This document shows, piece after piece, positions 1-64,000 of a stretch of DNA of 64,000 bases; position 1 is the stretch's first letter; every line of letters starts with the position of its first letter. Origin of the DNA: Arthrinium phaeospermum (Eukaryota > Ascomycota > Sordariomycetes > Amphisphaeriales > Apiosporaceae). Location: positions 1,798,001 to 1,862,000 of the forward strand of contig QYRS01000013.1 in the NCBI GenBank assembly GCA_006503535.1, in the 5' to 3' direction. The notes beneath the pieces were generated by a model. It saw only the letters and a program-made list of their open reading frames with translations. It was not told the origin of the DNA and searched no databases. The position numbers were made by a program, and so were the translations under genes.

Positions 1-1931
1 TGCGCCTCCACCACGCGGCGTGGGACCATCGCCGTTACGTTGGGTGTTGCTTCGGCTACGTCCCGGGTTGTTATCCCGGCGGAAGTTGTTTCGAGAGCGG
101 CTGCGATGGTGCTCCTGCTGGTTCTGTCCACCACGGCGATCGGGACTGCGTCCCTCGTTACCGGACCCAGAGCCCTTGCCGTGCGGCGCCGGAGGAGCAA
201 GGCCTCCAGCGTTGCCCTCACCGTTCTCGCCACCCTTGTTCTTCTTGTTGTTTCTCTTCTTCTTGTTCTTCATGGCAGCCTTGGACAGATTCTCATCTCC
301 CTCAGCACCGGGAACAGTCTCCACGGGGGCAGCACCAGGAATGGAACGGCCCGAGAACTCGGCTCCAGGCACTTGGTTGCGAGAGCGACCGAACCCGTTA
401 GGTCCGATGTTCTGAGCACCATTGCTCACAACATGGGCAGCGCCACCCTCATCCTCGCGCCTGAAGTGAAGAGGCGTCGACATGCCACGCGCTCCGGGAG
501 GTCGGTAGGCACCCACGGGCTTGGACGGGGTCTTGACGGTTCCCATAAACGTCGCAGCCGAAGAGTGGGGAGTAGGAACCGGGTTCAAGGGGTCGCCGGT
601 CGGGATATTCTCGGGCAATGTAGGTCGCATGCCCACCGTGTACAATTCGACCATATCTTCATTGTACATGAGGGTGCCGCCTACATGCCACAACTTGACG
701 CCGTTGTCTACACGGAGGCGAGGGGACGTGGTAGCGGTCAAGATGTAACGGCTACAGGGGCTCCATTGGCAAACACTGGGGTTGCCACTCTCGATAGTGG
801 TGATCTTTCGATAATCCTTCTCGAGATCGTAAACGTCAATCTGGCCGGCCAGGTTACCGAAGCCGGCGACGAGGACGAAGCGGCCGGTAGGCGAGAAAAT
901 GATGGTGTTTCGGGGGCCAATGGCAAAGGAATGCATGGCGACAGCACGGAAGTTGAAGATGGTGGTCTTGGCAGGCATGTAGCCGTAGATGACACCAAAC
1001 TCCTTGCCAGTAGGAGACCACTCCACATCGTGAATAGGCCCCTCCTTGTCAAGCGTGATGCGAGTGTCGATGGTACCGTTGGAGCTCAGCAGGTAGAGGG
1101 TGGTCTCACCATAGTAGCTCTTGTTGGACTTGTCCACATCTGTTTGCGCCAGCACAATCAGGCTTGTTCCCAAGCTGTTCCACTTCAGCTGCACCTTGTC
1201 TCCCTTGAAGAAGGTCTTCTGCGAGATAGGGGTGTTGAACTGAGGCACGTTGAAAACCTTGACTGCGGCGGGCATTCCCTGAAATAAAGCGCGTTAGTAT
1301 TCAAAGACACAGACAGACGATCATGCGTAGCCAGACGAACCTTTCGCTCAGGGACAAATACGGCCACATTGTGGCTTTGGCCAGGGGCCAAGGCGAAGTC
1401 GGTGAGGCCCTCGACACGCAGCTTGTTCCAAACGGTACTGAAATCGTGGCTCTGGAAAAACTGCACTTCGTTCGTCACGCTGCGGGCGCAAAACTTCTCG
1501 TCGCTGGTGTACTGAAGATTCCAGCCCGTGGGCGACTTTTGAACAAACTTGCCAATGGGCTGTTTCGGGGATCCCTCAGGTACATCTTCAAGGGTGCGCC
1601 AGACCTTCAGGTTCTTGGTAGCATCGCCACTTTCGTCCTTGCCAGGACGTTCCCAGGTGCTGAAGTAAGTGCCGCGCGGAGAAAAGGCAACCTCGAAAAC
1701 GTTGACAACGGCGATGGTGGCCAAGACCTGGGCACTGGTGGCATCGACAATGGCGACGGTATCAGTGGTAGCCCAGGCCAGGTAGCGACCGCAGGGGGAG
1801 TAAACGCAGCACCGCAGGTTTCCTTCGGGTTTGGTGAAGCCGGGCAACGGGGCGTAGACAGGCGCGGCGTCGGTGACACCAATGGCCTTCTGGGTTCGGT
1901 ATGCAAACTGCAATGGATTCATGTTCGCCAT
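1..1931 (-). CDS. Eukaryotic translation initiation factor 2A (eIF2A), 3' end cut by window edge
   Basis: This encodes eIF2A, a WD40 beta-propeller initiation factor linked to non-canonical delivery of initiator tRNA to the 40S subunit in the cytosol. The start ATG is at 1931. Exon 1 is 1341-1931; a phase-0 intron (GT at 1340-1339, AG at 1280-1279) separates it from exon 2 (1278 down to 1), which stays open to the window edge, giving 623 codons so far. Propeller motifs visible include YSPCGRYLAWA, AFSPRGTYFSTW, WSPTGKEFGVIYG, FSPTGRFVLVAGFGN and WSPCSRYILTATTSPRLRVDNG, the last being highly conserved in eIF2A. After the propeller comes the usual basic, low-complexity tail with AAMKNKKKRNNKKNK and RS/RR-rich sequence. 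Only the extreme C-terminus is missing. Family assignment is confident; the role is known from the family, not from this sequence. Confidence 0.95.
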
Positions 1932-4274
1932 GACTAGTCAAAGTCACAGGGTTGATCAAGCGTTGCAGAGTGTGGAGGGGACGTGTTTGTCGGAATCGTG
2001 TTCTTCTTGTAGGACAGTTTCGGATCCTGCCACTTGTTTCGGGGCGATAGGGTCTTGTTGAGGGCTGCACGAGTCAACCAAGAGGTGGGCGGATGTCGTC
2101 AGGTTCACCTAAGAGAAAAAAATGCGAATCGGTACTGTAGGTGGAGCAGGCGAAAAAGACCCTGGAGCTACTGAAAGCTTTCTCGATTGGGCAGGCTGTT
2201 TTCTTTTTTCGGAGGGCGCGACGCAAGAGAGGCAGGCAAGTCGACAGTCGGAAAAGCAGAGTTGGCAACAAATTTATCAGGTTGCAGGGCAATAGAGAAG
2301 CAGACGATGTCTCGTTTGAGTTCTTTGTCCTGGGAGACCTGGATAAGGTTGGTGGGTGGTGTGGGCTCTGCTGAACTGTTCCAATTGTCTTTTTTTTTTG
2401 TTCCTGCTGCTGTAGGCGGCCGAATGGGAAACCGAGAAAAGAGTCGCGCAAATGATTCAGTCAAGAAGAAGAATTGGGACGTGACAGGGAATTGAATCCG
2501 ACAGGTCACCCAGAGGGTTGGGAATTGACGAAGGGCGGGCGGACGTGACGTACGGAGCGCTGAAGAAGAGAAGGGGAAGAGGGTAGAGGGAAGAAAAAAA
2601 GAGAGGCCGAAATTTTTCTCTGCCAGAGGACCACAACCCCGAATCCGATAGAAGGACTCCTCCGATTGATGGATCGATGTCAAACAGCCTTCCTTACTGT
2701 AACACCACCTACCACTAACTACGGCACACTTGCTCACTGGCCCCTCTGGGGTCCAAAGGTCCAAACATTTTTAGGTGGCCCGGCCCCCACAATTCCAGTC
2801 GTCAGCCAGCCGGGCTGGGTAAGGCAACCAGCAACGTCGCTGAAGGCACTAGAAGCCAGTTGCAGTCACTCAGTTTATGTCTTAATGGGCACCGTCTGAC
2901 GAAAGCGTGAAACATTGATCGGCTCAGTAGCTTAGCAGTACAACTGGCCGCATCAAGATTACCTTGGCATGTGCTCATTTCAAGAATGAAATACTTTCGT
3001 GCATCAAACAGTATTGAAGATGAAGCCGATCCGATGTTGGTCAAGCCTGCTCTGCTAAAGGCCACCACCATCGGTATCCAAGTTACACGTTACACAATGA
3101 GTGTCTGTCTGCATGCTTCAATTTCAAGCTAGTCCAGCGCCCCAGCATGGTGAGTTGTGTGTCTTTCTTGCTGACATCAGATTTGTTGGAGGTTGATTCC
3201 CTGCGTCATGCGCTATCAGCCGCCACAATGCCCAAGTCATCCGCATCCCTGAAACCGAGCAAGCCACTCACCCATTGAGGCTGTCTGATCGGCAATGGAG
3301 ACCTTTCAGCCGCATGATGAATCAGTCATTTTGATCATATATCGGTCCAAATATCGGCCATGGTAACCATAATCGATCAAATCGAGACGTCGCTTATCGG
3401 AGGACTGGCATTGACCAGGTAGGTATTAGCCAAGAGTCGGTATCTGGGGCCCAAAGTGCGGGCGGTCAAATGTAACCAGCATGACCAGCACACAATATCG
3501 CAACAACACGGTCAACAGTCCAGCTCCCCTCTCTGGCGCAGCATCGTGCATCCCACCTCTAGCAGTGCATGGCAATGGTCAGGTTAAGGATACAACGGAT
3601 CTGTGATGAGATATGAAGAAGACCACACAATGACTCAGATGATCTCACTCTTCGGGATATCCAGTAGCTCTTCATATTCATTCATAGACACATGGTTACC
3701 CAGAGGAGTTTGATTGGAGACCAACATAAGACGCAGGGTCGGAAGCAGCTTCTCTGAACTGTCCGTCTTCTTTGGCTGCCAGAACTCCGACCGCTACCCT
3801 CCAGTGTCTTTGTTTTCTAAAAGTGAACGGGGATAGTTTTGCTGCTCTAGGAAACTTCAACTATCATTCATTCAGAACAAGTTCTAGAGACTTTCAAATG
3901 GCATACTGGCAGACCTTACCGACACCTGCCACAGCTAGTCTGTTTTCATGTCGACCTGTAAGGGGGCAAGGCATAACCAAAGTAAGACAAGACCGGTGAC
4001 CAGGACGCTGGGGTCGACTCTATAAAGCCGAATCAGTTCTAGTTATTTCCGCAACTCGCAGTGTACAGAGGAGTTGCCTTGTCGTTGTTCATATCATTAT
4101 AACAACTAGTAAATACTTTACTTTGACGACTATAATTATGGAGTCAGGACTCAAATAGCAGCTTTGGCCTTCCTCGGAGATCTTGTTGTCCGTCGTTTGT
4201 CTACAGCGGATGTCTTCTATAAATAACAGTTTCTATGAGGCCGCGCGCAAGGAGTCAACGTTGAGGGTGCGACA
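1932..4274. other. Intergenic region, 2.3 kb
   Basis: This holds the eIF2A promoter and leader on the left and the 3' flank of the next gene on the right. Pyrimidine/purine-rich tracts lie around 2385-2400 and 2575-2600. Several short ORFs overlap on both strands near 2140-2760, but none has family similarity, a consistent splice pattern or a plausible protein composition. A TATAAA-like hexamer near 4020 has no supported gene downstream. I see no RNA gene. Confidence 0.5.
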
Positions 4275-5213
4275 TCAAAGAGGCAAGCGTTCCGCTTCCT
4301 GTATACCACTGACAAGCCACTTCCCGTTTCTTTGCAAGAACGTAAGCGTTGCCGTTCCCCTGGTCGTAGTTTGTCCAGCACCGGTCTCCTCCGGGGTCGT
4401 CACGACAGTATAATGCATCCAGAGGAAGCCCACCCCGGCCACGACGCGACCCTCCCCGTCCAGCACTTCGACCTTGCGCCGGCACCGCCCTGTCCCCTTC
4501 TCAATGGTATCCTTCTCCGGTAGCAATTCCTCGATCAACACCGACTGCAACCCGTTTTTGTTGTCCAGCCGGTGTGTGATGCAGTTCGGCAACACTAAAC
4601 TCCGGGCCGCATCCCCTGAGTCCCCCGTTTCGGAATTGATCAGATTTGTGAGCGCACGCGCCGCCGCCAGAAGCTCCCCGGTGGCCTGCTTGTCGTCCGT
4701 GGGCCGTGGGCGGAAATACTCGGGATCCCAGCGGGCGTCAACATAGGCGGCGATCTTCCAGTCACCACCACTACCACCGCCGCCACCATCCCCATCCTCC
4801 TTCGCGGTCTGCTGCTGAGGACAGTGATACAAAGTAAACGCCCCGACGCCCCGGTACTTCTCCTCGCCGTTGGACCTCATCAAAAAGCCGGCCCAGACCG
4901 CCGCGATGCCCTGGCCCGCGTCGACCCAGACCCGCGGCGGCGGCAGTTCGTCCGCCGTGGCGGCCAGGACCTGGACGAAAGAGCGCAGGCCGGCGTCGCG
5001 CATGCGGTCCAGCCGCCGCTCCATCTCGTCCACCCACTCGTTCTGGGCGGTCCGGATGAGCTCGCCGGCGTGGGCGCGCCAGTCGACCACGTACGCGGAC
5101 GGGAGGACACGGTTACGGGTTTCCGTCAGCGGCGTCGACTTGTCGGAGAAGGAGTCCAGGAAGCCGGTCACCGCGGCCAAGACCTCGTCGTCTTGCTTTC
5201 CGTTGTCTGCCAT
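4275..5213 (-). CDS. Hypothetical protein with two NTF2/SnoaL-like halves
   Basis: This is a single-exon ORF of 312 residues. An in-frame ATG lies 36 codons upstream (5321), but the start at 5213 (MADNGKQDDEV) is preferred because the upstream extension is compositionally poor. The first half (residues about 10-170) begins with a helical segment rich in Asp/Ser and contains WVDAGQGIAAVWAGFLM and a terminal strand WKIAAYVDARW. The second half ends similarly with TLTFLQRNGKWLVSGIQ. This 'xGxWKIxxY/W' ending is typical of NTF2-like (SnoaL/nuclear-transport-factor-like) domains, so a tandem arrangement is inferred. A Gly-rich linker sits near residue 145. Enzyme or binding function cannot be named. 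It is transcribed in the same direction as the HET gene upstream, 524 bp away. Confidence 0.65.
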   Translation of the reverse strand: MADNGKQDDEVLAAVTGFLDSFSDKSTPLTETRNRVLPSAYVVDWRAHAGELIRTAQNEWVDEMERRLDRMRDAGLRSFVQVLAATADELPPPRVWVDAGQGIAAVWAGFLMRSNGEEKYRGVGAFTLYHCPQQQTAKEDGDGGGGGSGGDWKIAAYVDARWDPEYFRPRPTDDKQATGELLAAARALTNLINSETGDSGDAARSLVLPNCITHRLDNKNGLQSVLIEELLPEKDTIEKGTGRCRRKVEVLDGEGRVVAGVGFLWMHYTVVTTPEETGAGQTTTRGTATLTFLQRNGKWLVSGIQEAERLPL

Positions 5214-5737
5214 ATCGACTTGCTTGAAACGAAGAGACCGAACCTTGATATTCTGCATAAGAGGTGGAAAACCATTCGAGATGGAACAAATAGGAGGGAG
5301 GAAAGACATTGATCGGAGCAACTAAATAAATTAACGGACCTGACTATTTGTGGGGCTAAAATCCGAGAAGCTCATTGGTCACTTGCCCCGGACCGGCATA
5401 TTCACGGCGTAAGCAAACGGCGCCATTGTGCTGCGCCAGCTCAGCCGTTATTCACATGACTGTAATACCTTTTAGTACCTATAGCTATAGGTACTTCAAT
5501 CATGATATTCTTGCCTATTTCTAAGCCGGACATGAAAAATAATGATAGTTACAAGTGTTAATAATATGCTATAGGTGAGACGTATTTATATCCATGTATA
5601 CACAAGACATTTGTACACATAGATTGCCACCCTGGCCTTTTTTGCACACGAGCAACGATATTCTTGTTTCTAACCACCTGTACATCAGTTCATATGAACC
5701 TTTCTTCTCGTTTTGAAACCAAGCTCTTCTAGGCAGC
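5214..5737. other. Intergenic region with a perfect 22-bp palindrome
   Basis: This AT-richer spacer separates the NTF2-like gene (5' side) from the 3' end of the HET gene. Its only distinct element is the palindrome at 5474-5495. No coding or RNA gene is evident. Confidence 0.5.
5474..5495. repeat. Perfect 22-bp palindrome with TAGGTAC arms
   Basis: The 22 bases equal their own reverse complement, built from AGTACCTATAG and its mirror. It lies about 260 bp upstream of the start of the NTF2-like gene (minus strand). A related 16-bp palindrome with a TAGGTACCTA core occurs at 7988-8003. It could be a dyad protein-binding site or simply one of the abundant TAGGTA-type short repeats of such genomes. 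Confidence 0.6.
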
Positions 5738-7603
5738 TTAATAGGGAGCACTATCGTTCCTCTTAAACCCAAACATATATTTCAACCCTCTCTTGTTCAT
5801 GTCCGGATTCCGAAATTGGGCAGGGATTTGCACGGGGATTTGCTGGGGCTCCGACACGTACACCGCGTTCGTGATCTGCGGGCGAGGCGAAGGCGCAGGT
5901 GACGATATGGCAACGAACACCAGAAAATGCGGGCGGTTCCCGGCCGCTTCCCCCTCGCTCGTACGGGGATCCTCCCGGTGCAGCGAAGCCGTGACGAAGA
6001 CGTCCGTCCCCACCTGCAGTTGCGTCGTGATCAGGGTCCCGTACCGGTCCCGGTAGCTCTGACGCTCCGCTAGATAGCTCTCCATGTTGGGCGGCGGCCC
6101 CTGGGGCGACATCTCTACACACGAGCCAAGTGCGGCACTCAGCTGAACCCAGTTGTCAGAGTAACCAACACTTAGGTAGAATGGCGACCGCAGGGGGGAC
6201 TCAAAATTGATGTGTAACGGGTCGTTGTAGAGACCCAGGTCGGAGGTCTGAAAGAAGACGCAGCCATATAGCGACGACCAGCTGACTTTGCGTTGTGGCG
6301 AGGGCTGGAAAAGCCATGGTCCGACTACTGACTTAACAATGTAGCCGTACACCGGATCAGCCGTCCCTTTGGCACCAAGCTCTGTGGTTAGAGGAAGGTT
6401 TTGGAGATGGATACCTCCATGGTCAAACGGGGCGTGATGGGCCCCGATCTGGAGCTTCTTAGCTATAAAAATGTCGCTCCTTGATGCACTGTGCTTCTTA
6501 GAGGTGTCGATGAAATCAAGGCTCGACATGCCTAATCGATGATAGATCCTAGAGCCCGCACTGCCAACGAGGCCACGGGGCTTCACCCGCAAAAGCCGAA
6601 TCATAGCAAGGTCTGTCGAACTTCGGCCACAGTTGAGGATGGCCGAGACGACCTCAATTTCGGTCTTAAGAAAACCCTGGGAAAGATGGGATAGTGCAGA
6701 ATAGTCGCGAGGCACCAGAGGCAGATGGACAGATAAACCCAAGTTGGTCATCGTGAACGGTTTACTTAGCTCTGGGAAGACTTGGACCAACGACGCGCTG
6801 GAAGCAAAATCGGCCGGCGACTCGGCGAGAATCCCAACCGTGTTAAAAGACCGTGGGCTCTCCGGAGAGACGGTCCAAGCAAAGATGGTCTGGTCGTCGG
6901 TGTCCTTCAGAATCTCCTCCTGCAGTCTGGTGAATGCCTTCTTCCCTTCTCCGTAAAGGAGGGGCATGTTGACGTCGAAGAGGCCCATGAGACTGTACGC
7001 GACATCTTCGATGCGGGTGCACTCGCGCTGCGCAGCCCAGCTCATCCGCCGCGCGATGCTGAACTCGTCGGGCTTCTGAACGCCGCGGAGACATTCTGCG
7101 GGTATATTGGTGGCGTTCAGGATCTGGCCGAGCATGTGGTCCTCAGAGGTGTCGCCGACGCACATCCAGTTCACGTCAAAGAAGATGACCTTGCTGGGCG
7201 CGATCAACTCTTGCAGCGTCCAGCCTCTCGTGAACCAGCGCGAGTCGCCGAACTTGAAGGCCGGGCGCAGCTGCGAGAAATCGGACAAGTACGCATAGCA
7301 GACGGCGGAATCGGTGTAGTACTGGTACATGGAGTTGATGGCCTCCGACAGCTCGGCACTGCTCGTCTTGTCGATGCAGCACGTGTCGATCCAGATCCAC
7401 TCGTAGCCGTCTCCCAGTGCCTGGTTGGCGGCAGCTTTGAGCTTCTGATAGCCTGCTTTGGCAGAAGTCTGTGGAGCCGGGGACTGCATCTCCTGGAGAG
7501 TCATCTCGCCCTTGCCCCAGGTATGCGAGAGAATTGCATATTTCGGGACGGTTTTGCCGAAGAACTCGATGATTTCGAGTGTGCGGGTATTTATGAGCCT
7601 CAT
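5738..7603 (-). CDS. HET-domain (heterokaryon incompatibility) protein
   Basis: This single-exon gene encodes 621 residues starting at ATG 7603. The N-terminal third is a clear HET domain (Pfam HET family): it opens MRLINT, followed by YAILSHTWGKGEMT (about residues 21-34), WIWIDTCCIDK (about 69-79), YAYLSDF, RGWTLQELIAP (about 124-134) and, at the domain end, RIEDVAYSLMGLFDVNMPLLYGEG. This is the common lone-HET architecture with a roughly 400-residue C-terminal region of no recognised domain. HET domains are known to trigger regulated cell death in fungal non-self recognition; whether this one does is not shown. All canonical HET blocks are present and uninterrupted, so it appears intact. 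Confidence 0.93.
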   Translation of the reverse strand: MRLINTRTLEIIEFFGKTVPKYAILSHTWGKGEMTLQEMQSPAPQTSAKAGYQKLKAAANQALGDGYEWIWIDTCCIDKTSSAELSEAINSMYQYYTDSAVCYAYLSDFSQLRPAFKFGDSRWFTRGWTLQELIAPSKVIFFDVNWMCVGDTSEDHMLGQILNATNIPAECLRGVQKPDEFSIARRMSWAAQRECTRIEDVAYSLMGLFDVNMPLLYGEGKKAFTRLQEEILKDTDDQTIFAWTVSPESPRSFNTVGILAESPADFASSASLVQVFPELSKPFTMTNLGLSVHLPLVPRDYSALSHLSQGFLKTEIEVVSAILNCGRSSTDLAMIRLLRVKPRGLVGSAGSRIYHRLGMSSLDFIDTSKKHSASRSDIFIAKKLQIGAHHAPFDHGGIHLQNLPLTTELGAKGTADPVYGYIVKSVVGPWLFQPSPQRKVSWSSLYGCVFFQTSDLGLYNDPLHINFESPLRSPFYLSVGYSDNWVQLSAALGSCVEMSPQGPPPNMESYLAERQSYRDRYGTLITTQLQVGTDVFVTASLHREDPRTSEGEAAGNRPHFLVFVAISSPAPSPRPQITNAVYVSEPQQIPVQIPAQFRNPDMNKRGLKYMFGFKRNDSAPY

Positions 7604-8744
7604 CTTGGCCCCTTTGATCGATATACTAGTGATATTTTGGCCATATCAGCGGGTGTTTGACAACACCTCGTGCGGCTGAGGCTGTCTCCTTCATGATGCG
7701 CCAGCCGTAAGCGTTTCGGACCATCGTTGCGCCGGACACCCAACTAGATCTAAGACGGGTTACAAAGTACGTAGGTCAGCATAGGTATACTAGACTCGAA
7801 GCCGGCGGTATGTCATCGACAGCTCTCCCATCGATGAATCATACAGAAATATATCGCACTTTGGGCCCCAAGCTGTTAAGTACGTATCGGCCAAGTTGAA
7901 GTCTACTACCAGAAACGAAATGTTACTGGCACCCGTGCAGGTGGGCTTGACTTGCCAAGTAGAACCCACGGATTTGGTGGGTACCTTAAGTAGGTACCTA
8001 CTTCCAAGACTGATGGGTACCAGTAGCCCACGCCCAGCGCCGCCACGGGCTTTTGGAAAGCTCACGGCAGTCCTATGGGTTAGGCGAATACAGTTCGGTG
8101 GCCAGTGTAATTGCAATCCTGCTATATATGACGGGTACTGAGCCGAGACTGTTCATCAATTGATAGCAACAATTTCAGCATGAAGAACAAATCCGGAATT
8201 CAAGTGGAAGCAGGCGTGCGGGTACCCACCTAGGAGGTATTTGGTTACTGGTATGCACGCCATTATGCCTTTCGCTGGAAGACTTTGGGCTAGCCAGATC
8301 TAGCCCCAAAATTATCAATCGAGTTACACGCCGCCATCGCTTGCACAACACTCGAATAACCATCATAGTAGGTATACAGACGCTTAAATAAACACCAAAA
8401 TGAATGTAACTACTCTTGATGACTAGCTATAGTCATAGCCACTTTCAATCTATAGACATTCGAGGACAGATGCACAGCTGAGACACGACAGTTCGCCGCA
8501 CGATTTCACGTGGATGGCGGCCTTAATCTGAGACCTGCAGAAGGTTCGCGGGACTCTGCCGTGATAGATCGCGATTGCCCCACCATTCGCCTACTACGTC
8601 ATCCCTTGGGTCGTCCGACGTATGCCCCGAATCAGGTTGGATATCCCGGACGGACGCGAAGAGAGAAAGTTCTCTAGATAGTAACCATCCGACTTTGCGA
8701 CCATTCAAACTACAGTAGGACATCGATCGACTAACGCCACCACC
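7604..8744. other. Divergent intergenic region between HET and SET genes
   Basis: This 1.1 kb divergent promoter region contains the 16-bp palindrome 7988-8003 (TAGGTACCTA core) and no convincing ORF. A short polypyrimidine/adenine-poor segment precedes the SET gene start. I see no tRNA or other RNA gene. Confidence 0.5.
7988..8003. repeat. 16-bp perfect palindrome
   Basis: The 16 bases starting AAGTAGGT are self-complementary around the KpnI-like core GGTACC. It shares the TAGGTAC element with the palindrome at 5474-5495 and sits in a divergent promoter. Confidence 0.55.
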
Positions 8745-10514
8745 ATGTCGTCGTCCGAACACACCGTCCCTTTCTATCAGAACCCTGACTTGTGCCAGCT
8801 TCTCCTATCTCAGATCGCCACGGGCAACACGCTACACGTACGAGAGTCTCGGACCCCCGGCGCCGGCAGTGGGTTATTTGCGGGCAACGCCGTGCCGGCC
8901 GGCCAAGAGGTGTTCCGCTCCAAGCCAGTCGTCACATGTGTCCAGGACAGCCTGTCCACCGTGTGCGACTTTTGCTATACCAACAACGCCAGCAAGGCCC
9001 TCCCGAGCGGACGCTTCCGGACTAGGCATGACCCAGTAGAGGCCCTCGTTGAGTGCGACGGGTGCCATATTTGCAAATACTGCACCGAGGTAAAGCCTGG
9101 CCCACAACAAGTTCCATGTCGCGCAAATACTCACACCATCTTCTTCTTGCCTCCGCAAAGTCATGCCGCGACTTGTCACTGGGGACATATCACAGGTACG
9201 AGTGCGCGGCCTTCTTGAAATCAGGCGGCCTGGGAGTTCGAGCCAGAGCGTTGTACCGAGCCCTCATCCACAAGCAGCACGGGCTCATACCCGACCACCA
9301 ATGGCAAGGTCTGATGACGCTGATGCCGCACCAGTCCGGTCACCAGCAAGGGCCAGAAAAGGAGGTACTATCCCGCATCGCAAAGGAAGCCAAGGCCCAC
9401 ACGGATACCGCGCTCGATGTCGAGACGATAGAACGACTGTACTGCGTTGTAAGCCTGGAGCCCTCCACGAGTTTACACACCTCCTTCTTTCGGCTCACAT
9501 CTGCCCCAGTTTCTCACAAATAGTATGGCTATACGGCTGCCCGGACAGAGCGCTGTCATGGGAACAGTCGTAGATGTTGTCGGCGCCATCATGAATCACT
9601 CATGTGACCCGAATGTGCTCATTTCCTTTGACGGCAGCGAGCTTGTCGTCCGGTCGTTGCGCGCCGTGGAGGCTGGCGAAGAGCTGGCACATTGCTATAC
9701 TGACGTGCAAAGCGATGTGCTGCTACGACAGAAGCTTCTGCAGTCCGAATACTTCTTCACTTGTACATGTCAGTACAAAATAGGACGATCCCTATCACCA
9801 TGTTGGCGCTAACAGGGAGAAATAGGTCTACGCTGCCAGAGTGAGCTCGAGGAGCACGACCGCGTCACACAAGGCAACCACGCCAAGATGCAGTCCATCC
9901 GCGAGGCTCAGGCTGGCCTGTTTGCGAGCATGAATGATGCAGTGTCCAGTTTCACCCTCACTGGAAAGCCCGTTGACGTAGATTCTCTAGCAGACCACAT
10001 GGAGGAGCTTGCCGACAAGGCCTACCCGACCGGGGAGTGGCCGCCGAGCCTGGAGCCACTGCCTTCCATCTACAAGACGCTCGGAAGGCTCAACCAAGCG
10101 CAGGGCGACCCTTTTGCCGCGATCGAGTACTGCATCCGGGGCTGTGCCTACACGAAACGACGGGCGGGCGAGCCGTGGATGGTCGATCTGTTTGAACTCG
10201 TGCAGGTGCTGACGGCGGTATTGGGTTCGTCCCCGGAAGAGCAGGAAGCCGACGAGCCGGCCTTCCCCACACCCGCCGAGCTCTGGGATGTGTTCCACGG
10301 GTACCTCCACGAGCTGCTTCGCTTGGCGCAGGGGAACTGCGGACACGATGTGAGTTACACGAGAGCGATCCGGTCTTGGCATGATGCCGCCTTGAAATAT
10401 GCCGACGGACCCCTGCCTGGCACGCAGGAGTTTGCAGATAAGTTTCACGCCTCCCACCGTAAGCTACTGCTGTGGGCGGGCGTGGCGGAGGACGTGTGGA
10501 CCATAGACGCTTAG
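8745..10514 (+). CDS. SET-MYND (SMYD-like) domain protein, putative lysine methyltransferase
   Basis: Four exons give 526 residues: 8745-9089, 9161-9448, 9510-9768 and 9826-10514 (phases 0, 0 and 1 at the three introns). The SET domain starts with a SET-I motif (TPGAGSGLFAGNAVPAGQEVF) and is split by a MYND zinc finger (CDFCYTN, then CDGCHICKYCTE and, after intron 1, CRDLSLGTYHRYEC). It continues to the catalytic NHSCDPN motif (exon 3), followed by GEELAHCYTDV. Splicing of intron 3 reconstitutes a post-SET cluster FTCTCLRC, which strongly supports the model. The C-terminal region is helical (TPR-like in the family). SMYD proteins use SAM to methylate lysines on histones or cytosolic proteins; the substrate here is unknown. 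The acceptor of intron 1 (caaag) is somewhat weak. Confidence 0.92.
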
Positions 10515-13302
10515 GTTCTGAATGTGTATGACAATCTATCTCAAAATATGCAATCTTTTTTTGCTTTTGTTCCTGACAAGTCAACGGCTCAAAGAGGGGC
10601 GGCCTGCATAATCCCATGTCGCTTCTCCATCCGACATTCGTCATTTTCTACGGAAAACCCGAAAGGGGGAAGGGGGTCTCCGAGGGGTTTCGTGAGAACG
10701 GAACCCACTCCGAGGTGTGTGATCGAGCACCTGTACAAGTAGATCGCGATTCTCGACCGGGAGTGTGGAACGGCAATCTATTGTGCAATATCCCGATTTC
10801 CGAGGGGGCGCTCACCTAATATTTGAAGAATGTAGTAGTACGCTTACACATCGGTAGATTAGCTATCATGCACGTAAAGACTATCTACCTCGTACCTGGT
10901 CAGGCCCGATCTGATTTCAAATTGCGATGGCCTATATGGAGCGTCGACAAACTGACCCGGCCGTCTTCGGCACCGTCTTGTTTGTCGCGAAAGCTAACAA
11001 CTCGCGGCTGACCTTGCCATTACTGTCCCGTTCATCTGATGTTAGTCCAGGGGATGAACGAGGTTGACCCATGATCGTTGTCCTAGCACAGGCATGGTTC
11101 GTCTGCGTAGGTGACACACACTGTGTGACTGATGTCGTTCTGATCTTCGAAGTCTGAACTTTGCTAGTAGTCACGAGGTTTGTTTCTTTGGGAGTTTTCT
11201 TTTTGTTGTTCCCCTACGTCCCCTGGCGTCGGCAGGGCTAGATTGTTATGGACAGCACGGCACCTGACTCTGCGACGACGTTGCAACGGGAGAGGTTCAC
11301 CAGTAGATTGCTGCAATTCTTGGCGCATGCGCTGCTGCTACGATGAAGCAAAACGGACCGGATACTCACTCGGATCAGTGATGACGGCCGATGACGGCTG
11401 TATGTGTAGTATGTAAGGGTTTGGTCATTGCGCACATCAATCAATGTGGGCATCAGGAGCTGTACCAAGCGATGCATCTCCAAACAAACAATCATTTGTT
11501 GATTTAGACGGCGGTTTCAACGCATGCGAGGTTATCGATGAGCTTCGGACACGCCCGTGCTGTTGACCGACGTGCCAGTAGCCATCCGACCAAAGCATCA
11601 GCTGTAATTTACCGAGACGACGGAAGTGGTTGCCTACCGAGAGACCTCAGAGGCTTAGACTTGCAAAACCTTGGTTCCATCATAAACTTTCTTCGGCCGA
11701 GCATCTCATCGATTGCGCACGCGGTACCTGAGGCGGCAACTTTAGCCATGCCCAGTCGTGGGCGACGGTGCGCCGTGAGCGGCAACGGGAGCAAACAGTG
11801 TGACCCGTCCGTCCGAGGTTAACTTGCAGGCCGGACGATAAAGCAGGCGACCAGGTTCGACCTGCCTGCAATGCCTTGAAACGACCAAGAACGGGGATCA
11901 CCCACGGAAGTTGCTACTAGCAGGAATCCCCACGAGGGCCGGGCTTGTACTTGCAGAACTCGACACCGACACGTGCAAGAAGCCACCTACCCCGCGGCAT
12001 CTCCCCCTGGCGGGAGCTTCCGGGTTGGGAAATCGGGGCCGCGTCGGGAACTTCCCATGGCAAATTATGGCCCTGGTCAAACCGGGGACCGATGGGGTAG
12101 CCATCCTCTTATCACATATGGACCGACTGGTGAGTGGAGGGAAAAGATCAAAAGCAATACATGGAACAATTACGCCATACCTGGAACTCCCTTGAACTTT
12201 CTCAAACAGCAACGGCAAAAAACAACACCGGAGATGTCTGCGAAATGGGAAGAGATGGACGGGTCAACCCACGCGAGGCCATTTCTGCGGCCTGGTCTAG
12301 AATGCAGCCGTTAGCGTAGGGGTCTTGCCGCGGTTCGCATGGCTTGATGAGCTGCTTGTAGTAAGTAATAGAAGGAAGGGGTGGAAAAAACCAAACTTGA
12401 TTGCAATACGCACCATCGAACTCAATCTTGCAACTACATGTAGTCTAACCCAAAGCGACCAAAAGGCCCCCCTACCCAACAAATGGAAGAACACAATTGT
12501 TACCTCGACTTTGCCCAATTCAGCAAATGACTTGGCTGATAAGCCATCAATCAATCCATCGCCCACCGGCGCATGACTTGAAATATTGAAGTGGCCTTGG
12601 TATGGCCTGATGACTGGGTCCCAGCTGACTCTTTACCTAATTTTTCTATTTATACTCGTAGCCTATATCGACGCATATTGATATTCCCTTCTAATCTTGC
12701 GGTGTGAGAGTGGTAGGAACCATGAATAACGACGAATCCCGAAGATGGACATGGGCCGGGTGGGAGCGCATGTCGGGCTCCCGGGTGTGACGGGCGGACA
12801 GCAGTAGGTAGTCGCCCTACTGTATCTATTTCTCCGCGTCTTTTTGGTGGTGTGCGACTACTACCCAAATGCCGGGACACCAAGACACTAACGTGCTTGC
12901 ACACCCATTCGCCGGCCTTACCTCCCCTGGGCTTAGTGATGCCAATGTGCCGACCGAGTGTGTGCTTGTTAGTGATACATACTTGTTAGAAATGCGCAAC
13001 CAAATTGGTGAGCGGCTCTAGGCTTGGCCGGGGCGCCCCTTGGACGACTCACGAGAGGCAAATTACCAACTACCACTCCGTACTGCTACTGCATACGAGG
13101 AGTTTGTCGCAATTCTTGGTGTTGGGGTCACATTGCCAAAATTCTAGCCCACGCGCCTCTGTTCTCGCATCGTGCCACCGCGGCGCACGCCAAGGTCACA
13201 TAGGGCAAATGGGAAACGAAACATTGACCACTTCCCAAAAATATCTCCTTGGCAGCGCGGTTGGTGCTGATGCTAATGATGCTCATGCTGTGCTGCGTGT
13301 AC

Positions 13303-13470
13303 GCTGGGCTGGGCTAGGCTGGGCTGCAATGTGCCATGCTGCTGGCTGACACGACCCTCAACCGGCGTGTGGGCGGGCTGATTAATCACTATTTCCTCTT
13401 GAGCCTCTGTTTACTAGTCCCTTATTCCGACTAGGTAGTGGGCAAGGGAGGCAAGGCAAGGCAAGGCAAG
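13303..13470. repeat. Short tandem repeats (GGGCT and GGCAA types)
   Basis: Two microsatellite-like runs stand out in otherwise unique sequence: imperfect CTGGG/GGGCT units at 13303-13325 and four to five copies of GGCAA at 13450-13470. No coding role is evident. Confidence 0.6.
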
Positions 13471-15538
13471 AGAAGAACCAAAAGACTGGACTGATACTGA
13501 CGTACAAGTTGACAGTGTAACGTGGCCAAGGCGCCCGGAGTGCCCACAGACCACGCACAAGGGAGGACGGGTCGAATCCTCGGGATCGCTAGTCACATCC
13601 ACCAGAAACAATTGAGAAACAACCGGACGACTAACGACGGCTCGGCGAGACGGCAAAATTCCAAATCGAGGACCAAGATCGTTTGGATAGCCACCAAATC
13701 TTGGTTCTGGATATAAAAGTGTCGAAGACCTGCCTCTTGCACTTCCCGTCACCGCATCGCATCATATGCGATGCCACCCTAACTAAGAACCAAAGGTAGA
13801 CGTTGAAAAGATATGTACCTATATTAAGAACAGCCATCAATTTCTCAGGGTGCTTAAGCGCCGCCCTTTTCTGGGGGGTTCTTTGGGGGGCAAAGGCCCA
13901 GGAACCCACCGCCACGGCACCTATCAGGCTGGCAGGCTGGGTGGTGCTGCCAGAACATGTGGGTGGGTAAGCTGTAGGTTTAGCTAGTAGATTACAAATA
14001 ACGGTGCTGGCTTACACTCTTGGCCCTGATACGACGGCTGCAGCCCTTTTCGCTGGCACATCATGCAGGGCGCAAATGCATGGAGGGCAGCAGGCAGGCA
14101 GGGAGGCCAGGGCAGCCAGAAAGGGTGGCGGCAGGGCAGAGGCAGGGTTTGTGGCACGGCCCTGGGTAGGGTTGGGCGAGATACCAAGATGCCAAGATGT
14201 TTAGGTCTGGTTCTTTAGGCAAGTCACAGTGTAGATGCTCATTCGCTTCTCCCTGGTACCTAACAATCCTGATTGGACCCGAGCCTCGTCGACCTGCCGC
14301 GTGCCAAACCCGTGTCAACATCTGCGAGTATGCGAGTTGCCATACGCATGTGCGACGAACTCGATCCTTTTGATTGTTTGACGATGCACGTTAAACCCTC
14401 CCTGGGAGAAATGTTACCCTCCCATCCTCCTCCCACTCACTGCTACACGGGTGCATGTACCTGATGTGATAGTAACAGATACCACTGGTTTCACTTACAC
14501 GAGAAAGATGGATGGCTTCAATTGTTGGCTGCGTCGAGAGGGGGGAGACAGAGCGGGCTAGCGGGTTACATCAAGGTATGATGTAGCTAGAAGCTGGCGG
14601 GCTACATACCTAACCTACCTCCTATGGAGTTGCAGTGTGTTTGCGATTGCCAGTGGCTCCGTGTGTCCCGCCTGGGCTGTATTGATGCATTGGCCCACCG
14701 AGAAAAACAGGGTCAATCCCACCCGATATCGTGGAGGTTTTTCCCAGCTCGGCGAACGAGCATTTTGCAAGAACAAGTCGTTCACAACAACAGGGAGCCA
14801 TCCTTGAACTTGGAAGACCCGCCTCCAGTTCTGGGGCCACTTTAGGCGAAAGAGGGGCCCCCAATGACGAGCGGCAAGGAGAGGACCAATTTACCTGCCA
14901 GAGCCTGTCTCAATGCCCCGACGCCTGCGACTCTAGCATCATTTGCTTGCTGAACCTTAGTCCAAATCATCAGACGACCGGCCATCAGCCACCCGCCGGG
15001 CTACGCAGTCGACGCTGTCCATGCCCCAGCCCATGGGACCTTACGAGACCTACTACACCGTAATTACTAATGGACCGCGCCGCGGGCTTTTCCATGCGGC
15101 ATGCGAACTTTGACTTCAGAACCCGGATGGAATCCAGAGGAGTGGTCGCAGCAGGCCAATGGGATCGGCAGGATTTCCTATCACCGACAACCCGACAGGC
15201 CACAGCTTGCCCAGAATGGTCGCTAGACTCAGCACTACCCAACTGCAGTAGATCAGTATCTTGGCGTTGTCGCACTGTATGTAGGCTATGTGTGCAATAA
15301 GGATAGCTCAAGCCACCCCTGCAGCAGCAGCCAAAAGAACAAAGAACCACGGAAGCCTTTCCCAAGTGCGGTGCGCGCTGTGTCGGGCAAGAACGCAGTA
15401 CCTGCTACAACGACATATTGGTACAGGGATCGGCCAGCTCCATACTTTGGACGGTGGGTAACGGGGCTCAAGATGCAACGACCCTTCGCTGGTACTCACG
15501 TCCAGCCCATCGCCTAGCATGCCGTGGCACTCCGCTCG

Positions 15539-15545
15539 ATAAATA
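15539..15545 (+). promoter_or_regulatory. TATA-like element of the catalase-peroxidase gene
   Basis: The sequence gATAAATAgg lies about 105 bp before the katG ATG, a suitable distance for a core promoter plus a short leader. The match is imperfect, so this is tentative. Confidence 0.3.
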
Positions 15546-15647
15546 GGACGGGCCCGAACCTCGATTTCGTCTGCTGGTTTCTGCAGTATCACGGCTTTCC
15601 TCCCCAAGGCACTTCTTCTACTCTTGCCAAGCTACACTGAAGCCGCC

Positions 15648-18258
<2,611 letters not shown>

Positions 18259-19644
18259 GAGGGAGGAAGCACTTTCTTGGGATACCTAATGAGGAATCGG
18301 GGGGAGGAGTACCGGGTTTAGAGTATTATTACTACTACTGACTACCACTTCTTACTTACACGCCTAGCCTTTGCAGACATACTGCGCTAGACTGCTATTA
18401 ATTTTCTTAGAGTGTAGTATACGCCTTACGGCATGATTGAAAGCCATTAATACATACATTAGCATCAATCGCGCCTGCACCTGTCTGCTCACAGATTACC
18501 TACTCCCTCACAAAAGTCACGATACAGTTCCATCAGCGAGTGATAGATAACCTCCGACTGCTCGTCGTAAGGTCTGTCCCTGTACGGTAGTAGTGTAGGT
18601 AGCTATGTACTGTAAGCTACTGTAGCCACCACTAGTGGGCTGGCCTGATTTGTCGAACGGTATGCAGTGGCACGGCTATAGCGCTCTCCACACCGCGCCG
18701 GACCTGAGATTAGGTTAAGTGGAAAAGACCATCGATCTGAAGCTTCGGGTCGCCTCGATACGACGCGGACAATGAACGGGTGCAACACCACGGCGCTGGA
18801 CTGCCGCATCCGCACAAGTGCCGGTTTCAAAGCCCCAGGTTGGCAATGCACTGTATTATCTTCGTCCTGTCCATGGTTCGATTCTGAAGTCACGATGGAG
18901 GAGGGCTTTGTAATGCTAACCCTCGCTCGACCTGGTATTGAGGGCATGACGCAGGGATGTTTTTGTGCCGCCCCGGCAGAATTATTTCCGAAAAAGTGTA
19001 CCACCTTTCGTGTCAGGCTCTGGGCTCCCAGCTGCCCAGGCCACCCACCGACTTATCGCCGGGCACGCGAAGTCGGCGCTAAGTACATAGGCAGGTTGCA
19101 GGCCCGGTTAATGGGAGTGCGTCGGGGGATGCGCACAGCCGGCGTGCCCGTCCCCCTGAAGAACGTCACCAAATTTACCACCAACCACCGGGAAGAAGAA
19201 GGCGGAGAGGCGGAGAGGCGGACGAACTCCTGAGCTCCTTACCACTCTTGTATTATGGGGGTTGTTGACGATCAAGTGGGTGGGTGAATGGATACGGCCG
19301 GAAATGGATCTTTGTTCACTTCTTCCTAATTCCATACAGCCTGCCGAGCCTGACAGCGGCTTGGGGGGCGTGCGTGAAACACCCAATCCCGACAGCGCAT
19401 CAAATTGGGGAGATCTACGGCTAGCGCCTGGCGGCCTCTTGGGTATCTGGCATCTGGGGCAGATGGTTGATGGGGCTTCTGTGATGGGGGAGTGCATTCC
19501 GGCCCGAGCGCCTCAGCACGGCTGTCAGAACGACATGATCGTCGTCATCAAATCTTCAAAGGACCCAGTCGCTCGCCTCCTTTCTCCTCCTTTTATATAT
19601 ACGTCAAACGTCTCCTTTCGCCATGTAGGTAGGAGGTAGATGAC
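18259..19644. other. Intergenic region downstream of katG2
   Basis: This 1.4 kb includes the katG2 3' UTR region (AT-richer up to about 18450) and then sequence with scattered ORFs of no recognised family. A TATATATA-like stretch near 19596 has no intact gene downstream. Nothing else is supported. Confidence 0.45.
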
Positions 19645-20450
19645 GGCCATTTCCTGGCGCACCGTCATGATGATGGGCGGCAAGCGGTCGCGGCGTCGGG
19701 GTGGGGGGTTCTTTCTCCACGCGCAAGGGGCCTGGGGCCTTCGCAGAAGCCTTCGAGCCCAAGGAAGCGGTAGCTGCGGATCATGTGGAACAGCATAATC
19801 TTCAGCTTCGGGAGCCCCAACGCCCTGCCAGCAGCCAGCTCAGGTGCACGCACGGCCTGTTGGAGCAGGTGTTGTTGGCCAGGGCTGCCGTCGCGCGCCC
19901 CCAGCGGTCCGGGTCGAAGGCTTGCGCGTCATTGTCGTTGTTTAGATCCGCGGGTTGATCGCTATCAAGGGCCGACACCAGGTCGAAGAGGGCTTCCTTT
20001 GGTATGCGCAGGCCGCCAATCACCAGGCCGGCGGGCGACGGCCTGACGTTGCAGCGTGGCGGCGGTGGAGTGCAGCCAGTAACTCTCGCGCCGGAAGTCG
20101 TGCAGGTACGGAAGGCTTCTCGATGACGGCCGCACTCGGACTGGGATCGCGGACCACCGCTGCCCGCAGTTTGTCCATCCTCGCAATCGGAAAGCACATC
20201 GGCGCCTGTTGAAACTTACATGGTCTGCAATCGGCTGGTTGGCGATGCCCGCGGCGGAGGCCACCGGGCATGATCCCTTTCTACCGGGAGCGGCAGGAGG
20301 TCGCGTGGCTTGCCAGTGTGCTTGTCCGACTCCATGGCGGCCGAGAACTCGCGCTTCTGGTCTCAGACTATGGCAAGCAGCCTGTTACCGAGGTATATGG
20401 CGGCAAGGAGGAGGTTGCGGTTGAGGGGTCCTCAACTGAAGTTGGCGCAG
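19645..20450 (-). pseudogene. Decayed cytochrome P450 (C-terminal half recognisable)
   Basis: On the minus strand several P450 landmarks appear in order but in different frames. Reading downward from about 20450 there is a helix-like stretch, then MDKLRAAVVRDPSPSAAV at 20190-20140. The K-helix is visible as LPYLHDFRRESYWLHSTAAT near 20110, where the invariant ExxR reads ESYW, so Arg is replaced by Trp. After a frame change comes LRIPKEALF and the PERF-type motif AFDPDRW near 19920. After another frame change comes AGRALGLPKLKIMLFHMIRSYRF (19830-19760), the L-helix after the haem loop; no haem-binding Cys motif remains. Stops interrupt every frame. The gene is clearly dead. It is not closely similar to the intact P450 at 46-48 kb. 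The left and right limits are approximate. Confidence 0.7.
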
Positions 20451-21021
20451 GTCTCTCTGGTTTTCGTGTGACTCACGATCAGGCGTGAAGCGTGTCCGGC
20501 AGTGAAAGCCTAATCTTACGGGCTGCCCCAAGTCCAGTCCTCGAATTTGATATCCAGACGGCAGGGCCCTCCAACAAACAGGAGTCGAGGCCATTTGTGT
20601 CTGGCTGTATACACGCGCACGCTACGGAGGAAATGCAGCACTGCCCGCCAATCGGCAGACAGTCCCGCCTATCCCCGCGAATCTGCATCGCACTGCCAGC
20701 GTGTTTTTGATGACTGCATGTCGCATACATGTTGTAAGCATCTAGTTACCATTACGGGGAGAATTTCCGCATCGGGCAATATAGAGCCCGCGACAATTGG
20801 ACGTACGTCCATCCAATTGAGACTGGGTTGGTAATCGGTCGGTTAGACGAGTAATGCACCCTCTCTACTTAAGTAAAGTGAATATATAAAAGCGACACTG
20901 CTCTGTCGTCTGCCTTGATCACATCATTTACCAAAACTCTCTTCTCTTGACCCTGTTCTTCATCTCAATCGCCCCTTATCGAAGAAGATTACCTAGTTTG
21001 TAACAGAACCACCACGCAACA
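20451..21021. other. Promoter region of the GFA-family gene
   Basis: This holds possible further eroded P450 sequence on its left side and a good TATA element on its right (20883-20890), followed by a C/T-rich initiator and leader. No separate gene is seen. Confidence 0.5.
20883..20890 (+). promoter_or_regulatory. TATA box of the GFA-family gene
   Basis: TATATAAA lies about 135 bp upstream of the ATG at 21022, followed by a pyrimidine-rich leader. This is a strong match to a fungal TATA box. Confidence 0.6.
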
Positions 21022-21758
21022 ATGACAACTCCGCCAACTGACCTATCCAAACCGTATATCCCCGCCGTCGGCCACGCCACCGATGGCTACTCGAAAGAGA
21101 ACGAAGCGACAGCGACCTGTTTCTGTGGCACTGTTCAACTTGCCTTCGTAAAGCCCCTTCCCACTCAATCATAGGTAGATCTGTAAAACACCACGGCTAA
21201 CCCTTCCATGTCCGCCCGCCTCTCCAGCCGACCTCGTACCCGGGCGTCGTGTCGCGCTTCGTGTGCCACTGCCTGGACTGCCGCAAGGTGACGGCGACTA
21301 TGTTCGCGTCCAACTTCACGGTGCAGGACCCCTATCTGAAGCACCTCAGGGGCCAAGACGAACTGAAGCAGTGGTAAGTGAGCCCATGTTGCTTTTGTCC
21401 GCCCCAGAAACTACTGCCCCATCCCCTTTTCTCTTCACCTTCTCCCCTTTCCATTACTGACACCCCGAACTTTCCGAGGATCACCAGGTCCCAGTCGCGC
21501 ACCATCGGCACCGGCAACACCATGACCAACCACTTCTGCGGCCAGTGCGGCACCCTCATGTATCGCGCCAGCTCGGGGTTCCCCGGCAAGTACTTCCTGC
21601 GCATCGGCACCGTCGACGACTTCCACCTGCACGAGACCCGGCTGCGGCCGCAGGTCGAGCAGTACGTGGAGAGCCGCGTCGGCTGGCTGCAGCCCCTCAA
21701 GGGGATCAAGCAGGTCAACGGCATGCACACCTTTGCCGACGTCAAGGGGGTCCTGTGA
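21022..21758 (+). CDS. GFA / CENP-V family zinc protein (glutathione-dependent formaldehyde-activating enzyme-like)
   Basis: Three exons (21022-21147, 21228-21373, 21488-21758) encode 180 residues. The zinc-binding cysteines of the GFA fold are all visible: CFCG at residues 33-36, CHCLDC around 54-59 and CGQCGT around 108-113, followed by the conserved strand YFLRIGTVDD. Family members bind structural and catalytic Zn2+; the original member condenses formaldehyde with glutathione, but most fungal paralogues have unknown substrates. Length is typical for the family. It is convergent with the UDP-glycosyltransferase gene, with stop codons 174 bp apart, which may mean overlapping 3' UTRs. A TATA box lies upstream. 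Confidence 0.93.
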
Positions 21759-21932
21759 GAAAAAGATTCAAGGGGAAGGAGCTGCTGTGCTATGGGAGGT
21801 CAACTGGTAGTGAGGAGTACGTAAGAAAACGTAGTTGCAAATCAAAACTATCTAGTCTTGTCTTGGTTTTATTGAGTCTATCTTGCTCCGTTCCCTTGTT
21901 AAAAGAAAAGAAGCGAGTCACATCCCTCATCT

Positions 21933-23348
21933 TCAATCAGCGCCTGCCATCCTGACCAAATCCTCACTAATGATGTCAAACGGGTTCAACCCCTCGCTCT
22001 GCCTCCGCAGCACCTCGACCCGCCGCCGGAAACCGCCGTCCCGCAGCGTCGACTCGACGGCGCCCCGGACCTGCTCGACCGACGGCCGCGCCGTGGCCAG
22101 GTCGACGCCGACGCCCGACCAGCCCACCCGCCTCGCGTTCTCCGTCTTGTCCATGCCCTCGCCCGCGACCACCATGGGGACCCCGTGCGCGATGCCGTGG
22201 TTGACGGCGCCGAAGCCGGCGTTGTGGACCCAGACGTCGGCGTGCTCCAGCACGACGTCGTAGTTGAGGTAGTCGGCCACGCGCGCGTGGCCGGGGACGC
22301 CGTCGTTCGGCATCAACTCGGCCAGCGACGCGTCCTTCCACCCCAGGATGGCGACGACCACGACGTCTTGGTCCCGGTCGGAAAAGGCGCGGATCGTCGG
22401 GATGATCAGGTCGTTCGGGTCGACCTCGACGGTGCCCTGCGCGACCACCACCACCTTCTTCCGTCGCGGGTCGTCCGCCGCCAGGGCCGAGTTCGCCTTC
22501 AGCTCGCCCCACCAGTCGAAGCGGGGGTCCGGCAGGACGGTGCCCTTTGGCGTCCCCTGCACGAGCCCGACGAACCGGAAGCCCGCGGGCCAGTCGCTGC
22601 GGGGATACTCGAAGCCGGGCACGCCGACTTGGTAGATGGCGTCGTGGCAGCGGTAATTGGCCCCCGCGAGGATGGGCTCCCCCGTACCCCGGCCGGCGCC
22701 CGACGCCAGCAGCTGCTTGTCCAGCAAGGCCGTCAAGTCGGCCGCGCTCCGTGTCCACTTCTCCCAGAGGGCTAGGTTCCGCGCGTGGCCCGCGTCCGAC
22801 TGGTCAAACGGCGCCGCGTACGCAAAGGGCGGCAGGTCGATGCTCTTGATGGCGGGGACCGTGATGGACACGCACACAGTCCTGGGCACGGGGACACCAG
22901 GCGGGAGCGGCGCGCCGTACTTCAAGGGCATGATGCCGAGGAAGAAGGCCTCGGCGACGACCATGACCCGTCGGCCCCGCTCGTGCAGCGTCGCCAGGAC
23001 CGACTTGAAGTTCTCCCACTGAGTCGGCAGCGTCTCCAAGCACTGCAGCCGCAAGTCGATCTTGCCGCGCTGGGTCCAGGGCAGTGCCTTGTAGCCCGGC
23101 GCCAGGGAATCCGGGTCGGCGTAGTACGCTTGATCATTGATGTCCGCAACGCCCTGTAGGGCGAAGAACTCAGCGCCTGCCGCCTCGATTCGCTGGCGGT
23201 GCGCGGTCGGGCCCAGGAAGGCGACATCCCACCCCCGGCTGCGCAGGCCGCTGGCGACCCGGATCAGGGGCTGGAGGTGGCCGGACAATGTGTGGCATAC
23301 CACGAGAACCACCGGACGCTGCGGCTTGACTGCTGGGTCGTCACCCAT
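21933..23348 (-). CDS. UDP-glycosyltransferase (GT1, MGT-like)
   Basis: This single-exon gene encodes 471 residues. The ATG at 23348 (MGDDPAVKPQRP) is the first true start codon in the frame. The N-terminal Rossmann half begins VVLVVCHTLSGHLQPLIRVA, the usual acceptor-domain start with a catalytic-type His (SGHLQP). The C-terminal donor half contains VVVVAQGTVEVDPNDLIIPT and the donor-binding motif VWVHNAGFGAVNHGIAHGVP, ending in an amphipathic helix. This matches GT1 enzymes of bacterial macrolide/fungal UGT type, which transfer sugar from a nucleotide donor to small lipophilic acceptors; sterol, flavonoid or mycotoxin acceptors are all possible. No transmembrane tail is present, so it is probably cytosolic. 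It is convergent with the GFA gene. Confidence 0.88.
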   Translation of the reverse strand: MGDDPAVKPQRPVVLVVCHTLSGHLQPLIRVASGLRSRGWDVAFLGPTAHRQRIEAAGAEFFALQGVADINDQAYYADPDSLAPGYKALPWTQRGKIDLRLQCLETLPTQWENFKSVLATLHERGRRVMVVAEAFFLGIMPLKYGAPLPPGVPVPRTVCVSITVPAIKSIDLPPFAYAAPFDQSDAGHARNLALWEKWTRSAADLTALLDKQLLASGAGRGTGEPILAGANYRCHDAIYQVGVPGFEYPRSDWPAGFRFVGLVQGTPKGTVLPDPRFDWWGELKANSALAADDPRRKKVVVVAQGTVEVDPNDLIIPTIRAFSDRDQDVVVVAILGWKDASLAELMPNDGVPGHARVADYLNYDVVLEHADVWVHNAGFGAVNHGIAHGVPMVVAGEGMDKTENARRVGWSGVGVDLATARPSVEQVRGAVESTLRDGGFRRRVEVLRRQSEGLNPFDIISEDLVRMAGAD

Positions 23349-23853
23349 GATGATAATAGAAAGGACCAATCAAAGACAATTTGCGTGTGCACAGGTCAAG
23401 AATGTGACGAGGAAGGAAGTTGACGTCTGATTGGGGATTTCGAGGGTGTGAATGACAAGTCTATTGACGTGTTGTCAACCAATTGATTATTACACAGCAC
23501 AGCCACAATAGGCTAGTGACTGCAGCTGTCTGCAAATGACAGCGGAACCCCTAGGTATCAATGGAATAAACACCCAGAAAGGACTGAAGGATGACATGCA
23601 CAGAGGAAAAGGAAGTAATGAGTATGGAGAATGGAATTGTAATTACATTGTAAATAAAAATTATATCTATCAAAATTGGGTATCATACTACTGCCTGCAA
23701 TGCACACACACCAAAGGGGGCCGTAATGGCCAAAACGGATAACGCCTGCTGCAAATTAGAGGACGTTCCATATTGCGAGACCCGACGAGCGCTAATCCGA
23801 GCCTGCAGACGAGGCCCTTCTCCTAGGCCCAAAGGACGACATCGATCAATCAA
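23349..23853. other. Intergenic region upstream of the UGT gene
   Basis: AT-rich sequence of about 500 bp carries the UGT promoter and the 3' flank of the Ser/Thr-rich gene. An ORF at 23536-23742 looks like random AT-rich sequence. No gene is supported. Confidence 0.5.
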
Positions 23854-26060
23854 TCACGCACTGGGTGTGGCAGTGACTGTCGCCATGTCCGTGGTCGTCG
23901 TTGTCGTGGTCACCGTCTCAGTCTCCTTGACAGTAACCGTGACAGGGCGAGCTGGATTGGCAATGACTTTGGCGGTGCTGTGCACGGGAATATCGGTGGG
24001 GATAGGCCCGAGGTGTCCATGATGCGGTCGCGTAATCGGAATGATCTCCAGCGAAGTCAGGGTCGAGGGCGGCTGCGGAGGCTTGGATTCGGAGGTGGAA
24101 CTGGGCACCGGGGCTGGAGGTGAAGGTGGTGGCGGAGGAGGGGCGGAGGAGGAAACGACTGGCGGTAGGATTGGCGGGATAACCACAATGGTCGTAAGGA
24201 TGGCAGGCGGCGGTGATGTAGAAGACCGAGTCATCGTCAGTAGGGTGGTCGAAGGAGCCTCGGTGACTGTCGTGGTTTCCGGTGTTGTTTCCTTGGGCGG
24301 AGCAATGATAATCGAAGTAACAACTTCAGTCGGGACTATGGTAACCGTTACCTCTGAGGGCTGACCGCTGTTGACTTGAGATGCTGTCGTAGTAACAGAT
24401 GGGGCTGGGCTGTTGACTTGCGATGTCGTCGCAGACGGGGCTGGCTTGGAGTCTCCCAAAATGCGTCCAGCAACATTGGGATCGTAGCACCCAACCTGAA
24501 CTCCCGTCGTCGTGTTCATTGGTAGCGCAAAGCATTTCGTGTTGCCCATGCAAGGGGTAATGGAAAAAGCCCCAGACTTGCCACATTGACCAATGTTGTC
24601 ATTGACACAGGCGACCTGTCCAGCCATGCAGGCGGTGTCCTCCTTGAGACCCCCAAATAGGCTGTTATACTTCTGTGCCTGTGCTAGGTTGCTAGCCATG
24701 ACATCGGGCCCGACTGTCGACGCAGAAGATGGCAAGGCGGTGATGACGGTGGGTACATTCCGGTTAATGGTTCCAGATGCTGTCACCGAGTGTGAAACAT
24801 AAGACGATTTCGAAGTCACGCCTGGTGCCGTCGCTGAGGCAAGCTTTGACGAAGAGGCAGAAGGGCTAGCAGCAACAGCCGAGGTAGTAGCAGCGACAGA
24901 AGACGTTGCAGCGGCAGTCGAGGAAGAAGCGGCCGTGGAAGAACTTGCTGCGATAGATGAAGCTACCTTGGTGGAGGAAGCAGTGGGGCTGGTACCACTC
25001 GCACCCCCCGTGGCTGACGTGAAGAAATCAGCCAGACTAGTGCGAGCAGCTGAGGTTGCCGGAGCCGACGAGCTGGTTGCCATTGAAGAGCTCGACTTCG
25101 TCGAAGAGCTGGCAGTCTGTACGAGAGACCCCGACGCTGATCCAGAAGCAACCCCAGATGAGATGCTGGAAGAAGCGGTGCTCGGTGTCGCTGAGCTCGC
25201 TGGGTCGGTACTCCTGGACTGGCTTGATGCGGTACTGGATGCTCCAAGCGCAGCACTCGAGGTCGGAACAATGCTCGAAGAAGTGGGTTGCGCTGATTGG
25301 GAAGCAGTTGCAACTAGTGAGGATGAGTGAGCGGTGGCGGCAGCCGAGGACGAGGCCTGGCCGCTTGCCAAAGAGCCTGCCGCAACGCTCGAAGATGCAA
25401 CAGCGCTACTGGACGCGCCATGACTTGTGGTGTCAATGAGACTGAAAATGCGCGAGACAGAACTGTATGAAGACGTCGTCGGTGATGCCAGACTAGACGC
25501 GATCGCCGATGATGTGGCAGAGGGTGAAGCTAAAAGAGTGTTTGGGATAGAACCCGTAACTGAACTGCTACTCGTTGACAATATAGATGAAGAAGTAGCG
25601 GCGGTGGAAGCCGGGATGGAGGACTGCGTCAATATCGACCCTGGCGTCGACGACGACACGACAACTACCGCGACTGAAGAAGACGACGATTGAGCGTGAG
25701 TAGAAGACGTCTCTGGTGCTGATAACGTCGCACTGGGGCTGTCCACGGCGAAACCGGCAGAGGCAGCAAGGCTGCTCGGCGTGAGTGCTAAGGATGGAAT
25801 GCTACTCGAGGGCAGCAAAGATGTAGACATGGAAGTCATTTGTTGTACAACTGACGAAGACGGCTGCTTGAAGACCCTAGAGGTGGCCTCGTCTAATTCG
25901 TCTCGTCTCAATCTAGGAATCGTTAGTATTGGTACGTTTGCGTGGGGATGTTGCCAAGGGGGGGAGGAGAGGTAACTTACCGTTCCCGGCGCCTCAGCGG
26001 GCCCGCCGCTGAGGCCTCGGACAACAAGAGAATGCTAAGAAAGAAAGCTGAAGTGTACAT
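23854..26060 (-). CDS. Ser/Thr-rich secreted protein with CBM19-like cysteine module
   Basis: Exon 1 (25981-26060) encodes a signal peptide beginning MYTSAFFLSILLL followed by a basic segment (PLRRRER). After a 68-nt phase-2 intron, exon 2 (23854-25912) gives a total of 712 residues. Residues about 60-410 are mucin-like, almost only Ser, Ala, Thr and Pro, and probably heavily O-glycosylated. Around residues 455-525 there is a compact module (CMAGQVACVNDNIGQCGKSG, then CMGNTKCFALP and VGCYDPN) that resembles the CBM19-type carbohydrate-binding pattern of fungal proteins. A second Thr/Pro-rich stalk follows, with TVTVKETETVTTTT. No C-terminal hydrophobic GPI signal is visible. I infer an extracellular or wall-bound protein that binds chitin or glucan; the ligand is not proven. 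Confidence 0.8.
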
Positions 26061-27562
26061 GATGAAGATCTTCTTCGAATTCGGAAAGGAAAGGAAAAGG
26101 AAAGGTAGAACGAAAACGGCAATGGGGAGAAAGAGCCCGACGGGAAATTGTGGGTTTATGACGGAGCTGGGGGGTGAGAGCAGCTCTAGGGATTCATATT
26201 ACGGGCAGCGAGGAGAAAGGCGAGATGCTGGTCAAAGAGGAGTCGATCTTCAATGAGTTTGTGCAAAGGGCCTAGGCAATTATGGAGAGCTGGGACAAGA
26301 GAAATGGCGTCGAGAGTTGAAAGGAGACAACAAAGGGAAAGACAGTGGCCACCGGTTCACGATGCAGAATGGCCAGCCAGAACGAGAACTCGAGATCGAC
26401 GCTCTGGAGGGGATGGGGTGGGCATCTTGTACGGACCACAACGCACGCGAGTCACTGGCAATCAGTCTATTCTCGAACCACAGGCCCTGCTTAGCCTCAC
26501 GGCATCGAGGCCGGGAAGCGGTCGCACTAGATAGAATGCATGGTGATGGCCGCAAAGCGACAAAGCTTGAGATGAGACCCATTGAAGAAGGTCAAGGCCA
26601 TCTGGGCAGCTCGACAAGACCGATCCAATGGCGTCTCATTGGGCCAAATTGCTTCGGCCGCTCTTCCATGCTGTCCTCAACAGCAATCTAGCCTTGCCGG
26701 AACGGTATTGGATGCGTGAAGCGGTTGGCAAGCGCTTTCTCCATTGTCGGTTCGTGTTTCCGGATTTTCGACATGGTGTCGTGGAATGCGCGCGGTTGAA
26801 GATGTTTTGTGGACGGGATATTTCCGTCGGCCTGTAACCGCGGCCAGCAAACGATTCTGAGCCAATCGCGGGCAGCTGGCGGGCGCCTCGTGCGGCAAGT
26901 AACAGGGGGTTTTGTTAGTGGAGGGGTATCCTTCCGGGGCTTTGGCTTCGACGACAGCCAATGGTTTCGTTGAAGATGCAACCACTAATCCGGGCCCGCT
27001 ACTCGTCTCCATGGCAGAACATACATACTGCCAATCGAGCCTCAAAAGCAACCCTTGACTCTGCATTGACGTACACAAGAGTGTTCTATTAGAAGACCAC
27101 TCCCTTCTTGAAAAAAGAACATATAAACCTAGACATCCAGCCGCTTTCGAGGACGGATTCAGCATCGAGCATTGTCGCAAAACGAGCAAAGCTATCCTAG
27201 GGTACCGCTAACGCTGGCTATCATCCGTCAAGAAAGAACTTACAACTTTTCTCATACCATCTTATTGCAACCACCTCCGAAAGACCTGGACTGATTTGAT
27301 ATCTATTGATTGTAACATATTATCTATTAGAATGGATGCCTCTCTGTTGCTACACCTAATTAGCTACTTAATCAAGTTGTGAATTGTGAGAATAACGGAT
27401 TTATCATTTTCGCCGGCACACAATGCAGGCATGGTGGCATGCGGGGAACACAATTGCCAACAACAGTGAAGCGAATCTCTAACCTACATAGATACATCTT
27501 ATTTTCAACCCGATTTCTCTGTTCTACTTGATGGACAGCACAGTCTCAGCTTGCGATGCAAT
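26061..27562. other. Intergenic region containing repeat copy A
   Basis: This 1.5 kb separates the divergently transcribed Ser/Thr-rich gene and MFS transporter. The sequence 26080-26400 is purine-rich. Overlapping short ORFs around 26280-26690 and 26677-27189 have no family resemblance. Repeat copy A lies at 27111-27196. No RNA gene is seen. Confidence 0.5.
27111..27196. repeat. Dispersed direct repeat, copy A
   Basis: About 85 bp beginning AAAAAAGAACATATAAACCT match copy B at 30365-30470 with scattered differences (most visibly C/T and A/G changes) and an 11-12 bp length difference. Weaker similarity appears to continue about 100 bp to the right (TTGCAACCAC versus ATCGCAACCAC). Origin is unknown; it could be a degraded mobile-element end or a duplicated promoter fragment. 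Confidence 0.75.
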
Positions 27563-29211
27563 ATGTCAGCCAATACTCTCCCTCCCAGTGAGGATATATT
27601 GAATGAAGAGTTGCGTGAACACCAAAATGAGAGGTACACAGCTTTCACCGACCTGGAGAGATGGGTCATTGTCGCGATTGTGTGCTTTGCTTCATTATGC
27701 TCCAATCTCAGCGCCTTTATATTCCTCCCTGCCTTGAAACTTCTTGCTGAAACCTTTTCGGTCTCGGTGGACCAAATAAATCTCATTCTTACTGTCTACA
27801 TGGCTGTAGCGACTGTGGCGCCCACACTAGCCGGCGATGCAGCAGACACACTTGGGAGACGGCCAACGTATATGGTTACCCTATGCCTGTTCTTTATATC
27901 CGATGTACTACTTGCCTTGGCTAAATCTTATGAAGAGTTTCTTGGACTCAGGGTCCTGCAGGCCCTTGGTCAGTCTGGTAAGCTTTGATGGCGTTCAACA
28001 AGTGCTCCAAAGTTGATGAAACCTGACAGGAATCATCGTTGTTGGGTATGGGGTGGTTACTGACATAACCACCCCTGCCAACAGAGGCTCGTTCATGAGC
28101 GCAGTGTCCTTTGCGTAAGTTTCTGTCCTATATATCTCGGTTTCGTAGAGATTCAGAACCATGTTGATATCCTAAGAATCACCATCGCCCCGAGTCTTGG
28201 GCCTATTCTCGGCGGTGCGTTAAGCTACGCAGCTGGATGGAGATGGATATTTTGGTTCCTGGTTACAATAACAGGCCCAAGCCTTGTCCTCGTCATCATT
28301 GGACTGCCAGAAACCGCTCGAAGCGTTGTCGGAAATGGTTCCCTGCAGCCTCCATTTTACTGCAGGTTGCCTTTGCTTCATTCGGAGTTCATGCGTCACT
28401 GGAAACATAGCCACATCTCGGTTTCTCGAGGACAACGTCGAATACCCAACCCATTAAGGTCCTTTAGAGTCCTGCTTCGACGAGACAACACGGTCGTGAT
28501 TCTGGCATCAGCCTTGATGTACACCGTGTATTCCTGTGTGATAGCTTCGTTATCCACACTCTTCATTGAGATATATGGTCTTAATCAATGGCAAGCTGGT
28601 TTGACCTTCTCGACCTTCGTCTCAGGACCACTACTCGATTGGGCCTACAGAAAAGCCCGCTTTAGGCATGACATGCCGGGCCCTTTAAACAGAGACGATA
28701 GTATAGACGAATTTCCTATTGAGAGAGTCCGGCTGAGTATCATGTGGGCGCCAGTGTTGATTACGATGTTGTGTATTTCAACGTACGGCTGGGCACTTCA
28801 CGAGCGATGGCACCTTTCCATTCCGATAGCACTCCAATTTGTCGTGGGGTTCGCCCTCCAATTCAATTTTAGTGTAAATCTTGATGCATTCTCTAGCTTC
28901 TTCAGCACCCCTCACAACCCCTCCACCACCCCAAAAAACATTCTCGGCTAACCCATTTACAGGGCTTCAACACGCTAATATCTGACATTAACCCGGCTGC
29001 CCCCTCTGCGGCTAATGCGTCTACAGCAGTCGTGCGATGTGCTTTGGCCGCTCTTTCAGTGGCTTACTTGGAAAATCTTCTGCAAGCCATCGACGTTGGA
29101 TGGACATTTACCTGCATTTCTGGGCTCTGCCTCGTTGTTCTTGGTTTATTCTTGATCGAGTATCACCAAGGAACTGCCTGGCGGATGAAGGCAACGACAT
29201 GGTTCTATTGA
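27563..29211 (+). CDS. MFS transporter, DHA1 (QDR/polyamine-like) family, possibly damaged
   Basis: Four exons (27563-27977, 28030-28114, 28177-28873, 28963-29211) encode 481 residues. The first true ATG is at 27563. The N-half is typical DHA1: a cytosolic tail, TM1 (WVIVAIVCFASLCSNLSAF), the motif GDAADTLGRRP between TM2 and TM3, and LGLRVLQALGQSGIIVVGYG with the phase-1 intron inside it. Exon 3 carries SLGPILGGALSYAAGWRWIFWFL and LPETAR. Near residue 330 the sequence runs QAGLTF directly into STFVSGPLLD, where relatives carry about eight more residues (an LPFGxGT-like segment); TM8 is therefore shortened. Substrate (drug or polyamine) is inferred only at family level. All splice junctions keep frame, so it is listed as coding. 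Confidence 0.82.
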
Positions 29212-29468
29212 ACAAAGATGGGATTATAGTGCTCGGGTCATCATCCGGGGGCAGTGCACTTCACTACAGCTACATTCCCATTTCGAGGACACAGTAACGA
29301 CTTCTCGGATGCCCAAAGAGTACACAGAGCCAAATCATCCGTGTTGCGTGGATCAGGAAATGTCTTGAGTCTTGTGTGATCATAACTTGTTCAATCATCC
29401 ATTCTCCAAGATCATGGGAGACATCAAGACTTGTGCCATGGAGGGGCTGGCCAGGTGGCCAGTCGACA

Positions 29469-30360
29469 TCATGTTTTTCCACACTGCTCTAAGTCCCAGC
29501 TGAACATATACAAGTGATTGATCCCGAATCCGAGGAGGTAATTGGGTTGGAGTGGATGGGCGACCCATTCTTGAATAATGGTATCCCCCAAGTCCGCACA
29601 AGTACTGACAGATGACGAGTCTACATCAACGATACAGAGTTCCGAAGAAGTGTGTATAAAGATCCTCGTCGAGTCCTGGTTGAAAATCAAGGCTCGTAGA
29701 ACTCCTTTGACTGATTGTCGTAGTGAGACGGTACTACGTTGCTGGACCAACGGACTCGTCTGCCCAGCAATCAGTTCTATGAACATCACAGTCAACTGCT
29801 TGCTCATGTCGAAGAAACAGACAAGGTTTCCAGTTCTGCTCCAACCTATATCTTTGATGGTGAACTTTGCTCTTGACACGTATATCTCCTTCGTGTCTCC
29901 GACCTGTATCTCATGAAGACGGACCACGACTCTTTCCGTGCCATGGCAATACCATCGACCTTGCGGACGAGCTGAGATTGACGTGATTGAATCAATGGCG
30001 CCATGTACCATGACAGGGCCATGCGACGATGAGGAAATACGCTTTCCACTGAAGGAAGCTGTATCTCCGCTGGTTTCCTCGGCCAGTCGGACTAGGGCGT
30101 TGGGTTCCCACACGTTGGCGTAATAGCCCCTGATATCGTACAATCGCCGAGCGTCAGGGCTGAATGCCAAGCCGAACACAGCATCCGGGGCCGCAATTTG
30201 ATGAATCAGTGTGAGAGAAGACGCGAGGACGAGTTTCACTCTACCGTGGCCATCACCCGTGGCCAGAAGATTGCCGTCTTTGCTGATTGCCAACTTGGTC
30301 GCCGCTGCTGACAACTCCTCGACATCATCATCGTACGGCTTCCACTTGAACAACTCCGCT
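29469..30360 (-). pseudogene. Orphan C-terminal WD40 propeller of an NLR (NACHT-WD40) protein
   Basis: An open frame of about 295 codons closely resembles the C-terminal propeller of fungal NACHT-WD40 NLR proteins: LFKWKPYDDDVEEL, then LAISKDGNLLATGDGHGRVK, LAFSPDARRLYDIRGYYANVWEPNAL, SITSISARPQGRWYCHGTE and a final ...YLLGFGINHLYMFSW. There is no ATG at the start: the frame opens with TTG (30353), the upstream frame reads into repeat copy B and then a TAA, and the first in-frame ATG is over 100 codons in. The NACHT and N-terminal effector domains are absent. It is therefore a 5'-truncated fragment; the long open frame suggests recent truncation. The break coincides with the repeat. Confidence 0.8.
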
Positions 30361-30364
30361 GTTG

Positions 30365-30470
30365 CAAAAAGAACATATAAACCTAGACAGCCAGCCCGCT
30401 TTCGAGGACGGATTTAGCACCAAGCATTGTCGCAAAAACGGTCGAGACCAATTGGGGCAAAGCTATCGGG
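30365..30470. repeat. Dispersed direct repeat, copy B
   Basis: This second copy of the 27111-27196 repeat, same orientation, starts immediately beyond the truncated NLR propeller. It shares AACATATAAACCTAGACA, CGCTTTCGAGGACGGAT, AGCATTGTCGCAAAA and CAAAGCTATC with copy A. Together the two copies bracket a 3.2 kb block holding the MFS gene and the NLR fragment. Confidence 0.75.
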
Positions 30471-31134
30471 ACCCACGGGCTTTCAAAGGAGCCTCACCCA
30501 CCTCATCGCAACCACATGGGGAAAGATGTGAGCTGCTCTGGCCACTCTTGTGTGCAGCAGATCTGCGTATCTATGAGTTGGAGCTCAAGTTACGTGGAGA
30601 TTGCAATGTTTGCAGGGCCATCTGTTGAGCCGGCCGGCGGTTTTGCGTACCCCCGAGTCGCCCTTACCAAATTGACAGTGCCTGGCCCTAATTGCACAGC
30701 CAAATATCGAGATCATGTGAGGTAAACTCAGGGAAAGCCAGCAGATCCTGGGCCAAGAAAAGCGACCCAATGACCACCTCGGCACCTACGCCGAGTCTCT
30801 GGGATTTTCAAAGTCATTGGGCTCGACAGAGTTGGGTGCCCCTGAGATAACCCAATCGTCTTCGACATGCATCTGTTATACATGTAAATGATATGGCAAC
30901 AGAAGACCATCTGATTTGATGTACGATTTCTCCGTAGCTTCGAGATGTTCAGTGCTTGAACCCCTGGCCACTCAGAGGTTATTTGCCATGGCTGCATGCA
31001 TGGCCAGGTACGTGGGATGGCCATAGCTATGTGCGAAATGTCGGTTTTGATCCCGGTTCATTGGAACCCATTATTTCTTTCCAACTTCAAAACCCGCGTT
31101 GGTAATGCGCCAAACGGTTTTAATTTAAGCCACG
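30471..31134. other. Intergenic region upstream of the fructosamine-kinase-like gene
   Basis: This holds residual similarity to the right flank of repeat A near 30500-30540 and then unique sequence forming the promoter of the kinase-like gene. No supportable ORF or RNA gene is seen. Confidence 0.5.
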
Positions 31135-32536
31135 ATGAGCGTATACTTGGAAGCGATCGAAGGTGACTTCCCACTTCATCACAATGTTGTTTCAGGTGTG
31201 TAAAGGGTCATAATCGCATCTTTCAGACATCAATTGAGAGACTTGTGCACAGTGCTGCCAACGGGCACCAAGGCCATCTCGGCTGAATCTTGGGGTCGTT
31301 CGGCGGGGGCTAAAACTGCAAGAATTGCCACACAGCTCCCTGGCTGCCAAGAGAGAAGGTACTTTCTCAAGGTAATGGACGCTGCTATGCGCAACGATGT
31401 TGCCAATGATCCTTCGCAAACAAGCTGATACTCTGGATTAGTGTGCAACTGGGGAATACGCACAAACCCATATGTGGGGAGAATACTATTCGGCTGGCAT
31501 CATAGCAAGCCATGTGCCCGACTTTGGCCCAAAGCCCGTGGGAAAAGGAGACTACCACGACGAGATGGGGAGCCACACCTACTTCTACATGATGGAATTC
31601 CACGATATGGAGCATCAGAGCCCGCCCAAACCGGCCGAGCTCGCAAGAGCAGTTGCCGAGCTTCATTCGAAAGCCGTATCCCCGAACGGCATGTTCGGCT
31701 TTCCCTTCGCGAACGGCCGTGGAACCCTGGACCGCAGCGAGCACTGGGAGAAAAGCTGGGCAGCCCAGTTCACGTACCTGCTACAGGATCTGATCGAATT
31801 GGACAATGGGGTGAACGAAGCATGGCCCGAGTATGACGACGCCTGCAAGCAGCTCATCGACCATGTCATCCCGAGACTTCTTGGTGCCTTGCAATCCGAG
31901 GGGCGAAACATCGAGCCGGTGCTCTGCCACGGTGATCTGTGGGAGGGGAATGTGGCCACCGATTTGGAGACTGGCAGGATCGTCATCTTCGACCCGGGTG
32001 AATCGTATGAAGCATTTCTACTGCTCAAGACCTTCTCCTCGCTCTTGGTTGGAACCGCGTTTCTATTACTCTTCTGTGTGTGGTCATTTTGAGGCACAGG
32101 GTGACTTGTTGACTCTCATCTAGTATGTACGCCCATAACGAGATCGAGTTCGGTACCTGGAGATGCAGTTGGGCGACATATTTCACGTCGCCCGAGTACA
32201 CAACTGCGTATCAGCGTCTGATACCCCCTTCGGAGCCGGCAGAAGAATGGGACGACCGCAATAGGTTGTATGCAATCAAATGCGCCATTTGCGATTCTGC
32301 GGGCCACGAGAGAAGCAAGTCTCGAATGATGTAAGTATTGCCCTCTTGTATCCGATAGATCTCTGGTTCCCAGCTAACAGGTAACCACGGGAAGAGCTTT
32401 CAACGATATGCTGTATCTGTGTGAGAAATACGCACCGTTGGAATCGCTCGAGAAGTACGACCCAGACAAGGACATCAGTGTGACAGGCAAGCGAGAAGCA
32501 TACGACGTAATGGCTGGGGCCCGGAGTTCACTGTGA
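31135..32536 (+). CDS. Fructosamine kinase / phosphotransferase-like protein
   Basis: Five exons (31135-31195, 31253-31371, 31442-32004, 32124-32330, 32395-32536) restore a continuous 363-residue protein; every junction keeps frame. It starts MSVYLEAIEGDFPLHHNVVS, then VLPTGTKAISAESWGRSA, an ATP-lobe strand RRYFLK (candidate ATP-binding Lys), FYMMEFHDME (hinge), the catalytic Brenner-type motif LCHGDLWEGNV (Asp and Asn) and IFDPG (metal-binding Asp), and EFGTWRCSWATYF. These are signatures of the fructosamine kinase family (Pfam Fructosamin_kin), which phosphorylates protein-bound or free ketosamines for deglycation. Fungal paralogues have diverse or unknown substrates. Intron 3 uses a weak GTATGA donor. 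Mid-region residues differ from animal FN3K, so the exact substrate is open. Confidence 0.88.
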
Positions 32537-33452
32537 ATTAGAACAAAGAAAGGGCAATCGACGCTTCAAAGGCGGTCAGTAGTTACTTAGCCTAGGAGGT
32601 TTCAAAGACGACAACGAACCTGCGGGGATTTTCGAGAATCCAAATTGCAGGTTGTTGCTATGGATGAGAAGTGCTAAAAAGATGGTTCCCGTTGCCAAGG
32701 CCTGGAGAATAGAGTGGGCGCTGAATCAGACTTGGCGGCGCTAGGCTCTAGTGCTGCTGCTTAGCTGAGGGCCTGTATCCGCATCTCCATAGACCGAGAT
32801 TGGTCCGAAAACTCGGATTGATCTTGTTATCATCGAGGATTTGGGTATAGAAACGAAGCAAAGATAAGCCAGAAGAGCTATCTATGACCAGCCGGCCTCA
32901 ATTGGTAATTAGAGCAAGTTTCGAGCTCGCTCAGAGGTTCATCAGTCGTGCCGCTAGATGGCCAAACATCTGGCTCATGGCTCGAGATAAGATAACCGTA
33001 TCCGCCACTAATCTTCGATCGCTCGAACTTATACTCCAACCTAGAAGCCATTGGGGGCGGGGAGCTGGTGCAGTCGCGCAGGACCTGCAGGGATGGATAT
33101 CCAGAGAGCCAATGTCTGCTGCGCGAAACAACCAGGTTAACAGAGCGGTGTCGTATCGCCAGATCTCTAGCTTCTGTCATGCCGTTAGCTGCGCGCTGGT
33201 GACAGGGTGATGGCGTGCTGGTGCTGCGTGTTACATGCCGTGCCTCACCAGCCTTGCCCTGCTATTTTATTTACTCGTTATTTTTCTTTTCAGCTAGTGT
33301 ACCTGCTGTCTCTTTGCCCGGATTCAAAAACACTCTCAAATGTTATCTATACCAAGCACCGGATCTCCAATGTCTCTGATTCGTTGTTGAGTGTGTTTTT
33401 TTGTGCTTTTCTTTTTCTTCGTCTCCTTTCCTCTTGACCCTCCCAATCCGCG
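32537..33452. other. Intergenic region upstream of the amino-acid permease
   Basis: About 900 bp; the last 200 bp are C/T-rich leader sequence of the permease gene (33380-33450). A 100-codon minus-strand ORF at 32878-33180 shows no recognisable domain. Nothing else is supported. Confidence 0.5.
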
Positions 33453-35496
33453 ATGGTCGTGACGACTTCGGCCCCGGCCCCTGCAGGGGCGAAAACTTCC
33501 GGCGAGAAGCAGCCCGATTCGCAGAGCGACAACGTCCACCAGGGCCTCATTGTAGTCGCCGACAATGCGGACCACCTGCAGCGCCATCTTGGCAACCGCC
33601 AGATCCAGCTGATCGCCGTGGGCGGCACCATTGGGACGGCCCTGTTCGTCTCCATTGGCGGCGGTTTGATGCAGGGCGGCCCGGGCAGCTTGTTCATCGC
33701 CTTCACCCTCTACTCCTGCCTTTTGGCATTGGTGAACAATTGCCTCGCCGAGATGGTCATCTACATGCCCGTGTCTGGCAGCTTCATCCGTATGGCTTCA
33801 AAGTGCGTCATTTTCCCCTCTCCCCTTCCCGTCCGCGGCCGTGGCGCAAATCATCACAACCGCGACCCATGAGTCGTCCGGGAGTCCCACTTTAGTATCC
33901 CTCAACGCGTGATTAACTGACATGGTGGTGATATAGATGGGTTGACGACGCTTTCGGCTTCATGGCCGGCTGGAACTTTTTCCTCTACGAGGCTTGTCTC
34001 ATTCCTTATGAGATCTCCGCATTGAATCTCGTGCTCACTTTCTGGAGGGACGACGTCCCGCCTGCGGCAGTTTGCGCCGCTTGCATTGCATTCTACGCGT
34101 GAGCTACATTGAACCTCCTGGAAGGGTTTCGGTATACTGACTTTAGTTGTCGCAGTGCCTTCAACATCATCGCCGTGAAGTACTATGGCGAAGTGGAGTT
34201 CTGGCTTTCCTTTGGAAAGCTGTTGCTGATCATCATGCTGTTCTGCTTCACCTTCATTGTCATGGTCGGCGGCAACCCCCAGCACGACGCCTTCGGGTTC
34301 CGGTACTGGAGAGATCCCGGCTCGTTCGCCGAATACATCTCGACCGGGGCTCTGGGTAGGTTCCAAGGCTTCCTCGGCGCCTTCTTCTCGGCAGCATTCA
34401 CCGTCGTCGGGCCCGAGTACCTGGCCATGGTCGCTGGCGAGGCCGAACGACCAAGAACGTACTTGAAGAACGGCTTCAAGACCATGTATTGGCGTTTCGG
34501 TACCTTCTTCATCGGAGGAGCTCTCGTATGTAATCTGAGCCACCGATCCTTTCTGGTTGCATCCGCCGCCTAGGCGCCAACTGTCCCTCCCTTTTTTTCA
34601 CATTCCCGCAGTCATTCCCGGCGAAATCGGGGATGAATTGCCCGCCTATGAAGGGGCACCTGAGTCGCCACCTGCTAATCTCTTAATAGTGTGTCGGCAT
34701 TATCCTACCGTACAACAATGAGAAGCTGCAGAATGCGGGCACCGGAACTGCTGATGGTTCGCCCTACGTCATCGCCATGCAGAACATGGGTATCGGGGTG
34801 TTCCCGCACATCATCAACGCCTTGATGGTGACAGCCATCTTCAGTGCCGGCAACGCTTATACGTACTGCGCGATGCGCTCTCTGTACAGCATGGCGCTCG
34901 ATGGCCACGCGCCCAAGATTTTCACCAAGTGCACCAAAAGCGGCATTCCGATCTGGTGTTTTGTGCTCGTCATGGTCTTCCCCTTCCTCTCCTTCCTGCA
35001 GGTGTCCAATGACACTGCGCAAGTCGTGACCTGGCTGGCCAACCTGACCGAGGCATCGCAGCTCATCAGCTACATTGTCATGTGTGTGACGTATCTGTTC
35101 TTCTACCGCGCGCTCAAGGTCCAAGGAATCGACCGCAACACGCTCCCCTACGTCGGATGGTGGCAGCCGTGGTCGGGCTGGATCGGCGGCGGCTCCATGA
35201 TCGCCGTCGTCTGCCTGTACGGCTACACGGTTTTCCTCCCCGGTCAGTGGGACCTGGGAACCTTCTTCTCATACTATACCATGATCTTCGTTGCTTTCGT
35301 GACCTACTTTAGCTGGAAGCTCCTCAAGCGGACCAAGGTTGTGATGGCGGCCCAGGCCGACCTGGTTTGGGACAAGCCCATCATTGATGCATACGAGGAA
35401 GCTCTGACCGAGCCCCCGACCCGGTTTCGAGACGAGATTATGAAAATGGCTGGGATGAAGAAGAAGAGACACCAGGGAACAGTCGTAGAGAGCTAG
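33453..35496 (+). CDS. Amino-acid permease (YAT family, APC superfamily)
   Basis: Four exons (33453-33802, 33937-34098, 34156-34525, 34690-35496) encode 562 residues with about twelve membrane spans. The hallmark after the cytosolic N-terminus is QLIAVGGTIGTALFVSIGGGL (TM1, substrate-binding glycines), then EMVIYMPVSGSFI, FMAGWNFFLYEA, AAFNIIAVKYYGE, FFSAAFTVVGPEYLAMVAGEAERPR, and TAIFSAGNAYTYCAMRSLYSMALDGHAPK (TM8). The C-terminal tail contains DLVWDKPIIDAYEE, conserved in fungal YAT permeases, which import amino acids with protons across the plasma membrane. Specificity (general or proline-type) cannot be read from sequence. Length and motifs are complete. Confidence 0.95.
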
Positions 35497-35689
35497 CCAG
35501 GCTCGGGATGCTTCGAGGTGTCTAACTCAATCAAGTAATAATACAAATGTTGGCTACTCACATCGGCACTACAGAACCAATTTAGATCACCTCGATGTCC
35601 TGGTCCTATATACAAGTAATCCTGGCTATTGTCGGCATCGACATTTCAATACGATGCATAGTTGTGCTCACTGAGGCGGCGCGCGGGCG

Positions 35690-36111
35690 GCTGGACCTCG
35701 TCGCTACATGACGCCCGAGGGGTTCTACGTCGAGGCCAACGTTGGCGCCTCGTGGACGCGCCACCCGGTCGTCGCGGACTGGGTGAGAGGTCTGCAGCCG
35801 CGAGGGCCTGACAAAACTTCCGGCGCCGCTAATGGTGGTCCAGGGGACGCAGGACGGCATCGCCCCCTGACCGAGGAGGACTAGGCCAGGACGTACGCGG
35901 CGCACCCCGACTCGCGCGTCTGGTTCCTGGCCCGCGGGGGCCAGAACCACGACAGCGTCGCCAACTCGGTGCTGGTGGACAACATGAGCTGGGCGGGCGA
36001 CCTGTTAAGGGCAAGGAGATGGAGCAGGGCTGTTCGCGCATCGACGTTCAGCCGTTGACCGACCATTTCCAGCCGTTCCTGATCCATTACAGGGCGGCAA
36101 GGGCGCTTTAA
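35690..36111 (+). pseudogene. Broken hydrolase-like gene fragment
   Basis: Protein-like sequence is spread over two frames. One frame reads RYMTPEGFYVEANVGASWTR, later LTEED, then a TAG (35882-35884), then ARTYAAHPDSRVWFLARGGQ and VLVDNMSWAGDLL. A neighbouring frame carries VVQGTQDGIAP before the stop, and after a second frame change near 36005 the sequence continues VKGKEMEQGCSRIDVQPLTD to a natural-looking stop at 36111. The pattern GTQDGIAP ... GGQNHDS resembles the Asp-loop/His-loop spacing of alpha/beta hydrolases, but the family call is weak. No intact start or N-terminal part is found. I read it as the 3' remnant of a dead gene. Confidence 0.5.
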
Positions 36112-36327
36112 ACACTGGCGCAACGGGAAATTGTTTGTTCATCCACTTCCAGAATATGATTGAGATGAAGCCATCCTGGCTCCCCCCTTTTCTCTTATAG
36201 AGCCGATGCGCTTAAACGCCTCTATAAAATCGAACGAAATTAGGATCATTCGGATTCATGTATTAAAGGTATATATCTTATATGCGAAGTATTGCTTGTG
36301 AACCAACGGTTGCATCACTCTGGTTTA

Positions 36328-37175
36328 CTACTCTTTGGGAGGAGTAGGCGCAACTGCAGCCCTCCCACCCAGTCTCCGCTTCGCCGCCACCCACGTCGCC
36401 CATGCTGTGGCCGCCATCAAGAGGGGCACTCCCAGCCCTACCCCGATGCCGACGCCCAGCCTCCACTTCTTGTGCTCTTCCTTGTGACCGAGCGTCTCCT
36501 GCGCATCGAGGAACCTGCGAGCGTTGGACGGGGCCACTATGAACAGGTCGGACCAAATAGACGGTACGTCGTTTCTGGAAGCGTAGTTCCCTGCCGACCC
36601 GGCCGCAGCGGGGAGCACGATCTCAATTGCGTTGGTCATGGTGTTGTAGGGGCTGCAGAGTGCGACGGCGTCGCTGACGTTGTAGCGGCTGTTATTGGTC
36701 TGGGCTCCTCCGAGAGACTCCCGGACCACGTCCCGGTATAAGTCGCTCACGATGCGTGCCGGCCTGAAGGTGACTTGCGTCTCGGTCGTATCTGTTGTTT
36801 CGTCAGGCCTTGGACATGGGCGGGGGTGGGCAGGCGGCTTCTTGCCTGGTCCGACTTACTGATTTCCCACTTGACGTCGGCGCCCAGCCTCCAACGAACC
36901 GTCACCGGGTCATCCTGGTACCGACCCTGCTTTCTCCAGGAAATCGTGTGATTGAAGTTTTCCATGACGAGAGCGAATTGGGTATAAGTGTCGTGTGCGT
37001 AAGGGGGATAGATCCCCTCAGGATAGTAGCAGCCTGAACCCACGGGACCGCACCACAAAAACGATGTGAGGCAAAAGGGCTCATCGGAGCAATCCTTCTC
37101 GCTCGGGTCCCAAGCAAGAGTGATGGGGACCCAAAGAGCGAGCACGGATGCGATGGCGCGGAGAAACGTCCTCAT
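36328..37175 (-). CDS. Type I single-pass membrane protein of unknown function
   Basis: Exon 1 (36860-37175) and exon 2 (36328-36791), joined by a 68-nt phase-1 intron, give 259 residues. Residues 1-21 form a signal peptide (MRTFLRAIASVLALWVPITL, then A). The luminal part has four cysteines within the first 55 residues (KDCSDEPFC, LWCGP, GCYYPEG) and N-glycosylation-type sites (NHT, NNS, NVS). A single hydrophobic segment near residues 220-243 (LGVGIGVGLGVPLLMAATAW) is followed by a short basic cytosolic tail (AAKRRLGGR). This architecture recurs in many fungal cell-surface proteins that have no known role. I do not recognise the family. Confidence 0.75.
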
Positions 37176-38341
37176 TCTCGAGGCTGGAGACAGAAAAAGA
37201 TATGTGGTAGGTCTTGATTCTGGCTTCCGGGCTCGCGACGAGGTTTTGGGGGCACGCAGATTAGTATATCAGCGCATTGATGGCGAGCCGACGTTACATT
37301 ACCGGAACAATAGATCAGCTCGTGACGGGGACGTCTCTCCGAACGATGGCGCCGCCAAGATGTCGTACCTGGGTGATACGTCATACGGGACCAATCAGAG
37401 TTACCCGTTGGCTGTCTGTCAAGTCGGGAACAACCACGATTATTCGGCATCAGCCCGCGAGCCGCGGTGGGAGCATCGTGCGCCGATCAATCCCATTACC
37501 GATGCGCAAGGCGGACGAATTAGCCCATTTGCTTATCAGCCGACTGCGGGTGGCTTGCTTGCTTCCCCGTGGGGTTCTGGGATGGCACTGCCCACGGATG
37601 TGCCTCGCGCTGTGCCAATCATGCTCTCTCATCTATATCAGTGGCGTTCAGCAGTAGAGCAACAGCAATAACCATGGTCTTTTCTGCATATCTACTCTAT
37701 TGGTACCGGTTACAGTTGGGCCTAACTTCCTTTTCTCCACATGGACATTCGTTTTCAAGGCTCTATTGTTCCCTATGCTTGAGGTTTGATTCGCTATCTT
37801 GCGAACGTCACATGGAGTCAGAACGGCAATGTAGCATTAACTGATAAGCGATGCAACCGTCGGACGCCCCCAAGTCCTCCCGCGGAACAATTCTTCGAAT
37901 CCTTCGATCAACGCTTGAACCTCAAGTATCGTCTTCAATGGTGATGCTCGAACAGAGTCTGGATCCAAGGCCACGCCACCCTCATATGTTGTCTCCTTAA
38001 CTTCAGAACACACCCATGGAAATGGGATTCGTTTCTTAACCAATAACACTGCGAGCATCAAAAGGCCCAAGAGCACCAGGCTAACAGGACAATTGGTACG
38101 TACCGACAGCCAAACACTGCTAAATAATGCAATACAGACAAAAGAAAAGGGGTCGTTGGTTCTCGGCAAACGAAGATGAAGAAACACACAGTTTTCAGTA
38201 GTATTAATACTGGAATTTTGTAGATAGGTAAAGAATGAAATTATCACAGTGCAAACCCCTCGGCATCCGACTAATTACAACCTGGTTTCCCCTTCCGCCC
38301 CCTGACAAGCCCTTTCTTCCAGCAGCCGACAGACGTGTTAT
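37176..38341. other. Intergenic region, 1.2 kb
   Basis: This lies between the membrane-protein gene and the small secreted protein gene. A minus-strand ORF at 37837-38247 contains a hydrophobic run (LVLLGLLMLAVLLV) but has no signal peptide, no recognisable family and no supported splicing. I see no other feature. Confidence 0.45.
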
Positions 38342-38737
38342 TTAGATGTTGCACTCGACGAGTACGTTGCAGGCACCTGCGGGCGGGCTACAGACAGTTG
38401 AATAGTAGCATGGTTGATTGTCGCTTGCGCACTGCAAGCAAAGGCCGGGTGGGACTTTTGGTTAGCTATCTGGCCTCAATGTCCCAAGCAAAACCCATCG
38501 TGACCTACCTTGCCACTGGTGCAGGTACCCAGCGGGCCATCATCACCAAAGCAGGTGTTGGACCGCTCAGCGCAGACCTGGGAGTTTGCATGGTCAGCGG
38601 GTGTACGAAGATAAAGAAGTGCGTGTTGTCCGACGTACTCCAGTGATGCCTTGTCTGCGCTGTAACGCGGCGCCGCCGTATACGCCGGTGGCAGCGAGGC
38701 CAATGATGGAGGAGAGAACGCAGAGTTTGAAATGCAT
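38342..38737 (-). CDS. Small cysteine-rich secreted protein (effector-like), three exons
   Basis: Splicing three short exons (38639-38737, 38509-38577, 38342-38431) yields an 85-residue protein ending at TAA 38342. The first intron (61 nt, GTACGT...CCAG with CTGAC) and second intron (77 nt, GTAGGT...TTGCAG with GCTAAC) are both phase 0 and textbook fungal. Residues 1-20 form a signal peptide (MHFKLCVLSSIIGLAATGVY). A Kex2-type site (LQRRQG, cleavage after residue 28) follows. The mature part has eight cysteines at positions 35, 42, 52, 57, 64, 70, 77 and 83, enough for four disulphides, including CFGDDGPLGTC and CYYSTVC. The C-terminus is ECNI. No family is recognised. Secretion plus eight cysteines fits candidate effectors or antimicrobial peptides, by inference only. 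Confidence 0.8.
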
Positions 38738-39886
38738 GGTAGCGATGGGTTATCTCAAGGTAGAAGGCAAGATGGCGAATACCCTAAGCTAATGCTGGAG
38801 GGCAAAGACGGACGTGGAGATACAGTTATGACGGCCTGCTTATCGTGGCATCGCCTGCCGCCTTTATGTAGATACACACTTGCTGCTGCAAGACGGGTGC
38901 CTCGGTGGCTTCAGTGCCCCTTTTTCTTCAAGTCACAACATCCGATCTCTGACGAGAGGAAAGATCATGCCTTTCCAAGTTCCGCCGCCGGCAGGATTGC
39001 GCGAAAGGGGAGAATCGCCCTCGCCTGACTTTAATGATTAAGCTGACCAACATCAAACTTGGCTACCAGCCAAGACGTTGCTTTTTCTATAAGACTCACA
39101 ATCGTGCAATATTGTAATGTCCTTCTTGGCGTTGCTCGGTTGCCTCGCATGCACCGCCTGGCCTGGCAGCGAATATTTTGCCTATCTTTTCCCCATCAAG
39201 CGCCCAACGTCTCCCGCGCCTCACTGTTATGTCTCTTGGCTGGGTGACTGCGTAGCATTACAGCTCGATAGTTGTCTCTTCTAGGCAGGAGGAAGAAAGA
39301 CTTCACAGCTCACATAACACCACCGCAATCAACCGTTTCGGAGCAACTGCCTATAGACCATAACAGAATCGTGGTTTATACAAGGACGAAGTATAACCCA
39401 GGACGCTGCAGACTAGGAAGAAAGGGGGCTAAGCGCCATCGTCCGCCTGTTTTCAGGCAGCTGAGGAGGATTTGTTTTCATCTCTTTTCAGAAAGGCATG
39501 CTGAGAACGGGAACTGAGGTGACACGATTCTACCTGGAAAGGGAAGACGAATAGCCTTGAAAGCGTTTAGAGTTACATTGCAAAAGCTCGAGTCTCTCCG
39601 AAGTTTTGCTCGTAAGGGAGTCACGATACGGACCAAGACGCGAAGGATCAGTCCATTTCATCGAGATCACGGTTTATGGCGCGCAGGGACATGGACGGAG
39701 ACTGAGAGCATAGGCTCCTAATCACCGGACGCCGTGGGTATTATAAAAGCACGAGCAGGTACGATGGAAGGGTTGCCAGAGAAATCCTCAGACACAACCA
39801 CATACTCAGCACCAGTATTCACCTCGTTTGGATCTTTTCTCTATTCAAATTGTCCTCAATCCCTAGTGCATTCACCACCAGACAAC
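38738..39886. other. Divergent intergenic region
   Basis: This separates the small secreted protein gene (minus) and the unknown protein at 39887 (plus). The right end contains a clear TATA element (39742-39748) and leader for the latter. The ORFs inside are short and unremarkable. Confidence 0.5.
39742..39748 (+). promoter_or_regulatory. TATA box of the gene at 39887
   Basis: TATAAAA lies 145 bp upstream of the ATG at 39887. The match and position are good for a fungal core promoter. Confidence 0.55.
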
Positions 39887-41000
39887 ATGGCGGCTGACGT
39901 CATCGGTATAATTTCCGGGGTGATGGGCATCTGGACTTTCGTGGGCGAAATCCTCGCCCCGGGAGCAGCAGACGAGTCCATCTACCGCATCCATGTCGGC
40001 GTGGACGGCACCAAAAACCCAGACAACCCGGACGGAGGACCGGAGCTCAACGCGGCGCCCGGCGTCATCGACGCCGTCAAGGTCTACAACACCAACCATG
40101 ACCTGATAGGCACTGGCCCTGGTGGCATGATCGGCTTCAACGGTTATGGATTCGGCGACGTGGGGGCCTCGCAGTTGGGAAACCAGCAGTCCATCTTTAC
40201 CGAGTTTTGTAAGTGCCGCGGGTGACGACAGTCAAGAAGAAGAAGAAGAAAAAAAATGCTAACTATGCGAGTCAGTTGCCGGGGATGATGCTATCTGCAT
40301 GGCCGCTATAGCGGCAACCATGCCCGAAGGCTCCCAGTGGGGATGGGTTGGCGACTGGGGGAAGCTGTGCAACCTAGATTGGTTCTACAGCGGCTACGTG
40401 ATCGCCGATGGGAAGTAAGTTCCGACCATGCAATCCTAGACGCAAAGAGGATCAATGAACTGACATATAGTCGGGACCGGCTCCAGAACGACCCTGTGCA
40501 CCTGGATCGACAAGGATCACACCAACGACATCAAGGCGGGCGTTCTGGGCATCAAGTGGCCCGCCTTCAAGGGGACCAAGGACAGCGTGCCAACCGAGCA
40601 GGAAGCCAGGGCGGAGTGCGGCAAGGGCCTAACGGCCTGGCGCAACGAGGGCGAGCAGCAGATGCTGCCCCTCGCCGACGCCAAGCTGTTGGCGTCGTCG
40701 TCGTCGTCGTCGGGCCCGCGGCCCTCGCGGCGCTTCGACGACAGCCTCGTCGTCAGCCGGCACCGCGGCCAGAACGCCACCGAGCTCTGCGCCTCCGACA
40801 CCGCCCTGGGCCCGGACTTCGTCAGCGAGGACGAGGGCGTCTACTGCAACATGGAGACGCACGAGACCGCCCCGCTGTGCTCCAAGGACCCCCACGCCCC
40901 CGAGTGCTTCGACTGGGCCCACCCCGAGGGCCCGGCCATGGTCCGACGCAAGGGCAAACGGAGCCTCCGTAAGCCCAGCAAGATCGTGCATTGGGGCTGA
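39887..41000 (+). CDS. Fungal conserved protein of unknown function
   Basis: Three exons (39887-40208, 40276-40414, 40487-41000) encode 324 residues. For the last intron the acceptor at 40485-40486, not the nearer AG at 40469-40470, is required to keep frame. The start ATG 39887 gives MAADVIGIISGVMGIWTFVG, a hydrophobic N-terminal segment that could be a signal anchor. The central part has a strand-rich pattern (YRIHVGVDGTKNPDNPDGGP, DAVKVYNTNHDLIGTG, DDAICMAAIAATMPEG, WGWVGDWGKLC) seen in uncharacterised ascomycete proteins of similar layout. The C-terminal part has a run of six serines coded by TCG repeats (40695-40712) and CFDWAHPEGPAM, ending basic. Even cysteine spacing suggests an extracellular or luminal location. 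Function unknown. Confidence 0.72.
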
Positions 41001-41536
41001 GTTGAGTATGAGCACGGGCACGGGGAGGGTCATGTACGCGGAGGAAATCGAAGGCTTCTTGGTTTCTTTGTAAAGATCTTTGTCGTATTTTCTTGCATAG
41101 GTGGTTTCAACTTTGAAAAGGGGTACGAAAGGGAAATCTGTCTTACATGTTAATTTCGCAACTCATAGTTTTCTACACACAATCTTTCAATGGATTATTT
41201 ACCACTGCCTTCGAAGTCGTAATCAGTTGCAGATGAAACGGCTTTGCTCAACAAGTTGGATGGGCAGGGGCAATACTGACCTTTTATATTTCACTGTTGG
41301 AACTGTGCTGTGGTAGCCAGGGGGCATGCTTAAACAACATTGGTGCATTGTCGGTTAGCTATTTTGTTGTACTTTGTTCTCTAAACCAATAGCGGTGAGT
41401 TCTCATCCCCCTATAGCTGCATAGACCAACCAATCTTATACTTGAATCATTCTTTCGGTGTCCCCCCCAGGGGTAACATTGATGGACAAGTCCTGCCTCT
41501 CCTTCCCTGGTTCATCCCTTTTCCGTGCCAAGATCT
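41001..41536. other. Convergent intergenic region
   Basis: AT-rich 3' flanks of two convergent genes. No gene or RNA feature is evident. Confidence 0.5.
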
Positions 41537-42478
41537 CTAAAGCAGCTTCTGCTTGGCGATGCATATATAAATGCACGACATCCTCCAGCTGACATTACAC
41601 ATCGACCAGGACAGACGCGCCAAATCGCCAACACTGCATTTGACAGAGCCGCGGCTGGTCCCCTTATGGGCAAGTGCGTGCTCGATCACCTTCTGAGCCC
41701 TCTCCAGCTCTCCGACGACCGGAACTAACTGCTGGTCCATCTCCTCCATTCTGCCGCCAATCCTCAGGCCCAATGCGGAACAGGGAGCCGGGGGCATGGC
41801 GTAGCACTCGATGGTCCATGCCATGGTACCGCCGAGCCACCAGACGTAGATCCGTCGGATCCACTGCGCCCCCTTCCACAGAAGGCACTTCACCAGAAGT
41901 TCGAAGAATCTGTACTTCGTCCAGTCCGAGAGCCAGCCTAGGGCCCAGAAAATGTGCGCCACGGCCCGCTCCATAGATTCCGACAGCGTCAGGTCTTCTT
42001 GGTCAACCACCGCCGAGGATCGAGTGGAAGAAAGGCTAGGGACGGGTGAAGAAGACCTCAGGTTGTACAGCTTCTCCGCCTCGAACCCTTTGAGGGCGAC
42101 AATCTCGCGCATCGACCGCTGGCGCGCCATGACGCGGCGGTCGATCTTCCGGTTGTAGCGAAAATAGCCCAAGGGCGACGTGAAGAGGGACGGCCGTGGC
42201 TCCAGGCCCACCGAGGGCTCGTCGATGGAGCTGACCAGTTCGGGTAACCGCCGTTGGTCATGGTCGTAGTCCCAGCGCTGGGCCCGGATGCGCTGGCGCA
42301 GCCATCGGAGGCGGGTGAGCGGGTGGCGGCGCCAAGACGGGATCGACGAGGGCGGCGGCGGCGGTGGTGACGGGTCTCGCTGCTTGGCCGGATGCTGTTT
42401 TGTCGGCGGTGGTGGCGGTGGCGGCTGTTTCTTGCTTGGGAGGGCTTCACGGCGGAAGAGGAGCCAGAAGATGGGCAT
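41537..42478 (-). CDS. Hypothetical protein with Pro-rich N-terminus
   Basis: This open frame gives 313 residues from the first true ATG (42478, MPIFWLLFRREAL); the longer frame upstream begins with GTG. It starts with a short hydrophobic patch, then proline-rich runs (PPPPPPP twice within residues 18-45), a basic stretch (RLRWLRQRIRAQRW), and a Trp/aromatic-rich region around residues 200-260 (IFWALGWLSDWTKYRFF, IRRIYVWWLGGTMAW) that could associate with membranes. No known domain is recognised. The last 40 residues look less protein-like, so an unrecognised intron or a different 3' end is possible. It is antisense-convergent with the preceding gene. Confidence 0.5.
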   Translation of the reverse strand: MPIFWLLFRREALPSKKQPPPPPPPTKQHPAKQRDPSPPPPPPSSIPSWRRHPLTRLRWLRQRIRAQRWDYDHDQRRLPELVSSIDEPSVGLEPRPSLFTSPLGYFRYNRKIDRRVMARQRSMREIVALKGFEAEKLYNLRSSSPVPSLSSTRSSAVVDQEDLTLSESMERAVAHIFWALGWLSDWTKYRFFELLVKCLLWKGAQWIRRIYVWWLGGTMAWTIECYAMPPAPCSALGLRIGGRMEEMDQQLVPVVGELERAQKVIEHALAHKGTSRGSVKCSVGDLARLSWSMCNVSWRMSCIYICIAKQKLL

Positions 42479-43287
42479 CTCGTCTGTGGGTTGGCCACTG
42501 CAATATCCCCGCGAGATTGTGAAGATGAAGTGCCAATATCGTTCCACAACGGGACTTGATCTTTCGATCTGGTTCTCGATTTGGTGGGCCTACTTGCTAC
42601 CTAAATAGGTACTCAACCGTTTCCACCAACCCCATCAAGATTGCGCAGATTGTCCAAATTGCGCGCCGCAACCCGCGCCTGAAGCGCTTGTTGGGCATGC
42701 CAGTGGTGGTACCTTCTCATATCAGATCAATCTCAACCGAATTTGCCCTTCCATAAATGGAAATCGTGGATATATGTGGGTGGTCTCATAATCGCGCTTT
42801 CCGTAATGGTGGCTTTTGTGAAATTCCTGCCAAGTTACGAAAAATAGCCTCATGACAGTGGGAGCGTTCTTGACAATTTGGATTTATTTTATAGTGATAT
42901 ACTAGATTTGATTTCGTTGTTCCTGCCTGGCTAAATAAACAAAACAGTAAGTAAGATGATGCTTTTTTCTGCCTCACTACCGACCAACTCTTTGTGTTAT
43001 GTGGCAGTGACATTATAGAGATTGGAAGTACAAAAGTTGTTTGAAACGATGACTTTTTCGTGTGTCGTAAATCTTGTCTTCTGTTTGGGTCAGAACTGCA
43101 GCCTCGAGTAGCACTTTTACGCAAGTGAGTCATCGTCACGTGAGCAGATATCAAGTCACCCAAATCGAGCTGAGCTGAACCTTGAACCACCATCATGACA
43201 AGACGTTCAACGCTCAACCCAACCAAGTAGATGAGGCTTTACTTACAAATGATCAAAAACGATGTCAGTGATAGGTATGACTGATTT
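42479..43287. other. Divergent intergenic region
   Basis: This 0.8 kb is AT-rich around 42880-43030. A minus-strand ORF at 42786-43226 has no recognised domain. It acts as shared promoter space for the hypothetical gene (minus) and the P-loop kinase (plus). Confidence 0.5.
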
Positions 43288-43902
43288 ATGTCGGTTCTCG
43301 AGCGCATACGCCCTCACTTGGAGAGGTCCCATGGGGACCAGCGGCCTGTGGTCTTGATGACTTGCGGGATCGCCGGTATGCTTTTGCCACCCAGTGCTGC
43401 GACTATTATCTGCTCTTATGGCCGCTAAGCATGCACAGGATCGGGGAAAACTACACTGGCCAAGGCCGTCCTCTCGGAGCTGTCCCAGTTCACCCGTCTC
43501 TCCGGCGACGAAATCATCTACGAGAAGCACGGCCTGTACGGGGTGGACTACCCAGCCGACGACAACCTGTATAAGGAGTACCAAGAAGAAAACGACGTGA
43601 TAATCCTACAAAGATTCCACAAACTGCTCGACGAAGGCCGCGACGTCGTCCTCGATCGGTCATTCTACGCCAAGGAGGATAGGGACGAATTCAAGCAGAT
43701 TATCGACGAGCGCGGCGGCCGCTGGGTTCTCGTCTTTTTCAAAGCCGCGGATAAGGAGAAGCTGTGGACGAGGATCCAGCACCGGAGCGCACAACCCAAG
43801 GAAGCGAATTCGGCGCTCGACATCTCTCGCGAGACGTTCGAAATGCATTGCAGCGGCTTCGAAGACCCTCAGGGCGAAGGGGAGATTGCTGTTGAAATCT
43901 AA
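43288..43902 (+). CDS. P-loop ATPase/kinase (AAA_33-type)
   Basis: Two exons (43288-43375 and 43439-43902) encode 183 residues. The intron falls in phase 1 inside the Walker A loop: exon 1 ends RPVVLMTCGIAG and exon 2 continues SGKTTLAKAVLSELS, giving GIAGSGKTT. Downstream are GDEII, a helix-rich lid around LYKEYQEENDVIILQRFHKLL, the Walker-B-like strand DVVLDRSFYAKEDRDEF, and VLVFFKAADKEKLWTRIQHRSA, whose Arg residues suit the kinase LID. The layout matches small P-loop kinases (zeta-toxin/gluconate-kinase/AAA_33 group) found in fungi and bacteria, which phosphorylate small metabolites; substrate unknown. The start MSVLERIRPHLERSH is the first in-frame ATG before the motif. Confidence 0.85.
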
Positions 43903-44169
43903 CTACTTTACCTAAGATAGAAACAAGTGTTGAATGTGACAGTTTGTCAGTTACCGTCTGGATTGGAAGAGAAAACATTCCTCGATTAAACTGAAAAACG
44001 GTCGCTATTCATTTAAATAATCCCCCTATATCCCAGCTCATCATCGTAATTTCGTTCACATGGTGTCTGTCACCCATGGCCTCGCGGCTTTTCTTCTGTT
44101 TTGGGGTTTTGTTTTTCTTTTTTTCAAGATGAAGAAAAGGGAAAGAAAAAACGAGACGGAAAAAAGGCT

Positions 44170-45561
44170 TCACTTTCCCCGTTTCGGGCTCGACCCAACC
44201 CCCGCGAACCTCCTCATCCAGTCAAGTGTATTGGTCGAGTGACCAGACCTCCCCGGGCTGGTGCTGACGACGTTTCCAGGACTTCGAGACTTGCGGTGGT
44301 GGTGTTTCCTGTGCTTTTCATGCTTGTGATCATCGTAATCATCCAGATATTGGGGAGGAATACTGTGCCGATGATGACCATGGTGCGAGGAGCTCTTTCG
44401 GCCCGTCTCCATGGTCTTGTCAGAATGGAATTTCCGAAGCGGAGGGCGGGGGTCAACGGGCCACAGGGCCGCCTCGGCCATCGTCTTCTTCACGACGCAC
44501 TGGGGATACTCGGGACACGGAGTGAACGGGGGGCAATAGTGGTTGATGTAAGTCATATCGGCCGAGTAATACGAGCTTTCCGGCTTGCTGTGGTCGTCGT
44601 GATATAGAGTGTGCCTTCTGTGCCTTCTTCGCCTTTTCTCCTCCTCTTCGCGGCTTTCCCCGTAAGGATCGAAATCCCTTGGACGATATATTATCTTGGT
44701 GGGGATTGGGCTGGCTTCGTGTCGCCTCGGTCCCCAATAGAGATCGCTCTCGCATCTCCCGTCCATGGAAAAGAGTGGAGTGTTAGCGATTGAATACCTT
44801 CTGGTTTCGTAGACGGCCGGCCTGGAACGACGCTCACGGGAGACTGGCCTCGACCTGTACTCTGGTTTCTCCTGATATAGGAAAGGGTCTTCAGGTTCAA
44901 GGTAATCAAACACATCGACAGGCGTCTGTTGTCCCTTTGCTTCGGGGTTCGGTGGCTGCCTCGTCTCGTATAATGTGGCCCCGTCATCGTCATCGTCATC
45001 ATCCCCATCATCTTCGTCGTCCGCATCACGTTCATCATCAGTCACCTCGCCCAGAGCACCATCCTCATCCGACAAATAATCGGTGTCGTCGTTTTCGGTG
45101 TCATCGAGCTCGGACTCGGACTCGGACTCGGACTCGGACTCAGACTCGGCATCTCCTCGACTCTCCTGAATACTACTCAACCGGGTGTTTTTGCGGCCCC
45201 CGTCGGCGCTGTGCGCCATTTCGGAGCGGAGGGTGTCACCACTGGGCGACTTCGCCAGGGCCGGCTGCTCCGTCCGTGGTCTGTGCAAAGGGCCTTCGCG
45301 CCGCATGTCGGCCACCTTGCCGCAAACGGGGCACCTTCTGCTGGGGCCCCTGTAGTAGGGCGCGGTGCAGGCACAGCAGCACATGTGGCCGCACGAGAAT
45401 TGGTACGGCATTTTGTGTGCCAGTCCATCCGGTCCGGGTACCCTGAAATCGCGCCCGCATCGGTCGCACTTGTACGACTTGGGGGCCGCGGCGGCGGCGG
45501 CGGCGCGATGGTAACTGACGTTGAGGCTCGAGGAGCTCGCGTGGACGTTGCCGGACTTCAT
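44170..45561 (-). CDS. RING-like zinc-finger protein with acidic low-complexity region
   Basis: This single-exon gene encodes 463 residues from ATG 45561. The N-terminal region has an alanine run and then zinc ligands: YKCDRCGRDF (about residues 30-39), FSCGHMCCCACTAPYY and RRCPVCGK (to about residue 82), arranged like a divergent RING or treble-clef. Then comes a strongly acidic, repetitive section (SESESESESE-type, encoded by the hexamer repeat at 45109-45149, and a run of Asp), and a basic, His-rich C-terminus (HHGHHRHS, HRKHHHRKSRS). E3 ligase activity is possible from the zinc pattern but not shown. The composition suggests a nuclear or chromatin-associated protein. No closer family is recognised. 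Confidence 0.7.
   Translation of the reverse strand: MKSGNVHASSSSLNVSYHRAAAAAAAPKSYKCDRCGRDFRVPGPDGLAHKMPYQFSCGHMCCCACTAPYYRGPSRRCPVCGKVADMRREGPLHRPRTEQPALAKSPSGDTLRSEMAHSADGGRKNTRLSSIQESRGDAESESESESESESELDDTENDDTDYLSDEDGALGEVTDDERDADDEDDGDDDDDDDGATLYETRQPPNPEAKGQQTPVDVFDYLEPEDPFLYQEKPEYRSRPVSRERRSRPAVYETRRYSIANTPLFSMDGRCESDLYWGPRRHEASPIPTKIIYRPRDFDPYGESREEEEKRRRRHRRHTLYHDDHSKPESSYYSADMTYINHYCPPFTPCPEYPQCVVKKTMAEAALWPVDPRPPLRKFHSDKTMETGRKSSSHHGHHRHSIPPQYLDDYDDHKHEKHRKHHHRKSRSPGNVVSTSPGRSGHSTNTLDWMRRFAGVGSSPKRGK
45109..45149. repeat. Hexanucleotide coding repeat (GGACTC)n
   Basis: About six imperfect copies of CTCGGA/GGACTC encode the Ser-Glu dipeptide run of the RING-like protein on the minus strand. 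It is a likely site of length variation. Confidence 0.75.
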
Positions 45562-46056
45562 CGTTGCTGGAGGAGAGGAGTGGGCGCACTCAAGGCAGGA
45601 AGGAGGAGCTGGTGATTTGTTCAGAAGGTCATGCGAGATGGGAAATCAGACAGGATGTGTGCTTCTCCTTGTTACTCTGGGTTCGGAATCATTTTGTACG
45701 TTTCGGGTCTGCCTCGGGTTATAAAAGGGAGTGAATACGGACAGTGGGACAAAGGAAATGCCTCCCCCTTGAGCGGTTGGTTGTCAGGCAGACGACAAAC
45801 ATGACAAAAGCGTAACTAACTTCTCCATTCTTCCATTCCAATGCGAAGCGAATTCTTTGTTGTTGCACAAAGCAAACTTTGGGATCTCTTCCCGTCTTTC
45901 AGAGTTTTCGATTGTTCGCGAGGTTTTTGGGGGACTCCGGCGACCAAGCTTCAGATTAACTTTGCAGGCCGCCTCCCACACGAGCCGGCAGGACACTGTA
46001 AAAGGCCGACTATGGCTACGAGACGGATTCAAGATAAGGAATCAGGATCAAAACTG
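45562..46056. other. Intergenic region
   Basis: This is the promoter side of the RING-like gene (with a TTATAAAAGG element near 45720) and the 3' flank of the P450 gene. No gene is supported. Confidence 0.5.
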
Positions 46057-47936
46057 TCATCCCGTGCCACCCAACTCTGCAAATCCACTGTCGCGCTTTC
46101 TCAGCCGGCAGGTCAGCCCCCCACTGACCCGGTACAGCCAGCGCGACACTGCGTTCCATTCCTCCGTTGCGTCTACGAGCTCAATCTTGTACCGCTTAAT
46201 CAGGGTGGCGACCACCTTGTACACCTCCATCTGGCTCAGGTGTCGACCGAGGCAGATCCTCGAGCCACCCCCAAACGTCAGGTCCGACGCACTCCACAGC
46301 CGCATGCGCTCCTGGTGCTCCGCAGGCTCCTCGCCCTCCTGCTGGAGCCAGCGGTCGGGGATGAACTCGTCGGCGTCCGGACCGAAGATCTCCTTGTTCC
46401 GGTTGAGGACGTAGGGGTTCATGCCGACCGTGGTCCCGCCCGGCACGACGCTCCCGTCGGGCAGGGTCAGGCCGGACTCCGGCACAATCCTCTCCAAGGC
46501 CATGCCCGCGGCGGGGTGGATGCGTAGGGCCTCGCGGATCACGGCGTCGAGATACGGGATTGATCTGGCTACCGAGTAGGAAGGCGCCTCGCTCGGGTCA
46601 ATTTCCGCTGCGAGAACGTCTTCGTTGAGTCGCGTCCACGCCTGGGGCGAACGCATGCAGTAGTAAAACAATGCCTTCAGCGTGATACCCGTGGTATCCG
46701 CTCCGGCGATCAGGTTGAGGAGAAGATAGCCGATTGTCGTCACGTTGTCCACGGTCTGCGGATGCGAGGTCTGCGAGTCGATGAAGTACTGCAGGAAATC
46801 GGGGTGCTGGGGGTTGAAGGCGGTGTCTTCCCCCTTGAGGCGAGAGAATAGTGACTCAGTAGCGATGCGCGTCGCATGCTCCAGATTCGGCGGGCCTAAG
46901 TGCACGAGGGGATTCTTGTCCAGCCAGTGATCGAGCGATGGAATATTCCCGACGATCCCCAGGTAGTCCAACGATTGGTCTCCTATTTCCTGTGTGCCGT
47001 CAAAATCACAACCCTTTTCCATGTACCCAAACTTTTTGCTGAATGTCACGGCACTCATGAAGTCCCAAGTATCTGTACAAGGTCAGCGATGAAAAGTGGC
47101 AGTCGTGTGATTTTATCTTTGGCTTGATAGATCCACGGGAAACTTACAATGTTTCAGCCATTCGTCAAGGGGACAATGTTGGCCCGTGGTGGCGAAACGG
47201 TTGTCCAACTGCTCGCAAAAGTCCTCAATGACCTCGTCCATCAGCGGCTCCGTAGCCAAGACGCTCGAGTTGGAATAGTGCCGCACAATCGGCTTCTTGA
47301 GGTTGGCGTGCTTGACTGTGTCGGTCTCGCTGAAGAGGTGGTACATGATCTTGCCGTCTACAAAGGTGCTGTTGACTTTGTAGAAGTCCGACTGAAACTG
47401 TGAGCACCACTCGAATCAATTTTCAGGGGGGACCCCCACTCACTTTTAGCCACTTTCCGTTGGTGTTGTAGACTGTTCGGATCAAGGAGGGGATGTTCAA
47501 ATCTAGCATATTTGGGCCCGTTCGAACAACAGGCCCATGCTGATCATGGAGCTTCTTGATAATGGGCGCATAGTTGGAGGATATCGCCAGGTGGAACCTC
47601 CACCCATTTGTCCAGCCTAAGTCCCCATAGTTGTCAGCGTTACCTTAAGTATTCATGATCCAGCATACGTATGATGTCATGGGGCAGCCATTATATCTTG
47701 GCCAGTAGGGTTTGGGGAGTTGAAAGTACAAAAACCATCCTACCTGCCAAAGCCGGTCCAGGGTACTTTCGGAGAGGAGACCGCTGATAGGTGACAAGAT
47801 TCCATATAATCATAAGAAACGCTGGTGCGAAGACGAAAGCCCATACAACAGACTTGTTGTATTGGCCCAAGATCCCCGGAAACTGACTGTAGGACGCATC
47901 CGCCGACACGATGGAGTAATTATAGTGAGCCATCAT
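46057..47936 (-). CDS. Cytochrome P450, pisatin-demethylase-like
   Basis: Four exons (47744-47936, 47444-47616, 47148-47397, 46057-47072) encode 543 residues. The N-terminus carries one membrane anchor (SVVWAFVFAPAFLMIIWNL) and the proline hinge KYPGPALAG. Hallmarks follow: I-helix AGADTTGITL (O2 activation), K-helix ExxR in REALRIHPAAG, PERF-type FIPDRWL, and haem loop FGGGSRICLGRHLS with the cysteine ligand. Substrate-recognition region and overall spacing resemble the pisatin demethylase (CYP57)-type group, ER monooxygenases that often detoxify plant phytoalexins or act in secondary metabolism; substrate not known here. Two ATGs (47936, 47933) are adjacent. All introns keep frame. Contrast with the dead P450 at 19.6-20.5 kb. 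Confidence 0.93.
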
Positions 47937-48599
47937 AGGTGATAAGACTCCGGTTGATGTATTTATAGAACGACTTCAAAGTGACCGGGGAGAAATCAAA
48001 GAGGATGAGGAAGCGAATGACTCTTGACTACTCAAACTCAGTGAGAAAGCTCCTCTTAATATATATTAAGTGATGCGTGTAGAAGAGAAAAAGAAACCGT
48101 CTCGGGTAAGGTGCCGTCGAACCCGCGTTTAGAATCGAATATACACAGGGTCAAAGTCGTCGATGTACCCAAGAAAAGACCCCGCAGCCCCCAAGCAAGG
48201 CCAAGGGGTCGCAATGTGCTTCCGATAGGCGAAGACAATCTCTTGGAGTGACACAGCCTATGCAACAACGTTTCACCTCTTCTCCAACAAGGCTGCAGGC
48301 TGCTCGGTTCGCCCAATAGCCATTGCAGGAGCCACACCAAGTTTACGTTACACAATCATTATATATGAGATATGGGGTTGGGGGCAGCTACGGCAATTGT
48401 TCTGTGACGGCATAATTCGCTTGGCAACAATGAAAGGCAGTATATTGCGAGTGTCACATGATTATATTAAATCCGGAAGTCGACTGATGCGTACGTCCAA
48501 ATTTGCTGTACTATCATCAGAAATAGAACTTTTGAGTGTAGCTCCTGAATCCATCCTAACACACCCCAGCCTTGTGCAACCAACTCTCTCTTTTCCACT
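47937..48599. other. Intergenic region upstream of the P450 gene
   Basis: This contains the TATA element at 47961-47967 and no supportable ORF. A minus-strand ORF at 48056-48355 lacks similarity and a plausible start context. Confidence 0.5.
47961..47967 (-). promoter_or_regulatory. TATA box very close to the P450 start
   Basis: On the minus strand TATAAAT lies only about 25 bp before the first ATG (47936). If used, transcription would begin around or just after the start codon. The true initiation may therefore be at the second ATG, or another promoter is used. Confidence 0.4.
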
Positions 48600-49141
48600 T
48601 CACAGATCAATAGAGCTGGCAGGTCGGACAGGGTTCTCACGGCACTGGTACCTGTAGAAAGGGTTCTTCTGGTAGATGTTGACTTCGAAGAACCTGTTGT
48701 GAGTGTCGCATTTGTAGTTCTTATAGCTGTATACGAAGATTACCGCCGAGTTAGTGATGGATATATGTAAATAAATTATAGGAGAAAGGAATGATAAGGG
48801 GCAAAGAAGTGACGCCAACGACGGGAATCCTACGAGTCTAGCTTCTTGAAGTTGGCTTGGATGAGCTCGTCCTCGGAGACTTCGATGAACTCGTTAGGAG
48901 AGGCCAGGGCGGGAATGAAATATCTCTTGGACTCGAGAGGCCCATAGCTGACCTGGCGGACAAGCTGGATAGCAAGCGGTGGGCTCCCATTGACGAAGAC
49001 AGTCGTTCTACCAGCATCACTAGCTATAGAGGCAGCTTGGGGGTAGGACGCCCATGCCATGAAACTGGTGAACTTCTCCTGATGCTGTAGGTACTGAGGC
49101 CGGTAGGGCTTGATGGAGCCACAGCAGAACATCGAAGACAT
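48600..49141 (-). CDS. Small orphan protein, two exons
   Basis: Exon 1 (48834-49141) and exon 2 (48600-48726), joined by a 107-nt intron with ACTAAC branch and TATACAG acceptor, give 144 residues in phase 2. Exon 1 encodes MSSMFCCGSIKPYRPQYLQ and ...FIEVSEDELIQANFKKLDS; exon 2 continues YKNYKCDTHNRFFEVNIYQ and ends PASSIDL. No signal peptide is visible, but the Cys-Cys pair near the N-terminus could be acylated. No family is recognised. The joined frame, clear branch point and compact protein-like composition favour a real gene, though exon 1 alone (103 codons) could be the whole gene if the intron is retained. Confidence 0.55.
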
Positions 49142-49400
49142 TTTGTAAGAGGCTCAGAACAACAGTTTGTCAGAGGAAAGACGAGAAAAGACGCATGGGG
49201 TTCATGGGAGACTAGAGTAAAAGATGCAAACTGTGTCAAGCGGAACAGGGACCACTTATATCTCGCGTGGGACAGGCTACAACCTGTTCAGTCGTCAGGA
49301 GCGTCTACCCTATGCGTTGGCCATTGACCGAAACCATATCGTATGTCTGAATCGTCTCAGGCTCTTCCCATGCCAGATCCCGCTCGATATCTTGAAATAA

Positions 49401-50318
49401 ATGATAATTCCTATTTCCTTTGCCTGCGTCGATATTTCCTCCTTTTCCTCTCTTCGGTCGGCCCTGGTGCTGTCACCGCACCCGCTCTATATCATTCGCC
49501 AACTGAGTGCTCTCTTCTTTTCTTGTTTCTCGCCAGGCAGTCGTTCTTCCACTCGTTGGGCCCTGATTTTTCCTGCTTTTTGCCAACAGGCCGCGAACCC
49601 ACTCGTCCCACCTTGCTGGGAGGCTCCCCTCATTTCTAGTCCAGAACCAGAAGGGCCAACCGGACCCAAACGACCAACCAACACCTTCTACAACCAACAA
49701 CACCGATCATTTCCGTTCGTCAACCCTTCTTGGGTCGAGTCCGGGAGTAAAGGACCTCTTACAGGATGGAGTTGGGATCACCTAGCTACTGCAGATGGGC
49801 CTGCTGGACAGGACGATCAGGCCGATGACGGAGCCACAACGCTGCCAGCTCCAAACGACGACGACGAAAACACTAGCAATCCGCAAGACAGCAATGATCC
49901 TGGAGCCTTATCTGGTCAAGACGCTTCGAGAAATCGCTATCGTTGTCCAGAATGCCCTTACTCGTTTGAGAGAAAAAAGTCCTTGACGTACGTCCACGCC
50001 CACGCCCTCGAATAACCCCCTCCTTGCTTGCAATGCCCCTGAACATGAAACCCCGCCGTAATTAGAATACACCTCAGAAGGCACACTCGCCCGTTTCGCT
50101 GCCAAGTCGCGGAATGCAATAAGGGGTTTGCCCTGAAGAAGGATCTCAAGCGCCATGCCGAAGAAGTACACAGCCCAACGCGTTGGCTTTGCACATTCCC
50201 GGGGTGTACCAACAAGTTGGCCGTGGAGGGCACCAAGCGAAAAGCGAACCTCGACAGACACATGAGGACACAACACGGCGTCGCTACGCCTTCGAACGCA
50301 CGCAATAGGGGCATGTAG
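49401..50318 (+). CDS. C2H2 zinc-finger protein (5' end uncertain)
   Basis: The reliable part runs from about 49590 to 49987 and, after a 78-nt intron (49988-50065), from 50066 to TAG 50318. Splicing completes three tandem fingers: RCPECPYSFERKKSLTIHLRRH, then FRCQVAECNKGFALKKDLKRH and LCTFPGCTNKLAVEGTKRK...H, spaced as C2H2 units. The upstream part is acidic and Asn/Asp-rich (DDDENTSNPQDSND). The frame opens at ATG 49401, but residues 1-63 look like translated T/C-rich non-coding sequence and a strong acceptor (tgccaacag) lies at 49588-49589, so the true first exon is probably elsewhere upstream. DNA-binding in the nucleus is inferred from the fingers; target genes unknown. Confidence 0.75.
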
Positions 50319-50623
50319 TCATATAGCGGGCTGTAGGTTGAATATGACACGATCATTGCGATACCATGTACTCCCATACCGCCTTGTCCAATGTTGTGAC
50401 TTGTTAAGCGAGTAATGGTTGGAGCTACATGAAACACTGTCGATATTCTCGGACGAGGCTCTTCATGCTCTCGGTCAAACGCATGACAAAAATTGCATTG
50501 GTCATAGATACCGCAGGGTGTAGCTAACTCATCAAATTTATTGGGTATCATACTCATTACATGCTCTAATCGGTTGCCATCTCCTGGACATCACCTTAAC
50601 TCCCCAAGTTGGTCGAATGACAA

Positions 50624-52154
50624 TCATCTGCGCCTACGGAAGCGGCTTCCAAAGGCAGGCCCGCCCTTTGCTCCGTTGTTTCGCAGCTTTAATCGCTTGA
50701 AGTTGGCGTGCGCCAGCTCGTTGACTTTCCTCGCGGCCTTCTTGATGGCGCCCTCCTTCTCCGCATTCTTCCCGTTTACCTCGTCTGCAGTCTTCTTGGT
50801 CTTCGTGATCTTCTTGGTCTTCTTGGCCGGCCTCTCGCCGTTCTCCTTGTCGCTGCCTAGCTCGTCGTACTCGGAGTCTGATGCGAAATTTACCGGATCA
50901 TCACTGGAAGCCGGCTTCGCGGCGTCGAACTGAGTCTCGGGAACCACCTCGTTTTCGTCATCCGCATCCCTGAGAGCACCATCCGAGGTCTGGCCCGGTC
51001 GCTTCGATCGCGTCGGCCGCATGTTGACCTTTCTTGTGGTTCGCTTCTGGCCCTTCTTCTTGTAGACTGGCAGAGGCTGTCCGTCTTTGCCGACCTGCTT
51101 TTCGTGGTCACTGTCGTATAGACCCTCGTCATCAAACCCACCAAGCAATTGCCCAGCCTGGCTGTCAGGTGCCAAAATGTCGTCCTTGGGCTTGGTTGGT
51201 TTCGCCGCGTTGGTGGGCATACCCTCGTCCTCCATGTCGTGCAGGGCTTCGAGGTCCTCATCCAACTTTTCCTCCTCCATCTTGCGCAGGTCAGCGACTA
51301 CGCTGCTCAGACCCCGCCCCAAAGGCTTACGGGGCAGCCGGATGGGTTCTACGAATTTGTATTCGGTATTCTCGTCCATGGCAGGAAGGGGGGCTCGTCG
51401 AAGGAAGGAAGGCGTGGAGAAGAGAAGCTTGTTGACAGTGCTGGGAGTATCGGCCCCTTGTTTGTTGCCATCTCGGTCCTTCAACGGAGTCATGAAGATG
51501 GCTCGTTTGCTGGTAGACATGGGCGTGTTGCTGGGTTTGGTCTCGCGAGGGAGCTCCGTGTCGTCGTGCTTCCTCTTACTAGGAGTAGCCTGGGTCTTCG
51601 GGTCCTGCTGAGCCACATCGCCGAGTCGCGATTTGGACGGCGTCCTATCATCTTTCTCCTCCAGCAGGTCGAACAGTCCTAGCACGCGGCCATCACGATG
51701 AGGAGTGGGACCAATGGACGTTGGCGCAGCGGGGCTGAACAATCTGCGGATCGAAGGAGTCTCGATTTCGTCGAAAATGTCTTTATGCCGTGAGATGGAC
51801 GGAGTTGTCTGGGCCTTTCGCTGCTTGGAAGGGGTGATGTTGATATCGCCTTGTGACTTGCGCTTCTTCGACTTGCCGTCTTCTTTCGGCGGAGGAATCT
51901 TTCCGTCTAAGATATCGCGAACTTGCTGGTATTTTCGATACTTGAGAGCTATGGCGGTGCAGGGTGAGCAGGAGGAATTGGGAAGAAGGCCTGGTAATTT
52001 GGTTGGACTTACCTATATCGGGATTTTGCTTGATGGCATTACGGTCTGGTTTCTTGCCGCCATTGCTCTTGGCCCAATCGCCTTCGAACAGCTTCAGCTG
52101 GGCACGAAGGTCCTGAGCCTTGGCCTCGTAGTTCTTTCGCGTTTCGTCTTGCAT
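50624..52154 (-). CDS. SLD2: DNA replication regulator Sld2 (RecQ4 N-terminal-like)
   Basis: Two exons (52013-52154 and 50624-51948) encode 488 residues. The N-terminus YEAKAQDLRAQLKLFEGDWAKSNGGKKPDRNAIKQNPDIA...KYRKYQQVRDIL is the conserved Sld2/DRC1 domain. The central region contains a dense series of S/T-P sites with basic neighbours (TPSKQRK, TPSIRR, TPHRD, TPSKSR, TPSKRK, TPLKDR), as expected for the CDK-regulated segment. A conserved C-terminal block includes RLPRKPLGRGLSSVV, and the very C-terminus is basic (FGSRFRRRR). Sld2 is known to bind Dpb11 after CDK phosphorylation and to promote CMG helicase activation at origins. The gene appears intact; neighbours give no operon-like link. 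Confidence 0.93.
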
Positions 52155-52903
52155 GACCCGTCAGATTCCGGTAATCCTTCTGAGTAGTCCGATCTTAAAT
52201 TGTGAGCAATGCCAGAAAAACAATGATTGAAGATCTACAAGAGGTTGGTATGTAGAAGGTAGGGGTGCGACGGGAGTGTGCAGAACGATCCACAGGTACG
52301 TGATGGCGAGTTGCTCAATTAAAACCAGACGCGTCTTGGAGAAATGGAATGCAATCACCTGCGCGTCTTCGCGCTTTGGTAGACTGGGCCAGACTTTACA
52401 GGTGGGGTTTCACGCTGACAGCAGGGCGGGTAACAAGGCGGGGCAGCTTTGGTGTGTACCGCGATCAGATTGTGGGGGGAGACCTCCTATTAGCAAAAAG
52501 TACCTCCAGGCATCTTGGGACAAAGCACCTATTGAAGAATTGCATAGGCGGTGACATGAAGATATGGTTCATTATTATCGTTCCTGGTTTGAGAATTGGT
52601 TAGAAATAGAACCTGGATTACGTTTATAAGGCATACATCAAGAACCTGCTTTTCCAAGGTGCTGCTGAACTAAACCCAAATCAAATCAGTACAGGCAGGT
52701 ACTTAAAGCTGTTTTGTCCCGCAGCCCAGTCCACAACCATCGCCACACTCATGTTGACCGTAAAAGACCAAACCAGCTTGCCATCTTGACATATCAAACC
52801 TCGCATCTTCATCTCTAGTAACCATCAAACCTCCATCTTTTCCTCGTCTCTAGTGCATACCTAGTCTGCCTTCATTTCACAATCGCTCGTTTGACCCGAA
52901 TAC
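52155..52903. other. Divergent intergenic region between SLD2 and the RING gene
   Basis: This 750 bp is a bidirectional promoter region. The right 150 bp are C/T-rich leader of the RING gene. No ORF with support is seen. Confidence 0.5.
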
Positions 52904-53923
52904 ATGGACCTGGCGGATGACGGAAATATTGACATCAAATCCAAAGTCCTCCAGCACACGCTAGCCCAGGTCGCAACCAGACAGGAAGGAGACATCGATG
53001 CTTCTAGTGGGAAATGCTGTGTCATCTGCCTTGATAGTATCTCGGAGCCTTGTGAGGCTCAGCCCTGCAAGCACAGTGACTTTGATTACCTGTGTCTCTT
53101 GAGCTGGATACAAGAGCAGCCAAGATGTCCGCTGTGCAAGGCTGGCATCCGAGAAGTCCGGTATGACTTTGATGACTTAAACCACCAAACATCATGGAAA
53201 ACATACAAAGTGCCAGAGCCCAAGATTGAGAAAGTCGTCGCTTCGGTCGTCCCGCGGCGACCACGGCCACCAAGACGCAATGTGCCCTACTACACGGCCC
53301 CTGGGAGACGGCAGGACGTGGACCTCACACCCCCCGATGTCGAAGATGAGGCCGTCTTGTTTCGCCGCGGTATATACCGGGACCAGCTCTATTCCCTTCA
53401 CGTAGGGTCTAATCCCGTGTCGCAATACCGGGACCTGACGCCCCAGCTGTTTGAGCAGGATCCCACCCTGGTATCGCGCGCCCGCATGTGGCTGCGAAGG
53501 GAACTCAAGGTGTTTGAATTTCTACACACGCCACCCTCCAACCCTCAAGGGGGCGACGACGTTACCACCAGACGGCGTGCCAACAATGCCGAGTTCCTGC
53601 TTGAGTACATTATCGCCATACTGAAGATTGTGGATATCCAAGGCAGTCAGGGGCAGGCCCAGGAGATGCTGAAAGAGTTTTTGGGGCGCGATCATGCTCG
53701 ACTGCTCCTCCACGAGCTCAAGAACTTTCTCAGAAGCCCTTACACATCTCTCGGGGCCTGGGACTGCCATGTGCAGTACGATCAATCTAAGAAGCGCCGA
53801 AGGACGGCCAGCGACGACCTTGATGATTCTAGTGGCCAAAGATCTCGTTCGCACTCAGAGGAGCGCTCATCGCATTCCCAGACTCGTCGAAGAGGCGATT
53901 GTTATCGACCCAATTATTCCTAA
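52904..53923 (+). CDS. RING finger protein, putative E3 ubiquitin ligase (TOPORS-like RING)
   Basis: This single-exon gene encodes 339 residues. A clear RING lies at residues about 38-82: CCVICLDSISEPCEAQPCKH, then DYLCLLSWIQEQPRCPLCK, with cysteines and histidine spaced as C3HC4. The following REVRYDFDDLN resembles the segment after the RING in TOPORS-like fungal proteins. The rest is basic and mostly helical (LYSLHVGSNPVSQYRDLTPQ, RARMWLRRELKVFEFL), ending in an RS/SH-rich tail (SGQRSRSHSEERSSHSQTRR). RING E3 ligases transfer ubiquitin or SUMO; nuclear location is likely from the tail. Substrate is unknown. Confidence 0.88.
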   Translation: MDLADDGNIDIKSKVLQHTLAQVATRQEGDIDASSGKCCVICLDSISEPCEAQPCKHSDFDYLCLLSWIQEQPRCPLCKAGIREVRYDFDDLNHQTSWKTYKVPEPKIEKVVASVVPRRPRPPRRNVPYYTAPGRRQDVDLTPPDVEDEAVLFRRGIYRDQLYSLHVGSNPVSQYRDLTPQLFEQDPTLVSRARMWLRRELKVFEFLHTPPSNPQGGDDVTTRRRANNAEFLLEYIIAILKIVDIQGSQGQAQEMLKEFLGRDHARLLLHELKNFLRSPYTSLGAWDCHVQYDQSKKRRRTASDDLDDSSGQRSRSHSEERSSHSQTRRRGDCYRPNYS

Positions 53924-54957
53924 TAATGTAGAAGAATACAAATAGGTTCGACACCCAGCGACATGTGCAGAGTGATCTACTGAGGCATCGATGTGTGCTG
54001 ATTACCCACTGGGCACAGGAATTCCTTGAACTATTCGAGCACAACTACTCTTGTCATGATTGCTAATTGAACCGAGGAGACTAGACAGCCGATGAGTGGA
54101 ATAGCGTATGAAGATGGCAATTCTCTTCTCTTTCATGAAACCCTCAACTCAGTACTGGCGGGAACATCGACCACAAGCCAGTGTATGGCTGGTCAACCAA
54201 CATCTCTCATTACGGCCTCAACACCTAGTAATTTGTTGTGGGATTTTTCCAATGGTGCGCGTTTGTGTGTCGAGGTGATGTGGCACAGCCCGGAGCAGCG
54301 CCCGGCCCCGCGTCTACGATGAATAGCACCTGTGTGAACCTACTGCAGGATGCTGTATTAGCAAGTACAATCCCAGGGCTTCATTTAAGCTTCGTGGCTT
54401 TGATAGATCCGGCTCATCCCTTCTACCTCTCAACCCATGTACCCTCCTGATCTTTCGGTAACTCCGACAACGGGGGATTGGCCAGGAAGACGGCGGGGAG
54501 TGCCGGCTTCTAGCGGCACAGTGTCCTATCAGGAGGCCACTCTAGTCGACATGCGTCCGGGGTCCCCACAGCACCGATAGCCTAGGTTGGGTTACCCTCC
54601 AAGACGATCCCAGCAAACGTTACATGAGATGGATGCGCGAGCACCATAGCTGCGGGGCCCAGAGATAATCGGATATTGACAGAAGCTTGCTGACTGGACG
54701 AACCGATGCCGGGTCCTGGAAGTCAAAGGTTCCCACGCCATCGGACTCAACTCCGTCCTCCGATAAGAGAAATGGGCACGAAATGCTTGTTTCTCTGATA
54801 GCGATTTCCCTCGGGCGCCAGGTCTCGTGACAGAAGTGTACGACTTTTGCGAAAGGGTTCTGACAGAACACCAGCTTCATCCTGCGACTCGGTCACATCA
54901 GCGGGACCAGTGCGATAGTTAGACGCCTGCGATACATCCATTCCAGCCTGCTCGAAG
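53924..54957. other. Intergenic region, 1.0 kb
   Basis: This lies between the RING gene and the ACS transporter. ORFs here (54092-54322, 54238-54450, and minus-strand 54620-54880) show no domain and poor codon structure. Promoter sequence for the transporter is expected at its right end. Confidence 0.5.
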
Positions 54958-57158
54958 ATGGCTTTCGGTTCTTTGGCGTTTCTGCGACGCCATGAGCGAA
55001 CTCCCGAGGAGAGGAGTCTCGTGCGGAGGCTCGACATCTTTCTCATGACTTTCGGCTGTATCTCTCAGAGTAAGTCTTACGAGTTTCCGTACGGATGAAC
55101 GCTTGACTAACGCAAAGCCCCTCGTCTGTTCTAGTTATCAAGTGTAAGTAATCCCTATTGCAGGGCAGCATCCTGTTCATGTACCTGAGTGAGGCTTACG
55201 CGACCTCTTGAAGATCTCGACCAGCAGAACTTCAGAAATGCCTACGTCTCGGGTAAGTCCAACCGTGCACGCCAAGACTCATTTCGCATCCTAACGAGTG
55301 CGCAGGAATGAAAGAAGACCTCGGCCTATATGGCAATGAGTTGAACTAGTAGGTTGCCAAGCCGGTCTCCCGAGTTCTGGGGGTGGGTTGCTAACGTTGA
55401 GGACCGTGAAGCTTCGAGATGCTGTTCAATGTTGGCTACGCAATCATGCTGATCCCGTCGCAAATCATCTTGACCTATGTCAGGCCAAGCTACTGGCTGT
55501 CGGGACTCGAGATCGTTTGGGGCGTCATCACTGGACTCATCGCCGTGTGCCATAAGGCCCAGCAGATTTACGCCCTGCGCTTCCTCCTCGGCCTGTGCGA
55601 AAGCAGTGCTTGGCCCGGCATGATGACACTTCTGAGTAAGTGATGGCCCATCTCAACCCTGCCCAGCTCAGTCACTTTAGGCGCCGAGATCTAACTTTTA
55701 CGGATAGTGCACTGGTATACCCCGTCTGAGCTGGCGAAGCGGATGGGTTTCTACCATTCCTGCCAGGCGGCGGGCTCGCTCATGTCAGGGGCACTGCAGG
55801 TGGCCATAACCAATACCCTGCACGGCGCCAATGGGGTGCCCGGGTGGAGGTGGCTGTTCATCATCAACGCAATCATGACCATCGTCGCAGGTGGACTTGG
55901 ACTCTTCATGCTCCCCGACCTGCCCAACAACCCGAACCCCAGAGCATTCTGGTTCACCAAGCGCGATGCTCGACTTGCGATGGAGCGATTGGAGCGCCAT
56001 GGCCGCGCTGAGCCGAAGAAGATGACTTGGGCTAGTGCTAAGTAAGACAGCCACCACCAATGCGCTCATACCGTCGCGTGAAAGCTAGCTGCTAATCGTT
56101 CGACAGGCGAACTTTCTCGAATTGGGTAGTCTACTTCGTGCCTGTGCTCTACATTGCTACTGTACTGGCATCGTGGGGTTACGCGTACTTCAACCTGTTC
56201 CTGAAGAGTCTGACGAACCCCGACGGGTCGCCGGTATGGACCGTGACCCAGGTCAATGCTATTCCGATGGGTGGCAGTGCTATTAACATTCTCTTTGGTC
56301 AGTAACTCCCCGATTCGTTGAGCAACCTGGATAATCTCATGCTGACTTGCCAATCGCGTAGTATGGATCTGGGCTATCCTTTCCGACCTGCTTCGGACAC
56401 GCTGGACTTTGATCGTCGCTCAATGTAAGAACACCATGCCCGTTACGCATTTGACAGACACGGCTTACCTGACGCGTTTCTAGCTGTCATTGGTATCATC
56501 CCGTGTATCGTGATGAGCGTGTGGACATCAAATCCCGAGTCGACCCCTCTCGCTGCGGCATACGCCAGTTACTTCATCTCCTTCCTCTGTCTAGGTACCG
56601 CACCGTTGATTTTTGCCTGGCTGTCTGATCTGTAAGTCCATCTCTGCCCGCTCCCGTTGCAAGTGACTTGACTAATGAGCCATCAGGTTGCCCCAGGACC
56701 CCGAGTCCCGCACGCTCATTGTGGGAGTCGCCATTGCGGTCTACTACGCCATATCCGCATGGTCTCAGGTTCTGGTTTGGCCGGCTGTGCAAGCTCCATA
56801 CTGTAAGCAGTGGCAATCGCGCCATGCGAAGCGTTTCGTGATAGCTTACACCCTTCCTTCCTTGCAGATAAATACGGATGGCAGTCATCCATTGCGCTTT
56901 GGATACTGGTCATCATCATGACCTGCATTCTCCGCTACATTGACGTCAAGTATCTCCGGTATGTTAGCCCAAAGCCATCGTATGGAAGCACGCCAATCTA
57001 ACCGTTCTCAATAAAGCCCAAAGCGCGAGGCATTCCACGCCACGCTCATCGAAAGCTCCAAGGCGGACGACGTGGAGCCAACAGGTGATGAAAGTAGCCA
57101 GGCGGCTAAGAGCAACGACACCAAGGCAGGACACGCAAGCACCACTATTCGCGAGTGA
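54958..57158 (+). CDS. MFS transporter, ACS (anion:cation symporter / DAL5-like) family, 12 exons
   Basis: Exons are 54958-55069, 55135-55143, 55214-55252, 55306-55348, 55412-55635, 55708-56041, 56107-56297, 56362-56424, 56484-56631, 56687-56802, 56868-56958 and 57017-57158; all junctions keep frame and give 503 residues. The second exon is a 9-nt microexon that restores CISQIIKYLDQQNFRNAYVSGM, a diagnostic ACS motif. Further family features are SGMKEDLGLYGNELNYFEMLF, LRFLLGLCESSAWPGMM, HSCQAAGSLMSGALQVAI, GWRWLFIINAI, WLSDLLP and the last spans. The last intron, removed, exposes a hydrophilic tail (RPKREAFHATLIES ... TTIRE). Family members import carboxylates, allantoate or vitamins such as biotin, nicotinate or pantothenate; this one cannot be narrowed further. 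Confidence 0.9.
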
Positions 57159-57316
57159 ATACATAAGGTTGTCACTGAGTGGAAGTAGGTTGGGGACTCG
57201 GGTCCACAGCGGAATGTTTTACAAACACTTCTCTGGAGGTCAAGATTCGAAGATTAGGTTGTATGGAAGCCACGAATTGATTTCTAAAACTAGCCTAATA
57301 ATGATACATCGTTTAC

Positions 57317-60313
57317 TTATGCATAGAACTGCCCTTTCTCGAGCGGGAGGACTGGCCCCAAGGAGAAAGTGGCATGATGGACTGGCTCACTGTCATCCAC
57401 CGTCCCCCAGGCCAAGCCGTGTTCGGACAGCTTCTCCTCGAACCTCCGCACCCTATAGTACGCATACGACCCCGCAATCGGGTCGGGAGTGGAAAGGACG
57501 CCCAGCTCGTCTCGACTCGGGTGCCCGTGAGCGAGCCCCACCCCGTGCGCACTACCCGTCGTCAATCCCACCGCCTCGACCCAGCTACCGACTCGACTCC
57601 GCTGCTGGACCGCCGCTGGCTCCATCATCCCTCCTCTTTCTCCTTCTTCTGTCTTTTCTCCGCCGTATCCGCCTCCACTGCCTGCGGCGGCCACGACCTG
57701 CGGGAAGAAGAAGGAAGAGGTGGGGCATGTCGCTGCCGCCAGACTGGCGCTGCAGGTGGCGAACAGCGGCATGCGCTCGGCGCCCATGTACCGCCGGAAC
57801 CAACCCACCGCCAGCATGACGCCGACCAGCAGCGCGAGCAGCCCCGCCGTCGCGAGGATGGGTATCGCCGAGTAGCCCACCGCCGTCATCACGGTCCTGG
57901 GCGACAACGTCGCCGTCGCCGGGTTCTGGACCTGGACCTGGACCTGGGGGCGCAGGAGTCCGTCGTACGCGGCGACGCGCAGCAGGAAGAGGCTCTCGCC
58001 CAACAGCCAGTGCAGCGCGGCGCACCCCATCAGCAGCGGCAGCGAAAAGTGCAGCGGCAGGTGCAGGTGGAAGCTCGAGCGCTGCGCCGTGTCGGGCCGC
58101 GGGACGCTGACGCGCAGCCCGCCGCGCCGCACCGCGAACCGGCTCACCTCGGCGTGCGCCAGCATCGCCGTCAGGGCCGCGTTGCACGTCAGGTAGACGT
58201 AGAGGCCCAGGAGCTGCGGCGTGTTGGCCACGAGCGCGGTCGCTGCGGCGCCCCATTTTCTGGTGCTGCCCGCGATGGCTTGCAGGGAGGGCTGGCCGAA
58301 CCCTACCGCCAGGGAGAGGTCTTGCTGCTGCAGGCGGAAGCCGAAGAAGAGGCCGAGGATGGCGAGGACGACGAGGATCGGGGGCAGCTGGCGCGCGAAG
58401 AAGCCGGGGACGCCGGTGTGCCAGCGGGGCGCCGACTTGCGTCCCTGCTCCTCCATCATGCGCGTCTCGGCCTCGTCGGGCGGCTGGCCGAAGCAGCCGA
58501 GCTGGGACAGGCGGTGGCGCCCCTTGGTGGACCCGGGCGGCTCCAGCGTGAAGCCCGCCTTCTCGTGGGATCCCAGGACCGTGGTCCGGCGCCGCGCCCG
58601 CCCGTTCCACGGCAGCGGCATGGGCTGGCTCGAGTTCCAGAACCCGACGTTGACGTCCTCCTCGTCCTCGGTCCCCTCTTCCTCTTCCTCCACCTCGCCC
58701 ACGGCCGCCTCGTCGCGCCCCTCCACCTGCGCCTGCTGCGTCGTGGCGGACCCGCGCCGCCGTCCTCGCCGCCGGGCGTGGATGTTGCGCTGCCGCCGGG
58801 CCTTCTTCACCAGGCGCGCCGAGGCGAGGCAGCGGCCCGCGAACCGCAGGTCCGGGTCGCGCAGGTAGCTCGCGATGAGGTCGCCGCTCGTCACGATGCG
58901 CTCGTCGCCCTCGAGCTGGCTGCCGCCGCGGCCGCGCCGTCGGACGGCGAACCAGGTGCCGACGAGGCAGAGCAGCTGCAGGGCGTTGGCGCCCAGCACC
59001 GCGTACTGGAGGATCGGCAGGCTGGCCAATCGGCAGGAGCCCGCGGACGAGGATGGTAGGGGCGAGCCGTCGGCGGCGGCGACGGTCGGCTGCGCCATGC
59101 AGTACTTGACGGGGACGTTGGACTGCGCGAGGGTCGCCAGGTAGGGGTCCGAGGACGCCAGGGCGGACCAGCCGGCCGCGTGGGAGAGCGGCGTCCAGGA
59201 CGTGCTGTTGGTGTCGGCGAGGGAGTGGTAGTCGCACGCTGGTGAGGTCGGGGCGGGCAGGCCGCACACCCAGCTGTTGCCGAACCCTACCGAGGTGTCG
59301 GTCTCGTCGTCGGTCCCGATTAAGCGTGTCCCCGCGAAAAGGAAAGAGTTGGTTTCGTTGCGTGTACCAAAGACCAAGGCCAAATTGCCGTAAAGTCCTG
59401 TCGAGGCGCTTCCGTACGCCCTGATGCAATCCGCCGCCGTCAGATTCGCCAACCCCGAACCACGCATGGCCGGAAGCCAAACCTCGTCAAAGTTCTTCCG
59501 GCTCCCTTGAAACCAGCCAGGGATGGATTTCTCCGGGCTGGTGCTGAAATTGCCCTCGCCGGTGGAGGTGAAGAAGTCCTCAGTGACGCCTCCGACGTAG
59601 TAATCGTTCGCGCCGATTGTCTCCACGAGCGCCGCGTTCCACAGCAGGTGCAGCGGAAGGGTGCTGACCATCAGGAGCAGGCATATCGCCGCCCGGTTGA
59701 GCCCGATGTGCGGCAGGTTGGACAGGTTGGGCACGCCGACCCACAGCCAGCGCTTGTGCCGGTGGACCAGGTCGAGCTCGCCCCGCGTCGGCGACACGAG
59801 GATCTGCATGCAGTAGTTGGCCCCGGCCAGCAGGATCGTGGCCAGGATGTTGATGACGAGCCGCAGGACGATGGCGAAAGTGCGCGTCGTGCCGCAGTCG
59901 CCCTGGTAGAAGGTGACTACTTGGTTGTTGATGCCCGTCGGCAGCTGCTGTACGTCATTGTCGCCACCGCCGTCCTGACTCCTCATCCGAAGCACGGAGA
60001 GGACGGTAGTGGCGACGTTGAGGCCCAGGATGAGGGCGCAGACGAGGATGCAGAGGACGAGACCGGTGCGCCAGCCGCGTATCCGCTGCAGAAGATCCTC
60101 GAGGGCCTCCCGCGCCGTGCCCTTGTCTTTATCCTGGCCGCTGCCGCGTCTGCTGCCTCCGGGCGACCCCCTGAAGCGTTCGAGGATCCGGTAGGGTGGG
60201 ATATATGTAGCAAGGTGATGCGTTCCTGTCATCGGGGTGTCGTTGTCGTCGCTCCATCTCGACACCGGCCGCTGCTCCATCTCGACTTGCGGTACAGGCT
60301 CCCAAGTCGCCAT
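57317..60313 (-). CDS. DUF6536 polytopic membrane protein
   Basis: This is a single-exon gene of 998 residues; the start at ATG 60313 (MATWEPVPQVEMEQR) is preferred over any upstream extension because the sequence before it is low-complexity. Residues about 75-200 match the DUF6536 layout: RIRGWRTGLVLCILVCALILG, NVATTVLSVLRM, a Cys-Gly signature CGTTRTFAIVLRLVINILAT, then GANYCMQILVSPTRGELDL and HKRWLWVGVPNLSNLPHIG. A large luminal loop with cysteines and N-glycosylation sites follows, then further membrane spans near residues 440, 640, 690, 770 and 840. An acidic insert (EVEEEEEGTEDEED) and a QVQVQVQ run are low-complexity. Length and layout agree with this uncharacterised fungal family; function unknown. 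Confidence 0.85.
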   Translation of the reverse strand: MATWEPVPQVEMEQRPVSRWSDDNDTPMTGTHHLATYIPPYRILERFRGSPGGSRRGSGQDKDKGTAREALEDLLQRIRGWRTGLVLCILVCALILGLNVATTVLSVLRMRSQDGGGDNDVQQLPTGINNQVVTFYQGDCGTTRTFAIVLRLVINILATILLAGANYCMQILVSPTRGELDLVHRHKRWLWVGVPNLSNLPHIGLNRAAICLLLMVSTLPLHLLWNAALVETIGANDYYVGGVTEDFFTSTGEGNFSTSPEKSIPGWFQGSRKNFDEVWLPAMRGSGLANLTAADCIRAYGSASTGLYGNLALVFGTRNETNSFLFAGTRLIGTDDETDTSVGFGNSWVCGLPAPTSPACDYHSLADTNSTSWTPLSHAAGWSALASSDPYLATLAQSNVPVKYCMAQPTVAAADGSPLPSSSAGSCRLASLPILQYAVLGANALQLLCLVGTWFAVRRRGRGGSQLEGDERIVTSGDLIASYLRDPDLRFAGRCLASARLVKKARRQRNIHARRRGRRRGSATTQQAQVEGRDEAAVGEVEEEEEGTEDEEDVNVGFWNSSQPMPLPWNGRARRRTTVLGSHEKAGFTLEPPGSTKGRHRLSQLGCFGQPPDEAETRMMEEQGRKSAPRWHTGVPGFFARQLPPILVVLAILGLFFGFRLQQQDLSLAVGFGQPSLQAIAGSTRKWGAAATALVANTPQLLGLYVYLTCNAALTAMLAHAEVSRFAVRRGGLRVSVPRPDTAQRSSFHLHLPLHFSLPLLMGCAALHWLLGESLFLLRVAAYDGLLRPQVQVQVQNPATATLSPRTVMTAVGYSAIPILATAGLLALLVGVMLAVGWFRRYMGAERMPLFATCSASLAAATCPTSSFFFPQVVAAAGSGGGYGGEKTEEGERGGMMEPAAVQQRSRVGSWVEAVGLTTGSAHGVGLAHGHPSRDELGVLSTPDPIAGSYAYYRVRRFEEKLSEHGLAWGTVDDSEPVHHATFSLGPVLPLEKGQFYA

Positions 60314-61609
60314 GCTTGGTGATGGTAGAGTGGGGAAAGAGGAAGAAACAACACCACACAGGGGGGGAAGAGAAGGCAAATCGTGTTTATCTCCCCCAAG
60401 AGCATCAGAAGATTACACTTTGCCCCTGGGCCGTTGCACGGTTAGCCTGTTTCCATGACAACGTTCATTTCCTCCTCGGGCCCAGCCACCGTTATCCGTT
60501 CCTCTCCCACCGAGACCATGACTGTTCCAGCCGTTCAGAGCTTGTAGCGCCTCTGGCTTGTTAATACGAGCACCGGCAGAGCTTAGTTTTCCATTTGGGC
60601 CAGGCTGGGCTTGGTGGCTTCAAAGCCAATACCGGGCCAGGTCTTTGGTCAGAAACCTAATCTCGTTTTTTTGCCACGATCAAGGACACCGAAACGTGAT
60701 TAGATAATTGTTCTTGCAGATCTAGATATCATAAGCGTGTCAGAGACTGGCAGATATCAGTAGCGCGCCCCTTGCATGATTCTCTTAGGGATCGATGTCG
60801 GAATGGTGCGCCACAGGATCTGCACACCCCTATATGCCATATTAATGGGGCCAAAAGCAAACTCGTGATGTTTCCGAACACTCCTAAACTCACAATATAG
60901 GGTGAATCAATAGGTATGTGTTCGGTGGATGTTTGACTAGAAACGGAAAGACACATGGCGATACCTGACTATAACCCCCAAGCATGATATCATACTGCAG
61001 AATATCTCTGTATATTTCGAATCCCACCATTTATAGACGCCAACAACATCCCCTAAAGCTTGATGTAACAGGTCCAAGGTCGCCTTCTCTGTCTGCTTCG
61101 GTTCTACTAACGTTGTGCCAGCCCATTTGCCTTCATTTTCGCGACGGATAGCAAGATTCTTAAGTTAGACGTGTGACTGGACTCGAATCATCAGTGTTGC
61201 TTATTGGGTTGAGGTTCCTCCGGCGAGACCTTCCGGGGCACAAACCTGGGCCATCAAGTCACCTGTCGTAATTTGTTATGCATTCTCTGATCACCACCGA
61301 GATCTCTTATCAGTAACAGGGAATGACTCCAGTATTCCGAGTGGGAGGCGGATAGAGAAAGCCGTCGGCATGTTTTGTTGGTTGGGCCCTCCTCACGACC
61401 CGGCCTAGTGGTTCACTCTAGCATGTTATGGATAGCGTTGTTGGTTTCCAGCAGTGGGCATCCTGGTTTCAATGTAACCTCAGCTGAACGTATGTAAAGT
61501 TCCACATCCCATTCCTTGGGTGCCCATGCCACTTCACAAACTCAGATTACCTCACAGTAGTTACGTGTTCACGACCAACAGTCCATTTGTTCAATCAGAT
61601 TCTTCAACT
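60314..61609. other. Divergent intergenic region between DUF6536 and methyltransferase genes
   Basis: This 1.3 kb region holds the promoters of both genes. Short ORFs (60237-60564 and 60729-60956) lack support. No RNA gene or repeat stands out. Confidence 0.5.
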
Positions 61610-63242
61610 ATGGCTTCTACAACCAGGATCATCGAGCTCTCGCAGCTTATCGCGCGTGAAACGGCGAAAGTGGACGGCTTCCTCGGCAGCAAGAGCTTGC
61701 CGACACCATCATTAGACGAAGATGCCCTCCAAAACATACCTATACCGGAAGAACTCACCGACATCAAGGCAGCACGGCTTGCCGTGATCGAAGCCTGCTC
61801 GGAGCTGAAAGACCTGATGACTGGCCCAAAGGAATTGCTGAAGTTCAAGGTGGCATAAATTCCGATCCTACCCGCCGAGCTCACTCACGGCGTTTGACCG
61901 CTGACACATGCACACAGTGGACTGATTACGCCAGCGTCAAGGCAGTTCTTCGCTTCAAACTGGAACAGTCCTTTGACGTGGGCCGGTCGACCTCGTTCGA
62001 GGCCATGTCCACCTTCTCGGGCCTCAACGTCATGAACATCCGGCGCATAGTGAGGCACGCCATCATCAACCACCACTTCTTCCGAGAGGACACCCCGGGC
62101 GTCATCACGCACTCTGCGCTGACAGCGGCCTTGGCCGGTTCCAAGACCATGCGAAACTCCCTCATCGTCGAGCTCGACGAGTTCTGGCCCGCAGCAGTCA
62201 AGGTAACCCCTATCATACCTTTCAACAATTCGCTTCCGGAGGACATGATGCTAATAGGCTCGTAGATGGCTGACGCGATGGAGAAGTGGCCGAATTCCGA
62301 GGAAAACAATGAAACAGTAAAGCCTTCTTTGGACCCCCTTTTCTCCTTGTGGTTACTAACCACCGTACCAGGGATTCTCCCTCGCCAATAACAGCAACAA
62401 AAGCATGTTCGATATCTTTGCCGAAGAACCGGCCCGCGGAGAACGGTTTGGGCGTTACTTTTCCCAAGACAAGACAGCCGACGGCCTCCTCGAGAACTAT
62501 CCCTGGACCGACAAGACTACCATGGTCGATGTCGGGGGGTCGCACGGGAGCGTAGCCATCAGCATCGCCGAGCGGTTCCCGCACATGAGATGTTATGTGC
62601 AAGACCTCACGGACACGGTCATCGAAGGAGCCTCGCTCCTGCCCGCGGGGCTGCAAGACAGGGTTACCTTTATGGAACAGTGAGTGGTCTGTCGCGGCTG
62701 GGATAGGGATGGGTGGCTAATTGTTCTAGTGACTTCTTCACCGACCAAACGATCACCGCGGACGTATACTACTTCAAGTCCATTTTCCACAATTGGGCAG
62801 ACAAATACTGCATCCAGATTCTTCAAAAGCTTGGTAACTCTCCCGATCCTTCACGCTACTGGCTCTTCTTTTTAGCCAACGACTTTCCCCGAGATCTTTA
62901 TACTGAAATTCGGGTCTTTTTAGTGCCTGCTCTCAAGAAGGGGGCGAAAATCATCATCCACGAGCGTATTCTGCCAGGCTTGGAAAGCCTGGCGACAGTA
63001 GATGCCCGACGGGCCATGTCAGTTGACAGTACTCCTTGGTAACGCGACTGCAGCATGCTAATATGTTTGACAGAAATCTTGACGTGGGCATGCTGCAACT
63101 CTTGAACGCGCAGCAGCGGGAAATGCACGAGTGGCCCGAGCTGTTCAGACGGGCACATCCAGGGTTTCGCTACCTGGGTGCGCGTCAACCCCCTGGAGCC
63201 ATCCGTTGGATCATCGAAGCCGATTGGCAAGGAGAGGAATGA
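61610..63242 (+). CDS. SAM-dependent O-methyltransferase (plant COMT-like fungal family)
   Basis: Seven exons (61610-61849, 61918-62202, 62266-62316, 62372-62679, 62730-62833, 62924-63017, 63074-63242) encode 416 residues with consistent frame. The ATG at 61610 (MASTTRIIELSQLIARETAK) is preferred over an in-frame one 30 codons upstream. The N-terminal half is a dimerisation winged-helix region (SFEAMSTFSGLNVMNIRRIV, HHFFREDTPGVITHSALTA). The catalytic half has the SAM motif TTMVDVGGSHGSVAISIAE, then DFFTDQTITADVYYFKSIFHNW with the candidate catalytic His, and KKGAKIIIHERILPG. Such enzymes methylate hydroxyls of aromatic or polyketide metabolites. A secondary-metabolite role is plausible, but no core synthase is in the window. 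Confidence 0.9.
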
Positions 63243-64000
63243 TGGGATGACATGAGAAGTATCTTGCGACCTGGATATGCAGGCTACCATGTATACAACC
63301 AATCGCTGCGGCTTGTGATCTGCTTAGCGTTCGATCTTACTTACCATCGGTGATAGTTCGATCTAGAAACTGCCTATTCTGGCAGCTGACCTCCTGAGCC
63401 AGTAATTGATGGCAAGACGCTATATCAATACCTTGCACTGTACACTAAAAAAGTCCGATGGCCGCCTTCCCGAACCGGATCACCCGGAGGATGGGGCCTT
63501 TACGTCCTGTTTTGCTGTCAACCCACGTCGAGTCTTGAGTTCCGGATGTCGCCGCCAAGTCAGAAGACGATCTGATGGGTGCACACTGATGGAATCTGCG
63601 GCTGACGTTGGTTCGGTCGAGAATCTTTACATAAGCCCGGACTTCATTGATGGGGTGTAGCCGACAAAAACGTGGTAGATCGAGGTAGCCACGTGCTACG
63701 GAGGGTTCGGCCGATTCTGATGTTGTCGAAGGGGGAATTTGCCGAGTCCGAAGTGGGTCCATCCCTATCCGAATCCGAACAAAAGGGGGTGGTCACGCCA
63801 CTAGTATTAGGACTGCCTCGCTAACACGGCCATGAACAACATCATTGCACATATATGAAAGGAGAAATCCGAGAGCCTGGGCATTCAACCGCTTCAGTAT
63901 GCAGTAACAGTATCCTTAGCCACTATTTCTTTCCTCGGTTCGATCTCACCCCTGCCATTCATATCAAGTTGCTGGAACTACCGACTCGCGACTTCACCTG
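63243..64000. other. Intergenic region at right edge
   Basis: About 750 bp downstream of the methyltransferase gene. ORFs at 63406-63660 (plus) and 63445-63762 (minus) overlap each other and have no recognisable features. Any gene starting beyond 64000 cannot be seen. Confidence 0.5.

What the first reader, a model, noticed from the sequence alone, without database searches (positions are those of the whole stretch)
38342..38737. Undescribed small secreted cysteine-rich protein hidden in three micro-sized exons
Seen directly: two textbook introns in phase 0 join three exons of 99, 69 and 90 nt into an 85-residue protein with a signal peptide, a Kex2-type RR site and eight cysteines in the mature part. 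Simple ORF calling misses it, because the unspliced frame stops shortly after the signal peptide. Known: secreted peptides of this size with many cysteines are typical fungal effectors or antimicrobial peptides. Inference: this is a candidate effector or antimicrobial factor; no family is recognised.
Basis: partly seen in the sequence, partly recalled or inferred. Interest (0 to 1): 0.75.

Follow-up and report, generated by a model that had tools for sequence, protein, structure and literature searches.

The report
Small secreted cysteine-rich fungal peptide gene
A real, spliced gene of an Apiospora-like fungus appears to encode a small secreted peptide with eight cysteines; genes of this kind are common in plant-associated fungi, and this one has no recognised family and one close relative found so far.

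Summary
Removing two introns joins exons of 99, 69 and 90 nt into an 85-residue protein with a signal-like N-terminus, an RR site and eight cysteines after it. A search of about 5.8 billion proteins returned one hit, an independently annotated protein of Apiospora sp. TS-2023a (PG984_001383): 94% identical, all nine cysteines and the RR site kept. Its locus number fits the gene order seen here with a RING-like and a P450 gene. Synonymous codon usage and a chance scan agree that it is a gene.

It is a typical small secreted cysteine-rich protein, with no Pfam family above threshold and no convincing paralogue in its genome. The mature peptide is acidic (calculated charge -3.3, pI 4.1), which argues against a classical cationic antimicrobial. 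It is already in public data as a hypothetical protein. The fold could not be placed. Best reading: a disulfide-stabilised, Kex2-processed peptide acting outside the fungal cell, probably effector-like. Function is inferred, not shown. New member of a known kind; modest interest.

The parts
38639..38737 (-). Exon 1 (99 nt): start codon, signal-like peptide (residues 1-21), short pro-segment (22-28, GAALQRR), first residues of the mature peptide
   Evidence: Sequence and translation; hydrophobic-core score 2.51 against a threshold of 1.8. Cleavage points are inferred; SignalP was not available
38654..38659 (-). Codons of R27 R28, Kex2-type dibasic site
   Evidence: Direct reading; kept as ERR against QRR in the orthologue
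38578..38638 (-). Intron 1 (61 nt), GTACGT donor, CTGAC branch-like site at 38593-38597, CAG acceptor, phase 0
   Evidence: Sequence; the orthologue's annotated protein joins the same residues
38509..38577 (-). Exon 2 (69 nt): VCAERSNTC to TSGK, cysteines 35, 42, 52
38432..38508 (-). Intron 2 (77 nt), GTAGGT donor, CTAAC branch-like site at 38461-38465, CAG acceptor, phase 0
38342..38431 (-). Exon 3 (90 nt with stop): cysteines 57, 64, 70, 77, 83
   Evidence: the orthologue ends two residues earlier
44173..45645 (-). Syntenic marker: RING-like protein frame
   Evidence: zf-RING_5 below its cutoff; 51% identical to PG984_001379 of Apiospora sp. TS-2023a and PG996_001476 of A. saccharicola
46060..47082 (-). 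Syntenic marker: cytochrome P450 frame
   Evidence: Pfam p450; 162 of 186 aligned residues identical to PG984_001377

Best explanation
A functional three-exon gene of an Apiospora-like fungus encoding a pre-pro-peptide. A signal peptide sends it into the secretory pathway (inferred from sequence). A Kex2-type protease cuts after the RR to release a peptide of about 57 residues beginning QGITG (inferred). Its eight cysteines pair into up to four disulfides, giving a small, compact, acidic peptide that is stable outside the cell (inferred). It most likely works as an effector-type peptide in the plant apoplast or at the hyphal surface, binding a host or cell-surface target rather than lysing microbes (inferred). 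Shown: gene structure, orthologue, gene order, composition. Not shown: transcription, secretion, processing, disulfides, target.
For: Spliced frame and splice signals; chance scan; synonymous codon usage; single, 94% identical orthologue with all cysteines and the RR kept; gene order consistent with locus numbers 1377, 1379 and 1383 in that species. Differences concentrate before the cut: 4 of 28 positions against 1 of 55 after it (Fisher p 0.04), and the mature part differs less than the aligned P450 stretch, 1 of 55 against 24 of 186 (p 0.02). Acidic mature peptide. Apiospora is reported in bamboo as endophyte, saprobe or pathogen (PMC12586400, abstract start), and seven Apiospora/Arthrinium genomes are reported with 1,235-1,619 predicted effectors each (PMC12202052, Table 4 passage).
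Against: No expression, host or activity data. High conservation of the mature part fits a self-directed or structural role at least as well as an arms-race effector. Only one orthologue found, so constraint rests on two species and three genes. The structure model is low in confidence.
Confidence: 0.5

Rival explanations
1. A self-acting extracellular peptide: it coats or modifies the hyphal wall, or tunes growth or sporulation of the fungus itself, with no host target.
For: Mature part nearly unchanged between two species; acidic. Precedent: the secreted cysteine-rich anionic protein Sca of Penicillium digitatum (pI 4.54) is reported as not antimicrobial but promoting growth of its own fungus (PMC7711571, abstract and passages).
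Against: Sca differs (117 residues, 4 cysteines, widespread in ascomycetes). A general self-role would be expected in more species, yet the search returned one orthologue, though missed annotation could explain that.
Confidence: 0.22
2. An antimicrobial or antifungal peptide used against competitors, folded as a small disulfide-rich, perhaps knottin-like, domain.
For: Size and cysteine content; sub-threshold match to Pfam PF11410 Antifungal_pept over residues 45-61 (14 bits, cutoff 22, E 0.047; similar for the orthologue, E 0.038).
Against: Calculated charge -3.3 and pI 4.1, whereas fungal antifungal proteins are described as cationic (PMC7711571 passage); match below cutoff and confined to 17 residues; no structure match.
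Confidence: 0.2
3. A chance open arrangement or a dead remnant, not an expressed gene.
For: No RNA evidence was available; no paralogue with a gene model; the codon score that includes amino-acid choice is near zero.
Against: Independently annotated orthologue matching the splice product over 83 residues in consistent gene order; synonymous codon usage; chance scan.
Confidence: 0.03

Closest known systems
PG984_001383, hypothetical protein of Apiospora sp. TS-2023a (P0001)
   Same: 94% identity; all nine cysteines, RR site and gene order consistent
   Different: Five substitutions in 83 positions, four of them before the RR cut; lacks the last two residues
Pfam PF11410 Antifungal_pept (plant knottin-type antifungal peptides, recalled)
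   Same: 17 residues around GTCTSGKC resemble the profile
   Different: 14 bits against a cutoff of 22; longer cysteine pattern without a CC pair; acidic
Sca, secreted cysteine-rich anionic protein of Penicillium digitatum
   Same: Small, secreted, acidic, pre-pro-protein, predicted beta-rich (PMC7711571 passages)
   Different: 117 residues with 4 cysteines, widespread in ascomycetes; no sequence relation was tested
Small secreted cysteine-rich candidate effectors of plant-associated ascomycetes (general class)
   Same: Size, signal-like start, dibasic site, cysteine content
   Different: No sequence family shared; no in planta evidence

Membership tests
Small secreted cysteine-rich protein (SSCP) | Small mature protein, rich in cysteine | tested here: met
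   57 residues after the RR, 8 cysteines
Small secreted cysteine-rich protein (SSCP) | N-terminal signal peptide | tested here: met
   Only by a hydrophobic-core rule (score 2.51, threshold 1.8); SignalP not available
Small secreted cysteine-rich protein (SSCP) | Secretion of the product | not testable with these tools
   Needs culture filtrate proteomics
Fungal effector of plants | Expression in planta and action on the host | not testable with these tools
   No transcript or host data in reach
Pfam PF11410 Antifungal_pept | Score at or above the gathering cutoff | tested here: not met
   14 bits against 22; orthologue 14.3
PAF/AFP-type fungal antifungal protein | Cationic mature protein, Pfam match | tested here: not met
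   Charge -3.3, pI 4.1; no such Pfam match
CS-alpha-beta defensin | C-x3-C with C-x-C spacing (recalled) | tested here: not met
   Spacings are 6, 9, 4, 6, 5, 6, 5 from the positions
Hydrophobin | Eight cysteines with two CC pairs (recalled) | tested here: not met
   No adjacent cysteines
Knottin fold | Cystine-knot disulfide connectivity | tested here: inconclusive
   Single-sequence model of the orthologue, pLDDT 60, pTM 0.40; no structure match
Fungal RiPP precursor | Repeated Kex2-separated cores and a nearby UstYa-type gene (recalled) | tested here: not met
   One RR site; no UstYa family among 28 window frames scanned with Pfam (10, 8, 10); other window frames were not scanned

The most novel reading that the evidence does not exclude
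An Apiospora-restricted secreted peptide with an eight-cysteine, all-beta fold of its own, built from two exon-coded cysteine modules (exons 2 and 3, sharing C-A-x5-C) and kept nearly unchanged because it binds one specific extracellular target.
Probability: 0.1. Interest if true: 0.5.

Novelty: new member of a known kind. Interest (0 to 1): 0.25.

Why it matters
[quoted passage not shown] The point worth testing is a nearly unchanged acidic mature peptide beside neighbours that have diverged more.

Tried and rejected
Paralogues in the same genome: besides the gene itself, one search gave two weak matches (C1:3909713-3909805, E 0.078; C2:2013830-2013934, E 0.113). Both were read. On the matching strand neither yields a model with a signal-like start and at least 5 cysteines under lax splice rules, so they are not counted. 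One reversed-peptide control gave 0 matches at E <= 10, so it does not show that such weak matches arise by chance; the C2 one stays open.

Internal duplication of exons 2 and 3: alignment score 29, reached by 212 of 5000 full shuffles and 378 of 5000 cysteine-keeping shuffles. Suggestive at most.

Three competing plus-strand frames over the gene score 0.005, -0.071 and -0.031 in synonymous codon usage, against 0.089 for the gene.

RNA families: 0 at gathering threshold; tRNAs: 0 by ARAGORN with the bacterial setting. Literature: three searches gave 15, 10 and 12 listed papers; I saw none on this protein in the listings. Of PMC10999098, PMC12202052, PMC7711571, PMC9496123 and PMC12586400 I saw only passages found by terms, not whole texts or supplements. 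The species was not identified; Apiospora or close kin is inferred from top protein matches.

Full report
Observation. Both introns have a GT donor (GTACGT, GTAGGT), a branch-like site (CTGAC, CTAAC) and a CAG acceptor, and both lie between codons. The product has a 28-residue leader ending in LQRR, then 57 residues with eight cysteines spaced 6, 9, 4, 6, 5, 6 and 5 residues apart. The exons are short, but 'micro-sized' overstates it.

Is it real? Four lines agree. First, a rule-based scan of both strands finds this locus and no other in the window, and none in 40 random second-order Markov single strands of 64 kb. The rules were set after seeing the gene, and a laxer scan finds one more, unconvincing model at 10927-11416. 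Second, synonymous codon usage learned from seven window frames with Pfam or homologue support scores the spliced frame at 0.089; the 39 chunks of those same training frames have a mean of 0.066 (22 of 39 at or below the gene), none of 146 overlapping flanking windows (one frame per strand) reaches 0.089, and the introns score -0.37 and -0.10. The companion score that counts amino-acid choice gives 0.008, so it is no help. Third, a search of about 5.8 billion proteins gives one hit, PG984_001383 of Apiospora sp. TS-2023a (E 9.1e-47, 94% identity), which follows the splice product without a gap for 83 residues. Fourth, the P450, RING-like and peptide genes have locus numbers 1377, 1379 and 1383 in that species, in line with their order on the minus strand here.

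Constraint. Against the orthologue, 4 of 28 positions up to the RR cut differ but only 1 of 55 after it (Fisher p 0.04). The mature part also differs less than the aligned stretch of the neighbouring P450, 24 of 186 (p 0.02). The RING-like neighbour is 51% identical. With two species and three genes this suggests, but does not prove, purifying selection on the mature peptide.

Range. Eight named Apiospora species or strains appear among the 120 P450 matches listed of 532, yet the peptide search returned one protein, in a cluster of 2 member sequences. That search sees annotated proteins of limited length that share short words, so a three-exon gene of this size may simply be unannotated elsewhere. 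In its own 48.4-Mb genome no second copy with a gene model was found.

What it is. No Pfam family reaches its cutoff, and NCBIfam, made for prokaryotes, gives none. The only trace is PF11410, 14 bits against a cutoff of 22 over 17 residues. Comparison with sequences of solved structures gives only a spurious stretch at E 0.81. The single-sequence AlphaFold2 model of the orthologue is beta-rich but low in confidence, and structure searches found no match.

How it most likely works. Inferred chain: removal of a signal peptide at about residue 21, Kex2-type cleavage after R28, up to four disulfides, export. The mature peptide has a calculated charge of -3.3 and pI 4.1, while fungal antifungal proteins are described as cationic (PMC7711571, passage); membrane-directed killing is therefore less likely. 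Apiospora is described in bamboo as endophyte, saprobe or pathogen (PMC12586400, abstract start), and seven Apiospora/Arthrinium genomes are reported with 1,235-1,619 predicted effectors each (PMC12202052, Table 4 passage). An extracellular effector-type peptide is the best guess at about 0.5; a self-acting surface or growth peptide and an antimicrobial follow at about 0.2 each.

Verdict. Observation confirmed; interpretation partly supported. It is a new member of a known kind, an orphan at the level of sequence families, already present in the annotation of a relative as a hypothetical protein. Interest is modest: one plausible candidate among more than a thousand of its class per genome.

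Noticed in passing
L005 (G000:C2:2013830-2013934, plus strand): Weak match (E 0.113, 31% over 35 residues) to the C-terminal part of the peptide, with a stretch YYPNTCSPISGLCNLMV resembling YYSTVCSPPAGACNVLV; no gene model found around it. A decayed relative or chance.
   Followed up: partly
44173-45645 minus: RING-like protein with acidic and serine-rich tracts only 51% identical to its syntenic counterparts in TS-2023a and A. saccharicola, in a region where the P450 is 87% identical over the aligned part.
   Followed up: partly
57320-60412 minus: 1031-residue frame with DUF6536 in the most G+C-rich stretch of the window (0.692 at 58001-60000).
   Followed up: no
23857-26034 minus: 726-residue stop-free frame without a Pfam match at E <= 0.001, overlapping the strongest GC skew of the window (0.205 at 24001-26000).
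   Followed up: no
5741-7645 minus; 16852-18255 plus; 21936-23369 minus: HET-domain (heterokaryon incompatibility) protein, a peroxidase and a glycosyltransferase-like protein.
   Followed up: no
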